This document shows positions 1 through 64,000 of a stretch of DNA of 64,000 nt, in pieces. The stretch lies in assembly GCA_013423385.1 (NCBI GenBank), contig BLZA01000016.1, positions 62,001-126,000 of the forward strand, read 5' to 3'. The translations under genes were made by a program, and so were the position numbers. Source of the DNA: Naganishia liquefaciens. Lineage: Eukaryota > Basidiomycota > Tremellomycetes > Filobasidiales > Filobasidiaceae. Under the pieces are notes generated by a model, which worked only from the letters and a program-made list of their open reading frames with translations, was not told where the DNA came from and did not search any database. Every line of letters starts with the position of its first letter. Position 1 is the stretch's first letter.

Positions 1-3000
1 CTGGTCAGTCGTCTGCAGTCCGGCGACCTTTCGTAAACGCTGACACCTCGTGGTCAACTCTCGACGCAAAAAGTGTTCCTGCAATTCCGGGTGCAGTCGG
101 GTGTCGAGCAAGATGACGGCATCGTCGTCGGTATTTGGGTCAAAGTCCTTGGCTGTCGAGTCGACGTATCGAGTCACAATCAAGTCGCCTGCGACGAGCG
201 GAATACCGTCGACACTGATTTCACCGGTCTGGGCATAACGCTTGACGTCGTCCGAAGGCAGATCCGGCAAAGCCTTCTTGACCCGACCGAGGTCCTTTCG
301 AAGCTTCTTGCCGAGAACTGGCCATTCAGCGGAAGCCTTGTACTTGATGCCCATGCTTTCTTCGTCCGACGTCAAAGTCAACTCAAAGACGTTCATCTCG
401 TCCAAAATGTAGCCCTCGAGAGCCTTGACATCTGCCAAATATTCCGGGTCGTGGTGGAAGACAATGAGCTCTTTGAGCGGCTGCAAGTCAAGTCAGCGAG
501 GTGAAAACGACAGCAGACGCTCTCGACTCACCTGCTTGACCGCGATTCGCCGTCTGTCGCGAACGATTCGGACAAGTTCAATGATGGCCTGCATCCTGGT
601 GACTTGACGCTCGACGACCGGGTCAAAGTATTCCTCTCGCACCTCAGGGTACATGATGAAATGCACCGATCGAATATCGTCGTCGGTGTTTTTGGGGGGA
701 GGCGCGAAGGGAAGAAGACCATGGTAGAGGTTCTCGGCCGTGAACGGTGTAAAGGATGACTGCAACACGATCAGATCCCGCCCTACTTTGTCGTGAACGT
801 GTCCGGACTCACAAGAGTAAGGCAGAGCGTGTACAACGTCTCGAACAACGTGTTGAGCGCCGCAACGGTATCGTCGTGACCGTTCTCGCCCTTGAGACGG
901 GTTCGGTTGAATCGGATGTACCAATTCGTCAGCTCGTCGATGAGGGCAAGCAGACGCGGCACGACAGTGTACAATCGGTAAGCTGCGATACCAGTCAGCA
1001 ACGAAAAACCCGGGTAGGTGACACCGACGTACCCTCCATTTCCGTCTTGACATGCTTGATCAACGATTGACATCGGGCAAGGATCCATCGGTCCATCACG
1101 TTCTCCGACTTTTTCGCTGCCGGGTCGTACACAAAGTGCTTGCCGTGCGTCCTCTCGTACAACTCGGCCTGCGCCAAGAAGAATCGGAACGAGTTGATCC
1201 ATTTGCCAATAACCGTGTTTCGGACCTCTCGGACGCCTTCGTCCTTGAAGACCAAGTTGTCTCCACGCACGACGGGCGAGTTGACGAGGTACAAACTGAT
1301 GTTGAAGTGTCAGCCCAAGCCCGGCTTGCTTGGCTCTTGGACCTACCGAAGAGCATCACATCCGTATTGATCGATAATGTCTTCAGGATCCGGGTAGTTT
1401 TTCAAACTCTTGCTCATCTTCTTTCCATCTCGTCCGAGAACCAGACCGGAAACAATCAAGTTCTTCCATGGCGCGGTGTCAAACAGATGTGTTCCGAGTA
1501 CCAAGAGAGTGTAGAACCATCCTCGGGTCTGGTCAATACCCTCCGAGACGAAATCTGCGGGGAAAGCCTTGTGGAACTGCGCATCGGAGAACTCGAAGGG
1601 GTAGTGCTGCTGTCCATAAGGCATGCTGAGGAATCCCTCAGTCAGCGGAAATTTACAAAAAAGGGACCGCAACCGCTCACCTTCCCGATTCGAACCAGCA
1701 GTCAAAGACTTCTTCAATTCGCTTGAGCATGCCCTTGCCCTGCTGAGACGGGATCAAGATGGGATCAATGTTCTCCCTGTGGAGATCAGTAATGTCATCT
1801 CGACCCGATAGCTGCTTGAGCTCTTCGACGGAAGAAACACAGACAATCTGCAAAACTCGTGTAAGCCCGCTATCCCACGCGGCTCGCGAGCGGCGTGACT
1901 CACCTCCTCCATGTCCTCGCTCACCCAGAGGGGAATAGGCGTGCCCCAGTATCGGTTTCGCGAAATGTTCCAGTCCCGGGCGTTTCGCAGCCATCCACCG
2001 AATCGTCCCTCCTTGACATACTCGGGCACCCATCGGGTCTTGGAGTTGTTGGCAACAAGACGATCACGCATTTCCTCGACCTTGACCATCCATACGGGAA
2101 TCGCACGGTAGATCAATGGTGTTCCGGATCTCCAACAGAAGGGGTACGAATGCTTGATGGAGCCGGCAACGACAATCTTCTTCTGATCCTTGAGCATGGC
2201 AATAATGTTCTTGTCGGCGTCCTTGACATGCTGGCCCTTGAAGTCGGTCACGGGGTCGATGAATCGACCGGCATCGTCCAAGGGGCACGGCGGCATCTCC
2301 TCCTTGGCGACGATTCCGGTAGCGATAGCAATTCGGTAATCATCTTCACCGAATGCCGGGGCTTGATGGACGATACCGGTACCCGAGCCCGCCTCGACGT
2401 AAGCGTCGCAGACCACTCGGTACGCCTTGTCCTCGTATTGCTCGGTAAAGTAGTCAAACAATGGCGTGTACCTCCAGCCCTTCATGTCTTCACCCTTGAA
2501 CTTGCCAACGACCTTGTACTTTGGCTTTTTCGGGTCTTGCTTCTTGTTGGAGAGTTCGGGGAAGAGCGTGCCAATTAATTCTTCCAAGAGGATGAAGCAT
2601 CGGTCCCGCGTGAGGTCTTGGATCTTGACGTAGGTGAATTCCGGGTTGACACAGAGCGCCAAGTTGGAGGGCAACGTCCAGGGCGTCGTCGTCCAGGCCA
2701 AGAGGGAAGTTTCCGGGTCATCCACAAGCTCAAAGGCGACAGTGACTGCGGGATGCGTCAGTTGGAGGGATCGTAGGACTGTCCGCACGACTTACCGGCA
2801 GGATCAAAGACATCTCGGTAATCGTCACCGGCCTCAAAGTTACTCAGGGGAGTGGTACATCCCGTCGAGTACGGCATCACTCGCAATCCACGGTAGACCT
2901 GGTTCTTCTTCCACAACTGTCCAAACACCCACCAAACACTTTCCATAAACTTGGGATCCATGGTGATGTATCCATTTTCAAAGTCTATCCATCGTCCCAT

Positions 3001-3526
3001 CTTTTCGACAATGTGCTGCCATTCGCCGGCATATTTGAGCACAATTTTCCGGCATTCGGCATTGTACTTGTCGATTCCCATGTTCATGACGTCGTCCTTT
3101 GACTTGATATTGAGCATCTTGTCAATCTGGTGCTCGACGGGCAGACCGTGGGTATCCCATCCGAATCGTCGCTCGACGTGGTGTCCGGTCGTGTAGGCGT
3201 ATCGCGTGACCATATCCTTGATCGTGCCCAAAAGCAAGTGTCCGTAATGCGGCAAACCCGTGGCGAACGGCGGACCATCGTAGAATCGGAATTCCCCCTT
3301 GCCCTCGCCCTTTTCAAACCTCTCCTTGCTCAGCTTCTGACCCGTCTGGAACGCGTCAATGGACCGCCAGAATTCGAGAATCTTTTGGTCGTCGGCGGGG
3401 AAAGTGACGGGCTTGAGCGCTGGGGAAGAGACCTCGCATGAGCGCAGGAACGCGGCGGTGAGCATTCAAACTATACATACGATCATACGGCAAGAGCCCC
3501 GCGGCGGTCTTTGAAGCGGCTGCCAT
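1..3526 (-). CDS. ILS1: Cytosolic isoleucyl-tRNA synthetase, 3' end beyond the window
   Basis: Class I aminoacyl-tRNA synthetase that charges tRNA-Ile in the cytosol. The catalytic core shows the HIGH-type motif as PHYGH, the WDTHGLP block and a perfect KMSKS in [19 protein letters not shown]. The anticodon-binding part follows ([20 protein letters not shown]). The start at 3526 gives [15 protein letters not shown] and joins in frame to exon 2. I see eight introns: 3420-3480, 2746-2795, 1848-1903, 1626-1680, 1296-1346, 983-1032, 760-812 and 481-531. All are GT-AG, and removing each restores the family sequence. There is no mitochondrial presequence, which fits the cytosolic enzyme. The C-terminal domain runs off base 1, so the stop is not seen. 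Confidence 0.97.
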
Positions 3527-3916
3527 TTTTCTCTTTTCTCCCAATGAGGTTGGTGCAGGGTGCGACTAGGCACGACCGGGACGCTTGTGCTACCGGTGTT
3601 TTAGTGTGAGCGGCAGCTCGTAGAGGGATGCAGCACGGGCCTGACAAAGGAACCCGCGCCGTCGGACGACCAGTTGACTCGCTTCCCACCGGTTTGATCA
3701 GCCGCGTGCGCCAACTTTTCTTCGCGTCAACGGAACGAAAGCGCGTCGGGCCAGCGAGTTAAGCGCACGGGAGCGGCTTGAGGGGGCGATTCAACGGGGA
3801 TCTAGACATCATTGTATGCATGGCTGTACAAGACGCTTTGTAGCGAACCACTTGCACATTCTAGAGCTTATCCTGCAGCTTGGTACAACTGTGCTTTGCC
3901 ATATCCGGGAATCTCC
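3527..3916. other. Intergenic, ILS1 promoter and 3' flank of the dehydrogenase gene
   Basis: About 390 bases between two minus-strand genes. I see no coding exon with usable splice sites, no RNA gene and no clear TATA element upstream of the ILS1 start. It presumably holds the ILS1 5' UTR and promoter. Confidence 0.6.
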
Positions 3917-5322
3917 TTACAGCGAGAGCTCTGCGGGCATCGCTGCTCCCTCCACCCCTGCGACAACATTCCTCGCACCTATACAAAGCATGAGAACTCC
4001 TCCACGCCTCTGTGGCCATCAACTCACAAAGAACAGCCATCCCATTCCTGCTCTCCCTGTCTGCTGATCCAATGTGCGGTAGAACGACACACTTTGGCTC
4101 CAAAACAAGCGGATGGTCTGCCGGAATATTCGGTTCGCCTGCAATGACATCTAGACCTGCCGCAAAGATCTTTGAATCCCGCAGAGCGTTTGCGAGAGCG
4201 TCCGAGTCGACAATAGGACCCTGAGAGGGCAATAAGCAAAAGAAGCAACACTGACCATCACTTCCGTGCTCACCCTTGCGACATTGATCAATACACTGTC
4301 CCTTTTCATCAAGTTCAAAAACGCCTCGTTGACCATTCCCTTGGTACTTTCGTTGAGACTGCAAAGCACAATCAACACGTCCGATTGGGCCGCCAGTACC
4401 TGCGCCTCGACCCTCGTCACCTCCACGCCGAACTTGCGCGTATGCTCCTGGTCGATCTCCCCCTGATTCGAACGAGCGCGCGAAGAGGTATAGATACACC
4501 TCGGCAGCGGCGTCGCCGACGTCGGCGGCTGCGTAAAAGCCAAAAGACGATGAAGCGTACACTGCGAGATTCGTCCGAACCCGAGAAAGCCAATGGTGAG
4601 CGAAGCCCGAGACAGGGCTGGGCCCGTCAGGAGAAAGGGTGACCAGGGCGTTTGTGGCCATTGCCCGTCTTGCACGAGCTTGATGGCTTCTCCTGCACGA
4701 CGCATGGCCATGAGAACAAGGAGAACTGCAGTGTCGGCGACTGATGGAAAGACTGTCAGGAAAAATCTTGGGAAGGCGGGTTGGAAAGGTATGCCTTGTG
4801 CGCACCTGCATCGTTGAGTACGCCCGGTGTATGCCCTGCACGAATGTTGCGTGCTTTGATGGCCATGGTATCAAAATGATCTAACCTCGGATGTCAGCTG
4901 GAGACGTTAATTTCAAAAGACCGCACACTGACCATACCCGACGCTGAACGTAGACACGACCTTGAGATTCGGCCCAGCTATAATCCATCCGGCTCAGCAA
5001 AGAGAGGAAGAGAGAGAGAGAATCCGATACGATACCACTCACCGGCATCCAACAGCTCATCATCCACCCTATCGGCCATCATCACGCAGATTCCCGCTGC
5101 GTCCTTGACGTTGTCCAGCACCCAAGATCTCGGCGGCGGAGTGGTTTCCGGCCAAACGACAAGCTACACTCGAGGGGTTGTGAGCTTTTCGACGCAATCA
5201 GAGTTGGAAAAGAGACTAGCCTCGTATCCGGAATGCTTCAAGATCCCCATCGCCTCTTTGCCCATATCGCGGCATACTACAATCTTTCCCTTTGCGGGGG
5301 AACCGCTTGATGGAGATGCCAT
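3917..5322 (-). CDS. D-2-hydroxyacid dehydrogenase, glyoxylate/hydroxypyruvate reductase type
   Basis: NAD(P)H-dependent reduction of glyoxylate or hydroxypyruvate (GRHPR family). The model has 7 exons, 1065 nt, 354 residues. It starts at 5322 (MASPSSGSPAKGKIVV) and ends with AELSL then TAA. The nucleotide-binding loop reads GFLGFGRIS. The catalytic Arg is in NVARG, the Glu in IAGEPNIP and the His in LPHIGSA. Introns: 5164-5220, 4978-5042, 4881-4932, 4741-4805, 4221-4273 and 3979-4027. Intron 1 can only keep the frame and the family sequence (HSGYE then LVVWPE) if it uses a GC donor (GCTAGT). The last Gly of the usual GxGxxG is Ser here. I see no targeting signal, so the compartment is unknown. 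Confidence 0.9.
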
Positions 5323-6035
5323 GAGTCGAGCTGACGAGTCCGGTGAATATTCCAATCCAGGTGTTGACTTGTAGTTCCCTTGCCGAGTATGTCGAATCCT
5401 AAACGTTGCAGAGCACGATGGACGTAATGTGCACTGCCCGTCGATACAAGCTGTCGCGAGAACACTTTGGGCATTCGACAACACGCACGACGACCGCTCC
5501 TTCGGCATCGATCGGCCCGGCTTGCCCTTCATGTGCCATGACGGCCATGCGACCAAGTGGGTGTCGGATCTCCTGCCAATAAAAATACTATGATGGGTCA
5601 GAAACCCTGTCGGCAAGTCGGTTTCACAATGCCGCGACAGGTCCTAGGCATGATTGGCTGCAGCAGGTTCAAAGATGATATCCGGCTGACATCAGGATGA
5701 CTATTCTTCTCGAAAGAGAACCTGAAAGCATGTACGATGGCATCATCTTACGCTCGACGCGTTCTCAAGATTTCTTGCATATGCGAGGCTGTGGTCCTTC
5801 TAGCCTCGCTGCTGTCATCTACACCCATGAAGTTTCCTTCATGTAGGTTGAACAATATCGCCTCATCGGTTTGGGGTACCACCCTGCGACGGCTAGTCCT
5901 GACGCCGAACAACGACCGCAATTGGGCCCTGCCGCACAGCCCATTCGTCAGAGTAGCGATGTTGTTCTGCGTATGCATTGCGATTGCCCACTTGAAAATA
6001 GTACAACCCCAGGACATCCCCACACCCATTGCCGC
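5323..6035. other. Intergenic, dehydrogenase promoter and PHB1 3' flank
   Basis: About 710 bases. Open frames on both strands here look like chance: no family match, no flanking splice sites, and one is antisense to the PHB1 tail. I see no RNA gene or repeat. Confidence 0.55.
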
Positions 6036-7238
6036 CTACTGGTTGACCGGCACGTTCATCAACATGCCCGCATTACCCGCCGGCAGATACGTCACGTTCC
6101 TCGATCCAGCAAGTGAGGTAGCTGCACAGAAAACCGAATGCTTAGCCCATTTTAGCGGATATCAGAGGAAGAACAACTCACCGATATCCTTGGATGCCTC
6201 GATACGCCTGAATTGCACGAACGCTTCGCCGGCGCGGTTCAGTGCTTTGGAAATGGTGGCGGCGGCTTCGGCTTCACCCTCAGCTCGGATGACGGCTGCT
6301 TGTCGTTCTTGTTCAGCCTGCGGGATGAGGGAATCAGCAAAGAACAGAAACAATGGGGTTGATGGCAAAGTCGATGGACTATCGAGACGAGATCCGCCGA
6401 GGTGCTTGGAAGACATTCCTGCAGACGACGAAGCCGATTTGTGCTAGGGAGGAGCCCGAGCACGTACCTTTTCAACGACAAACTTTGCTCGCTCGGCGTC
6501 CTGCTGTGCGATCTGCTTCTGCTCAACGGCAGTGGTGAACTCTTTACCGAAACTGGAGATACGTCAATCCTCAATCTTGGCAAGAAATGTCCATGGCGCT
6601 CACGTCATATGGGTCTGTAAACAGGGACATCAGAAACGGCAGATGACCACTCGCTCCGTATCGACTCACAATGCTGACATCCTCCAACAAGATGTTGAAT
6701 TCCCTCGCCCGCTGCATGAGGTCTGCCCGAATCCTTGCACTGACGACCTCTCTCTGCGTAATCAACTCGGCCGCATCAAACTGCGCCACCGTGGCCTTCA
6801 ACACCTCATTTCCAATACTCGGCAACACCCTCTCATCGTAATCCAAACCCAAGTTCTGATAAATCTTGGGCAAGACAGCGACATCGGGCCGCGACATGAC
6901 ACGCAACGTCAAGCTAACCATCTGCATATCCTTGCTACCCGTCGTTGTCGAGATGTTACGCGGCTTGATACGGACATCGTACAGGATGGCGCGTTGCAGT
7001 CCCGGAATGAGGAAATGGGTGCCTTCGCCGGTGGCGGTGGATTTGACACCGGAGAAACGGTCGAACATGACGGCGCGGTAACCTCCGGGGACATCGTAGA
7101 TGGATGATTGCAAGACAGCAGCGCCGAGTGCGAGAGGGACTGGAATGGGGGACACAAAGTTCAGCGTTTAGCCGTCTCGCGCAGCGCACAACGGAACGTA
7201 CCGGCAAACCTGCCAATAGAGTTTCCAAGACCGGCCAT
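6036..7238 (-). CDS. PHB1: Prohibitin 1 (inner mitochondrial membrane scaffold)
   Basis: Subunit of the PHB1/PHB2 ring complex in the mitochondrial inner membrane, which stabilises new respiratory subunits and regulates the m-AAA protease. Six exons total 825 nt (274 residues), the normal family length. Visible family blocks: [18 protein letters not shown], the PHB domain ([17 protein letters not shown]), the coiled-coil [20 protein letters not shown] and the tail [17 protein letters not shown]. Introns: 7140-7201, 6615-6669, 6553-6603, 6318-6467 and 6122-6181. Exon 3 is only 11 nt (6604-6614) and supplies the codons for THMT. The frame stays open upstream of the chosen ATG to another ATG at 7430. 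I prefer 7238 because [13 protein letters not shown] matches prohibitin N-termini in length. Confidence 0.96.
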
Positions 7239-7987
7239 GATGTGTGCTGCGTGAGTATTGGGCAGTCTACAGTGCCAGCAATAGTGCTCTTCCGGATTGA
7301 CCACTTGCACTTTCGAGGCGAGCCTACGGTCCAACGCGATCTCGATCGTCCGGACACGCTGACGAATTCTGGCGGGAGCATTGGGCCGGCGGGCGCGCTT
7401 CTTCTCGTCAAGCGCACTCGGCTGAGACATGAGCTTCCCCTATTCGCCTTCTTGTCGTCTTCGCGACCGGTCATAACAAAGTTGGCGCTGGATTCTCTCG
7501 CCGTGGTAAGCTTGGCCCAAGCCTGGGATGGGAAAAATTAATTTGCCCTGCAGGATCCACGCGCAAGCACGCACTTTGTCGATAATATGATGTCACATAG
7601 CTGTCCTTTGATCGGGTCTCCGGTTCGAACCTTTCTCATCGTGGACACCTCTAGATTTTCAGAGGTCAGGCGCGAGTACACAGTTCGGCGATGGTATGAT
7701 GACATCGCTTTCCTTTGATCGGATCTGCGGTTCGACACTTTCCATTGTGAGCGATTTTTCACGCGATTTTTCACTCAATCCCCTGGTTTTGCGGAAACAT
7801 AAATATGAATAAGGGGATTGCACTGGTAGCCCAAAAACGATAACATGGCCGGCTGTAATCTCCAATTGTCCTTTCTCGTCTATCTTCAAGTGATACGGAA
7901 GCAGGGGGAGTGTGAAAGGGCCCAATCTCTATCTTCGACATCAGGGATCTTCACTCTGCCTATTCTCCCAAACCAAAAATCAAAAGA
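7239..7987. other. Divergent intergenic region with a local duplication
   Basis: About 750 bases between PHB1 (minus) and the next gene (plus). It should hold both promoters. It contains an imperfect tandem duplication listed separately, and an open frame in phase with PHB1 from 7430. I see no other gene. Confidence 0.6.
7561..7749. repeat. Imperfect direct duplication of about 80 bases
   Basis: Copy 1 is 7561-7643 and copy 2 is 7670-7749. Both share TATGATG, then TCCTTTGATCGG, then GGTTCGA(AC) and CTTTC in the same order and spacing, with scattered differences. The GGTTCGA core resembles a pol III B box, but I see no tRNA fold and no good A box. Confidence 0.65.
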
Positions 7988-8894
7988 ATGAAGTATAGAA
8001 GGCCATACACTCGAGACAAACGGCGGGGCAAGGGTACTGGAAGCAAGCCAGGAGTCGGAAGTGGATCGACAAGTACTCGCTCATCTACGGCGCCAAACGC
8101 GGTGTCGACCGGTGTGCAAAGCGGGTCTATCTCAAAAGCTCCGTCCAGTTCCGAAACAAGTCGATTCGACGCCTCTGCAAACACTCGCAGATTGGCATCG
8201 CTTCTATCTTCAACAACATTGAACACCGCTCAGGAAGAAAAGACAGGTCAATGGGGCGAAGTGTCTGAGACGGATTCAAGCCGAAACGAAGCGATGGCAA
8301 CGCTTAAGGGCCTGCTAAATATCGACCAGACGGAGGACAGCATCATGTCTGGAGTTGATTGCATGGCGATTACTGCAAAAGGTCTGCGGATGTGTGGGAA
8401 AATCGCATGAAAGTCTAATCGCTGATAGTCCTGCATGTGTCTCAGAAGAGGAAGAAAAAAAGAAGAAAGCGCATGATACGGAAAAGGTGATGGAGTTCCT
8501 ACTCCATCTCACTCGAGAAAGATATGCCCGCTACCCAGAAAGGTTGGACCGCGGAGAAGAGATTCAATTTGCGGAGGTATTCAACGCAGAATTGCAAGGT
8601 TGGGAAGCCTTCAATGGTGAATATCACAAGTGGCCGGAAGTGAATTGCCTGATCTGCATCACTCCCATCACGTCGTACAATGTCAAGGAATTCGTACAAC
8701 AGCTCGCTCCTCTTCAATCGCTTCCATGTGACGTCGAAAACATCTGGAAAGAGCTCCATGGAAAGTGGAAGGACCCAAAATACATCTGTGACACAATCCT
8801 GCGAGCGCTACTCGGTTTCATGGACAGCCGGTTGGAGGCCTTGGGAGCGCGGGAGGAGGAACTCGCAGCCGAATTCAAGAGGATTGACATATGA
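7988..8894 (+). CDS. Hypothetical protein with basic N-terminus
   Basis: Two exons (7988-8381 and 8446-8894), 843 nt, 280 residues. The intron 8382-8445 has GT-AG ends and a GCTGAT branch-like site, and its removal joins AITAK to EEEKKKKAHDTEK in frame. The N-terminal 90 residues are Ser/Thr/Gly-rich and start with a basic run (MKYRRPYTRDKRRGKGTG), which could be a nuclear or mitochondrial signal. The C-terminal half looks globular and helical (FLLHLTRERYARYPERLDRG; ICDTILRALLGFMDSRLEAL). I do not recognise the family. It is transcribed away from PHB1. Confidence 0.65.
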
Positions 8895-9402
8895 AGAGAG
8901 CCAAATCTTGAGGATTCCGGGTGTTCAATTCTATTGTAAGTGTCACATTCGCTCAAAGCTCATGAGGCCGCTGACCTCGAGAATCTTGGACTCTGACAAC
9001 CTCTGAAACCATGCTTGATGTAACGGATGCGGGGAAAGATCCCGGTTGAAGAATCGCGAAGTATCTTTTCAATGCAATCTATGTCGATAGCTTCAGCTTT
9101 ATCTTTCTTGATTTCTCGATGTATTCTCCGATGGCTTATGAATATGAACTGTGACAAAGAATCGACTCGCTATCTATGCAGGATAACACGATTGGGATTA
9201 TGACTAGTGTCCGGCAACCTAAAAAGCAATATACCGAAAGCCGTGCGCGTTTGCGACTCACTGAAGCAGCAATGGCCACCATTTGCGACTTCAATGGTGG
9301 TAGTAGCCCTTAAGAATGATTTCTGCCCAACCAGTACATTGCCTTACAGCTATCTCTCTGTGATTGTCCATATCTTGGCCCGTGCAAGCATAACCGCTAG
9401 TC
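8895..9402. other. Convergent intergenic region
   Basis: About 510 bases between the 3' ends of a plus and a minus gene. No coding signal, repeat or RNA gene seen. Confidence 0.6.
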
Positions 9403-10480
9403 TCAGCAATGCCAAGTACCGTTCCTAGGCTTCCCGACCTCCTCATACACCTCCTCTATCCCGAGACCCAAACACAAGTCCAGCGCGACCAAGTCTAAGC
9501 CCTTTTGCTTGAGCACGTTGACTCCATAAGGAACCACTTCGTTGACAGTCGAATTGTAAACGCTGTGTTCCAAGACAATATCGCCTCCTGCAACTTGGTC
9601 GTAGACGCCCTTGCAATAGTCGGGAGTGGCACCAGAACCGTCTTTAGTGTCTCGGTTCCACATGATAAGCCCGGTATATCCTCTTTGTTGAAGAACCCCA
9701 ACGAGGTCGTCGTTATACTATACGATCCGTCAGTCGCTTTGAAGATCTGGTATCATTGTGAACTCACCTCTCCGTAGGGAGGCCTGAAGAGACGAGGGCG
9801 CTTTGGTAGTCGTGGTCAGCTCGTGCGATAAAAGCTTTGCCTGGACAACTCACCAAGCCGAGGATCCGGATGAAAGCTTTTTCGATTAGAGCGAGCTCGT
9901 CGTGCCTGAGCTACAATAAGCTATTGAAAACCCGAGCCTAGCATCGTGGACGTACATCTGATCGACGGACAAGGTCGTCATGTGATGATGAGACCAACTA
10001 TGGCTTGCCACGATCGACTGAGCTCATGACAAGATGAGCAAACACATGATGAGCAAAGCATGACGAGGGGGCCAGAGGCCATCGAGACATACCCCGTTAG
10101 CATGCAGAGCCCGGATTTCATCGACGTGATCGTAAATGCAGCCAAAGTCTGAGTGAAAACGGTCAGCTGTGAAGCTATAAGATGCTCGTCGTGCTTACTG
10201 TTGCCATTCAGAAAGAACGTAGCGTTGGACTTTGAGTCCAGGAGGTGATCGGCGATATTTTGCTCGAAGTTATTGTAAGGCCCATCTGCCTCGACCGGTA
10301 AATCATCGTATTCGAGTGGCTCTTAGTATACATACCATCAAACGTAAGGGCTACCTGACTACTGTTAGCGCACTTGGTGTAGACTTGAAGACTCTGTTTT
10401 GTGAGTCGAGTTGGCGCGGCGGAGATGGGCAAAGCCGACAAGGCAATAGCGGCGGCGCTCAAGGCGATCTTGCTGAGCAT
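9403..10480 (-). CDS. Secreted polysaccharide deacetylase (chitin-deacetylase-like, CE4), copy 1
   Basis: NodB-domain metal-dependent de-N-acetylase acting on chitin or chitooligosaccharides outside the cell. A signal peptide opens the protein (MLSKIALSAAAIALSALP). An in-frame codon upstream of this Met is GTG, so 10480 is the start. The motifs are intact: ALTFDDGPY with the catalytic Asp, the metal-binding SHSWSH (H-x3-H) and RPPYGE. The tail is NGTWHC then TGA at 9403. It is split by several short introns (first donor at 10335) at positions also used in copies 2 and 3. No GPI signal or transmembrane tail is seen, so it is probably secreted or loosely wall-bound. First of three tandem copies. 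Confidence 0.9.
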
Positions 10481-10550
10481 GTCGAGCACGTGGATCTCAA
10501 TAGAGGTGGGAAATGATGGAATGTCGAGGGAGGTTCCTCAGGACTCTCAT

Positions 10551-10557
10551 GATATAG
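10551..10557 (-). promoter_or_regulatory. Possible TATA element of deacetylase copy 1
   Basis: CTATATC on the minus strand, about 70-75 bases before the ATG at 10480. Copies 2 and 3 have better TATA elements at a similar distance. Confidence 0.35.
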
Positions 10558-10693
10558 GAGAAACGCGACGATGATCCGATGAACGTCTCTTGGCTGTCTC
10601 CAAATGCTGACATCGAGCTTCCCATCACCTTGGTCTTGAATATCGTCGTTCAAGGTGCCAAGGCTGAGGTGTTTCCCCGCAATCCAGTGATGA

Positions 10694-11340
10694 TCACGCC
10701 TGCCATACCTCAACATCGAGTATCTGGATTGAACTTGCGTCGTCTACCATCTTGCGAGTCGTCGGAGCCATATTCAGTGTCAGGGCACAGCCCGTTCTCC
10801 ATCCCTGAGTAAATCCGTTGAGCCAAGAACTGTTGGCTTGAGCGTTGTGTGTCACATTCATCCAGTACCCAGTGTTTCGATGCAAGGCCAAGCTGATGAA
10901 AGACGATGTCAGCAGTCACAGCACATGACACTACTCTGAGACATACTTTACCAATCGTCGGGTTCAAGCTGCTTCGAACCGGAAATCAGAACCGGCAGAG
11001 CAATGTTCTGAAAGGACCGAGGTGTCAGCAGCGGATTCATGTCATGCTATGCTCCATATCGTCAGTGAACGATATGCGGCAACGTAAGATCCGGATCAGC
11101 CATGAGAGATCAAGATGTTACTGAGACGGGGGCGGGTCCCAAGCTCGCGGAAGCTGACGACATACAACATGGGCGGCACTGTGGATCCGGCCCGACGCTG
11201 ACATTTCTATGACTTCCGCTGTAATGGGATCCAAATCCTGTAGGCCATAGCCCGATAGTGGGCGGAATCACGTCCGTCTGCAATGCCATGACGGCCTGGA
11301 TATGGGAATCCACCGTCCGATTACTGCACCCAAGATGGAT
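10694..11340 (-). pseudogene. Remnant or poorly resolved gene between deacetylases 1 and 2
   Basis: Three stretches on the minus strand read like exons with plausible splice edges. One covers about 11165-11335 (VMALQTDVIPPTIGLWPTGF), one about 10971-11010 (NIALPVLISGSKQLEPDD), and a last one runs from about 10894 to the TGA at 10694 (HRNTGYWMNVTHNAQANSSW). I could not find a 5' exon with an ATG in a compatible phase. I do not recognise the family. It is either the decayed remains of a gene or a gene whose start I cannot resolve. Confidence 0.4.
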
Positions 11341-12020
11341 ACCAGGATTCGGTTGTCAGATAGCAAAGCATGTACAAAGGCCAGTCGCTCGCATGTATAG
11401 TGACGTAAGCGGTAAGTTTTCTGAAGGATTAAATATGCCGCTGCTGACGAATTCGCGAGGGAATATCCATCACAGACCTGTATAGCCTGAAAGCTAGCCT
11501 GAATCATAGCATCAAAGACTCTGGACGCAAGATTATACCATGGCAGACGCAATGTTCAAATTTACTGGGCTTGATTCTAATTCTTTCACGCAGTGCCCAA
11601 CACTGCTTGGCTGTAGGACCGAGGCGAGCGAATCTCATGACTGCACTGGCTGCTCGTCAGGGAAATCTTGCCTGAAGACGATCAGTCGTTTTGCAGGCCT
11701 GCGTTTACCTACTGATTGATCAGATACTGGAACGAGTTGAATGGCATCTAGTTGCCATCGGTTGGAGGCTACTATGTGTTGGGAGCCTTCGAGCAGCGGG
11801 CAAGGTCCAGCAGGCGCAAAGTCTGTTCAAGCAGCGATATGTTGGTTCGAGGATGGTCAGAGTAGTAAGATTACTTGTATAAAGAACAAATAAATATTAT
11901 CCATGGCTTGTATTATGATTGACATTGTTTGAATGATAGGCGGACAGTTGATTCAGAACTGCGCTTTGTCTTGTTTCCTTTGCTAATTTATATTCAGAGG
12001 ATTGATGTGCAATCCATCAC
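11341..12020. other. Intergenic, nothing convincing
   Basis: About 680 bases, increasingly AT-rich towards 12000. It contains the 3' flank of deacetylase copy 2. No gene, RNA gene or repeat is supported. Confidence 0.5.
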
Positions 12021-13087
12021 TTAGCACTGCCAGTTGCCGGACTGAGGTTCACCCATGTACTCGTAAGGCCACGATCCCTGGCTTCCGAGACAAGTGTCAA
12101 CAGCGACCAACTCGAAGCCCTTGCTCTTGAGCAGGTTGATGCCATACGGAACAACATCGTTGGCAGTCGAGTCGTAGACACTGTGTCCGAGGACAATGTC
12201 GCCGCCGTTGACTTGGTCGTAGACGCCCTTGGAAACGTAGGCGGGCACCTCGTTTCCGTCTTGGGTATCCTGGTCCCAGATAATGCAGCCGGTGTATCCT
12301 CGTTCAGAAAGGACAGAGAGGAGAAGGTCGTTGTACTGGATTATGCGAATGTCAGTTGCGGCCGGCGATCATAGCCGGGTAAACTTACAGAACCGTAAGG
12401 AGGTCGGAACAATCGAGGTTTCTGTGATGGCTCTGTCAGACTGCGGCCCGGGGAACATGTCTCGCACTCACCAAGCCGAGAATACGGATGAATGCTTCTT
12501 CGACTCGCCAAAGTTCATCGTGCCTAAATTCGAGGAATGAGCCAGGTTGAAAGCGACAATGCTGGCATACTTACATCTCATCGGCGGACAGCGTCGTCAT
12601 GTCCTTGTGAGACCAACCGTGGTTTCCCAAGGTGTCTGCGTTTTTGCACAACGATCAGCCAAACGAAAGAGAGAACCCAAAAGAAGTAGACTTACGTCCT
12701 GCGGCATGCAGTGCCCTGATTTCGTCAACGTGGTTGTAGATACAGTCCCAGTCTATGTAGGATGTCAGTCATAGCTCTTTTACCTCGCAGGTGATGAGAC
12801 TCACTGTTGCCGTTGAAGAAAAATGTTCCTTTCGATCCCGACTCAGCGAGGCGACCGGCGATGTCTTGCTCGAAATTGTATGGTCCGTCTGCCATCCCGG
12901 GTGCTCAGCGTACACCACAGAGCTTCGGGGAGAGACACTCACCATCCCAGGTCAGGGCTACTTGGTTGTCATTGTTGCACCTGGTGACCACCGAGACGTC
13001 TCGCTTGAGAAGCTGGGTAGGCGCGGCGGAAACGAGCAAGGCCGACAGGGCGACAGCAGCGGCGTTCAGTGCGATTTTGCTGAGCAT
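12021..13087 (-). CDS. Secreted polysaccharide deacetylase (chitin-deacetylase-like, CE4), copy 2
   Basis: The signal peptide MLSKIALNAAAVALSALLVS is close to that of copy 1, and the body is colinear with copy 1. The first motif reads ALTWDDGPY: Trp replaces the usual Phe, but both Asp residues remain. Then come NHGWSHKDM (H-x3-H), FRPPYGS and the C-terminal block GVYDQVNGGDIVLGHSVYDS. It ends SGNWQC then TAA at 12021. The introns fall at the same places as in copy 1, so the pair arose by tandem duplication after the introns were gained. Likely role: trimming acetyl groups from wall chitin. Substrate specificity cannot be read from the sequence. Confidence 0.92.
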
Positions 13088-14686
13088 GATGGTAAGTTAC
13101 GAGTTATTTTGACAGGCTTGAAGATGGTGAAGGAGTCGTTCAGAGTCGTCTGAGAGAATGTTGAAGCCCATTATATATAGTCGTGACACCCTGCGGCAGA
13201 ATACGATATGCATGTTGCTGACCTTTACAGCCGCCGGCGGACCTGTCGTGACGCTGAGACTCGTGGTGCCCGACATCTCCGAGGGTCATGCGATCCGCCT
13301 CGAAGCTGATTATCACAGCCTTCGCATCTGTAGATCTCACCGTTGACGACCCGTATTCCTCCGTCCAAAACTGTGCGTTCCTATCCCCTGACTACTTTCT
13401 GATTCCGAGCCTCGCCGTCAGAAGCCGTCCTGCAAGTAGAAGCCAAGACTTGAGCGGTCGTGTGGATCTCGCTTCCCTTCAAAGCGGTCAGCAATGCGGT
13501 GTCGTGAGTGCACCTGCAAGGCAATTGCAGACGACGTAGTCCAACTCCATAACGTCAGCGTTCGTATGGCAAACGCTATTGTCTCGGAAGCGATGTACCA
13601 CAGCCGCGGTCTAGGGACGCATCTAGCTCGTTGCCTGAGATTGACGGACTCAACGAGCACTGCCGGAAGAGGTAGCTAGTGGACCAGGAGAGCTTCCAGG
13701 CATTCCCGTAGCGTGGTTGGCGAGGATGAGCTCATTCATGTCATCAAAAGTGTCAACCGTGTTCTTCGGCTAATGGATAGTGGTGCAGGCATAATGCTCC
13801 TGACCAGCTTTTCAAGCTAGAACATGTCGGCCCGCAAATTGAGCTGTTGTATCCGAATTTTGCACAATCGTCTGCTCTTATTCTGCGCTTAGCTCTGTCA
13901 CGTTCCAAGTCGCGGCGGTGCCCGTTGCTAATATCGGAAGCAGTGCCAATGGGGGGCAGTACTAGTACTACTGGAGTAGTAGTCGGTTGTTGCGCAACAC
14001 TCTACGTTGGACCTCCTACGCTCCACATAACAACCTCCCTCACATTCTGGCGCAGATTTGTCACAGCCTAGGCTGCCTGCCCCTTTCTATGCTGCAGCGC
14101 TTTTCGAAAATTATGCACAGCTCGATGTGTTGTCACGACCCTGTTATTCGGACCGACGTCCGGCCGACAGGTCACCGAGATTGACTATCCATTTCCTTCT
14201 GGGATCCGACTTGCTCACCCAACGACGCATCAAGGTTCAGGATTGGAACCTTAATGGAGACCTGGAAGACGCGGAAGGAAGCGGAGAGCCGTTCTGACTC
14301 TCTTGCTGGCTGTACAAACGCCATTAAACGTGACCGAGAAGCCTCAACTCATATTCAGGCCGCAGGATTCTTTGCGGGAGTGTGGATCCTGTCAACAGAC
14401 CCTGCGGATGGCATAGCAATTATTTGGGTATGATCGCGTTTCATAAGACCAAGGCATATCCATATAAAGATAAACAGTATGCGACGAAACCTATGGTCAC
14501 CATAATCCTCCGATCCATATCACCGATATTCCTTCGGAAAATAACTGCTTCGATACTGATTCAGGGCTGAAAAGATGATATCATTATGCGAGATTATGAG
14601 TCGAGGTCGACGCCATCAAAACGGCTTTAAGGGTCATTGTCCATGATGCGTAGGTGGCGAGAAGAGTGATAGAGTGAATCGTGTGT
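13088..14686. other. Intergenic region between deacetylases 2 and 3
   Basis: About 1.6 kb. The first 100 bases are the promoter of copy 2 (see TATA element). Open frames on both strands are short, without splice context or family resemblance. A small palindromic run of ACT/AGT triplets lies near 13960-13985. I see no gene that I can support. Confidence 0.5.
13172..13179 (-). promoter_or_regulatory. TATA element of deacetylase copy 2
   Basis: TATATATA about 85 bases upstream of the ATG at 13087, in the expected position for a fungal core promoter. Confidence 0.6.
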
Positions 14687-15983
14687 TCAACATTGCCAGT
14701 TTCCCGACTGCGGTTGTCCGACCCATCTATGGCGAGGCGTAAGCTCTAATACTGCTTCTTGGAACAAAGGCAACTTACTGGTAAGGCCATTCGCCTTGCG
14801 AACCTATGGGTGACAGGTCAGCGCTGTTGATTCCCGAGGTAGTGGAGAGCTTACCCATGCAGGTGTCGACCGCGACGAGTTGGTAGCCTCGATTGCGCAA
14901 CCTGTCAACGGCGTAAGGCGTCAAATCGAACGCGCCTACGTCTGGTCAGTCTCGGTTTTACACGGCAGGCCACAGCACTTACTCGTCGAGTGTACACTGT
15001 GAGCGAGGACAAGATGTGTGTTCGGGTACGAGTTGGCGATGCCGTCGTAGACTCCTTTCTGAGAAGCGGCAGACGCCCCTAATGCACAGTTCTAATCAGC
15101 AAGATTCTCCCCGATGGGTCAATGTAGCTCACCGTTGCCATCCTGTACATCATCGGACCAGAGGAACATCTTCTTGTATCCTCGGTTCTCCAGGGCCGAG
15201 AGCAAAAGGTTATTGTATCTTGGCGAAACAAGCAGTCAGTCAAGTTGGAATACATTAACAGGAACCAAGTTGAACCTACTTTCCATAGGGTGGCCTGAAA
15301 TAAATGGGTTTCTACACAGCACTCATCAGTGTCTGTCTCCTTCTCCTTGCCGTGGACTCACCTTGCCCAAGATACGGGTCATAGCCTGCTCGACTCTCCA
15401 CAATTCGTCATGGCTAGATAAAAGTCAATGGTGGTCTTTTCCGAAACGCTATTCACCCACATCTGATCCCAGCTAAGCGTTGTCATGTCACGATGACTCC
15501 AGGAATGGGAGCCGATTGTGTGTCCCTGCTGATCGAGCGCGCGTCTGCCAAAGGGTTAGCGAGCGAGCGAGCTTGGGACCAGCTTCGAAATGACGTACAG
15601 GATGCCCTTTGCTTTCTCTGAATAGATGCATCCCCAGTCTATGTAGCGCGATATTAGAAAAATACTCGTGCCCAAGGCATATTGACTTACTGTTACCGTT
15701 GATGAAGAACGTTGCCTTGGAGTTGCCGAGAGTTCGGGCAATATCATCCTCATAGTCAAAAATACCTAAGGGAAATCGTTAGCCTGCAACTTGAGACGCC
15801 TGCGTCTGGCATACCATCGTCGAATGTAAGAGCGACTTGTCCCGAGTTTACGCAGTTCCTGACTATCTGAACTGGTGCCCGCTTCTGAAGGTCTGTGCCG
15901 TTGGAAAGACCTGTAGGCGCGGCAGTCACGACCGAAGTGGCGGCGAGTGCGGTCAGAGCAATGGAGAGCAAGCTGGAAAACAT
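14687..15983 (-). CDS. Secreted polysaccharide deacetylase (chitin-deacetylase-like, CE4), copy 3
   Basis: The most diverged of the three copies. The signal peptide is MFSSLLSIALTALAATSVVT. Next come VALTFDDG, SHSWSHRDMTTLSWDQM and YFRPPYGK, then a C-terminal region rebuilt from several short exons. The last exon gives QPQSGNWQC then TGA at 14687, close to the tail of copy 2. It has more introns than copies 1 and 2, including ones that split the C-terminal third. All catalytic residues that can be checked by eye are present. Same strand and orientation as copies 1 and 2, spaced by about 1.5 kb each, which fits serial unequal exchange. Confidence 0.9.
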
Positions 15984-16046
15984 GTTGATGTGAGTGTTGG
16001 GTCAAGTGAGTGACCTCGAGTTGCGAAGTGACAAACCCAAGCTCCA

Positions 16047-16058
16047 CTTATACTTATA
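16047..16058 (-). promoter_or_regulatory. TATA element of deacetylase copy 3
   Basis: GATATAAGTATAAG on the minus strand, about 65-75 bases upstream of the ATG at 15983. Confidence 0.5.
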
Positions 16059-16080
16059 TCTTCAGACTGTCACCTGGCCG

Positions 16081-16860
16081 TCACTCGCCATTCAGGATCG
16101 CTGACGCATGCATAGCCATAGTCTTGAGCTGAGCCATGTCGACCAGCTCGTCAACTGGCCAGACGATCTCGTGCGTCGGTCTGCCAAGAGTGCCAGGATG
16201 GGCTACGGCGATTCCACTGATTCTAACGTTGCGGTAGCGCTGATCCAATTACTGTACGAGGATCCGTAGGTCGCGGCGTGGTCCGGTTCAAGCTATACCA
16301 ATCTCTTGGTCTTGGTAACATTTGTCTCCGCCACACAGCCATACGCAAGGATTCGCGCTCGTCACTCATGTCTCGGGCAAATTTGCTGCATAGGAGTTAC
16401 TGGCACATGAATGGAATCTGCCTCATTTTTCGCCAACGCGTCCTCGACGTCGGCTTTTCTGCCCTGACCACCCAAGTCTACGTCTAACGTTTCTGCATCC
16501 ATCCAAACTCTGAGGCCTTCGTTGCAGAGCTGTTCTGCGAGGTCTGGCTCCAGGAGGAAGAATCAAGGCTGTACAGGGCAGCAAGCACGTCCGCAATGTA
16601 TGGCAAATCAGCCTGCGAATCCAGCCTGTTACTAGTCCGATCATAGTCTCTCGGGACAAACCAACAGCTGACTCGCGCCTGGCATAGCAGCTGGCATAGC
16701 CTGGACCGACTGGCGGAAGGACTCTTCCGCACTAGCATAATTTCCAAGCTCTCTTGCAAGCTCACCTGCGGCTCTTCGTGAGACAATAATGTGGAAAGTT
16801 CATACAAGTGCCTGGTCACGCATCTCCCTCTGCGTCCGAAGCTTCATGGTTCAACACCCT
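16081..16860 (-). pseudogene. Unrecognised minus-strand gene remnant upstream of deacetylase 3
   Basis: Successive stretches look like protein but sit in different frames: ARELGNYASAEESFRQSVQA near 16770, ADLPYIADVLAAL near 16600, NEGLRVWMDAETLDVDL near 16500 and DERESLRMAVWRRQ near 16360. The last is GIAVAHPGTLGRPTHEIVW near 16200, which ends at TGA 16081. One join (GTTTGT...CGCAG, phase 0) works as an intron. The next change of frame is too close for an intron and looks like a frameshift. I do not know the family. It is most likely a decayed host gene. Confidence 0.4.
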
Positions 16861-16864
16861 ATGC

Positions 16865-17572
16865 ATGAGAGCCCATCACATGCATTTCTTGTACAAGCAT
16901 AATTTTCCTTTACTCACATGGTGCCTGCTAGCATTCAAGCCGCGCCCGAGCTCCGCGCTGTATCGAAGCACCAAGCTATGCTGTATCACAATCGCGGAAG
17001 CGCCACACTATTACGTCTCGCAAGGTCTCGGCTTACGTAGAACACCTCGTAGGATTCCACAGCTGACTCCTCGTTCCGACCTCCCCCTTAGTTTGACTCT
17101 TGACAAATCAGACAGCTTACCGCCTGAGCCTCCATTATTTCAAGATTGCAGTGTAAAGGACAGCCTTGAGGAAGCAATCATCAAGAGCACCACGACGACA
17201 ATACAGGCCAAGCCCGGCGTCGACTACCGAAGAGCCGAAATGAGTCGTGACCCGTATCTAATCGATTTCCCAAGGGAGAAAAACCTCATCGATTCAGAGT
17301 CGGGCAGGATTATCGATAGCTTGAATCCAGATTCAAGGGCGGTCCTTCGTCTGCGTTCCGGACACTGTACGATCTCGAGTCTACCGCGACTTGACTTCGT
17401 AAGCAAGAAGGAAATCAAAGGACAGTCCGAAATCGGGGTTGTTGCCCGACTCATCACCGCAGAGTCTGACTTGATATCCCTGTATCAGCTCGTCCCTTTC
17501 GTTCTCCTATCGCAAAGGCACTCTGAGCGTCTGAAGCGATGCCCACTATGCTTACCGATAGGTTTATGTTGA
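16865..17572 (+). CDS. Possible hypothetical protein, intronless
   Basis: A 236-codon open frame from the ATG at 16865; an upstream in-frame GTG is unlikely to be used. The C-terminal two thirds have a protein-like composition (DKSDSLPPEPPLFQDC; MSRDPYLIDFPREKNLIDSE) and end in a Cys pair (RCPLCLPIGLC). No intron, signal peptide or known domain is seen. The lack of introns in an intron-rich genome and the absence of a family match make chance a real alternative. Confidence 0.35.
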   Translation: MRAHHMHFLYKHNFPLLTWCLLAFKPRPSSALYRSTKLCCITIAEAPHYYVSQGLGLRRTPRRIPQLTPRSDLPLSLTLDKSDSLPPEPPLFQDCSVKDSLEEAIIKSTTTTIQAKPGVDYRRAEMSRDPYLIDFPREKNLIDSESGRIIDSLNPDSRAVLRLRSGHCTISSLPRLDFVSKKEIKGQSEIGVVARLITAESDLISLYQLVPFVLLSQRHSERLKRCPLCLPIGLC

Positions 17573-17730
17573 ACTACCCGTAACCGAGGCCGAATTGATG
17601 ACGCTAGGCGGAGTCATCTCTCACAGCCTCCGACGGGTTGCATCGAAGAATGAGGTTTACAGCTAACGCCCAGATACAAAACTTAAGATCATACAACTCA
17701 CTGACACAACGATACAGTAACATCATGCTC

Positions 17731-19190
17731 TCATCTCCTCAATCCGCCTCCGATCTTGCCAACAACCCCGACAACGCCCTTCCAAAACTCCAGCACGGCC
17801 CGCCTTCCACCTAGATCATCCAATTTCCCTCTCAGTCGTCTTCTGAGTGCCGCGCGAAGAGCGACGACAGCACAGATCATTCCTAATACAAAGCTAACAT
17901 CGACAATCGCGCGTCTGGCCGTACTCATCAACCTATACTAGGGAATCAGCCTGGCGCTTCGACAGCCAATTTTTCAAAACTCACCTCATCACCAGCCTGA
18001 AGACCCATCCTCTACTACGCTCATCATTGCCCTGTCCGAACCGGAACAAGCCCATTCCCCTTGCGAGCGCAACCCAAGGGTTTTCGCCCTGTGCGGCGAG
18101 GTTCATCCGCTGCGCGTGTTCCAATGCGGAAATACGTTCGTGAAGGGCTGTGAGGGAGACTTGAATCGCTTGTATCGAGGCAGCGAGGTTTGGCGTGATG
18201 GCGGGATCGTGTGCGTATGGTGGTGGTGTCGGGGACACTGGAGCCTGATAATGGGGTTCGGCTTGTAGCGATAGTTCAGGCGTTTGAGGGTAGGTCGTTG
18301 CTGATGACTCAATGTATCGTGGTATTCCCTCTGAAGGCTGGCGGCGGTGTAACAACTCCCTTCGATGTCGCGACCTCGAGCGCGAACCGTGTTTCCCATC
18401 GGGCTCATCGCGCCGCAATCGCCGTACATATCTCGCAACATTCGTCACAGCGAACGCATCCTCGTCGTCATCATCCGCATCACTGATGTCTATCGACTCT
18501 CTCGACGACTGAAAGGATTCCTCGCCGTCGGACGATTCAGCGTCGGATTGCGTCAAGCTCGCTTCCGATGACCAGACAGAACTTTGTGCCGTCATTCCGG
18601 AAGTGGATGCTGCTGGCGTCGATGGCCATTCCTCGTGCTGAGGAGAAAGACGTGCGCATTCCATTGCTTGGCCGAGCTGGAAGAGCGTCTGTTGCACGAA
18701 TGGGTATTCTTCTGCCGAGCAATGGAATCGACTTCTTCCGCCGATCTGTCAGGGAAGAATGAGCTTGCTGTAGACTTGCATGGCGAAGAGGCTTACCTTG
18801 AGCACGATATCGATATATGCCATCTGTGGGTCCAAAGATGACGTTTAGCATTCAGCCGAAGATGCACATCAACGCGACATACCATCGCTTCCTCTCTCGA
18901 CATTCCCCTTCTCGAAGCCCATGCCGTGCCCAGCGCTCTCCCCGGGAATGATCCAACAGACGGTCTTCTTTCCGTAACAACAACCTCCCCTTCGCCACAA
19001 TCCCCATGCATCGCTTGCTGGTACAGACCATAGAGCGAAAGCGTATAGCGCGTATTGAGCTGTTGCCGATGGGGAGTCAGGGGTGTGTTTCCCTCGATCG
19101 CGCGGACGGCGAGATTGAATGCTGTTGGACTGGAGCAATGTTCAGCGGATGTGAAGAGATAGAGTGACGGACTTACAGAGAGGTGTCCAT
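17731..19190 (-). CDS. Acyl-CoA-binding, tail-anchored protein (ACBD5/Atg37-like)
   Basis: Five exons, 1251 nt, 416 residues. The N-terminal acyl-CoA-binding domain (residues about 5-100) reads AFNLAVRAIEG, then YTLSLYGLYQQAMHGDC, RPSVGSFPGRA, then GMSREEAM and AYIDIVLK, in the order expected for the family. The middle is disordered and Ser/Asp-rich. A heptad-like helix follows (ASIQAIQVSLTALHERIS), then a membrane segment near the C-terminus (VDVSFVLGMICAVVALRAAL). This order (ACB, coiled coil, C-terminal anchor) is that of human ACBD5 and yeast Atg37, which sit on peroxisomes. Introns: 19130-19176, 18824-18882, 18746-18796 and 17933-17984. Exon 1 is only 14 nt. The divergent neighbour is PEX11, which supports a peroxisomal role. 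Confidence 0.85.
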
Positions 19191-19399
19191 ATTTGATGCT
19201 CTGCCAGCATCGTCATGCCCTCGCCCAACTTGAGCCCGCTATCAGGAGGATGCCAACTTTGTGCGGCGCGTCGATCGCCGCGTCCGGCTCGCCGTGATAA
19301 CCGGGCGATTCGCTCATTCTCTATGGGCATCAGTGAGATAGTTTCTAGCACTCATCCACGCTATCAGTCCGGGGATTACAGCAAGATCATCAACCCGAG
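19191..19399. promoter_or_regulatory. Shared divergent promoter region, ACBD5-like gene and PEX11
   Basis: Only 209 bases separate the two start codons. Both transcripts must start here or within the flanking leaders. No clear TATA box or fatty-acid response element could be singled out by eye. Confidence 0.55.
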
Positions 19400-20889
19400 A
19401 TGTCCCTCTCTCTCACGCACACCGAAGACACCGACCCATGGCGTACAGAGCCCCACGCAAGCACGTCGGCGGAAACAGGGTATACCATTCCAACTAGTCC
19501 GCGACATCGACGCGTACCGTCGGTACAGGGATCGAGAAAGGGAAAGGAGAAGGAGGCAGATCAGGTGGAAGATGGAATTGGAGCGAGGCTGGGCACGATG
19601 GATAGGTTGAACGTCCTGTCCAAGGTTGTCGATTCGAGTAATGGCAGAGACAAGGTTCTGTGAGTTTCTTTTCTACTCTACTCGTTTCGGTGTCATGGGA
19701 GCGAGACGCTTCCAGTGCGGAAATGGGCATGGGATCTGCAATTCACGCACTGAGTGTCGGCAGTACGAAGCGGCTCTCCAGGAGGAGCGAGGAAGCACAT
19801 TTTCAGAGCGTGGTTGAAAGCGCACCGGCCTTGCTCTGGCATCACGATGCACGTCGCAGGAAAGGAGGGAAGACGCGTCGGAGATCACAGATATGAGTCA
19901 CACTGGCACCGATTCGTTACTGGTGCAGGACTCGAGGCCACATCTTGCGAAAATTTGTCCAGGTTGGAAGGAGGAGCGAAAAGGCGTGTCTGCGGTATGG
20001 AGGTTTACATGCTAATGTCATTCTCATCCCAGAAAATCACTACAATACGCCGCAAAATCGTACATTTGGCTATTTATCACCCTCCGTCGGAGTCTTGTTC
20101 TTCCACTCGATGCGCAGATCATCCCGTCGCATATCCAGCGTTTATCAAGCGCAACATCGAGTATAAGTCTTGCACGGTAAGTATTTCATACCGATCCGGC
20201 CCATTCCTCACCGGCTTCTGGCTGACTTCCATGGCAGAAAATGCCTTCGTCTCTTTGGCCCGATCCCCCCATTCAACCTCCTTATTCAAGAAACGCCTCT
20301 TCCGCCGTCAGCATTCTTCAACTGCATACTGGCGTTTTTGACCGCATGCGCAGACGACGTCGTCTGCCTCTCCAAGCTCGGACTCATCAGCAAACGGACC
20401 GGGGAGTGGGCCGATAAATGGGCAAAGTAGGTCCCGCGAAAAGGCATGAGGCTTCTTGAGCTGACCCGCTCTTACAAAGCCGTTTTTGGCTACTCAAAGC
20501 CCTGGCGGATCTCCTCAAACTGTCAATCTTGCGTGCGATCTTCCCGCGTCGTCGTCCGATCAATCCCTCGCCATCCCCTGAAGAGCTCATTCGGCTCGAA
20601 AAGGAAAAACAGGAAATATGGACGGCCAGGAAGCTGATGTGTGACATTGTGCATGCCGGTACGTATCCTCGGCCGGTCTTTGTTACAATGCTAATCGTTT
20701 GTCAGGGTACAATGTGTTTCGCCTGCGCCGGGGCAAGGAGCCAATACAGACGTTCACTGGTCTTGCAGCGGGTCTCATTAGGTACGGCAAATCTCGACCT
20801 TTTCGCTCATGTGCTGATCCTGGGGTTACAGCACGTCGCAATTACTTAAAAAGGGCGAGATTGATTTGTTCAAAGCCATGCAGCGCTAA
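19400..20889 (+). CDS. PEX11: PEX11-family peroxisome division protein
   Basis: Six exons, 906 nt, 301 residues. Family features: GRDKVLKSLQYAAKSYIW near the start of the conserved domain; SSATSSISLARKCLRLF, the amphipathic helix region; LISKRTGEWADKWAKNRFW; and a C-terminal segment ending LLKKGEIDLFKAMQR. PEX11 proteins bend and elongate the peroxisomal membrane before fission. Introns: 19660-20032, 20177-20237, 20427-20479, 20659-20705 and 20782-20831. The first is 373 nt, several times longer than the usual intron here. The N-terminal 60 residues before the domain are charged and probably disordered. The start at 19400 is the first ATG of the open frame. Confidence 0.9.
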
Positions 20890-21436
20890 GGCACACCCGT
20901 ATTATCTGGCATTTCCGCTTCAGCGAGAACAAAGGTGAACCGTACCGTCGATTGGATCCAGGTTGTACCGATAAACGGCATGGAGGATGCATTCATGGCA
21001 ATCTGAACCGTGCTGTGCTGACAAGGCGGTGGCGGGTGATTGAACCTCCGGGCCGACTCTATCCCAATTCTTTGGGCTGAACCATTCATGAAGAAGCGAA
21101 TAGCTCCGCTTTCACAAGTCACAGATTCGCACAGATAAGGCTGCCGCCTCATGACACTTTGCAATACATGTTTCGATATTTGCTCTCCGATACACACAAG
21201 AGGAAATCGCTAGATCGACCCCGAGCGGTATTCCCTGCCGATGGTGACCGCCGAAAATGCTTTGAGCAACTATCCAGCCTGGATACCTGTTCTTCGTATC
21301 CAAAAATCTCGCGAGATTTGATCTTTTGCACAAGCAGCCTTACATTCGATATAATATAATGAGACCTCGGAGCGATAGTGTCCCTGTTATAATTTCAACT
21401 ACGATCCCAATTTTCTTCTTTTTCATTCCTGCCTTT
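20890..21436. other. Convergent intergenic region
   Basis: About 550 bases between the 3' ends of PEX11 and the carboxylesterase. No gene, RNA gene or repeat supported. Confidence 0.6.
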
Positions 21437-23432
21437 TCAATGGGGAGGAACCTCTGGAATGCTGAGCCAGAAATCCATTTGCTTTTGTCGGATAGAATCT
21501 GGCTTGACCTCGGCTCCCGGGTTGATAAATGTCAGTTCTTCGGGGTTGGTGAGGTTGTAGGCCGGCCAGTGAGGATAGTCGGAAGGAACGAGCGCGTTAG
21601 GGTCGCCCGCGACTATGACTGCAGCGGAAAGAGACGGATGTCAGACGCGACCGTAAAGGGAAACCCGCAGAGTGACATACAGGACGTGTAGTAGTCGTTC
21701 ATCACTTTGGCAACCGGCGCAGTAGAGACCCTGCTCAAGTACGCCAATTCGGAGGCATGGGCCACACCGACAGGAGAGGCTACGGAAAGCGAACGTCAGT
21801 CGCCTGACCATTCGCCTTGAAAGATTTGAGAGAGACATACGAGCGGGTCCAGGGTAATCAAAGTGATACTTCCAAACAGGCACGTCAGCCGTCGCTACAC
21901 CTATGGCGTTCTGTTTGACGGTGCTGATATAGGCGTAATCTAAATGGGAAGGAAAACATTCCCGCGTTAACCCATCAAGGTAAGAACACCGACAACTAGC
22001 GGATCACGTACCACCGTACGCCGCTGAAACTCTGCTCCATTGCGGGCTGAAGGACGAATTGATGTATGGCGAAGACGGGTCCGTCAATGGGTCCGGGTAA
22101 AGCGCTTCGATCGTGTCCAGAACGGAAGAGTTTGCAAGAGGGAACAAGGTGGCAAAGTATTGTCGGAAATCAGCCCCGGTTGTAAAGTTGTACTTTTGAG
22201 GAATGAAGATGCTGCCTTCGTTTGTGTTGAGCCCCTGATCGAGAAAGCTGATCAGCATTGGTCTTACCGCGAAAGATTGCGGGCGAATTGTACGTACTGT
22301 TAGAACGGGGACCTTGTTAAAGTGCCCTTCCCGCCATTGCTTTGTTGGGCTCTCTTTTACGTATTGATAGTCGACGACCGGCTGGAAGGGCCATCGAATG
22401 ACCGGGCTATTGTACTCGGCATAGAGGGTGGCACTGAATCGGGAGTTAGTTCGGAATTATTCTTTTGGAAGGCTGTGTCTTTACCTTGCGTTTCGGATGA
22501 TCTCGGCGTCAAGACCGCGCAGGCATTTGAATGTCTTCTTCTCGTCGTCACCGTTGTTACATCCAGTCATATTCAGGAACTGAATGGTCTGGTATTCATA
22601 CAGAGGAGCCGTCCAGTTGGGCCAAGCTCGGGCAGTGGCTCCACCGGAATTCATGATGACTTGGTTGAAGGGTGGCTTATAGTCGGGCTCTGAGCCGATG
22701 TGCTGGATATGAGCGCCCACAGAGTGAGCTCCTGCGCTCTCACCAAAGATCTAACAACGACAGTCAGCCCAGATGAAAAGCTAAGCTCGAATTTACTTGT
22801 CTACTTACGGTGACCTTGTTGGGATCACCACCGAACAGCTCAATGTACTGCTGGACCCACTCGTACGCCATTTTTTGGTCCATCAGACCGATGTTCAAGA
22901 GCCCAGCACGATGGGTCAGGGACGACGGCAAGAAACCGAAAGCGCCAAGTCGATAGTTGAAGGAAACACCGATAAAGTCCTGGGGCGCATTGCCGACCAT
23001 CGAAGGCACATTGAGTCCTCGTCCTCCACCGGTATTGAATGCTCCTCCGGGAGTCCAGATGACGACCGGGAGCTTTTCGGTGCTGTTGGTGTACGGCTTG
23101 AAGATTGACAATGTCAGGCAATCTTCACCTTGAGGCACGGGTGGGGTTGCCGTCGGCTGAGAACAGACGAGGCCATAGTCGGTGTTGCTGAGCGTTGTGG
23201 GCTTGCCCGGCTTGATGGGGACCGGGTATTGAAATCGCAACTTTCCGACAGGCGGTTGGGCATAAGGGATTGCCCAGTATGCCAGCAGCGGTTTGTCGAG
23301 TGCCTTGCCGGATGCGTTGACATAGTTTTCGACAGGGGTGACAGTGACGTGGTAAGGTAGTTCGACTTGCCAAGCGGAGACAGCCTGCGACAAGGCGCAC
23401 GTCGCCAGCAGGAGAAGCGAGGAGGATATCAT
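21437..23432 (-). CDS. Secreted type-B carboxylesterase/lipase
   Basis: Alpha/beta-hydrolase of the carboxylesterase-B family, exported. The signal peptide is MISSSLLLLATCALSQAVSA, starting at the ATG at 23432. Family blocks: AYWAIPYAQPPVGKLRF, EDCLTLSIFKP, the oxyanion loop TPGGAFNTGGG, the nucleophile FGESAGAHS and the catalytic His in VGVAHASEL. The C-terminus is KQMDFWLSIPEVPPH then TGA at 21437. Several short introns interrupt it. The first (22751-22808) lies just before the nucleophile elbow. Several N-x-S/T sites are present. The substrate is unknown: fungal members act on lipids, feruloyl or other carboxylic esters. Confidence 0.92.
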
Positions 23433-24918
23433 GGTGCTTGAAGGGGAGAACGTCGAGGGCGCAAGGATCAGCTGAATTGATCTCGGAGTATTAATAGGGC
23501 GATTCACTTTTCATATGCAAACCCTGAATCCGCGATGCATTGGTTGCCGAACCCGGTCCATGCCGGGCATGCAGTCATACGAGGACTATTCCTGAACTTC
23601 TAGTCTTGACAAGCTGTCCGAATTAGCGGCCCCCCAGGGCTTTCTGCATACTCGAATCGGTTGCAGAATGGAGTGCAGCATCTGGGCAACTTGTCAGGGC
23701 GAGCATGGGCGTCTTGCCAAGCAAGGGGGTGATGTCATGGCGGGATAGACCAGGCCGAGACGACGCTCTTACGGTTCCCCAGAGGCCCGCCCCGCATACA
23801 AAGGTTTCCCCGCTTCGCCTCGGACCGGGATCGGCGACTTGGTGGGTGACAGCCCTCCGGCTCGTGCGCAAACTGAGTCGCCTGAAATCAAAGTCAATCG
23901 ATATGTTTCCGTACGGTAGCGTTTTGGCAGTGAGAAAAGCGGGGTTGCCGCATAAATAACACTTTTTCGAAGATTTTGAGATTGTCATCGAGTTACTTTT
24001 AGAGCCTCATTTCTGCTTCGTCCATGCGAGAGCGAGCTCATGGCGGTATAACTCACACATATCGAACATTGGAAGGGCAATCAGCTATGCGATCGGACAA
24101 AGAGTAGCCCTTCCGGTAAAACGGGAGCATAATTTCGCCGGTCGCACAAGGATAGCCAGGGAGATGCAGCTGAAAGGACACCGAGAATTCGATGGGCGAG
24201 CGATTCAAGGAAGCTTTCAAGAAAAATTGAATGTTGCTGTCTATCCACCAGAAAGATCGATGTGGACGCAGCGTCGAGGCGGAACAAGCTGATTAATCTT
24301 TAGGAGAGCCCCGGAAATCGGAGGAATCTCGTGCGAGCTTCTGAATCACCCCGCTTAGGTTGTGCTGTGAAACGTCCCGAATTAGCTCGAGAACCCCTTG
24401 CCAAGATTCTCGGTGTCTTGTTCAGAAGCGGTTGCTTTCGCATGACAGCTGTCGTGTGACCTTGATACGCAGTCGAACGAGACGAAGATGGAGCGCTGTG
24501 TTTGCGTCAATTAGAGCCCAGAAGGAGACCTGCCTTGCACGTTTGGGCTCAAGGGAAGCGGCTGAGCGGTTTGCCCAGGTCTTGAAAACCTCATTCTCTC
24601 GCTAATCGACAGATCTTCCTCTGCGTATTAAATCTACCTCACTGGGCGTTTGGCGTTGGTACAGCGTCCACTCTCCCCTAGCCCTGCCAACGCAAGCAGG
24701 AACGCGGGCAACGTGGTACGCGACCGACTTGCACGGCTGGATTACGTAATTGTGCGATCGAGACGTCCGGGCGAACGCAACTGTACCTTCCACATCAACC
24801 TCCTTCTCCTTCTGACGTCCACCGCCATCACCGTTCACCCCACGTCAACCTCTCACTTCAAATCCGTGCGTCCCTGTCTCAGCTTCTCCCTCTCATTCGC
24901 TGACCGGTGCGATGCAGA
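23433..24918. other. Intergenic, carboxylesterase promoter to OST4
   Basis: About 1.5 kb. An open frame at 23623-23988 (minus) and its plus-strand shadow at 23705-23959 have no family match or splice context. No RNA gene or repeat is seen. The last 250 bases are pyrimidine-rich and probably hold the OST4 promoter and leader. Confidence 0.5.
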
Positions 24919-25032
24919 ATGATCACCGATACAACCCTCGCCAATCTGTCGAACGGTCTCGGCGTGACAGCCATGCTCCTCATCGTCGCGTATCACTTTG
25001 TCGCCGTTAATGGCAAGCGTGCAAGCCAATAA
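24919..25032 (+). CDS. OST4: Oligosaccharyltransferase subunit Ost4
   Basis: A 37-residue single-pass membrane protein. It reads MITDTTLANLSNGLGV, then TAMLLIVAYHFVAVNGK and a short polar tail. This matches the known mini-proteins: human OST4 begins MITDVQLAIFANMLGV and has VLYHYVAVN in the same place. Ost4 holds the Ost3/6 and Stt3 subunits together in the ER oligosaccharyltransferase complex for N-glycosylation. It is intronless, with stop TAA at 25030-25032. Short genes like this are easily missed by automatic annotation. Confidence 0.95.
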   Translation: MITDTTLANLSNGLGVTAMLLIVAYHFVAVNGKRASQ

Positions 25033-26390
25033 CTTTCGCGGTCATCTTTCAAGAATGACGCACTCTGTACGCGAAGAACGATCGAACGGAGGGCTTCAGC
25101 GGTTTGAAGGAGAATGGACAATGTTATGTTGCGAGGAAAATTCATGGGATGATAGATAGGACACAGAAAAGGGGGGTTGTATGCGTATGGAAAAAAGTCT
25201 GTGAGCCCTTATGGAACAATCAATGTCAGTCAAACGTTTCCTCCCCCCTTTTCGAACCATATTTCGTGGTGTCTTTCCCGCCTGTGGGATCCGGATCGGC
25301 GTGAAGACACCTCAACAAAGCACAAACGCCAAACACCTCGCGCTATCTTCATCATGTACTCCAGGCTCCAGGGCAAGGCATCCCCTGAGCTCACTGCGTC
25401 GTCCGTCATCGGGACCAAACCCCCTGCCCGGCTCGTGCAGCCACCGCGATCCGCCCTCCTCCGCATCGCTCATGTCTATACCAGCCGATTCCGAAAGCCT
25501 CGCACGATGGCTTTATTCCCGGAAAAGCACAAGGCTCAGGCAAGACCGCGGATCACTTCCGCTTTGCATGCAATGTCCCACCTCGAAGGGTTTTCGCGGT
25601 CATGTGCGTGCCGTCGGAACCGCCGCCGATCGTCGTCATGGGGAAAAAAATTGTCTTGCGTGCAACAAGGACATGGTTAACGCTAAAGCCGGAGGTTGGC
25701 AGAGAGTGTTGTGAAAGCATGGCATTCGTCGGTGTACCCCTCCGCGCCCTGTCCATATGGGCGGTGAAGCTATAAGACGGGTTTTTGCGGTGCTCAGTTG
25801 GATTGGCCGTGGATGCGCCTTGGAGCTATGGCGCATCATCATGTTCAGCAAGCGCTTGAGATAGGGCTTTGAAGAGGATGACGGGTTGCTTTTGCGTTGC
25901 CAGACGACGGACAGGGTAACCGCTCAAGAAGGATCTCGACGAGTGGTTGTCACAACTTCCTAGTGGATATGGAGGACTGGCCCTTTGGCTGCGTGGGCTT
26001 ATGATGCGGGGATTTCTGGGCATGACGACGCAGCTGCCATCGGCTTCGGAACGATGTCGTCTCAGACCATTTCATTCCGGGAGTCAGAGAGCGCTGAAAG
26101 CCGTTCGTGCGCATGCTGATTCTTTCGCTTCGCGGGAGAAAACAAGAATGTTGGCGACCTGTGCTAAGGGCCTACGTCTGACACGGAAGACAGCTGTCAT
26201 TTCAAGGACAGCGCGAGATTTGACACATAGACAGGGAGGAACTCGGCAGTCGACGCAGGCTTATCCAGCTGCTGACCCATGATGCGACGGTGGACGGTGC
26301 GTGGCGAATCCCGGCGGCCGGACGATCGCATTATTCCCTCCATGTCCGGGTGAGACATGATTTCTGCGTCGTCCTGGATTCACACTTTGC
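25033..26390. other. Intergenic, unresolved
   Basis: About 1.36 kb. A plus-strand frame ending near 25714 has two CxxC pairs (LCMQCP and CLACNKDM) within about 80 codons of an ATG near 25468. A zinc-ribbon-like mini-gene is conceivable but unsupported. Competing frames overlap it on both strands. Nothing else could be identified. Confidence 0.4.
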
Positions 26391-28226
26391 ATGCTCCCCC
26401 AGACGTGTCAGTCAGCCATGGCGGCGCCCCGTATCGCCATCACCACGCCGACAAGGTGGGCGTACCGCTCCAATCTGTTGATCGCCGGTCAACGATGCAG
26501 GTCGCGGAGCACAGACGTCCGACGGTCGATTCTCGGTCCGAGACCGAGGGGATACGCGCAAGTGGGTCTTGGCTCGACCCTCTCGAAGAAAGGTGCTTAC
26601 GATCGCGCAAAGACGTACGCCGATACCCTGTCTGCCGAGTTTTCAGCAAAACGACATGTTGACCATGCGGTTCTTTTACGAGGCTTACGCGCGCAGGAAC
26701 AAGAGATTCTCACCACGGCGCGTTCCCTTGGCGCGCGCGACCCTCTCGACACGCTCAACGGTCTCACGCACCGCACACTCGATGTGCTCGATGACCTGCC
26801 CTCGAATGCCCAAACGCAACAGATCCGGGCTACGATTATCCGCTGCACAATCAGGACATTTACGCGTCATCCATTGGGGATCCCGTTTGCACGTCAGCTT
26901 GTCGCACGGACCGATACCATTGATGAGGATACGCTCGGAACGCTAATACGACGGTTCCGCTATGCGCAGGAGAACAACCAGCCCTGGGCCCTTCCCGGCG
27001 AATCGTCCTCCCACCGGACCGTATTTTACGATTTTCTGACGCAGACGCTCACCCGCCTGCGCAAGCTCGCGCCCGACATTTTTTCCCAAATCATGGACAT
27101 TCACATCGACAATGGCATGTCGGTCGATGCGCTCACAACGCTCATCAATCAATGCATGGCATTCTCGCATCAATGGAATGGGCGATGGACACCGGCAGCG
27201 TGGCAGGTGATCATACAGGCGTATCGTCGCGACGGAGACGTGGCAGGGTGTATCAGGACGTATCAGGCGTTTCGAGAGTCACGAGGTGGCGACGAAGCGT
27301 GGGAGCGATATATCTCGAGTACCGCCGCATGGCCGTACGAGGCTCTCCTCGCGGCATGCACGGACCGTTCGGGGATCGTCAAGGGCCGATACCGTGCGCC
27401 CGCCGACATGCCCGAGGTGATCTGGCGGGACATGCAGCACGACGGTGTTCCCCCACCGCCGCGCCTCATCGCGCATTTGCTCAAGCTCGCACGGGAAAAC
27501 GCTGATGTGGAAGCGGGTCTCCGACTCTGGGACGCGTCCCCAAACGTGGACATCGACTGCTACACGCAGTACCTCGGTCTCATCCGCGAGCATTCTCCCT
27601 CGACGCCGCTCCGACCGCTCATTCGTCGTATTCTTGAAGACAAGATCACTGCGCGCCAGACGGTCCCGCGCGTACGCGCTCTATGGAGTCAAGCCCTCTT
27701 CACGGCGCTCTCCCCACCGTATCACGACTTTCCTCTCGCGCGCTTCCTCCTCGAACGGTTTGATCCCGATGAAGCGACGATCGACCACACGGCCTCACGC
27801 CTTCTAGGATACGGAAACGCTCGCTCGCGCGGCGCCGCATGGTGGCGCAGCGTATGGAACACCGAGCCGCCGTCGCAGAAGCGGCACGCACCGCGAGGGA
27901 TCCAGAGCAGAAACGCACGCGCGCGCGGGATGACGCGCGCAGGGTGGGAGATTGTTTCGCGTCGACTGCGGGAGCTTGGAGCTGGGGATGTTGCGTTGCC
28001 GCTCTCCCGTCCCGTCGCGCGGTGGGAACGCTCGCACGACATGTACGGGATCAAGGTGTCTCGCGGTACTGTTGACTTTGAGCCCGTCAAGCGGGCGTTG
28101 TTGACGGTTATGGAGCGGTGTATCATGGCCAGGCCCAAGGTGGGGACCATCTATCCCGGGGCGACGCCGACAGCGGCTTTGCGTGCGGCTATAGAGGGCG
28201 TATACAGGGATCTGTTCGGAGCTTAG
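26391..28226 (+). CDS. PPR-like helical-repeat protein, probably mitochondrial
   Basis: A single 611-codon exon, unusual here; a second ATG at 26418 would give 602 residues. The N-terminus is basic and Ser/Arg-rich without acidic residues (MAAPRIAITTPTRWAYRS), typical of a mitochondrial presequence. The body is a run of paired helices. One stretch fits the pentatricopeptide pattern well: WQVIIQAYRRDGDVAGCIRT followed by PYEALLAACTDRSG. Fungal PPR proteins bind organellar RNA and help processing, stability or translation. The exact target is unknown. The helical repeats are degenerate, so another alpha-solenoid family is possible. Confidence 0.75.
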   Translation: MLPQTCQSAMAAPRIAITTPTRWAYRSNLLIAGQRCRSRSTDVRRSILGPRPRGYAQVGLGSTLSKKGAYDRAKTYADTLSAEFSAKRHVDHAVLLRGLRAQEQEILTTARSLGARDPLDTLNGLTHRTLDVLDDLPSNAQTQQIRATIIRCTIRTFTRHPLGIPFARQLVARTDTIDEDTLGTLIRRFRYAQENNQPWALPGESSSHRTVFYDFLTQTLTRLRKLAPDIFSQIMDIHIDNGMSVDALTTLINQCMAFSHQWNGRWTPAAWQVIIQAYRRDGDVAGCIRTYQAFRESRGGDEAWERYISSTAAWPYEALLAACTDRSGIVKGRYRAPADMPEVIWRDMQHDGVPPPPRLIAHLLKLARENADVEAGLRLWDASPNVDIDCYTQYLGLIREHSPSTPLRPLIRRILEDKITARQTVPRVRALWSQALFTALSPPYHDFPLARFLLERFDPDEATIDHTASRLLGYGNARSRGAAWWRSVWNTEPPSQKRHAPRGIQSRNARARGMTRAGWEIVSRRLRELGAGDVALPLSRPVARWERSHDMYGIKVSRGTVDFEPVKRALLTVMERCIMARPKVGTIYPGATPTAALRAAIEGVYRDLFGA

Positions 28227-29054
28227 GTGCAGCTTGTCCCAGTTGTGCTGTGTAGTCCCGTGCATGTATCCGACAGAGAATTGGCATAAACCTCAACAGC
28301 ACTCGAAATTCTGTCAGGAGATAAATGCTCTACGTTTTGTTTTCTGGCCACAGCGCCCGAGCATTCGCTTCGACTCTGCCGTATCGCACGGGATTACTGC
28401 GAACGAGCCAACTTGGCCATGGGATGGACCGTGGCAACGATACTGCTGGTTGTTTTGTAAGACGGGTCTATTCACCGAGGATGTTCTCCTTACAGGCCGA
28501 CGTAGACGCTAGCATATCGCGATGGGAAACGAGACAGAATCTCCTCGAATGTTTCCTCTCTTGTTGCGAATCGATTCTCAGTCGCAAGATGCTCAACCGA
28601 CTTCCGCAGACACGGCCGTCTCGCCATATCGGCAACTTTGGTCAAGAGTTCACGTTGGCAACCTCTGAACTGCCCGTGTGGCAGTCTGTGCTTGGAGCGT
28701 TCATCGGAAGTCAAGGTCGTTGACGGAAGCTATCAATGCCGCTTCGCAGCCGTCCCACCGCTTGCCCTACTCGGCCATATCCGCAATGTTTCCACTTTTC
28801 TCGGTCAAAGTCCCCCTTTGCCATCAAGACTTGAGAGCTACAGAGTACTCTGTCTGCATTGACGAAGAGGACAAAGCCGATTACAAGCGTGGTTACATGA
28901 CAAGGCTTCAGAGACTTGATGCCAATGTCAAAGTCTCCTTTCTTTGAGAGGGAACTTATACGATAGACGTTTCTGTATACAAGATTTGAGCCGGTACTCG
29001 GGTACAACTTGCCTAATTCCTCTTGCCACGGTTCGCACAGCTTTTGGATACACT
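28227..29054. other. Convergent intergenic region
   Basis: About 830 bases. A 132-codon plus-strand frame starts at 28325 (MLYVLFSGHSARAF) but shows no family, no neighbouring exon and antisense competition. Otherwise empty. Confidence 0.45.
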
Positions 29055-32000
29055 TTATTCGGTCGTCTCGTTCATTTCTACCCAATCCTCGAGTCGATTC
29101 AAGCCGCCCTTGCCGAGACCCTTCCACTGATGCACGGCCAAATCACCGCCGCGGCGGTCGCGATCCCACGCGGTCGAAATCATGCTAGGCTCGAGTCCGT
29201 TCCAGCTGCCAAAAGGGGTCAACGACGCCAAACCCCAAGACCCGAGTCGCTTTGGGCTCACCTGACGTCTCGGACCGTACACGAATCATTTCCGTGCGGG
29301 TCCGGGTTGAATTCCGGCGTCGGGCCTGGCGCCGATGGATCATTGTACGTCCCATCGGGAGCCCTAAGCGGCTGTGCCTTGGTCCGGTCGAGCACTGCAA
29401 ATGGGTGAGCCGAATATCTTTCCCCTTCCGGCGCATCCCCGTTGCGCACCTTGTACGACCCGCCCGTCGAGCGCGTAGATGTAGATGATACCATTCGATC
29501 CGCCCGTGTACAGATACTGCCCGCCGGTACTCTCGATCGGACTGAAATTGCACCTGATCAAGGTCTTGAGCACGTGATGACCACGGTAGGTCATGACGCT
29601 GCAGTCCTTGGGATGCGCCTCGAATCGAGGCTTGGCGTACGTTCCGCCGCGGTAATCGAAATTCCGCAGTCCTATTGCGGGCCGTCAGCGGGCGCCTTCC
29701 ACCTTTGAGGACGAAAAACTCACCATAGCGGACCGATGCCGACTCGTCATGCGAGATGTCCGACTGCGAGCGCATCTGTCGGAGATCCCACAACCGCATC
29801 GCCTGGTCCTTGCCGTTACTGAGTACATACCTGCCAAGGCATCATCAGCCAACACACGCTTTGAGCCACCCCGGCGTCATCTTGGCGACTCACCTGCCGT
29901 CTCCCTTGGGCGCGCAGAATGTGATACCCTCGGTATGCCCGCAGAGAACGCCAGACGGGACGTTGGACGCGAGGGAACGTCGGTCCCTGTGCCGCTCACG
30001 TTAGCCTCGGGGTGAACGGTCTCGGAATGAACGAGGGACGTACCATACTTTGAGGTACCCATCATCACTGGCGCTGACGAGCACGTTGGTCGAGCTCTCG
30101 TCGGCGAAACACACGCCGTTGACTGTATGCGTCAAGGACATCAGTCATCAAGGTATTCCAAGGCGGCCTGGGACCAACCATCATCATCGTGCCCATACAC
30201 ATTCAGAATCCTCTGCCGGGCCTCGATATCATACACCATGATCTGACCCGAACTCGCACCGGCGACGAGCTCCCTCTGATCAGCCGAAAACCTCAAACTC
30301 CAAATCTGGTCCGCCCGGGGGTCACGTCAGCGCACCATACCATGCGAGCCACGCCAGAGACCGCGGGTCGCGGCGGCGAGGGGGAAGAGGGGGGTGGGGG
30401 TTAACGTACCCCGAAATTCGCTCCGCCGCCCCACATCCCACGTCGGGCTGCCGCTCCTCCACCGGCCGACGCCGCGAAATCCAGCATCGTATGCTCGTGT
30501 TCGTGTTCGGCCGTCTTGAGCAGATGTACATGCGGGGTGATCGAGGAATACACCATCCTGCGCGTGTGCGCAACGTCAGGTTCCTCCCCGAACGCGCGCG
30601 CGCGCACAGCACGAGACCAGATCCCAAGACCCGAGACACGTACCACTCATTGTCCCGCGAAAGATCCGCATCCGTAACGGTCCACTGTCCATACACGCCC
30701 TGCACCGTCTTGATCTTGTGCAAGCTACTCTCCTGTCCATCTTCATCATCATCATCATCGACCACGAGTCCCCTCGGGCGTCTCCTTGGGGGTTCCGCAC
30801 GGGGGCGAACCGGTTCCGCGGGGCGTTTGCGAGGCGCATGCTGTGTCGAGTAGAGGTGGAGTTGGAATGCCTGGTTGGCGGTGTAGAAGAAGGAATAGTC
30901 GTGCGAGTGTTGCCCGATGTAGGGAGGGGCTTCGTATTTTGCGACAATGGTGCCGTTGGTATTCGGGAGGCATTCCTGTCCGGGGGGGGGGGGGGGGNNN
31001 NNNNNNNNNNNNNNNNNNNNNNNNNNNNGGGGGGGGGGGGGGGGGGTTCCACCCCAGGCCGAAGGGGGGGGGGGGTGAACACGCACCCGATTCCATTCTT
31101 GAAACCCACTGCGTCCCCATACCCCGCGTGCCCAATCCCGACCAAACCCAACCATCCCATTCGACCACGCTCCTCGCCCACCCACGCAACGCTTCACACC
31201 ACGCACCCTCTCCTCCTCACCCGTGATCAGACTCTTGACGCTCCCCGCGCTATTTCTCCTCCCCTTGAAACTCGCCCTGGGACTCGTCGACATCCGACGT
31301 CCGATTTTCGGACTCGTCATCGGACTCGTCGACGGACTCGTTGGCGTCGCCGCCACCACCTCGGCAACCCTGACTCTGACCCTCTGTGCGACCCCGGGCC
31401 ATCGAGCCTTGCCGAATGCCCCGGATCGGGCGAGCGAGCGCCCGGGTTCTGTGCCGTCGCGGTTGAGGGGGAACCAGTCCCAGCCTTTGAGACGACCGTT
31501 TGGGGCGATTTGGTTGCCGCGGGGACGGTAGCCAAAGGGGTGGTAGTCGTCGTCGTCGTCGTCGTCTCGATCGTCTTCATCTGCATCATCGAAATCATCA
31601 TCGTCGTCGTCATCATCTTCTTCATCACCTGACCCAAGATCAGCTTGTGCATCATCAAAATCGACGGCGAGAAGGGGAGACATACCAACGCTTAGTATTC
31701 CTCGATCGAGTACCCCGGCTTGAACGAGCTCGCGTAATGCCGTCGCGGGGATCAACAATCTCGCTGGTCCACCGGGTCGGTCCGGTGGTTGAAGATACTG
31801 CATCAGCAGGGCTTTTTCGGGCGACATGGGTCATCAGTGTGTTTTTCTCTGCAGTGTTACGGGAGAGAGGCATCACCTTGAATTCTCGCATCGTCCGTCT
31901 GCGAAGCGGTCTCTTCCCGCGCGGCTTCACGTTCCGCGGCGATAAGGTCTGAGAAATCTTGTATCTGTGATGCATCGAGGACCTCGTCGTCGTCGTTGTC

Positions 32001-32105
32001 GTTGTCGTCGTCGTCCTCGGTCTCTTGAGCGTCTGGTTCATCCTCGAACGGATCGAATTCGCCTTGGACGAGGTCGTCGTCATCCGTCCATTCCGAGTCC
32101 TGCAT
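29055..32105 (-). CDS. WD40 protein of the DCAF11/LEC14B (WDR23) family
   Basis: Likely substrate receptor of a CUL4-DDB1 ubiquitin ligase, inferred from the family. The start at 32105 gives MQDSEWTDDDDLVQGEFDPF. Intron 31812-31876 joins DDARIQ to ALLMQYLQPPDRPG in frame. A second Asp run follows at about 31570-31640. The WD40 part begins near 30975 (CLPNTNGTIVAKYEAPPYIG). It continues with VYSSITPHVHLLKTAEHEHE, SADQRELVAGASSGQIMVYD, VLVSASDDGYLKVW, GKDQAMRLWDLRQM, YLYTGGSNGIIYIYALDG and SMISTAWDRDRRGGDLAVHQ. The TAA is at 29055. Introns are short and numerous. The 31-base gap lies between the N-terminal part and the first WD block, so that join is unresolved. Confidence 0.85.
30998..31028. 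other. Assembly gap of 31 N within G homopolymers
   Basis: The N run is flanked by 16 G on the left and 18 G on the right, with another G run at about 31064-31075. On the coding (minus) strand these are C runs, probably the pyrimidine tract of an intron with acceptor near 30976, though all three frames read through as proline. The true length is unknown. Confidence 0.95.
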
Positions 32106-32460
32106 GTCGAGAGGGAAAAAAGATCCGAGAGAGGCCTTTGAGATCCTTGCACCGACTGTTCCTCGACGAACACTGGATGCGCCTCCTTGATCCCTCCCCT
32201 CACCCGCTTGTCATCCCCCGTTGGGTCATTGTCCCCTTCCCTCCCTGCCGATCCCGATTCCCCACCGGCCATCTCCGTCCCTCTCCCCCGCCGCCGGCCG
32301 CCGAAGAGAGAACCCCCCCTTCCCTCCCCCGCCCGACTCTGGCCGACGACTCCCCGTTCAAGAGGATGGATGACGTCGAGCCGCCTGGGTGGCCACCGAC
32401 AAGAACCAACGTTGAACACAAGGAAACCCACAGACAGGGACATTGAAACGAAACAACGAC

Positions 32461-32492
32461 AGGCAAAGCAAAGCAAGCAAAGCAAAGCAAGG
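32461..32492. repeat. Short tandem repeat of AAAGC/AAGC units
   Basis: About 30 bases of alternating AAAGC and AAGC units immediately before the ATG at 32492, in the probable 5' leader of the next gene. Confidence 0.8.
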
Positions 32493-35196
32493 ATGCCCGA
32501 CGGGAAAAAAGTGCCCAAGAGTAGGCATCTGGTGTGGTATCGGGAGGTGAGTGGTGTGGTGTGGTGTGGTGCGGGGCGGTATGGTGCGGGTTTCAGCCGT
32601 TCTCGCCGTTGACGCGGGGGTTCTGAGGGGACGGGGGAAGCATAGGATGAGTGGGTGGTCGGGTTCTTGCGGCGCTTGATGAGGTGGAAGAGAAGACAAG
32701 AAGGGGCCAGTCGGAAAAACGTGCAAGGATCGTCGGACCGATTGCGCAGTACAAGATGATCGAACAGGGCTTTCCTACATTGCCGCCCTCAACGTCCCGG
32801 AACGAGGATAACCAGCGCGCAGTGCCATCGAGGAAAACATACGGGCCAAGGAGCGGCCTTACGTAGCAGCGGAAACCCCTCACAACGCACGCACGGACCA
32901 CAAGTACTCGAGCAATGGACCCAACACCCACATTCCAAAGTCCAACGGCTCGAAATGTCGACACGACTCGCGGCTGCGACCCAACATTTCATCATATCCA
33001 ATCCCATCCTCCGAACCTCCACCAGCAAACGGCGCACAGACCGTCTTTTTTCGCCGAATAGCCCGACTCGAGATCCCTCGACGCCCCCCCCCTCAAAAAA
33101 AAAAAAGCAAAAGACGTATCCTCATTCTACGACACCGAAATCGACGCACCCCGTTTTCGCGCACGGGAACCTCGCTGAATCCCGCAAGGGTTGGACATTC
33201 CCGCTTTGGACAATGATCCGCGCCGTCCTGGCGTCCCATCGCGTGCTTGCGCCCCTGCTGCTTTTTTTTTCTTTTTTTTCGAGGGGAATCCCTCGCATTG
33301 GACGAGCAGGAATAATGTCGTAGAGGTTGTGCAAGGGCCCATCTCACGACCGCATCTCATTCGGACGATCCCGTGGTTCGGCATTTTGGACGTTTGGGCT
33401 TTCGGCATCTCGGGTACCGAGAGGACGCGCGCGCACCGAAACCAATCTGTCGGGTTGGGAACGCAACTGTTCTACAATTCAGATGAGCGGATGCTTGTCG
33501 GTGGCGAATGTAGCGGAGGGGGCGGGCGGGGATACCAAAACGGAGGGCTTGGGCTTGGTTGCTGCTGCGACGTTGAATCTCCCCCGTCAAGACCGTGTCC
33601 TTTGCATAACCACAACTCCTTGACCGAATCTGACCCTTGCCTCCATCAGATCGTGCCCGCAACCCTCCCCGTCATCCTCCTCGGCACCGGCATCTTCTTC
33701 ACCCTTACCCTCCTCCAAACGCACCTTTCCCACTCGCGCTCGCTCGAGGATAGCGCCGCACGGATCACAGCGCTCGAGGATGAGCTGCGCGAATTACGCG
33801 AGAGCCAGAAACGACAGGCGGTGAATTGGAGTGCGGGTCAGTAACGCGCACGAGTCCTTGTCGTCGGCCGCCGCCGCCGCCTCCGTGGAGCGGGGTTCAC
33901 TGATGCCGCCCCCTGACAGGTCTCGGGACGGTCGTTCGACGCGTGAGGGATCTGGGAAGGGAAGTACACGCGCACGACCACGTCGAACATGTCGAGCCGG
34001 TCGTTCCGCCCGAACCGGTCAAGCCGTCCTTGACGCAACGTCTTGCCGCCATCAACCCATTCCGCACGGCCGAGGTCGAGCAAAAAGGAGATGCCGCCGC
34101 CGCCGCCGCCGCGCACATCGCGGGAGAAAAGATGGATACGCTGCGTGAGACCGCGGAAGCCAAGGCGGCGCGTGTCAAGAGCGAGGTCACGCAGAGAATG
34201 GATACCGTGCCGGCGCGCGCCGATCCGACCACGGCTAGTCCGACGCTCGCGACACGTCTTCTCTCGACGTTTGGAAACCCGCAAACGGACGACGCCAAGG
34301 TACAGCGGGATCTCGAGAATATAAAACGTGCCGCTGGACAGGTGGCCGGGGAAGCAACGGATACTGTCGAGGCTGCCAAGAAACGTCTCGAACGTGTCGA
34401 CGCGAACAAGGTCAAGGAGTCGCTCGTCGCGGCGGAAGAAAAAGTCGAGGACGCCGTGACGCCGCTCGCCGTTGCCACGGGGCAAAAGATGGACTCGATT
34501 CGTGAAGCCGCCACGGCAAAGGCATCCGACATCAGCGCCGAGCTCGAACACCGGGTGGATACCCTGCCGGCACGTTCTGATCCCGCTACGGCAAGCCCAT
34601 CGCTCGCGTCGCGATTGTTTGCAACGTTTGGCAACCCCCGAACCGACGATGTCAAGGCGCGAGAAGATTTGCGCGCCGTCCAGGCCACCGTCGAGCACCT
34701 CGCCGAGAAAGCGGTCGATACCGCTCATGCCGCCAAGGAGCGCCTCGAACACATCGACATGGGCAACGTCAAGCAGCGCGTCGTCGCGGCCGAGGCAAAA
34801 TTGCAAGATGCCGTGGCCCCGCTCGCGAGTGCGACGGCCGACAAGATGGACGTGCTTCGTGAGACTGTCACGGCGCGCTCCGCCGATCTCGACGAGACCG
34901 TGCGCGCGCGGTTGGACGCCTTGCCGGAGCGCGGGATCGACAACCCTTCGCAGGGCGTCGATCCCGTTCTCGCCTCTCGGCTTGTTGCGACGTTTGGAGA
35001 TCCGGCCGACGATGCGCGACTCACGCAAAGGGAGATTGGGGATGCTGTTGGTATGGGAAACGTTGTGCGGGCGGAAGAAGGCATTGCGGCTGCCAAGCAA
35101 GGCTTGAACGCGGCCAAGGACGTCGCCGGCGAGATGGTGGATCAGGTGGAGAACATTGTCGAGGAAAAGCGCGCCCGAGGCTGGTGGCGGTCGTAG
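32492..35196 (+). CDS. Membrane-anchored protein with three 119-residue helical repeats
   Basis: The 3' exons are convincing. Exon 33650-33839 encodes a membrane segment (TLPVILLGTGIFFTLTLLQ) and a coiled coil (AARITALEDELRELRESQKR). An 83-nt intron follows (donor GTCAGT, acceptor CTGACAG). The last exon, from about 33923, ends with RARGWWRS then TAG at 35194-35196. That exon holds three amphipathic Ala/Glu/Lys-rich repeats beginning at 34132, 34489 and 34846, exactly 357 nt apart. Each carries a (PAR)xDPxTASPxLAxRL(x)TFGNPxTDD-like core, like LEA or apolipoprotein-type helices. The first exon is less sure. The best candidate is 32492-32545 (MPDGKKVPKSRHLVWYRE), which matches in phase 0 but implies an intron of about 1.1 kb. 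Function unknown; a membrane-surface or desiccation-type role is a guess. Confidence 0.6.
32547..32588. repeat. GGTGT minisatellite
   Basis: Repeated GGTGT/GGTGC units beginning right at the splice donor after codon 18 of the preceding feature. Its position suggests it lies in the long first intron. Confidence 0.7.
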
Positions 35197-36759
35197 GGTA
35201 TTCAACCATAATGCGTATATTGATCTTGAGATTGCCCTCAGTTGCGCGGCGATACCTTATCACCATTGTCGTCGCCACCTCGCCACCAAACACGTGGATT
35301 TTGCCCATTGTTTCGGAATCAGGGGAGCATGGAGGAAGGCGGGATGGCAGGGAATCGGCACAGGGCCGATTCGCATAGGAGATTCAACGACTTTTCAGAC
35401 CACGAGTTGCTCTGATGTCGACGTGGCTTTCAGAGGGATGAAGCAGACACCTCGACTCTGTACCTCACACATCTCGGTCGCGCGCGCTCTTGTGCCGCTC
35501 AAACGGCTGTTCAAATCCGACTGCGACCGTCCCGAACAGTAGTTTGGAATTCCTTGCGGCTTTCGAGAACTCTTTTCAGGCATATCGCTTGAGGAACGAG
35601 TTTCGTAACAGCAGCACTTGCGGACGACACTGAAGGAACCCGCCGGTAGAGCTCGGCACGACATATCATCGATTAATGCCCGGAGCAATGGGCAAAAGCA
35701 TAGCAGCTCAGACTGCCTACAAATCTCTTCCTGTCGGGCTGATTAGCTGGCTAGTTGAGGTGTGCAGGTCAACAGCCAAGTTCCGCTCCCAGCGATACGG
35801 AAGACGCGAACCCGGGACCAAAGGACGGCAGAACCGACAGCGCGACAGCGCTCGGAACGATTTTTTTTTCCATTGACCGACAGAGAAATTGAGCAAATGT
35901 CGAGATCGACCTAGCGATCTAGTGAACAAATGCAGGTATCGAGCTTTCTGCTATCTCGCTCTTAGCCTTCCCAAGCTCTTTCCCGCGGACAGAGATTTCG
36001 TAGCTGAATGCGCTATAGACATACAGCGGCCGGGTCGGGAGCTTTGAGAGCCCTTCGGAAGGTGATTGTGTTCACTCCCGCGGTCTCGTAACTCGCCTAG
36101 CCTTCTTCTGAGCAGCTTTCTGAGCTGTTCCCTTGAGCTCTTCTGCCGCTTCATCGCCCAGCAGCTCGCCCATCAGCTGATGACTGCCTTGTCGCCCTGC
36201 AGCTGCTTTTTTCGATTGATCCGCGGGATTTCAGTGATCGGCGGTCATTTCAGCATCCCGTCTTCTTCTCGTCTTCCACCGGCCAAATCCAGCTGAGACC
36301 GAGGGAAAGCTTCTTGGGAACACCGTATCAAGACATGTTTCTCTCGCTCTTCTTCCTGCATCGCTCCGAGCCGAGGAGCTGAACAGCGCTGCAGATCCAT
36401 CATAGCTTTCATGTGCGCGCAATACAAGCTTAGCTATCCAGGGACAATCGCAAACTGCAAACGAAATACCTCCAGCAGCCAGGTATCGAGCTAGCTGAAT
36501 GGCTAGCTGAAACCGCTGGGCCGCCGCTCAGCCATCAACCTCTCCAGCGTGTTGCGCCTGTTTGCAAGCGAAACCAGGTTCCGGATGGAACACACGGGAC
36601 TGGGTGACGGATGCGGCAAGAGAGGTTACACTAACGGTTGAGATAGCGTCTCGAATGGCCTATCGACTTGGGCAGGAAATTTCTCCCTAGCTCAGCGTTT
36701 ATAAAGACAGTACTGCCATTCACTCCGCCCCCGTCCCTCGGCGACTCGCAACCAACACC
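35197..36759. other. Intergenic, GH16 gene promoter
   Basis: About 1.56 kb with no convincing exon. The stretch 35900-36500 is rich in AGCT-containing words, and a 13-base word (CAGGTATCGAGCT) occurs near 35934 and 36480. The last 60 bases carry a TATA element. Confidence 0.5.
36698..36706 (+). promoter_or_regulatory. TATA element of the GH16 gene
   Basis: TTTATAAAG about 55-60 bases before the ATG at 36760. Confidence 0.5.
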
Positions 36760-38600
36760 ATGTCGCGCCCTTCAGGAGACCACTTGGACCGTCCAGCGAT
36801 ACACCATTCCGAGTCCACCAACTCGGCCATGGGCCTGCTCAACGAGGGCTCCGAAGGGCAGTCTGCTTATCCCGAAACTCCCGGATTGTCAACTCCCGGC
36901 ATCTCGCGTGCGCCATCTTTGGATCAGTCTCGCGCCGATGTCAACCTCGCCAATGCCATTCCCATGGTTCCGTCCGTCTCCGTCTCAAATTTCGATCAGT
37001 TTGACGAAACAGCCGCTGCCAGCGGAGTCGATAGGCCGGGGAACGGAGAGGCCTCGCGAGCATCGAGCATCGGTATTGACAGGCCAGAATACGGAGATGC
37101 ATCGCGCGCATCGAGCATGTTCTCCGGCTTCAAGCGACGAAGCAAGGCGCCTTCACGAGCACAGTCTGTTCGATCCGCCGCCGGTAAATCATTCCGGTCC
37201 GGTATGACGGGCAAGACGAATGCTACGACCATGACGGCGCGAAAGCCGTTCCAAAGTACGCGATTGAAGGGGGAGATTTACAAGCCGTGGTTGGAGCACA
37301 AGGATCCGGCGCTCAGGTGGGCACGATGGATTACCCTGGCCTGCATTGTCATCGGATTCGGTCTTGCCGGCTACAGTGAGTATTTCATCAGGGAAAACAC
37401 AAGCAGCGCGCTGACCCTTGATAGTCTGCTACGATGGCTACAAGGCCGTTCCGAATGTAGGCAAGCTCTGCTCAGTCCTCGATGAAGACTTTAGCGGCGG
37501 CTTCAACACCGATACGTGGACCCGTGAGGTTCGACTGGACGGCTACGGCAATGGCCAATTCGAATGGACTACGGCCGACGAGGAAAACTCGTTCGTCAAG
37601 GATGGCGTGCTCTACCTCGTGCCGACATTGACCGCCGACAAGATCGGAGACGATGCGGTCGTCAACGGTTACACCTTGAACTTGACAACGGACGGCACCT
37701 GTACTTCTACCAACGTTACCCAATGCGCCGCCGTTTCCAACTCGTCTCTCTTGCAAATCATCAACCCGGTTCGAAGCGCTCGAATTCATACCAAGAACTC
37801 TTTCAGCATCAAATACGGCAAGGTTGAAGTTACAGCGAGAATGCCCACGGGTGATTGGCTGTGGCCGGCCATTTGGATGCTGCCCAAGGACAATGTGTAC
37901 GGCGAGTGGCCGAAATCGGGAGAAATTGATGTGAGTCCCAAGCCACAGGGAATGTAACGCTGTGCTAACGATCCCTTGCAGATTGCCGAAGCACGAGGCA
38001 ACAATGCGTCCTACGGTTTCCGAGGCAACAACTATGTCAATTCCGCTTTGCACTGGGGCCCGACACCCAAGTACGACCGTTACTACTGGACCCAGGGCTG
38101 GCGAAACATGCGACGTGCCACGTGGGCCGACGACTACCACACGTTTGGCATGGAATGGAACGAAGACTTTTTGTGGACCTATGTCGATTCGCGTGTCAAC
38201 CAGGTCATCTCGCTTCGATTCAACAAGGAGTCCTTCTGGGACCGCGGTAAATTCCCCACAACGATCGCCAATGGCAGCGACATTGTCAAGCTCTCCAACA
38301 TTTGGTCAAAGTCGGAAAAGAACGTGGCGCCGTTTGATCAGGAATTCTACCTGATCATGAACCTCGGCGTTGGCGGCACGAACGGTTGGTTCCCGGATAG
38401 TATCGGCGGCAAGCCATGGATCGATGATTCGCTCAGCGCCATGAGTGATTTCTGGCTCGCCAAGGACAAGTGGTACAACACCTGGCCCGAGGACAAGAGC
38501 AAGCGAGGTCTGGCCGTCAAGCAGGTCAAGATGGTGAGTCTTGGAGTGGTTTCATGCGATTGGCTAGTGCTGATGGTCTTTACAGTGGCAAAAATGTTAG
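36760..38600 (+). CDS. GH16 beta-glucan synthesis protein (KRE6/SKN1 type)
   Basis: Four exons, 1689 nt, 562 residues. A Ser-rich cytosolic N-terminus of about 190 residues comes first. One membrane segment follows (ITLACIVIGFGLAGY), giving type II topology, then a lumenal GH16 fold. Diagnostic blocks: DEDFSGGFNTDTWTREV, RMPTGDWLWPAIWMLP and the active-site GEIDIAEARGN, in the E-I-D-x-x-E form with both Glu present. Later come TFGMEWNEDFLWTYVDS and NLGVGGTNGWFPD. KRE6/SKN1 relatives act in the secretory pathway and are needed for beta-1,6-glucan. Introns: 37376-37424, 37931-37981 and 38534-38585. The last exon is 15 nt (WQKC plus stop). Confidence 0.95.
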
Positions 38601-39068
38601 GATCGAGGGCCGACATAGATGGTTTATAATGACTGTAGCCTGTATCTTTCCGTATTGTAGCTTATCGATATCGTGACTGAAGAGTCTGTGCGAGGCATCT
38701 GCATAATCAGCGAGGGCGTGATTTTGTGTCGCTACCGTAAAACCATGCGAGGTACCACGATGGCGGCTCAATGATCGCCCAAGGGCTCCATCAGCTAATG
38801 CTCGTTCGCGGTCCAAAGGGCAATGCAGTGGGGATTCGAGCTGGAGCGATTCGAGCGACGCACGACAAGATACCAGTAGGAGGCGATCAGAGCGCGCCGT
38901 ACGGAAAAGAGAGCGAACGAGACAGAAACCAGGAATACCGCCTACTGGCATCGTCCGCAGTGGAAATTCCAATCTTCTCCAACAATAATGTTACACTAGA
39001 ATACATACTGAATACAACCCATCTACCACGATCATCCCTGCCCGGCCGTCCACCGCAAACAATCTCAT
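38601..39068. other. Convergent intergenic region
   Basis: About 470 bases between two 3' ends. Nothing identified. Confidence 0.6.
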
Positions 39069-39526
39069 CTACCTTCGCCTCGCCGATCGTCCCGACTTTC
39101 TCCTCGCCTTGGTTGTACCCTGTCGATTCATGCCCTTGCTTTCCGGCCGAATCGAGAGGCCCTTGGACATGCGCCATTCTTCACGTCGGTTCAACCGCGG
39201 TCCCGAAGTGGAAATCTTTTTGGGTTCGCCCTCCATGTCGGCTAGAAGAACCGTCAGCGACGAGACTTCGCATGGGAATGCAGCATCGACTCACCATCTT
39301 CACGCTTGACATCCTCGGCCTTGACTTGCTTATCCCCCTCGACAGTCTCCTCGTCATCGACCTTCATCTCATCCTCCTTGACATCAGGCTTGACGAGTTC
39401 GCCCTCGGTCGTCAATTTTGACGAAAGTCGTTGCAGACGCGCGGCATGATGTACGGCGTAGAAGGAATCGGTCCGCTTGGCGGTGCGTGCTGCGACCTTT
39501 TTCTTGTTTCGGAGTGATTTGCCCAT
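39069..39526 (-). CDS. LLP/YBL028C-like small nuclear protein (DUF2423)
   Basis: Two exons (39526-39295 and 39241-39069), 405 nt, 134 residues. The start MGKSLRNKKKVAARTAKRTD then YAVHHAARLQRLSSKL matches the DUF2423 block at the N-terminus of yeast YBL028C and human LLP (MAKSLRSK...). The middle is acidic with Lys (VKEDEMKVDDEE). The C-terminus is very basic (TTKARRKSGRSARRR). Family members are nuclear or nucleolar and linked to ribosome or chromatin function, but poorly studied. The intron 39242-39294 has a CTAG acceptor. It is divergent from the dynein light chain gene, with 182 bases between starts. Confidence 0.85.
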
Positions 39527-39708
39527 GGTTGCGGATGGTGGATGAGAAATGAGCCATGAGATGCAAGACAGACGCCGCTCGAAATATGCCTCTATGGCAT
39601 AAATTCTCGAGGCGACACGGAGATGGCGCGCATGTCCGCCCCTCGACAAAGTAAACAAACAGCGCGTCATCTCGACCGTCTGCTCGTCTGAGACGTTTTG
39701 TAGGCCAA

Positions 39709-40338
39709 ATGTCACCCAAGATGAGTTCTGAATCGTACGTCTTGCCATCCGCCCCCCGGGTCTTGCTGACGCTTTCTAGGTTCGATGAAGCGTCTCTACG
39801 GTCGTACATGCGCAAGCTGATGGAGGCGACGCTGAGCAGTAAGCTGCTCGCGTCATATCCGTGACGCGACTGATCCCCTCGTCAAGATGTTGGCTATGAT
39901 AAAACCCAAGTAAAGCGCTTCAGCCAGGAGCTCAGTGCGGTACGTGCTCGCTTTCCACTCGACCTGACTGACGAATTTCATAGCGGATAAAAGATCGAAT
40001 GGTAGAGCTCGGGCCGGCGCACTGGAAATACATTGCGAGTTCCGTCACCCTTGTCCGGGATCGCGTTGGCTGAGTCGGTTATAGGTGACCATCATGATCA
40101 ATGAAAATCTTGGACAAGCCGGACGGTAAGGCTTCAACCACAGCGATTCCTACCGCGGCTGCTCATTCGCTTCGTAGCGCCGACATGGCCAATCATTGGG
40201 GACCCAAGGATGCGTGCATTCAGGAAATTTACAGTAACGTACGTCAGCCTTCCGTCCCTGTGGCTTCCTCACGGACCCATTGGGCAGGAAAACATCATCT
40301 GCGTCTGCTTTGCATACGTCGTGCGGACACGATCTTAG
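39709..40338 (+). CDS. Tctex-type dynein light chain (DYNLT family)
   Basis: Seven tiny exons, 342 nt, 113 residues. It reads SFDEASLRSYMRKLMEATLS, YDKTQVKRFSQELS, RMVELGPAHWKYIVTIMINE and then YSNENIICVCFAYVVRT. The KYIVT...N...G block and the final Cys-Val-rich strand are characteristic of Tctex-1 domains. These dimerise and hold cargo adaptors on the dynein intermediate chain. Introns: 39735-39779, 39839-39886, 39940-39983, 40035-40084, 40126-40177 and 40239-40287. Intron 4 starts with GCGAGT and ends TTATAG; only this GC-AG choice gives KYI-VTI in frame. More than 45% of the transcribed length is intron. Confidence 0.9.
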
Positions 40339-40444
40339 CCGGCGCGAAGCATTTCGCGTTCAAATGTGTAGCGGAGGACATTGCCAAAATCGTCGTACGC
40401 TGTAACAGAAATCGTCCATATAAAATCCCATTACATTGCCCGCC

Positions 40445-42563
40445 CTAATCCGTATACGCCCCCTCGGACGCATCCGCCGCATCCCTTGCATACTTGTACA
40501 AGATTCCCCGCTTAAACCTCGGCTCCCGCTTGCCCGTCCTTTCCCATTCCTCGCGTCGCGATGCAAGCTCCTCCTCGGACACCTGCACCGAAAGCGTATT
40601 CTTCTCGGCATCAATCGTCACGATATCGCCATCCTTGACAAGTGCGATCGGTCCACCAACGAAAGCCTCGGGCGTGACGTGGCCGACGACGAAGCCTCGG
40701 CTTGCGCCAGAGAATCGACCGTCGGTGATGAGCGCAGTGTCATTGCCCAAGCCGGCTCCCATGATGGCGCCGGTGACCTTGAGCCTGAACGCAAAGACAT
40801 CAGCACGAGCGTTCGAGCAGAACCGGAGCGAGCGACTCACATCTCGGGCATTCCCGGACCACCCTTGGGACCCTTGTAGCGCAAAACGACGACGGTGCCC
40901 TTGGTCAATCGATGCTCGGCAATCGCATCGAGCGCCTGCTGCTCCTGATCAAAGCACATGGCCTTGCCAGAGAAGAAGACGCCTTCTTTGCCGGTGATCT
41001 TTGCGACGGCGCCTCGAGGCGAGAGGTTGCTGCGATAGGGTTAGCACGAGTCTCTTTGCGACCGAGTCGAGAACGTACCCCTTGAGGATTCGCAAGTGAC
41101 CCGTCGACTTCATTGGCTTCTCGATTGGTCGGATAACGTCCTGGGTGGTGAAATCGAGCTCGGCCGCGTGCTGCAGGTTTTCCCGCATCGTCTTGCCCGT
41201 CACGGTCATGATGCTGTGCCCAAGTCAGCTCAAGTCGCGGCACAAAGGCTGGGCTCCCAACTCACTCGCCATCGATGAAGCCCTTCTCCATCAAGTAACG
41301 CAAAATCGCCGGCGTTCCACCGACCTTGTGCACGTCCTCCATCACGTACTTTCCACTCGGCTGCAAATCCGCCAGGACGGGCGTCTTGTCGGCAATCATT
41401 TGGAAATCGTCGATCGTCAAGTCGACCTTGCATGCCCGCGCAACGGCGAGCAAGTGCAGGACGGCGTTGGTCGAGCCGCACATGACCATGGCAATGGTGA
41501 TGGCGTTGAGGAATGCCGGACGCGTCATGATATCCAGCGGTCGAATGTTCTTTTCCAGCAACGTGCGAAGGTACTTGCCCGCTCGTGCACATTCTTGCTG
41601 TTTCTCCGGGTAGACGGCGGGAAGACAACTGCTGTAAGGCAGCGTCATGCCCATGGCTTCCATGATCGATGACATTGTGTTGGCCGTAAACATGCCGCTG
41701 CACGAGCCGTACGACGGACACGCGTGTCTAACGACATCGTCGTGCTGCTCCTTGGAAACATCACCGGCAATGTATCCTCCGTAACTCTCGTAGAAACTTC
41801 CAATATTGAGCGGATCACCAGCCTTGGCGTTGAGCGCGGGGCAGTCGACTTCTCGCTTGCCGGCCTGGATGGCACCGCCGTAAATGATCAACGTCGGCCG
41901 GTTGTATCGCGCGGCAGCGATCATGGCACCGGGCATGTTCTTGTCGCATGCCGGGAGAAGGATGGAGCCGTCGTATCGGTGAGCCTCCATGATGGTCTCG
42001 ATTGAATCTAGAAGTAGGGTTCGTTTCGGTCGCGTTTGCGTGTTTTAGTCAACTCACCCGCGATCAGATCTCGAGAAGGCAACGAGTAGGACATGCCGTC
42101 GTGGCCCATACCGATGTTATCGCTGCGAGGAATTAGCCGCGCTTGCGTTAAAAGTCGGAACGAACGCTTACCTGACTCCGACCGTCGCAGTCTGGAAACC
42201 CACCATCCCACAGTCCTGCACGCCCTTCTTGACAATCTTCCCAAAATCATTGAGATGGGTATTACATGGGTTACCTTCTCTTCTATCAGTTTTGTCCTCT
42301 CCTACAATCCCAAAGAGCAACCCACCTTCAAACCATACGGAAGCGATGCAAACTTGGGCCTTGTGGAGGTCTTCGGGTTGCAGACCGAGCGCATACATGT
42401 AAGCTTGCGATCCACCCCGCGATGGATCCTCCGTCAAAAACGCCGAATGCGCATTGATCTTGACGGCCGTGTTCTCCTGTGATTGAGGGGCGGGGTCGTG
42501 ACCGAAAGCGTCGGCGACCTTGGATCGCGGGATCGAGTGGATGTTGACTTCTCCGGCAGACAT
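40445..42563 (-). CDS. ILV3: Dihydroxy-acid dehydratase
   Basis: Iron-sulfur dehydratase of valine, leucine and isoleucine synthesis. It converts 2,3-dihydroxy acids to 2-keto acids in mitochondria. Blocks seen: [36 protein letters not shown] (cluster Cys), [20 protein letters not shown] (second cluster Cys), [29 protein letters not shown] and [20 protein letters not shown]. It ends ASEGAYTD then TAG at 40445. Several short introns are present. The first in-frame ATG is at 42563 ([16 protein letters not shown]), which does not look like a mitochondrial presequence. The frame stays open about 30 codons further upstream without an ATG, so the true 5' end may be different. Confidence 0.93.
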
Positions 42564-42799
42564 GGTCGCTAGACGTGAAATTGATGGTGGAGGAACGTAA
42601 AAATGATGGCGGTGCTGAGCGATGCCTGTAGTACCTGTGTCCTGCAAAGTCAAAGAGAGAGGAAGAGGATGAGGTGGAGATGCTTTTGTGCAATTCAGCC
42701 CATTTGACTGGCTGAGCGGAAACGCGGACCAGACGGACGCGGGATCGGCGTTCGGGACGGACGGACCGTTGATGGAAGCTAGCGTATCGCTAATGGAAG
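42564..42799. promoter_or_regulatory. ILV3 upstream region
   Basis: About 235 bases between the ILV3 start and the 3' end of the next minus-strand gene. It is partly open in phase with ILV3 and may hold its leader or first exon. No TATA box seen. Confidence 0.4.
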
Positions 42800-45700
42800 C
42801 TAATTGATCTCGCCTAGCGAGCCGGGGTCACGTGACCGCAGGAAGCTCGCGAGAATACGCTGGTGAAGCTGCTGGTGTTGTGGACAGAGCGAGCTCTGCC
42901 GTAAGCCAACGTTGGTCGGCTGTGGACGGCTCGGCGAAAGTTTGCTGCGAGAAGCTTGACGAGCAGAGGGGGACGCAGATGGGCGTCTCCGTGATTCCGT
43001 GTCGAGTAGGGTCGACACCTGTTGATCTCTCGACAATTGTGCGCGTCGGACGCTAGACTTCCGAAAGCTCTGTCGGGTCAAATGGCAAATGGGACGAGTC
43101 TGCGAATGGTCTCCCGCTTCCTTTTGAGCCGACTTAGACGATTGTGACTGTCTTGTGAGTGGACTTTCCGAGACTTGCGCTTGTGATTGAAATAGGGTCA
43201 GGCTGTCTCGCAGGCTTTCGGAACCCTTCCGTTGGATGATCTGGCTTGTGCAGAGGGTACTGAGGGAAAAGTCGGACACCCTTGCCACCGCCTTTAGACG
43301 TCGCCATGGATCCTATTCAAGATGTCGCAGGTCAGTGGCGAATCAAGTCGCCGGACACAGAGCGTACCTTCAGGAATGGACAGATTTTGGCATGGAGCCA
43401 CCACTTGTCCGGTTCATAGCGAGTGTAAATGGTCGCACCTTTCCTCTTCCTTGACCGTGAATGTGTGTAGGGCCACGCAGAATCACCCATTCGGCACCAG
43501 CACTTGTAGTGAGTTGCGTCGTAGTCGGCAATGATCTTCTTGCTTAGTAGATCCTCGTAGAACGCCTGTTGGCTCAGTGTTCGGTCTGGGGACGGCAGGA
43601 AAGGCGAGTAATCAGGAGATGGCGTGCCGAAGACCCGAGCAAGTCGTCCGTCGCCTGATGACCTCGCCGCCACTTGTTCTTCGAGGGGAACTCCTTCGCT
43701 CGTGGCTACAGTGTTTTCCCCTTGGCCGGAAGTCTTGGGCTTTTCAAGCGGAAATTGCGGAAAGCGACGCATGGCCACACCGTCCTGACTGTACTCGGCC
43801 CATGGATCCTGCAGACGATGTGATTACTACGCTGTTTTACAGGTCGACACACCCGATGCTCACCAGGAGGAATTGACAGGTCTTGGCATGGGTCCACCAC
43901 TTGTGTGCTCTATACGTAAAGTCCTGCGTTCCGCTTCTTCTAGCCCGATCGACGTGCGTAATACTTTTGGGCAGATGACTTCCCTTTGGCGTTGTAGGCG
44001 ACATGGCACCAGCAGGAGAAGCGTTCTTCATCGAATCCGGCGATGATCTTCTTGGCTGCGAGGTCCTGGTAGAACTCTAGTCCTCTGAAAGTCCCGTCGA
44101 CGGGCGGCACCCAAAGCGAAGCTCGAGAGACCTCGTTTGTCGACACTTGGCCGCAATCGGCGGAAGATGACGACACGCGGGTCTCACCACCCGCCACTGG
44201 GAGCGCTGGCTTGATCAGCGGGAACCGGGGGTACTTCCTCGAATCTCCTGCTGTTGCTCCAGGGATCCGAGCCCACGGATCCTATAGGCGTAGCGATCAG
44301 GGACATTTTGAAAGAAGGAAACGAGGACGCGCACCTTGAGGAATTCACAGACCTGGGCATGAGTGTACCAATGCTGTATCGTGAAGGGCGTCCTTGTCCG
44401 CACCCCTCGGACGCTTCTTGAGCCAAGGTGTAAGATACTCAGCCTTACACAACCCCGGTCCGCCTTGGCAGCATGACGCCAGCACGAGAAACGCTGCTCA
44501 TCGTATCCGGCGATGATCTGTTTCTTTCGCAAGTCTTCATAGAACGCCTGGCCTTGCGAGGAGCGATCGATAATGGGCAGAAACGGCGAGTACTCGGGAA
44601 GGTCTACACCAAAATGTCTAGTTTTCGTGGAAAATTCCGCCGTCTGTTGTCCTGCGGCGCAAGAATTTTCTGGGATGGGGTCGACATCTTCACTTTGACG
44701 CGGTATGCTTGACTTTTTCAGTGGAAACTGAGGAAATTGTCGTGAAGGTACACCGTGCGAGGTTTGGATCGCCCAGGGATCCTGCAATGCTCAAGGTCAG
44801 CAGTGATCAGACGGGAAAGCAGAATGCATACCGTGAAGAACTTGCAAAACTTGGCGTGGCTGTACCACTTGTGCACTCTTTACAAATACTTTCCGCGAAT
44901 CTTCCCGTTGTTGTCCATTGGATCTGTATGCGAGAAACCGAGGCTGACCTCCTGACTACCGTTCGACTTTGCTACCTTGCACCAACACAGGAACCGGGTC
45001 TCATCATATCCGGGTATGATCCGTTTAGCTCGCAAGTCCTCAAAAAAGTCCTGTCCGCGAAGAGTTCGGTCGATGGGTGGCAGAAAAGGGGAATAAAGAG
45101 GGAGTTTAATCCTATAAGGCTCACTTCTGCCTTTGGTGGGTTCTCGATTGGAGCCGGAAGACTCCACCGGCTGACGTCGGAAAGGCTCGGCGGTAACGAT
45201 CAGTGACGCTTGGTCACAGAGATTGTGAACTTCTGGCGAGTATTCGGATTCGGAGTCGAAGGCAATTGAGGATTTCACCAACTGGCCTCGGGAACGAGTG
45301 GTAATAACGCTTCCTAACGCTCGGTAACAGGGTTCGCGAACGTCTGGCGTAGATTCAAATTCAGAGTCGGAGAGGCCGTCCGGCAAGTATGCTGATTCGC
45401 CGCCTGTACTGTGATCGTCGCCCGGCGAGTACTCGGATTCACGGTCGGAACAGTTGTCGGCATCAGAACCCGATCCATAGGCGCCGTTATCAGATTGCGT
45501 TTTCCTGCTCAGATTTCGACGCTGTACGAGAGAAATGCTCAGCCAATGTCTCCTTTCAACGTCACCATCAGGGTCAGCTGGTACTAACGCGTTCAATCTC
45601 TTTTCCCAGTCGCACCTCACTGCCCGCCGGCAAGGGATGTCGCCCTCCCCTCCTCTCGCTCATGCTGCCCGGTTTCTTGTTTGGATGTTCTATAGGCGCT

Positions 45701-46020
45701 CAATTTCGGGAGCCAAGTTCGGATGTAGCTTTCTCCACTGATTCAGCTTAGAGATATCAACATAAAGAATCAAGACTACTGCTTCTCGGGTCACTTACCT
45801 GGTCCGGATATCAAAGGTAAAATCGTGCGGCGTAGGTGCAGAGCTGTCGTGGGGATTGCGATGTTGACTAATTCGGTGGCAATAAGGCAGATACTGCCGG
45901 AAACTTCGACTCTTGCCCGCAGCGAGAATGCGCTCTACTTGCACGGCTGTTTTGATCTGACGTGTAAGATTGCTGGGAAATCGACAGTGATTGATCGGGT
46001 CCGCACAGCTGTCTGTCCGT
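42800..46020 (-). CDS. Multi-module protein with repeated CxC...HxxxC modules, possibly decaying
   Basis: No recognised family. Four full modules and the start of a fifth run 5' to 3' from about 45160 to 43280. Each linker exon opens with GATCC-TGG coding DPWA (44784, 44281, 43810 and a variant near 43312), then R-x-FPQFPL-x-K. After a variable stretch come YSPFLPxxDRT-x-GQxFYEDL and K(K/R)IIxGYDExRFxCWC. About 30 residues on is (K)WWxHAKxCxFL. Introns before and after the modules are phase 0. Module 2 has Arg for the second Cys. Module 1 has one in-frame stop before its HxxxC end, module 3 one change of frame there, and module 5 departs from the pattern after DPW. Upstream is a Ser/Glu-rich region with SESEYSP repeats (45200-45500) and weaker exons to about 46020. 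No start ATG could be fixed. The C-terminal 160 codons are Ser/Arg/Gln-rich. The CxC/HxxxC set could bind zinc. Confidence 0.5.
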
Positions 46021-46873
46021 TACACAATGGCAGGAAAGGGAGAGGCAGGTCCGACAACGTCACAACGCGTCAATTCTACCGAAAACGGCAAACAAACTTG
46101 AACAAGACAAAACAACAAGTGTACTGGAACACTACCTTCCATCAAAGCGCAAACCGAAGCAACTCAACCGTTCTCAACCGCGATGACCCCGTTTTGTGTT
46201 TCACGGACTGCATCCGCGTTCGGCATCATGAAACGGATGACCTTCGTGTTCGATTTGCTCCTTTCTCCGCGACATTAGCTGGTTTACACGAACTTGACAT
46301 CTTCTAGCCAGTTCTGGCCTGGGAAAAGCCAAGCTTTCCTGATCATCATTTTCATATTGATTTGATGACTTTTGAAATGCATGTACTAGCTAAATCTTTT
46401 CTGGATTTCTGAATTTCATCAGCCAACCTTAGAAACAGATCTTCTGTATCACAACGTCCGATATGCGGTCCTATCCGTTGATCCTGCCAATTAGACTTCG
46501 TTCGGCCACAGGCAGTCATCTAGAGTTCTCAGGGAACTGGTCAATCTGTTGATGGCAGACCCGCACAAGGGAAGGAAGGACACAATCGTCGTGCTTTGCG
46601 CCAAGCGACTGGAAAGTGCTGCATGCGGTTTGATGGAAAACGTTGGCGATTGGGGTCGACCAGCCAGCCGATATCTTCGGGAGGTTATCGAAATTCTCGA
46701 ATGTCCAGTCCGAATCCCCCCGCCGTGGGAATGACGAGGACACTCGAAATTTTTTATCATTATAACGTAGTTGCATGGCAGAAAAGTTGTCCAATATATA
46801 TACAAAGTGGTCGGCCTCGATAACGCCAAGTACGGTTGTCCCTCGCAATTCGAGCCGGCCACACCAAAATATC
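46021..46873. other. Intergenic or unresolved 5' region
   Basis: About 850 bases. It may contain first exons of the minus-strand modular gene and the promoter of the next plus-strand gene. A 160-codon plus-strand frame ends here at 46307 but is antisense to the modular gene's probable 5' exons and has no family match. Confidence 0.4.
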
Positions 46874-47746
46874 ATGCCGACCTGCCCAGCTAAAGGATCA
46901 GCGGCATCCGCCGAATGCGATAAGACCTTGAGAACGTGAGTCCTTCCGCAAAACTTTTCGCCTTGACACAACACTAAAGTGTATCATCGACCAATGCTCG
47001 GGCTCATAACACCAGGAACACTGATGTCGAAGAGCTTGTATCGATCCAGACGGCAGACGAAGGCCGAACATCTATGATGTCACCAAGCGAAGTGGTGAAA
47101 TTATACTGGAGGAATGGATCGTTCAAGAATGAGCTTCGGCTTCAGTCGCGAGGATGGCAAGCTATGGGTCAGCCCGGAAACTGAATTCGAGAGGGAATGC
47201 TGAACGAAGTATCTATCTTTGTAGTCCTCTACGGAATCAGGAACCAATTGAAAGACATGGCCAACACTGCCTTTTCGGCACTCAACGAACAAGAGGAGGA
47301 AGTCCCAACACTCGCTTGGAATCAATGGAGGATTCTGATGGATGAACTCCGCGCCGCTCGGCTTTATCTTCAGGTGGGCCCGCTTTCCCACTGCCTGATC
47401 AGGTTTCAGACCGATTGATACGTCATGGCATGGCGGCAGAGCAATGTCTGCATTTCCAATATGCACGCCATCAATGTGCGTTCGATGGACGAGGACGAGG
47501 CAAATTGTACGCCCGGGCCGAACTCGCCGCCCATGGACCGGATACAGGTCGAAGAGGCGGACGAGCTCATGTCCGATGACGAAGAACTGTCGCAGCAAAC
47601 TGCAGATATCCAGATGGGTGAAAGCGCCATTGAGCAGCTTCGGAAGTTTAACTACGTGCAAATGTAAGTCTAGGCTCGAAGTTGTGGTTGGGCGAAACTG
47701 ATGATGTATTAGGTTCAAAGAGCGGGACGCCTGGAAACGTATCTAG
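46874..47746 (+). CDS. Hypothetical helical protein with acidic C-terminal part
   Basis: Five exons, 636 nt, 211 residues; all phases agree. It starts MPTCPAKGSAASAECDKTLR. A helical core follows (VVKLYWRNGSFKNELRLQSR; IFVVLYGIRNQLKDMANTAF; WNQWRILMDELRAARLYLQ), then an acidic linker (EEADELMSDDEELSQQTADI) and a helical end (SAIEQLRKFNYVQMFKERDA). Introns: 46936-47015, 47168-47209, 47374-47439 and 47664-47712. The second is only 42 nt. No homolog recognised. Its architecture recalls the gene at 53.3-54.3 kb. The 3' exon may overlap an antisense gene. Confidence 0.6.
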
Positions 47747-47899
47747 CCGTGTAAAGGTTGTACTTGGGGTCTTCGCAAGATCCATAAAAGGCAAATGGCG
47801 GGAAACGTACCTTATCAATGGGGCTGGCAGCGGCGCTATCATCGGATATGCAGAGGAAATAGATAGATTCGGTGACCGACTGCGAAGTAGCGGAACATG

Positions 47900-48430
47900 C
47901 AAGTATCAGAAAGAGCCTATCTGGAGAGACAAGATTGAGCAGAGACTTACATCACAATCGTTTCATTGTTCTTGAAGTCTCCCGACCGCTTCCACGCGTT
48001 GCATGTACATCGTTGCCATTTGCGAACTCTAAGGATAGAACAAATGAGCCATGCCTCTATGGTTGCTAGTTCGACTCACAAATACTTCGTAAGCAAACGT
48101 ATCCGACGAATATGTTCCTGGGACCGCTCTTTCTTGAGACTCTTGGCTGATTGAACCCTGTGATTCCGGTTGAGGGTGACACGATTGGTCGAGAATTTCA
48201 GTATCGCTTTCAAGATGGGCTCGTATCGCTGAAGCAAGAAGGCCAGAAGATCTGTGGGACATCACTTGAGTGGTGATCCCTTGACGCAGTGGAGAAAAGC
48301 TGGAAACTTGGAAGCGGCCGAAGTCCACGATTCCGTGGGCCAGACTGTTTATGCAGTGATTGACTGTAGGCGCGGGTGGCAAGTCTGAGGGGCGATCGTC
48401 TTCAGTAGTTGTATGACGAAAGCTGTCCAT
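47900..48430 (-). CDS. Possible hypothetical gene, 3' end unresolved
   Basis: The ATG at 48430 opens 120 codons with protein-like composition (MSHRSSGLLASAIRAHLESD; SISQESQERAVPGTYSSDTF) up to a likely GTGAGT donor near 48080. Downstream, several exon choices are possible, one with a WQRCTCNAW segment near 48000. They would run into the antisense 3' end of the gene at 46.9-47.7 kb. No family recognised. Confidence 0.35.
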
Positions 48431-49509
48431 CTCTACAAGCGATATGGTTGAAACGTGGGCTCTGTACTTGTTGATTTGGAGAACTATAATAATGCTTTAA
48501 ACTCCTTGAAGCAGAGCAGATACCGTCAGTAGCAAATTGTCGCACGGGCAGTCTCGCCGTTTTCGATTTAAAAGTCTCGCCCTAGATGTATGTTCATTGC
48601 GCATTCCTGCACGGCCTTAATACTGGCGGAAGCCAAGTTGGGAATGCCGGATGAGCGAAGGCTTTTCGCGGTGGCACGTCGACAAGCATCGTGGGTAGGC
48701 CGGGTAGAACTAAGCGCGCATCGTTAGTGAAACGTATCCGAGGTCGCCTGGACACGCACATTGCCTGTCAAAGCCCGCAAATTACCCGACAATCAAACAC
48801 CTCCATATCGCGCCGAAGCGCCCCCGACTCAGGCGAGTCTGGCGTGACGCTCGGTCTGCTGACTGTGCGACGTCATCTTCAGCGTGTAACCCCTCGAGAG
48901 CTTGTTCCGACTCACCCGGACGCCGTTGGCAAACCCTTGAGCATTGCCTCAGATCCGGCACCTTGCCCCTACTTCTGCTCGAAGTACCCCCTTCACACCT
49001 TATAGGCTTTGCACAGCAAGACATGACTCCCACCGGGGCACTCTCCCAAATTCGTTCTCGAAAATGATACTGATTGGCCTTCTCGACTCGGCGCCGGGAG
49101 CTTTAAGGCAGCGGTACGGCGAATGTCGTAGAGCACGATGAGGTGCGCCGTATTGCGTACAGGACAGGCGTTTTGCTCTGCCGGGATGAGAGAGAGAGGG
49201 CCTTTTGAAGTCTGACGTTGTCGAGGCTAGGGCAGAGAGAGGGCAAGCAGCAGAATGGGTCTTCAACATGACGGGCGGACAGACTCCAAAGCGACAAGAT
49301 GTTCGGATCGAGGAATGTGTTGAGAGGTACCTTCGAATCACTCTGGGCTTGAGACTCAAGCTGACAGGCAAATCCTGGCCATGCGTCTGTGTTCTGAGAG
49401 TTCCTGTGCTTTGCATCGCAGCGCTGGCTAGCTGTGTGGCCTCGCTTTTTCTTGACCATTGCATCGGGGTTCGCTAATGGCACCTCCTAGATGATGTAGT
49501 TCAGGGGCT
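48431..49509. other. Intergenic, nothing convincing
   Basis: About 1.1 kb. Overlapping open frames at 49000-49483 (minus) lack splice context and family resemblance. Confidence 0.45.
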
Positions 49510-50600
49510 GCTTTCGCTCGACCTGCGTGAACCGGTACGCCGACCGGATCCAAGTCGGAGGTGGGAACACAGGCGCAAATTAGTCGTGGGCCTGATCCAA
49601 CTCGAAGTTGGGATCAACCTTAATGACCGTGCGCGCCAAGAGATCGATACGCTTGACCATCAGTCTGCGACGTACACAGCCTTCCTTTCCCTGGAGACGC
49701 GCTGCGATGGCCTTGATCGGCTGACCCTCCTTTGGCTTGGCGGTAGGGGCGTCGACACAGTCAGTGTTCTTCTAGCTGACGACGTGATATTGTACGGGCT
49801 GGCGTTCAGCTATATACCACCTGTTCGGACGTGGAATCTCCACTCACCTGAAGCGATTCGATAAACTGACGGATTATGAACGCCCCAGCCGGACTAGCCT
49901 CTTGCGCGGCCTTTTGTAAAATCGCGTTCACCGTCATGATTTGAGTCAACTCGTGCGTCAAGTCATCCTGAGCCCTCGCTTCACCCGGAAACAATGGGAT
50001 AGGCAACACGGTGAGCACCATTCAATCCAGTCTCGAGTTCCTCCAAGAAATCGAGCACCTCCGTGATGCTCGCCGACATCTTCTTGAGAATATTGTGGCA
50101 TCCCGTGGGCTCAGAGGTTGCGCTTATCGGCAACGCTCTGGGCGTTGTTTTTTCGGCTGTTGTCGGCGGCGTCCTCTTTCTGCTTGTTGTACACAGCGAA
50201 CATCTCAGTACCGTCCCTTCGGATGAGCGGCTGACGATGGCCACAACCTCAATGAACCGACGGCGGTAACTTTCTCCGCTCGTTTGCTCTTCATCATCTG
50301 CACGGATCATGACTCCTTTGGCAGCCTCGTGCAAGTATTTGAGCCGGTACTTTGGCTGCAGCCGGTTCAGCGTCAAGAACAAGTGCCTGTTGCGATTGTC
50401 GACTTTGAGCTTGTCGCAGCTTGTGCACCCGGTCTTGCGGATTTTCTTGACTGTCTTTTCAAGATGGGCTGCGCGAGTCGTCGTTGGCGGAAAGTAGCGG
50501 CTGCGCGAAAATGTATTTCTCGGAACAGTCTTCGCGTATGATATAGATGCTCCGTCCGCGTGGTGGCGTGTTCGTGAGCAAGGCGTGATGATGGTTGGCC
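49510..50600 (-). pseudogene. RPB1: Degenerate partial copy of RNA polymerase II largest subunit
   Basis: Colinear blocks of the RPB1 clamp and clamp-core region occur in order on the minus strand but in changing frames. They are VKKIRKTGCTSCDKLKVDN near 50420, GCGHRQPLIRRDGTEMFAVY near 50225, MVLTVLPIP and DDLTHELTQIMTVNAILQK near 49950, PKEGQPIKAIAARLQGKEG near 49710 and ARTVIKVDPNFELDQ near 49610. Genuine RPB1 has NCGKL, [36 protein letters not shown] and PNLELDQVGVP. Here [15 protein letters not shown] has drifted to GCVRRRLMVKRIDLL, a stretch normally almost invariant. Stops and frame changes confirm a pseudogene. The N-terminal 50 residues and everything after the DPN block are missing or unrecognisable. 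Confidence 0.85.
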
Positions 50601-52091
50601 GGTGTGTTCGGCCTCCATAGACGACTATTCATGATAATAGCAATGATCGAATTCGCTACTCAAAATCTATCTCGAATTTCGCCTCAATTTGGTACGTACC
50701 GTATTCCCGGTTGTCTTTCTGCCATTTTTAAACCTTGCCGAAGAGACTAGGTGTGTCGCTGTCCGCATCAACATCGGCGGGAACGAGCCGGATATCGCGT
50801 GGCCAGAGGCCGTTGACTGTAAGAGTCATAACTCGGTCTGGCACAAAAACACGAGATGGAGTCGTGCCGGAGATTCTCTGAATTTCAATTCAGTTGGACG
50901 GAAGTCTTTCAGAGCATTAGCAAGCAGGACACATCGTCAGTGAAGGCAACATGCAGCTTGGCATTTCATGAAGTATAGTAGTCACTGAATCATGTTGGGG
51001 CTGTGACGGGGAGGAGCGGTGCTAATGGCGAATAAGGCGGATTTGCAGACCGTCAGGACGGTTAGCCTATAGGTAGGGATGAGTGTCCATAGTATACGCT
51101 CTGTATCTTCACCGTCAACAAGCGAGAACGAAGGCTTGCGACTGAGTTCCACTCTCTGACTGAACGGCCTTGGTGTGATTAAGCTTTAGAAGCGGGGTTT
51201 ACATGGGGACCGGACCGGTGTGGGAGATGGGCTGGTTGTCGTTATGACACTGGGTAGTTGAAACCTTCCGAATATCAGCAATTAACGTCAATCCAGACTT
51301 GAAGAACCAGTTACGACCAATCGGAATCCTATTCCCCTTGTTTTGCTTATCTTTGTGTCGAAGACCCAGCGGCAACCTTTGTTGGAACGTATGAGACATG
51401 CACCTGCCCGGCGCGGCTTTGGTTAAAGCGCGAGCGCGACTTTTCGCCTGAAGCTATATAGTGAGCTCATCAGATGCTCTTCACCCTGTACACCTGTTAC
51501 TCTAAGGCTTTCAGGGTATTGACCTTAGCGTAACAGATAAGGAGTGCTCTCCGTGACTATGTGTGAGGGTTTTCAGTGTATTGACCTTAGCGTAAGAACC
51601 TTGTGTTGCGCTGAAGATCTTCACTGTTCACTTGGCCAACACCTTCATCCGGACGTATCGCATATTGAGTCGCTCCTTGATGTGTCGCGTGTCGTGGTCA
51701 GATGATAATAATTCATGTAATTGAAGAGTGACATGGAGAGATACTATCAGTACATGATACTCTGAATGACACAATGAAAGAAGTATGTCTTAATGGAATG
51801 TTACAGGAGACGCACGGACCTCTACTTCACGGTGCAAAATGTCAGCCATCTAGATGTTTTCCGGTGTACTCAAGCCATCAATTCTAACATTTATTTTCAT
51901 GCGTAAGAAGGAACGCTTTTTGGGCGTAACTCGAGCGCGTAGCGTGTTGCCAATGCTCACAATGAGAGTGACGTTCGGTAATCATCAATCACAGCCGCAA
52001 TTAAGAATTAAGATGGCAAAAAGAAGCTTGAACGGATACCAGGCGGTTACACCTGTTGAACCTTGAGGGGACTCGCTAATTGGTGAAACAA
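50601..52091. other. Intergenic, AT-richer, with short direct repeats
   Basis: About 1.5 kb. A 26-base direct repeat is listed separately. Short open frames (for example 51854-52066 plus) have no support. Confidence 0.45.
51508..51595. repeat. 26-base direct repeat, two copies 62 bases apart
   Basis: 51508-51533 and 51570-51595 share TTTCAG(G/T)GTATTGACCTTAGCGTAA with one or two differences. It could be a duplicated regulatory site or a decayed element end. Nothing else nearby explains it. Confidence 0.75.
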
Positions 52092-52976
52092 GATGGCATT
52101 TCCCACGCGCAACAAGACGGGGAGATTCTTCAAGTCGCCATACTTGCTTCAGCGCGAGGACGGTATTCCCGCACCATGGTAGGCTTCTGCACGTAACAAA
52201 TTGGCCTCCTGAATATTGGCGCGTCGAGGATGAAAGCTGAGATATCTCTGTAGGAAAGTTCACGTTGATGATGGTGTATACACATCTCTAGCCCATTTTT
52301 GATTAATGAACATTCTCGTTCGCAACTTGTTCGTTGGAGAGATGTCCTCGACCTGACAGTGGAATCGATTGTAACGTGAAACGCGACTTGAAATTGCCCA
52401 AGATCCGTGATGGAAGAGCTGATAGAAAATTGTATTGTTCCATGTGACCGCCATGGAATTGCAATCAGGATGCCATGTGTCAAAACAGAGAATATGAAGG
52501 CTGTGTTGTTGCTGATCTTGCTCTCAGGTATCAAGCAATTGCGTTTGCAAAGAATCCTGGTCATCCCTTTCGAATTTGCCAAGTCTCAACCCGACAGGGA
52601 TCATCTCGAGATGTCGACTCCCTCATCTCAACTTGGCAAGCTGCCCAAAGGAATATTCGACAACGACCCAAAGAAATCGACTGCCAGGCTAACAAAGGCA
52701 GAGAAGCTCCGGCTATTGTTCGCCTAGCAAAATGACCAGTACGCTGAATCGGAAGAGTGTTCTGAGCGTCTCGAGTATGATCCCAACAGAATGCACGAAT
52801 CTGATGGTCGAAGATTGGTCGCAGAGCGGCATCGGTTGGAAATAGGATGGAAACGACTAACTACAGCTGAAGCCGTTTTTTGGTCCAGCATACTCCGGGA
52901 CAACGCAAATGCAAGTCGCGTTGTCGAGGTCCTATCACCATTATTGCCACATGTCGCCGTGCAATATATTGCGTAA
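52092..52976 (+). CDS. Possible hypothetical gene, partly open frames
   Basis: Protein-like stretches in order: MAFPTRNKTGRFFKSPYLLQ from 52092, SQLVRWRDVLDLTVESIV near 52350, then a long stretch with LALRYQAIAFAKNPGHPFRI near 52530. The last, RRLVAERHRLEIGWKRLTTA followed by AVFWSSILRDNANASRVVEV, ends at TAA 52976. The last two abut at about 52730 with a frame change and no room for a normal intron. It may be an unrecognised gene or a decaying one. The product is unknown. Confidence 0.35.
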
Positions 52977-53281
52977 AAGGAGAAAGCCACCAGACAAGGA
53001 AATGGAGAATCCTCGACGCCGACGTTCTGACGTCGTTGATGCCACGATATTTCTACAATTTTGTAGGCAAAACCTGGCATGCACGCTAACACGTCATTCC
53101 TAACTCTTTTGTGTATCGGTATTCGGTAATGGGTGTAGACGGTAGATTTCTCCTATAAGAGGACGACAGCAGACTCGGGATTCCGCACCATCAGAGTGAA
53201 TGACTGTATTGATCGGCCTCGTGGTCTTCGCGTGGTAGCATTCCTGCTCGCAATCCTTGTCTCATTCAAGAATCCACGAGG

Positions 53282-54301
53282 ATGAAGAACGATGCGACCG
53301 CGGTGCTTCGTATCGAGCTAGTTTGCGGCACGACTCATCTCCTACTCCACAATGATCCGCTACCCGCTGCTTAACCTCAAGACGACCCATGTCACGCCGC
53401 CACCGATGAGGATGCAGAGTCGGATACAGGATCAGAGAGCTCCAATTCGGATTCGGACTTCCTAGGCAGCAAATCTGATTCTGGTGCATCGAACGACAAA
53501 GGAACTCAAACAAGCGCGAAGGATTTGGACGCGGATGCTATGCGTCAGAGTCATGCACGGAGACTGGCGAAGGCGGTGCAGGAAGAAGCGATGGAGTCGG
53601 ATGCGGTGGCCGGTCAAGAAAGCTCACAGGAACTGAATTGTAAGGTTAAGTTAATCGTGAGTATCTGTCAGCGTACCTGGAATTTCCAGGCTGCCTCCTT
53701 GGTCGTAGATCGAGATGACGGTCGCACAAAGCAGGACACCCACATACCCGATATGGCAACGCGGGGAACATGATCTCGTCCCTGAGCCCCTTTGAAAGAT
53801 GTCCCTTCACACATGTCCTTCGTCCGCAACTACATCCGTAGTCTCGCCGCTCATTTGGAAACGTTCCTGTCGACGATCAACAGGGGTGAGCGTCATTGGC
53901 TATGCTTTCGAAAACCTGTCTGATCCTCTTCGATTGTAGCTTTGGTTGACCTTCGTCAACGTCACCTCGATATCCCCGACTTTAGATGGCCCGTTCAAAG
54001 CCAGGTGCAGAACGTTGTCGACGGGTTCCGGAGCACAGCAAGATTGCATATGGATCAGCTGGTCGCCGTTGAGATGCTGAAAGACCGGAATCCCGATGAA
54101 TTATGCTTGTGAGTGTGAGGGCAAATCCAAGAACAAAAGATCTGATTCACGGTTCAATATTGTTTCCGCCCCAGGTATACACTCCCGTCAAACACGCAAA
54201 TGCTCTTGGCGGGTATAAGTAGCGAAAACGCCAATAATTCAGCCATCGGCTTCATGAATCATGGGATAGCACTAGAAAGCTCATGGCGTACAGTATACTG
54301 A
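53282..54301 (+). CDS. Hypothetical protein with Ser/Asp-rich N-terminus and helical C-terminal domain
   Basis: Five exons, 669 nt, 222 residues; phases agree throughout. The N-terminal part after a 28-nt first exon is acidic and Ser-rich (DEDAESDTGSESSNSDSDFL), like the linker of the modular gene at 45 kb. Then come charged helices (MRQSHARRLAKAVQEEAME) and a C-terminal helical domain (VRNYIRSLAAHLETFLSTIN; VDLRQRHLDIPDFRWPVQSQ; VVDGFRSTARLHMDQLVAVE). The end is GIALESSWRTVY then TGA. Introns: 53310-53381, 53640-53798, 53886-53939 and 54109-54174. The start and the acceptor at 53798 are the least certain points. No family recognised. Confidence 0.5.
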
Positions 54302-57262
54302 GCCATTGGGTCAGAACAATCAAAGGAAACGAAGAGAGTTGCCCACAATGGCGAAAGTCCAAGTAGCCGTTTGCTGTTTGCCATATACCAGTTCCGGTAA
54401 ATGATGGGTGAGATTCGGTAGTCACTCAACAATCAACATCGCACGTCATTTCCAACATGAAGGGCATATACTAAGCCCTATTCCGTCGTTTCGTCAGATC
54501 TGATCTGTTTGGCTGATTCATCCACCACGATTGTCGCAATTCAGACCTCTTGTGGCGTTTACTCGAAATGCGGGTCTAGTAGCCACTATCTCGGGGCTTA
54601 AAAGAGTTCTGCATACCGAGGTATTCGCGCGATATTTGTGACGTACCCACCTTGCAATTTTTAATCAGCGTTCTAGCATCAAGAGCAACGCTGATGAGAT
54701 ATTCCCAATACTGAAGCTCTGAAGAATCAGCGACCTGACGGCTGACAATCCTCAACAATCCAACTCTACTTGGTGGAGTCGAGCAGAACTGTCGCTTTAC
54801 GAGAGAAGGGACGTGAACAAAAATCGTAGCGCATTCTAAGCGATCTGGCATTGAGCTATTTGTCTATATGCATGAATCGAAGATGAACAGTTGGGAAGCA
54901 GGAAAAATTCCTGCCAAGACGTCAAAGGACCATTCGATGCGGTCGCAGTAAGTTGGAAGAACCCATAAAAAATGGATGATTGATAAAGCGTCACTCAACA
55001 GGGCTTATGGGACTGTGTCGATCCTCTCCGAAACATCGAGCCTGTATCAGTTGGCTTCGCTCCATTAATGTGACCATGGCACCAGCAAGAGTGGTCGCCA
55101 GTTCCAAGATGTGGCTACGAGACACCGCTATTATCCGCTCTTACAGACCCATCACTGGCATGAAGTACATCGATTGATCCGTTCCAGCTGACATTTTTCC
55201 AGCTCCTTTCCCTTAGGACTCCACGTGTTACTGCCACGACGTCCGACGCACATGCTAGAGCCCACGTGCTGTTCACGTGCTGCATACAACGTAAATATGC
55301 CTTGAACAGCCTTTTCAGAAGGTCCACGAGCTGATAGGGGGCATGAGAGCACAGAGTTCAATCGATTCTCATCTGCCTTATCCTGCTTAACCTTCCTGAA
55401 GAGACTATGAGCGATTGCAGGCTTCACGGGCAGATCCGATATGCGATAACAGTCGCCCATAACTCTGCGAAAGCTGAACCATTTGACACAGCTGTTCACA
55501 ATCCCTTGCTAAAGCAATGCGATTGCCTATATCTCGTACCGAACGTCAATCGATAGCGTGGGCCTTGCTTCAGGAATGTGTGAGAGATTACTCGCGACGG
55601 AGACGGCGACTCGAGATAGCCAAACGCTCAGCGCAATCGGCGCGTCCGTGCAGTCCGCGCGGAGAGTTGGAGATACATGGTCGCGTGACTTGCAGACTGA
55701 CTTGCACATCATTCCGCAAAACTCTCGTGTTGTTGAGATTCACATTGGCCGGAACAAGCCGTTTCTCGGAAGCAATTCCTCACCTCTAAGGGATTTCTGA
55801 TGGCCAATTCACACTCCACGGGGGAATCAGCTGTCATATCGTTCAGCAATATATGAATAGAAAGCCCATATGGCGACGCCCTTGTTGCGATATATACGGA
55901 ATAGAAGTCGTCAAGCAATAAGAGCCAAGACCGGTCTTGATGGGATGATTATGGGACAACCAAGCTGCACGCGCGATACCATTGCGCTCGTCAGCTATCT
56001 TTGGAGAAGTTCTGAGGCAACTGCCCCGTCAACGGTACGTCAGGTCATCCCAGGGCACCATTCATGGCTGCAGCAGCAGGTTAACCTGTTACTACTGGCA
56101 AGCAACATAAAACGCCGGAACCGCTGTCGCGGAAGCTGTTGTCGGATATGAGCGATGCGAGTAGCCGGGATGTGTGATCGTCGGTGATGCACGGAGATCC
56201 TGGGAAAAAGAAGATAACAATCTAAAAAGCATCCAGGATTCGGGCCAAAAAGCTCTGAAAACAGACTTCTGTGAGGGGGTACGCTTTTTTTTGGCACGGT
56301 GAAACGTCTGTCACCGAGGCAGATAGCTGCCGAACGACTGGGCAGAGCGGTGAACCAAGACGACACGTATGTGCGGCAGACATGCCTACCAAGCTGGCTA
56401 CCACCTCCAAGATAGTTTTGTCGCTTTCAGATACGTATTATCTAGCCGTCGAGCCAAGCTCAAAAGCTACGCAAACGCTATCGGACAGTCGTAACAGATG
56501 CACTTATCCTTTTCTTCTTACCTAATAGCTTACCCGTGTCAGCTCTCGTGCCAACTCTCGTGCCAGTCATGCTGTTTTGGTAAGCGTTCTTCCAGCTTCT
56601 AAAGCAGGGCAGACCGATAGCGGTTCGATACATGGCAGAACATGCCGCGCAGAGTCTTCCCTGACAGCTGACGGCCTCGCTTTCGAAGCCCCGATAGCAG
56701 ATAGACCTGGGAACGCAGCTGTTACCGGCGACCGAGGTTTGCTTCTCTATCTGAGCATCTATCAGACAGCTTCCCAGAATAATCCCAGATAAACTCTGCA
56801 AAAGCCTGACCGATGTACCAGCGTGAAGAGCGCTGTTCAGCAGCTTGTTCAGCTGACTGGCATGGGACAGCTACTGGCTGGGACCTTATCACTCGCGCGT
56901 CCGAGCTGCAGAAACCCCGTTGGCTTGGCCTGACTGCAAACCCCCTCGCCGTGCGCTTCTCCCGGTGTCACATGGTGCCCGAGGCTTGTTCGCGGATAAG
57001 ACGGGGTCGATCGCCCAAAAAGTGGAGCACACGACACAAGGAAAAATTTGGGCGCGCCCAGCCCGCGCTGCATTGCATTTTCCTTGATAACCCCTGCTAC
57101 CTCGCCCTTCTCCACGTCCGACTCCACCGGAGAACGAGACAAGTCGTCCCAACGAGGTCGCTATACCCGTCCCTGCCGGTAAGCATGATATAACACTCTT
57201 TGGAACTGGCGTGTCTGACCCAAGTCTTTCCCCGCACTCCAGGTTCTCCGTGCCAACTCGTC
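54302..57262. other. Long gene-poor stretch before the CNT transporter
   Basis: About 3 kb. A minus-strand frame from the ATG at 54851 (SSELQYWEYLISVALDARTL) has a plausible donor but no second exon I can defend. Around 55070-55200 minus there is a CWCH word preceded by an IIA word, recalling the modules at 43-45 kb in decayed form. The rest shows only short conflicting frames. A TATA-like GATATAAC near 57185 may serve the transporter gene. Confidence 0.4.
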
Positions 57263-59306
57263 ATGTCCAACCACGAACTTCCTATCTCGGTCGCCTCGCC
57301 GTTACAAGAGGCCGCACACGGTGGTCCCATGCACACCGGTGAAGCCACATCGGCACATTCATCAGAAAAGGAATACGAGAAGCGCCCGTATCCCGCCACC
57401 GACGATGTCGAGGCCGCGCCCTCCGAAGAGCTTGAAGACTTGTACCCGGATGACGATCAGCCCTCGAGGTTTGGTGAAAAGTGGAATGCGTTCCGCGCGT
57501 CCAAGACGGCGACCATCATCCGAGACTTTACACTGATTGGTCTCCTGGTACGTCTGGGCTGTTTCCTGGAGCGGGCGCTGCTCACCCCTCACAGCTCGGT
57601 ATCTGGATTCCCTCGGTAGTCCGTGAAAAGACCCGTCACTACTGGATCATCACCACCATTATTGCCTGGTTCTTCATCCTCGTCATCCTTTTCCACAAGA
57701 GTAAATACATTCCCAAAAAACCCTTTTCGACCGCAATCGGCGGTGCTTGGGACATGGTCCTCGGTCGACCCTGGAGCAAGCTTCCCTACATTGCCAAACT
57801 GGGCGTCGGATGGGGCGCCGTTCTCGTACTTTTCCTCGGTGCCACATTCGGTATCAAGCAAACCGATTCGTCGCCGTACAAGTGGCGAGTTGTCAGTCTT
57901 GTCGGCATGTGTGTCATGTACGCTGCCTGCTGGCTGTTGTCGTCTAGGCGACGGGCCGTGCGCGCGCAGCCGATCATCTTGGGTCTGTGCATGCAGATGA
58001 TTTTTGGTTTGCTCGTGTTCAAGACGGGTGCTGGTCTGTCTGTTATCACGTGGTTGGCCCTTGCCGCCTCGGACTTGCTCGAGTCGGGTATTCAGGGTAG
58101 GTTTTTGCGCCATGAGCCTTTGCGACGAACGCTGACTTGAACGTTGACAACCTCAGGTGGTGCCAACTTTTTCTGGCGTGATTTCATCGAGAACGGATAC
58201 TTCTTCACCAACACCTTGTCCGCCATCATCTTCTTCGTTGCATTCGCCACCCTCTTGTCCTACATTGGCGCTCTCACCTGGTTCGTCCAGAAATTCGCTT
58301 GGTTCTTCTCCAAGACGTTTGGCATCTCGGGTGCCGAGGCTGTCGTTGCCGCCGCGTCGCCGTTCATCGGTCAAGGCGAGAACTGTGTCCTGGTCCGCCC
58401 TTATGTCAAGCACATGACCGATTCCGAAATCCACCAGGCCCTCACTTCGGGATTCGCCACGATTGCCGGATCCGTTTTCATCGCCTACGTTTCGCTCGGT
58501 ATCCCGCCCAAGGATCTCTTGACGTCATCGTTGATGTCTATTCCGGCCTCGATTGCGCTTTCCAAGACCATGTTGCCCGAGACCAAGCGACCCGTCACGA
58601 TGGGCAAGGCGGCCGTGTTTGAGCACGACGAGGCCGCGGACGGACCCAAGCCGTACAATGCGCTCCATGCCTTTTCGGAGGGCGCTTGGTTCGGTTTGCG
58701 TGTGGCCGGGTTGATTTTCTGCAATGTGTTGTGCATTGTTTCCGCCTTGTACGCCATCAACGGTATCCTGGCCTGGATCGGTCAGTTCTGGGGTATCGCC
58801 AGGTCCGGCGAGGACTCGTTGTCGATTCAGTTGATCGGTGGTTACATCTTGTACCCGTTCACTTTCGTGAGTAATTTCGTGCACCCTCCGGGACTGGAGC
58901 TAATTTCTTCTCGCGTAGCTCCTCGGTGTTCCTCCCGCCGATATTCTCCCCGTCTCCAGAATCATCGCCGTTAAGATCGCCGCCAACGAATTCGTTGCCT
59001 TTGACACCATCGCCACCAACGCCAAGGCCGATCCCTTGTGGGTCAGCGAACGAGCTCAGCTCATCTGCCGATAGTACGTTCCCGCACACTTGCTGGCCGG
59101 AAATGCATGCTCACTCCCTCGCTTTGCTCCATTCTAGTGCCGTCTGTGGTTTCGGAAACCTCGCGTCAGCCGGTATCAACATTGGTATCCTCGTTGCCAT
59201 GGCGCCCAACAAGGCCGACCGTATCATCCGGTTGACGCCCCGTGCGTTGTTCACGGGTATCCTGGCGACGCTGTCGACGGCGTGTGTTGCCGGTTTGTTG
59301 GGCTAA
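57263..59306 (+). CDS. Concentrative nucleoside transporter (CNT/SLC28 family)
   Basis: Plasma-membrane symporter that takes up nucleosides with H+ or Na+. Five exons, 1821 nt, 606 residues. It has an acidic cytosolic N-terminus of about 90 residues, then many hydrophobic helices. Family blocks: QMIFGLLVFKTGAGLSVITW, AATLLSYIGAL-type helix (FVAFATLLSYIGALTW), the core SPFIGQGENCVLVRPYVKHM with the substrate-site G-Q-G-E, SLGIPPKDLLTSSLMSIPAS, NEFVAFDTIATNA and GFGNLASAGINIGILVAMAP. All the CNT core motifs seem intact. Introns: 57548-57594, 58097-58156, 58867-58918 and 59074-59137. The start at 57263 (MSNHELPISVASPLQ) was chosen as the first ATG near a normal distance from the TATA-like site. 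Confidence 0.95.
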
Positions 59307-59608
59307 AAGAGGGCACGAGCAGGGTTTCTCGGCTGTCGGGCCGTGTTGTATACCTAGTGTTGCGGACGAGTACCGCTTGGGGTTTGGGATGCCATGTACA
59401 TAAAGAAGAGCAGCAGGATCGTGGCATGAGCATGCCTGTCTCCGGTAGGGAACGGTGGACGGACGAACAGCAGCAACAGCGCCGTGGCAAATCGGCGGCC
59501 GTCCATTTGCATCCGCGAATCAACCAAGGCACTCAGAGTCGACTTTGTCTGCTTCACTTCCTCCTGCCCGCCTGCCTGCCCACGTCGACGCGCCGACGCC
59601 CGGCAACG
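59307..59608. other. Intergenic, CNT 3' flank and next promoter
   Basis: About 300 bases, no gene or regulatory element identified. Confidence 0.6.
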
Positions 59609-62208
59609 ATGGCCTGGCGGTACATCGATCAGCCATACGCGCCCTACGCCACATACCTCTTTGACGACTACCCCCAGCCCGCCCTCCCGCGTCAGGATGT
59701 CCAACAACGCCCACAAGAGCCTCCACCGGGATTCGCCTACCAAACGGTCCTCAATAGCTTTGCCCTTGCTGAACTCAATCACAGAGCACGGCCCTACCTT
59801 GCGCAGATAGCAGGGTGGCTCCCTCTAGAATTGGGTGTGCATTCGAGGTCCGGCGGGTTGCGGCGCGGGAATATCAGTTGGAAGGAGGCCGAGCGGGAGA
59901 GGGAGCAGCAGTTGGAGTGGGGTGGGACGAGGGATCCGAGGTTTGAGTGGGGAGAGTTTCCGAGAACGGTCGGGTGGGAGGCAAGGCGGGCTTGGAGGGC
60001 GGAAAGGGAGGAGGAGGAACGGCGGGTACGGGGAAATGGGAATGAGGAAGCGCATCATTGTATGAACTCCTATTCGGCTCTTATTTACTGCTGACACATC
60101 GGGGATGTTGCAGACGATGAACGGCATACACAGACTGCCCAAAGTGATGTGGAGGACCGCATAGACCAGCAGCTCGGTACGCTCCCTGTCTCTGCGCACC
60201 TCGGATTCATGCTAAAACCATCACAGACGAACCGCAACTCGACGTCCAAATCGACTTTCGCACCAGTACCGTTGCCCAAGCTCCAGCAGATTCTCGGCCT
60301 GCTCGCAGCAATGCTTCTGTCTCCATCCAGCCACGGCGAGAGAAAGCCATCAAGAAACGCGTCACCTGGCCGCGCGAGCTCAAGAACCGGTATACCGCGC
60401 CGGTTGTGGAGAGCCGGTTCGAGCACTACTGGCAATGGGCTCATCGGTTCAGCGACTTGATCCTAAAGATGGAGCAAGATGATCAAGGTATCAAGAAGCT
60501 CGAAGCTGAGATGCCGGCTCATACAGACTACGAGAGCGATGCCAGATCACTGGAACCACAATCGCAGCCGCACGCATCCCGGTCAAAGTACAACCCGAAA
60601 GCGGACCCAGATTACCACAAGCCGCCACCGGAACCCATTTTCCAACTTCCGATTGCAAAGAACAATGCTCCGCTCATCAAACCTCACCTACCGAGGCACC
60701 GGCAGGCGCAGCCGAAGAAGAGTAGCTTCTTGCAACGGACTGGAAGAAGGTTTATGGAGGCGCTGTCCAGTGGATACGAGACCTTGAGAGCGGGTGTGAG
60801 GAGGGGAATTGGCGCGGCGCCGGCGAGGCCGACTCCGGTGGAACGAGCCGTCGAGGCACAGCCAGCGCCCGCCGAAATCAGGCCGGCCCCGGACGAAGCC
60901 AGGCCAGTACCACCCGTCGAAGAGACTCTGCCTTTGCCGACATCAACGACGGCACCTCGGGTCAACGCAAACGAGAACGAGAAAGCCGATACCAACGAGC
61001 GATTCTTTACGCGCCCGCAATCACCGCCTTCGGAAATCGAGGAGGAGGACGTATTGGCAACTCTGCCATTGCGTTCGACCGGAATATCGGTCAAGGACAA
61101 ACGGCAAAAGACGCCGGCGGTCACTATTCATACGACGCGGTCGCTCGATGTTGGCGAAGCACGTCTCGAGTTCGGGCCACAGGTGACGGCTCACACGAGG
61201 CAATCCCTTGAAGATGCAGTCCCGGCCGCGCTCCCCTCTCCAGATGACATCGACTTTTCTGCCCCGGTCACAGCCTTGCCAGAAATCGGCACGGGTGCCG
61301 CACGTCCCATGACGCGGGACAATACAGCCTTCAATGCCGCTCAACTCGATTTTGTCCCGATTCCTTCGGATATCCCGATTGTCCCACCTCGACCGATACG
61401 CAACCTCCCTCCAACAGCCACGGACAAAGAACGAGAGATCGCCAGAGCGAACGACAGGTACCACCGGCACATGGCGCAGTGGGAGGGATATTTGCGGTCG
61501 CTAGCCTCGGCGAATCCAGATGACGGCGAGGTGTATCGAGAGGCGGATACTTGGAAGGATATCGAAGAAGATGACGCATCTTGGCGGAGCCATAACAGGG
61601 ATGGCAGGTGGAGAAGAAGACGACGAGCGGACGTATCCGACGACTCGGACTGGTCGGGCGACGAGTGGGGTCGGGAACCCGGGGCCAGGGACAGGCGTCC
61701 GGAGCATGACAGGAACGGTCCTGATGACATTGAACAGCCGGATGAAAGGCCGCACCAGCGACTCCACAGCCCCCCACCGGAGAGGCGCGTCCTGAACGTG
61801 GACGAGATCGACGATGACGATGACGACAGGGAGGATTACGAGACATGGGCAAGGCGTATTCAGGAGACGCTCAAGAAATACGACAAGCGCTACGAGCCCG
61901 AGGTCGTCGATTCTGATGACTCGGACGCGGTCAACCCCGATTTCAGGGACATCGACCTCGACGACGACCTCGAGCTCGAAGTTGATGAAATCGAGATCCC
62001 AGAACTCGGTGCCGCTCCGCTTTATGGCTCGGGATTCAACAGGGACCGCGTCATGCCCAAGATTAGGAGGCCCGACCATGATCGCGAGCGGGATCGTGAA
62101 TATAAGCGGAGGCAGGACCGACGGCAGAGAGAGTTAGATGAGCGACGGGGATCGAGATGGGCGAGCGGGCGACCCGGGCAGAGGATGTACGGGGGCTTTG
62201 GCAACTAG
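59609..62208 (+). CDS. Large low-complexity hypothetical protein
   Basis: Three exons (59609-60059, 60114-60176 and 60227-62208), 2496 nt, 831 residues; the phases of both introns agree. An N-terminal region with Pro/Tyr/Gln (MAWRYIDQPYAPYATYLFDD) is followed by a charged helix (WKEAEREREQQLEW) and a conserved-looking patch (KKRVTWPRELKNRYTAPVVE; FEHYWQWAHRFSDLILKMEQ). A long disordered Pro/Ala/Thr/Glu-rich middle follows. The C-terminus has acidic runs (DEIDDDDDDREDYETWARRI) and a basic Arg-rich end. The mix of acidic and Arg-rich segments suggests a nuclear protein, but no domain is recognised. Confidence 0.7.
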
Positions 62209-62450
62209 TGCTCTTGTTCATGGACAATCACGGCGATGCCGTTGTACTCGATGAGACATGGTGTCATCGTCATTCTGTAACTTATCGCATACATTGCATG
62301 TCAATAAGCTTTGATCGCGTAGCTCAGCAGTGCCTTCAACGGAAAAGGATGATCCGGGAGGATTGACACAGTGTTTTTAGTATCATGGTATCCATGGCAT
62401 TTCCTGTCTACAAGCCCTCGGGGCGACACGAACCTGTCAACGCCTCTCCT

Positions 62451-63983
62451 CTACGTCCTCCTCAGATACCTCGTCGACTGCAGCGAGTCAGCAGAACCCT
62501 CGATTCGTTGCACAAAATACTCACCAAACTCGAGCGGAGTTCCGTGCCCATATCTGCCGGGGCTCGGCTGCCTTGCGATCGCTTCGATATCCTCGAGCTT
62601 TGGCGGTGGCTCATACACAGCTTCATCGTAGACGGCCGTCCCCTCGAGCGTGGTGCCCATGATTGTATCATCGCTGTGCTGAGCTTGGCAATCCCACGTA
62701 GAGAACGTGTCTTCTCGATCAGGGGAACCAAACGTGATCTCGTCGTCCGTCCTGTATTGCGAAGACGGTGGGGCTGTTTGATTGTTGTGCGAGGCAAATC
62801 GTTGAAAAGCCTCCGAGTCGACGGAGATGTCCCTTGTGGACCCGTCGACCAGAGTAGTATTGCGATCGACAGTGTATTCATCGATAACACTGAATAGTGT
62901 GTCTCGCTGTGCCGAGTCGCGATATCTAGGTGGCAATGGCAACGGTTTGCCCAAAAATACCGGCGCTGGCGGATCGGCAGAGTAGACCGAATCGATAATG
63001 GACACTGAATCGTCTGGTCTAGGCATACTCGTTTCATCTTTGCTCGGCAAAGCAGGTACCGGCGAATTGTCAAAGTACTCTGGCTCGACATGGAGAGACC
63101 TTGCTTGGTGAGCGGTGTCAATGTCCCCTGGCCGATGTCGGATGACCCGGGACACTTGATGTGGTGACATGCCAATTAACTCCTGCGTTGCGACCTGACA
63201 TGAAATCGGTGACAACGGCGATCCCGTATCGTACGAGTTCCACGCAGGAGTCGATAACTTGAGAAGTGTTAGATCCTGCGGGCGTTGTTGAAATGCAGCG
63301 CCGAGTTGTCCTTTTCCCATTGCCGAAACGTCTCTCGAAACAACGTGGAATCCCGACAACTCGGAGTTCCGATGCGGGACCTCTGATACGACAATGGGAG
63401 AGAGAGCATGTGCAAGAGGCCTGATACCCACTACACCTGGCGCCATCAGCATACTCGCAAAGTCCAGCATGACGAACTCACAGGTCAACCGGCCACTGTC
63501 TCTAGCCTCTGGAGAATCACGCATACGTGTACCTCCAAGCCTCATCAGCCTTGCTCCCTCCTCCAATGAATCACTCGGTTCCCACCGGGGGCCGCATGCC
63601 CTGCCTACCCGTTCAAGAAACCTAACGCTGCGTGGCGACTCATCCGATGAAGGCATTAGCGCGTCTTGCTGCTGGCGTCCCGGTGATCCAGTCTCAACGG
63701 AAGACCGCGGTGGGGTGGTCATCCAACGCGGCGAGGTCGACGGTATTTGAGGTGGAGGCGTCGCCGGCAGTGGTTTCCCAATTTGTGAAGTCTGTAATTT
63801 TCCGGCAGAGACGACCCTCTTCGATTGGTGTTTCTTCAGCCTCGCGGCAATCTCTTCCTGCCGATGCTCCTGTGCCTTGGAAACGCTGTGTCGGGGGAAA
63901 CGATTGAAGATGTGGCGTTTCTTGGGCGGTGTGAGGAGCGCATTTTGGTATTCCTGAGGAACGTGTTCTTCGAAGACGAACAT
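62451..63983 (-). CDS. Hypothetical protein, mostly disordered; start near window edge
   Basis: A 510-codon open frame from the ATG at 63983 (MFVFEEHVPQEYQNALLTPP) to TAG at 62451. No intron is needed. It is rich in Ser, Pro, Asp and Arg, with a basic helix near the N-terminus (HRQEEIAARLKKHQSKR), several Pro-rich patches (GKPLPATPPPQIPS; GKPLPLPPRYRD) that could bind SH3 domains, and acidic Ser/Asp stretches (DDSVSIIDSVYSADPPAPVF). A short segment around 63470 (FVMLDFASMLMAPGVVGIRP) is more hydrophobic. The frame may continue from an upstream exon beyond base 64000. No family recognised. Confidence 0.65.
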   Translation of the reverse strand: MFVFEEHVPQEYQNALLTPPKKRHIFNRFPRHSVSKAQEHRQEEIAARLKKHQSKRVVSAGKLQTSQIGKPLPATPPPQIPSTSPRWMTTPPRSSVETGSPGRQQQDALMPSSDESPRSVRFLERVGRACGPRWEPSDSLEEGARLMRLGGTRMRDSPEARDSGRLTCEFVMLDFASMLMAPGVVGIRPLAHALSPIVVSEVPHRNSELSGFHVVSRDVSAMGKGQLGAAFQQRPQDLTLLKLSTPAWNSYDTGSPLSPISCQVATQELIGMSPHQVSRVIRHRPGDIDTAHQARSLHVEPEYFDNSPVPALPSKDETSMPRPDDSVSIIDSVYSADPPAPVFLGKPLPLPPRYRDSAQRDTLFSVIDEYTVDRNTTLVDGSTRDISVDSEAFQRFASHNNQTAPPSSQYRTDDEITFGSPDREDTFSTWDCQAQHSDDTIMGTTLEGTAVYDEAVYEPPPKLEDIEAIARQPSPGRYGHGTPLEFGEYFVQRIEGSADSLQSTRYLRRT

Positions 63984-64000
63984 TGTCGATCCGCCAGCTT

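What the first reader, a model, noticed from the sequence alone, without database searches (positions are those of the whole stretch)
42800..46020. A tandem array of an unrecognised ~140-150-residue module with a CxC...HxxxC signature
Four modules in a row share DPWA, FPQFPL, YSPFLPxxDRT, FYEDLxxKKIIxGYDExRFxCWC and, about 30 residues later, WWxHAKxCxFL. I cannot place this in any known family. The paired CxC and HxxxC look like a metal site. The FY...C...W..HA..C.FL order loosely recalls BIR domains, but spacing (CxC, Hx3C) does not fit. One module has lost the second Cys, and two modules show an interrupted frame before the HxxxC end, so the gene is evolving fast or decaying.
Basis: partly seen in the sequence, partly recalled or inferred. 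Interest (0 to 1): 0.85.

Follow-up and report, generated by a model that had tools for sequence, protein, structure and literature searches.

The report
Yeast orphan gene with tandem Cys/His modules
A deep-sea yeast, Naganishia liquefaciens, carries two genes built from a short, otherwise unknown protein module with a cysteine/histidine pattern that looks like a metal-binding site; one gene has it once and intact, the other has four partly worn copies in a row, and what the module does is not known.

Summary
On the minus strand, 43134-45663, four copies of one module lie in a row (17 to 34 SD above shuffles). The gene is already deposited as an unnamed hypothetical protein, NliqN6_2291 of Naganishia liquefaciens. 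A second gene on the same contig, NliqN6_2309, has one intact copy behind a coiled coil. It fixes the true unit: YSPFLP...CxC-x33-38-HxxxC-F, a 46-55 nt phase-0 intron, then DPWA...FPQFPL. The array probably grew by phase-0 exon duplication. Codon positions 1/2/3 agree in 66/64/40%, the mark of past selection on the protein. Searches found no further relative except one near-identical contig fragment. BIR is not reported by Pfam and its recalled spacing differs. The array is worn: TAA in module 1, a frame slip in module 3, CWC to CWR in module 2, a slip after module 4. The deposited model puts the TAA and the module 3 slip inside predicted introns and by-passes the last slip with another donor; two of these introns also remove HxxxC ends. 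Metal binding is inferred only; structure prediction failed (mean pLDDT 57.6 and 47.5). Most likely a lineage-restricted, zinc-finger-like intracellular binding module, intact in one gene, decaying in the other.

The parts
45589..45663 (-). Exon 1 in the deposited model NliqN6_2291 (MSERRGGRHPLPAGSEVRLGKEIER); a 67-nt intron 45522-45588 follows
   Evidence: Deposited protein P0003 mapped to DNA
45114..45521 (-). N-terminal region, Ser/Asp/Glu-rich, with a 34-residue repeat pair (45267-45368 and 45156-45257)
44883..45113 (-). Module 1 core, YSPFLP...FLCWCKVAK...GKYL
44880..44882 (-). In-frame TAA inside module 1, between CWC and HAKxC
44832..44879 (-). Module 1 end, RVHKWYSHAKFCKFFT; removed as part of an intron (44782-44948) in the deposited model
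44782..44831 (-). 50-nt intron implied by the repeat pattern, GTATGC...CTGAC...GCAG, phase 0
44335..44781 (-). Exon DPWA...FPQFPL (end of unit 1) plus complete module 2 core, with CWR in place of CWC
44282..44334 (-). 53-nt intron, phase 0
43864..44281 (-). Exon DPWA...YPRFPL (end of unit 2) plus module 3 core; 418 nt, so the frame changes; the deposited model bridges this with a 55-nt intron 43910-43964
43809..43863 (-). 55-nt intron, phase 0
43368..43808 (-). Exon DPWA...FPQFPL (end of unit 3) plus module 4 core, open over 147 aa with CWC and HAKIC; its HAK end is removed as part of intron 43313-43438 in the deposited model
43313..43367 (-). 55-nt intron implied by the repeat pattern, phase 0
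43134..43312 (-). Terminal piece, DPW then a 1-nt frame slip, then FPQYPL and the C-terminus of the deposited protein (stop 43134-43136)

Best explanation
The window gene and its paralog NliqN6_2309 encode intracellular proteins built on one lineage-restricted Cys/His module, which I take to be a zinc-finger-like unit: CxC, and HxxxC 33-38 residues later, hold a metal ion and so shape a small binding surface (inferred). The paralog carries one module behind a predicted coiled coil, so copies would be brought together by oligomerisation (inferred). The window gene instead strings modules in one chain, made by repeated duplication of a phase-0 intron-exon unit, which keeps frame each time (inferred from the anatomy). 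Both designs would give avidity for a repeated or multivalent partner, protein or nucleic acid (inferred). The array is now partly relaxed: one candidate ligand is lost and two or three units are broken or spliced short, while the paralog stays intact. Shown: repeats, shared phase-0 intron position, intact paralog frame, codon-position bias, lesions. Inferred: metal, partner, avidity, location.
For: Core similarity 17.5-33.9 SD above shuffles in 10 of 10 pairs; codon positions 1/2/3 identical in 66/64/40% of 714 codon pairs from 16 non-independent comparisons. Eleven of 40 columns invariant in 5 of 5 units in the ungapped CW-anchored block, incl. the first C and W; W, H, A, C, F invariant in 5 of 5 ends. 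All 4 Cys of the 286-aa paralog lie in the module. My three-exon model of the paralog equals the deposited protein over 286 of 286 residues. Intron at the same place and phase 0 in the paralog and after each of the four modules in the window gene. Helix 19-64 of the paralog, read as coiled coil, has block pLDDT 97-98 in its centre. Highest 19-residue hydropathy mean 0.38 and 0.53, no TM-like stretch.
Against: No structure: over the CxC to HxxxC stretch (residues 171-220) the paralog model has block pLDDT 51-65, and module 2 alone has mean 47.5. The second Cys is not invariant (CWR in module 2). Codon bias is uneven: third-position identity runs from 23 to 55% by pair, and M3-M4 gives 68/59/55; the 13-codon HxxxC ends show no clear third-position excess of change (sums over 4 partners, of 52: M1 33/35/25, M2 32/37/32, M3 36/33/36, M4 36/34/31, paralog 31/23/24). 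Nothing tests metal, partner, location or expression. Three frame lesions in one gene fit a pseudogene at least as well for this copy. Codon counts reflect the past, not the present.
Confidence: 0.45

Rival explanations
1. The window gene is a pseudogene of a formerly four-module protein. Only the paralog is functional. The deposited 668-aa model is in part an artefact: the predictor placed introns so as to avoid each lesion.
For: TAA in module 1, frame change in module 3, 1-nt slip after DPW in the terminal piece, CWC to CWR in module 2. In the deposited model intron 44782-44948 contains the TAA, intron 43910-43964 spans the loop where module 3 changes frame, and intron 43313-43438 uses another donor so that the terminal piece is read in the FPQYPL frame in spite of the slip; the first and last remove conserved ends that still carry their own GT donor. 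The assembly is from Illumina reads with some Sanger gap filling (PMC7679087, whole text), so repeated indel errors are unlikely (inference).
Against: Modules 2 and 4 are open over their whole exons; the four introns at module ends keep GT and AG; the annotation used RNA-seq from four libraries, so some of the odd introns may be real.
Confidence: 0.4
2. The gene is functional as deposited: lesions have been turned into introns (intronisation), leaving two half modules and two full ones.
For: Deposited frame is open over 668 aa; GT-AG borders at the four introns printed; RNA-seq was part of the annotation.
Against: A lesion can nearly always be bridged by some GT-AG pair (not counted here); module 3 donor GTATTA lacks G at +5; conserved HAKxC ends would be discarded in modules 1 and 4.
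Confidence: 0.2
3. A strongly diverged BIR domain.
For: Same loose order: helix, GY, C.C, then W..HA..C.FL; HAK and C.FL recall the BIR end (BIR consensus recalled, from no call).
Against: CxC and HxxxC with 33-38 residues between against Cx2C-x16-Hx6-C (recalled); PF00653 not reported at E<=10 for any module.
Confidence: 0.07
4. A copper- or heavy-metal-binding protein tied to the copper tolerance of strain N6.
For: Strain is heavy-metal tolerant and RNA-seq was made with and without 10 mM CuSO4; CxC is a common Cu(I) motif (recalled).
Against: Few Cys per module, no metallothionein-like clusters (4 Cys in the paralog, 15 in the deposited array protein); no expression data seen.
Confidence: 0.07

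Closest known systems
NliqN6_2309 (hypothetical protein, Naganishia liquefaciens)
   Same: Same module, same phase-0 intron before DPWA, same FPQFPL end
   Different: One copy only, N-terminal predicted coiled coil, basic C-terminal tail, no frame lesion
BIR domain (PF00653)
   Same: Loose order of GY, Cys pair, W..HA..C.FL
   Different: Ligand spacing (recalled for BIR), not reported by Pfam
C2HC/C2H2-type zinc fingers
   Same: H and C four residues apart (HxxxC) at a predicted helix after a predicted hairpin (low confidence)
   Different: CxC not Cx2-4C, 33-38 residues between the pairs, not reported by Pfam
Cysteine clusters of fungal KDZ transposases (CxC1-CxC6, recalled)
   Same: CxC motif, basidiomycetes
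   Different: Not reported by Pfam; no transposase among the four neighbouring ORFs that I scanned

Membership tests
BIR domain | Match to the Pfam BIR profile PF00653 | tested here: not met
   Not among families reported at E<=10 for the modules; HMMER filters can drop weak matches
BIR domain | Zinc ligands Cx2C-x16-Hx6-C (recalled) | tested here: not met
   Pair of positions CxC (CxR in module 2), then x33, x37 or x38, then HxxxC, in the 3 of 5 units whose frame runs through
BIR domain | BIR fold | tested here: inconclusive
Any known zinc-finger family in Pfam | Profile match above curated cut-off | tested here: not met
   None
Metal-binding module | Bound metal | not testable with these tools
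   Needs purified protein
Metal-binding module | Candidate ligands conserved in all copies | tested here: inconclusive
   First C of CxC 5 of 5, second C 4 of 5 (CWR in module 2), H and C of HxxxC 5 of 5 counting ends behind lesions
Functional tandem-repeat gene | Open frame through all copies | tested here: not met
   TAA in module 1, frame change in module 3, unless the deposited introns are used

The most novel reading that the evidence does not exclude
A new small metal-binding domain that arose, or diverged beyond recognition, in one genus of yeasts and exists in two architectures, coiled-coil single-copy and tandem array, with the array losing copies through frame lesions that are being turned into introns.
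Probability: 0.25. Interest if true: 0.6.

Novelty: new variant of a known kind. Interest (0 to 1): 0.42.

Why it matters
Lineage-restricted domains are usually dismissed as unknown. Here the genome holds an intact single-copy version on the same contig as a worn tandem array, so the module's borders, its likely exon-duplication mechanism and its decay can be read side by side, and metal binding can be tested on a fragment of about 110 residues. It may also show how automatic gene models can hide frame lesions behind introns.

Tried and rejected
Relatives: three protein-database searches. Module 4: 10 candidates, none at E<=10. Paralog: 696 candidates, 2 hits, itself and P0002. Exon-joined window gene, region 325-565: 1016 candidates, 1 hit, itself. 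P0002 (ENA, 864-base contig, source unnamed) matches the paralog's coiled-coil exon at 97% over 22% of the query and then reads on through the intron in another frame, so it is probably DNA of a near-identical strain and says little on conservation. I had no search left to check whether other Naganishia proteins are in that database; Naganishia genomes are in print (titles and abstract starts in a listing; e.g. N. friedmannii, 6251 protein coding genes), so the absence may mean fast evolution or poor coverage.

Bacterial/archaeal contigs with the core alignment (100 pattern matches, 0 confirmed), viral contigs (194, 0 confirmed), phage records with the paralog (none). Rfam and tRNA on the window: 0. 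Weak Pfam hits, all below cut-off: PF25609 on module 3 and, through it, the deposited protein (E 0.026 to 0.21), DUF6795 on the deposited protein (E 0.19), HOOK and Tex_central_region on the paralog's coil (E 0.061 and 0.067): taken as chance. PDB: mS59, E 0.4, over paralog residues 169-236, which is the module; it did not come back with the module profile, where only KKT4 appeared, E 0.32, over the coil. Not pursued.

A decayed coiled-coil exon upstream of module 1 (a resemblance by eye near 45700) was considered and dropped: blastn of the paralog against the locus gave only chance-level words there, and the deposited start is at 45663.

A 12- or 25-nt micro-intron to explain the TAA and the frame change was considered by eye and dropped as too short to splice.

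Literature: NliqN6_2291 is in no held paper; NliqN6_2309 was not searched. Searches on BIR in basidiomycetes, KDZ clusters, Naganishia orphan genes and copper listed nothing on this module; only titles and abstract starts were seen. The BRCA2 paper PMC10684384 was seen only as passages; the term NliqN6 does not occur in its main text.

Full report
Organism and gene. Database hits name the genome: the two proteins found are hypothetical proteins of Naganishia liquefaciens on a contig of 212,681 bases, the length of contig C8 that holds the window. The tags point to strain N6, a heavy-metal-tolerant deep-sea isolate; genome by Illumina reads with some Sanger gap filling, genes by FunGAP with four RNA-seq libraries (PMC7679087, whole text read). 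The window gene is NliqN6_2291, 668 aa in the deposited model, on the minus strand at 43134-45663, just upstream of a dihydroxy-acid dehydratase gene on the same strand.

The repeats are real. The four window cores and the paralog's core give 10 of 10 pairs at 17.5 to 33.9 standard deviations above shuffles. In an ungapped block of 40 columns anchored on CW, 11 are invariant in 5 of 5: P, D, F, D, L, K, I, I, D, C, W. The ends K/H/R-W-W/Y-x-H-A-x-x-C-x-F keep W, H, A, C and F in 5 of 5. A search of the 19.4 Mb genome with module 4 lists 7 stretches at E<=10, 5 in this gene and 2 in one gene about 54 kb away (the tool calls its counts lower bounds). A profile search of the genome was not made.

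The paralog fixes the unit. I spliced the second locus by hand to three exons with two phase-0 introns of 47 and 46 nt. The result equals the deposited NliqN6_2309 over 286 of 286 residues. It has a predicted coiled coil (helix 19-64, block pLDDT 97-98 in its centre), a linker, one module, then DPWA...FPQFPL and a basic tail. Its second intron lies between the HxxxC end and DPWA. The same place and phase is seen after each of the four modules of the window gene (introns of 50, 53, 55 and 55 nt). An exon with phase 0 on both sides can be duplicated without breaking the frame; this is the likely way the array grew (inference).

Selection. Over 16 comparisons (10 core pairs, 6 tail pairs; not independent; 714 codon pairs), codon positions 1, 2 and 3 agree in 66, 64 and 40%. 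That is the pattern of long selection on the protein. It is uneven: by pair the third position ranges from 23 to 55%, and the 13-codon HxxxC ends alone show no clear excess of third-position change. A 34-residue repeat pair in the N-terminal part has 68 of 102 identical bases spread evenly, 25/21/22 of 34 by position, as expected of a region under little constraint.

Lesions. Module 1 has an in-frame TAA at 44880-44882. Module 3's exon is 418 nt, one more than a multiple of three, and its frame changes in the loop. The terminal piece slips by one base after DPW. Module 2 reads CWR. Modules 2 and 4 are open over their exons. In the deposited model intron 44782-44948 contains the TAA, intron 43910-43964 spans the module 3 loop, and intron 43313-43438 uses another donor so that the terminal piece is read in the FPQYPL frame despite the slip. 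The first and last of these discard conserved HAKxC ends that keep their own GT donor. That looks more like a predictor avoiding stops than like ancestral gene structure, but RNA-seq entered the annotation and I could not see the reads, so intronisation stays possible.

Metal site. Arguments for: conserved CxC and HxxxC in copies that share 40-65% of residues in the aligned stretches; no hydrophobic, membrane-like stretch in either protein; all four cysteines of the paralog in the module. Against: the second Cys is lost in module 2, and no usable structure was predicted (mean pLDDT 57.6 and 47.5). The distance between the pairs is 33, 37 and 38 residues in the three units that read through.

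Known families. No Pfam or NCBIfam family reaches its cut-off and no PDB match is better than E 0.3. A planned comparison with the yeast's own BIR protein could not be run because the server did not answer (calls listed in Tried and rejected).

Relatives. No named relative outside this species was found in a protein database of 5.8 billion sequences, nor any in bacterial, archaeal or viral contigs. The protein searches depend on shared exact words and on length, so divergent orthologues in other Naganishia could be missed. Low third-position identity suggests the modules split long ago, which makes such orthologues likely (inference).

Verdict. A real, lineage-restricted module in two genes, one intact and one worn; zinc-finger-like function is the best guess. 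It is an orphan domain family worth one cheap RNA-seq mapping and one metal assay, not a new kind of system.

Noticed in passing
window 45156-45368, minus strand: A separate 34-residue repeat pair (DSE....P.V...C..A...V) in the N-terminal region of the same gene, 68 of 102 bases identical, evenly over codon positions; 0 of 2000 shuffles reached the protein score.
   Followed up: partly
window 43313-43438, 43910-43964, 44782-44948: Introns of the deposited model contain, span or by-pass frame lesions; possible intronisation or a gene-prediction artefact.
   Followed up: partly
L008:4002-4955 (contig C8:161501-162454): Intact single-module paralog NliqN6_2309 with predicted coiled coil, next to a TBC-domain Rab-GAP gene.
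   Followed up: yes
P0002 (ENA contig of 864 bases): Near-identical copy of the paralog's coiled-coil exon from an unnamed source, read through the intron in one frame.
   Followed up: partly
P0001 residues 169-236: Chance-level PDB match (E 0.4) of the module to mitoribosomal protein mS59 (7ane), not repeated by the module profile.
   Followed up: no
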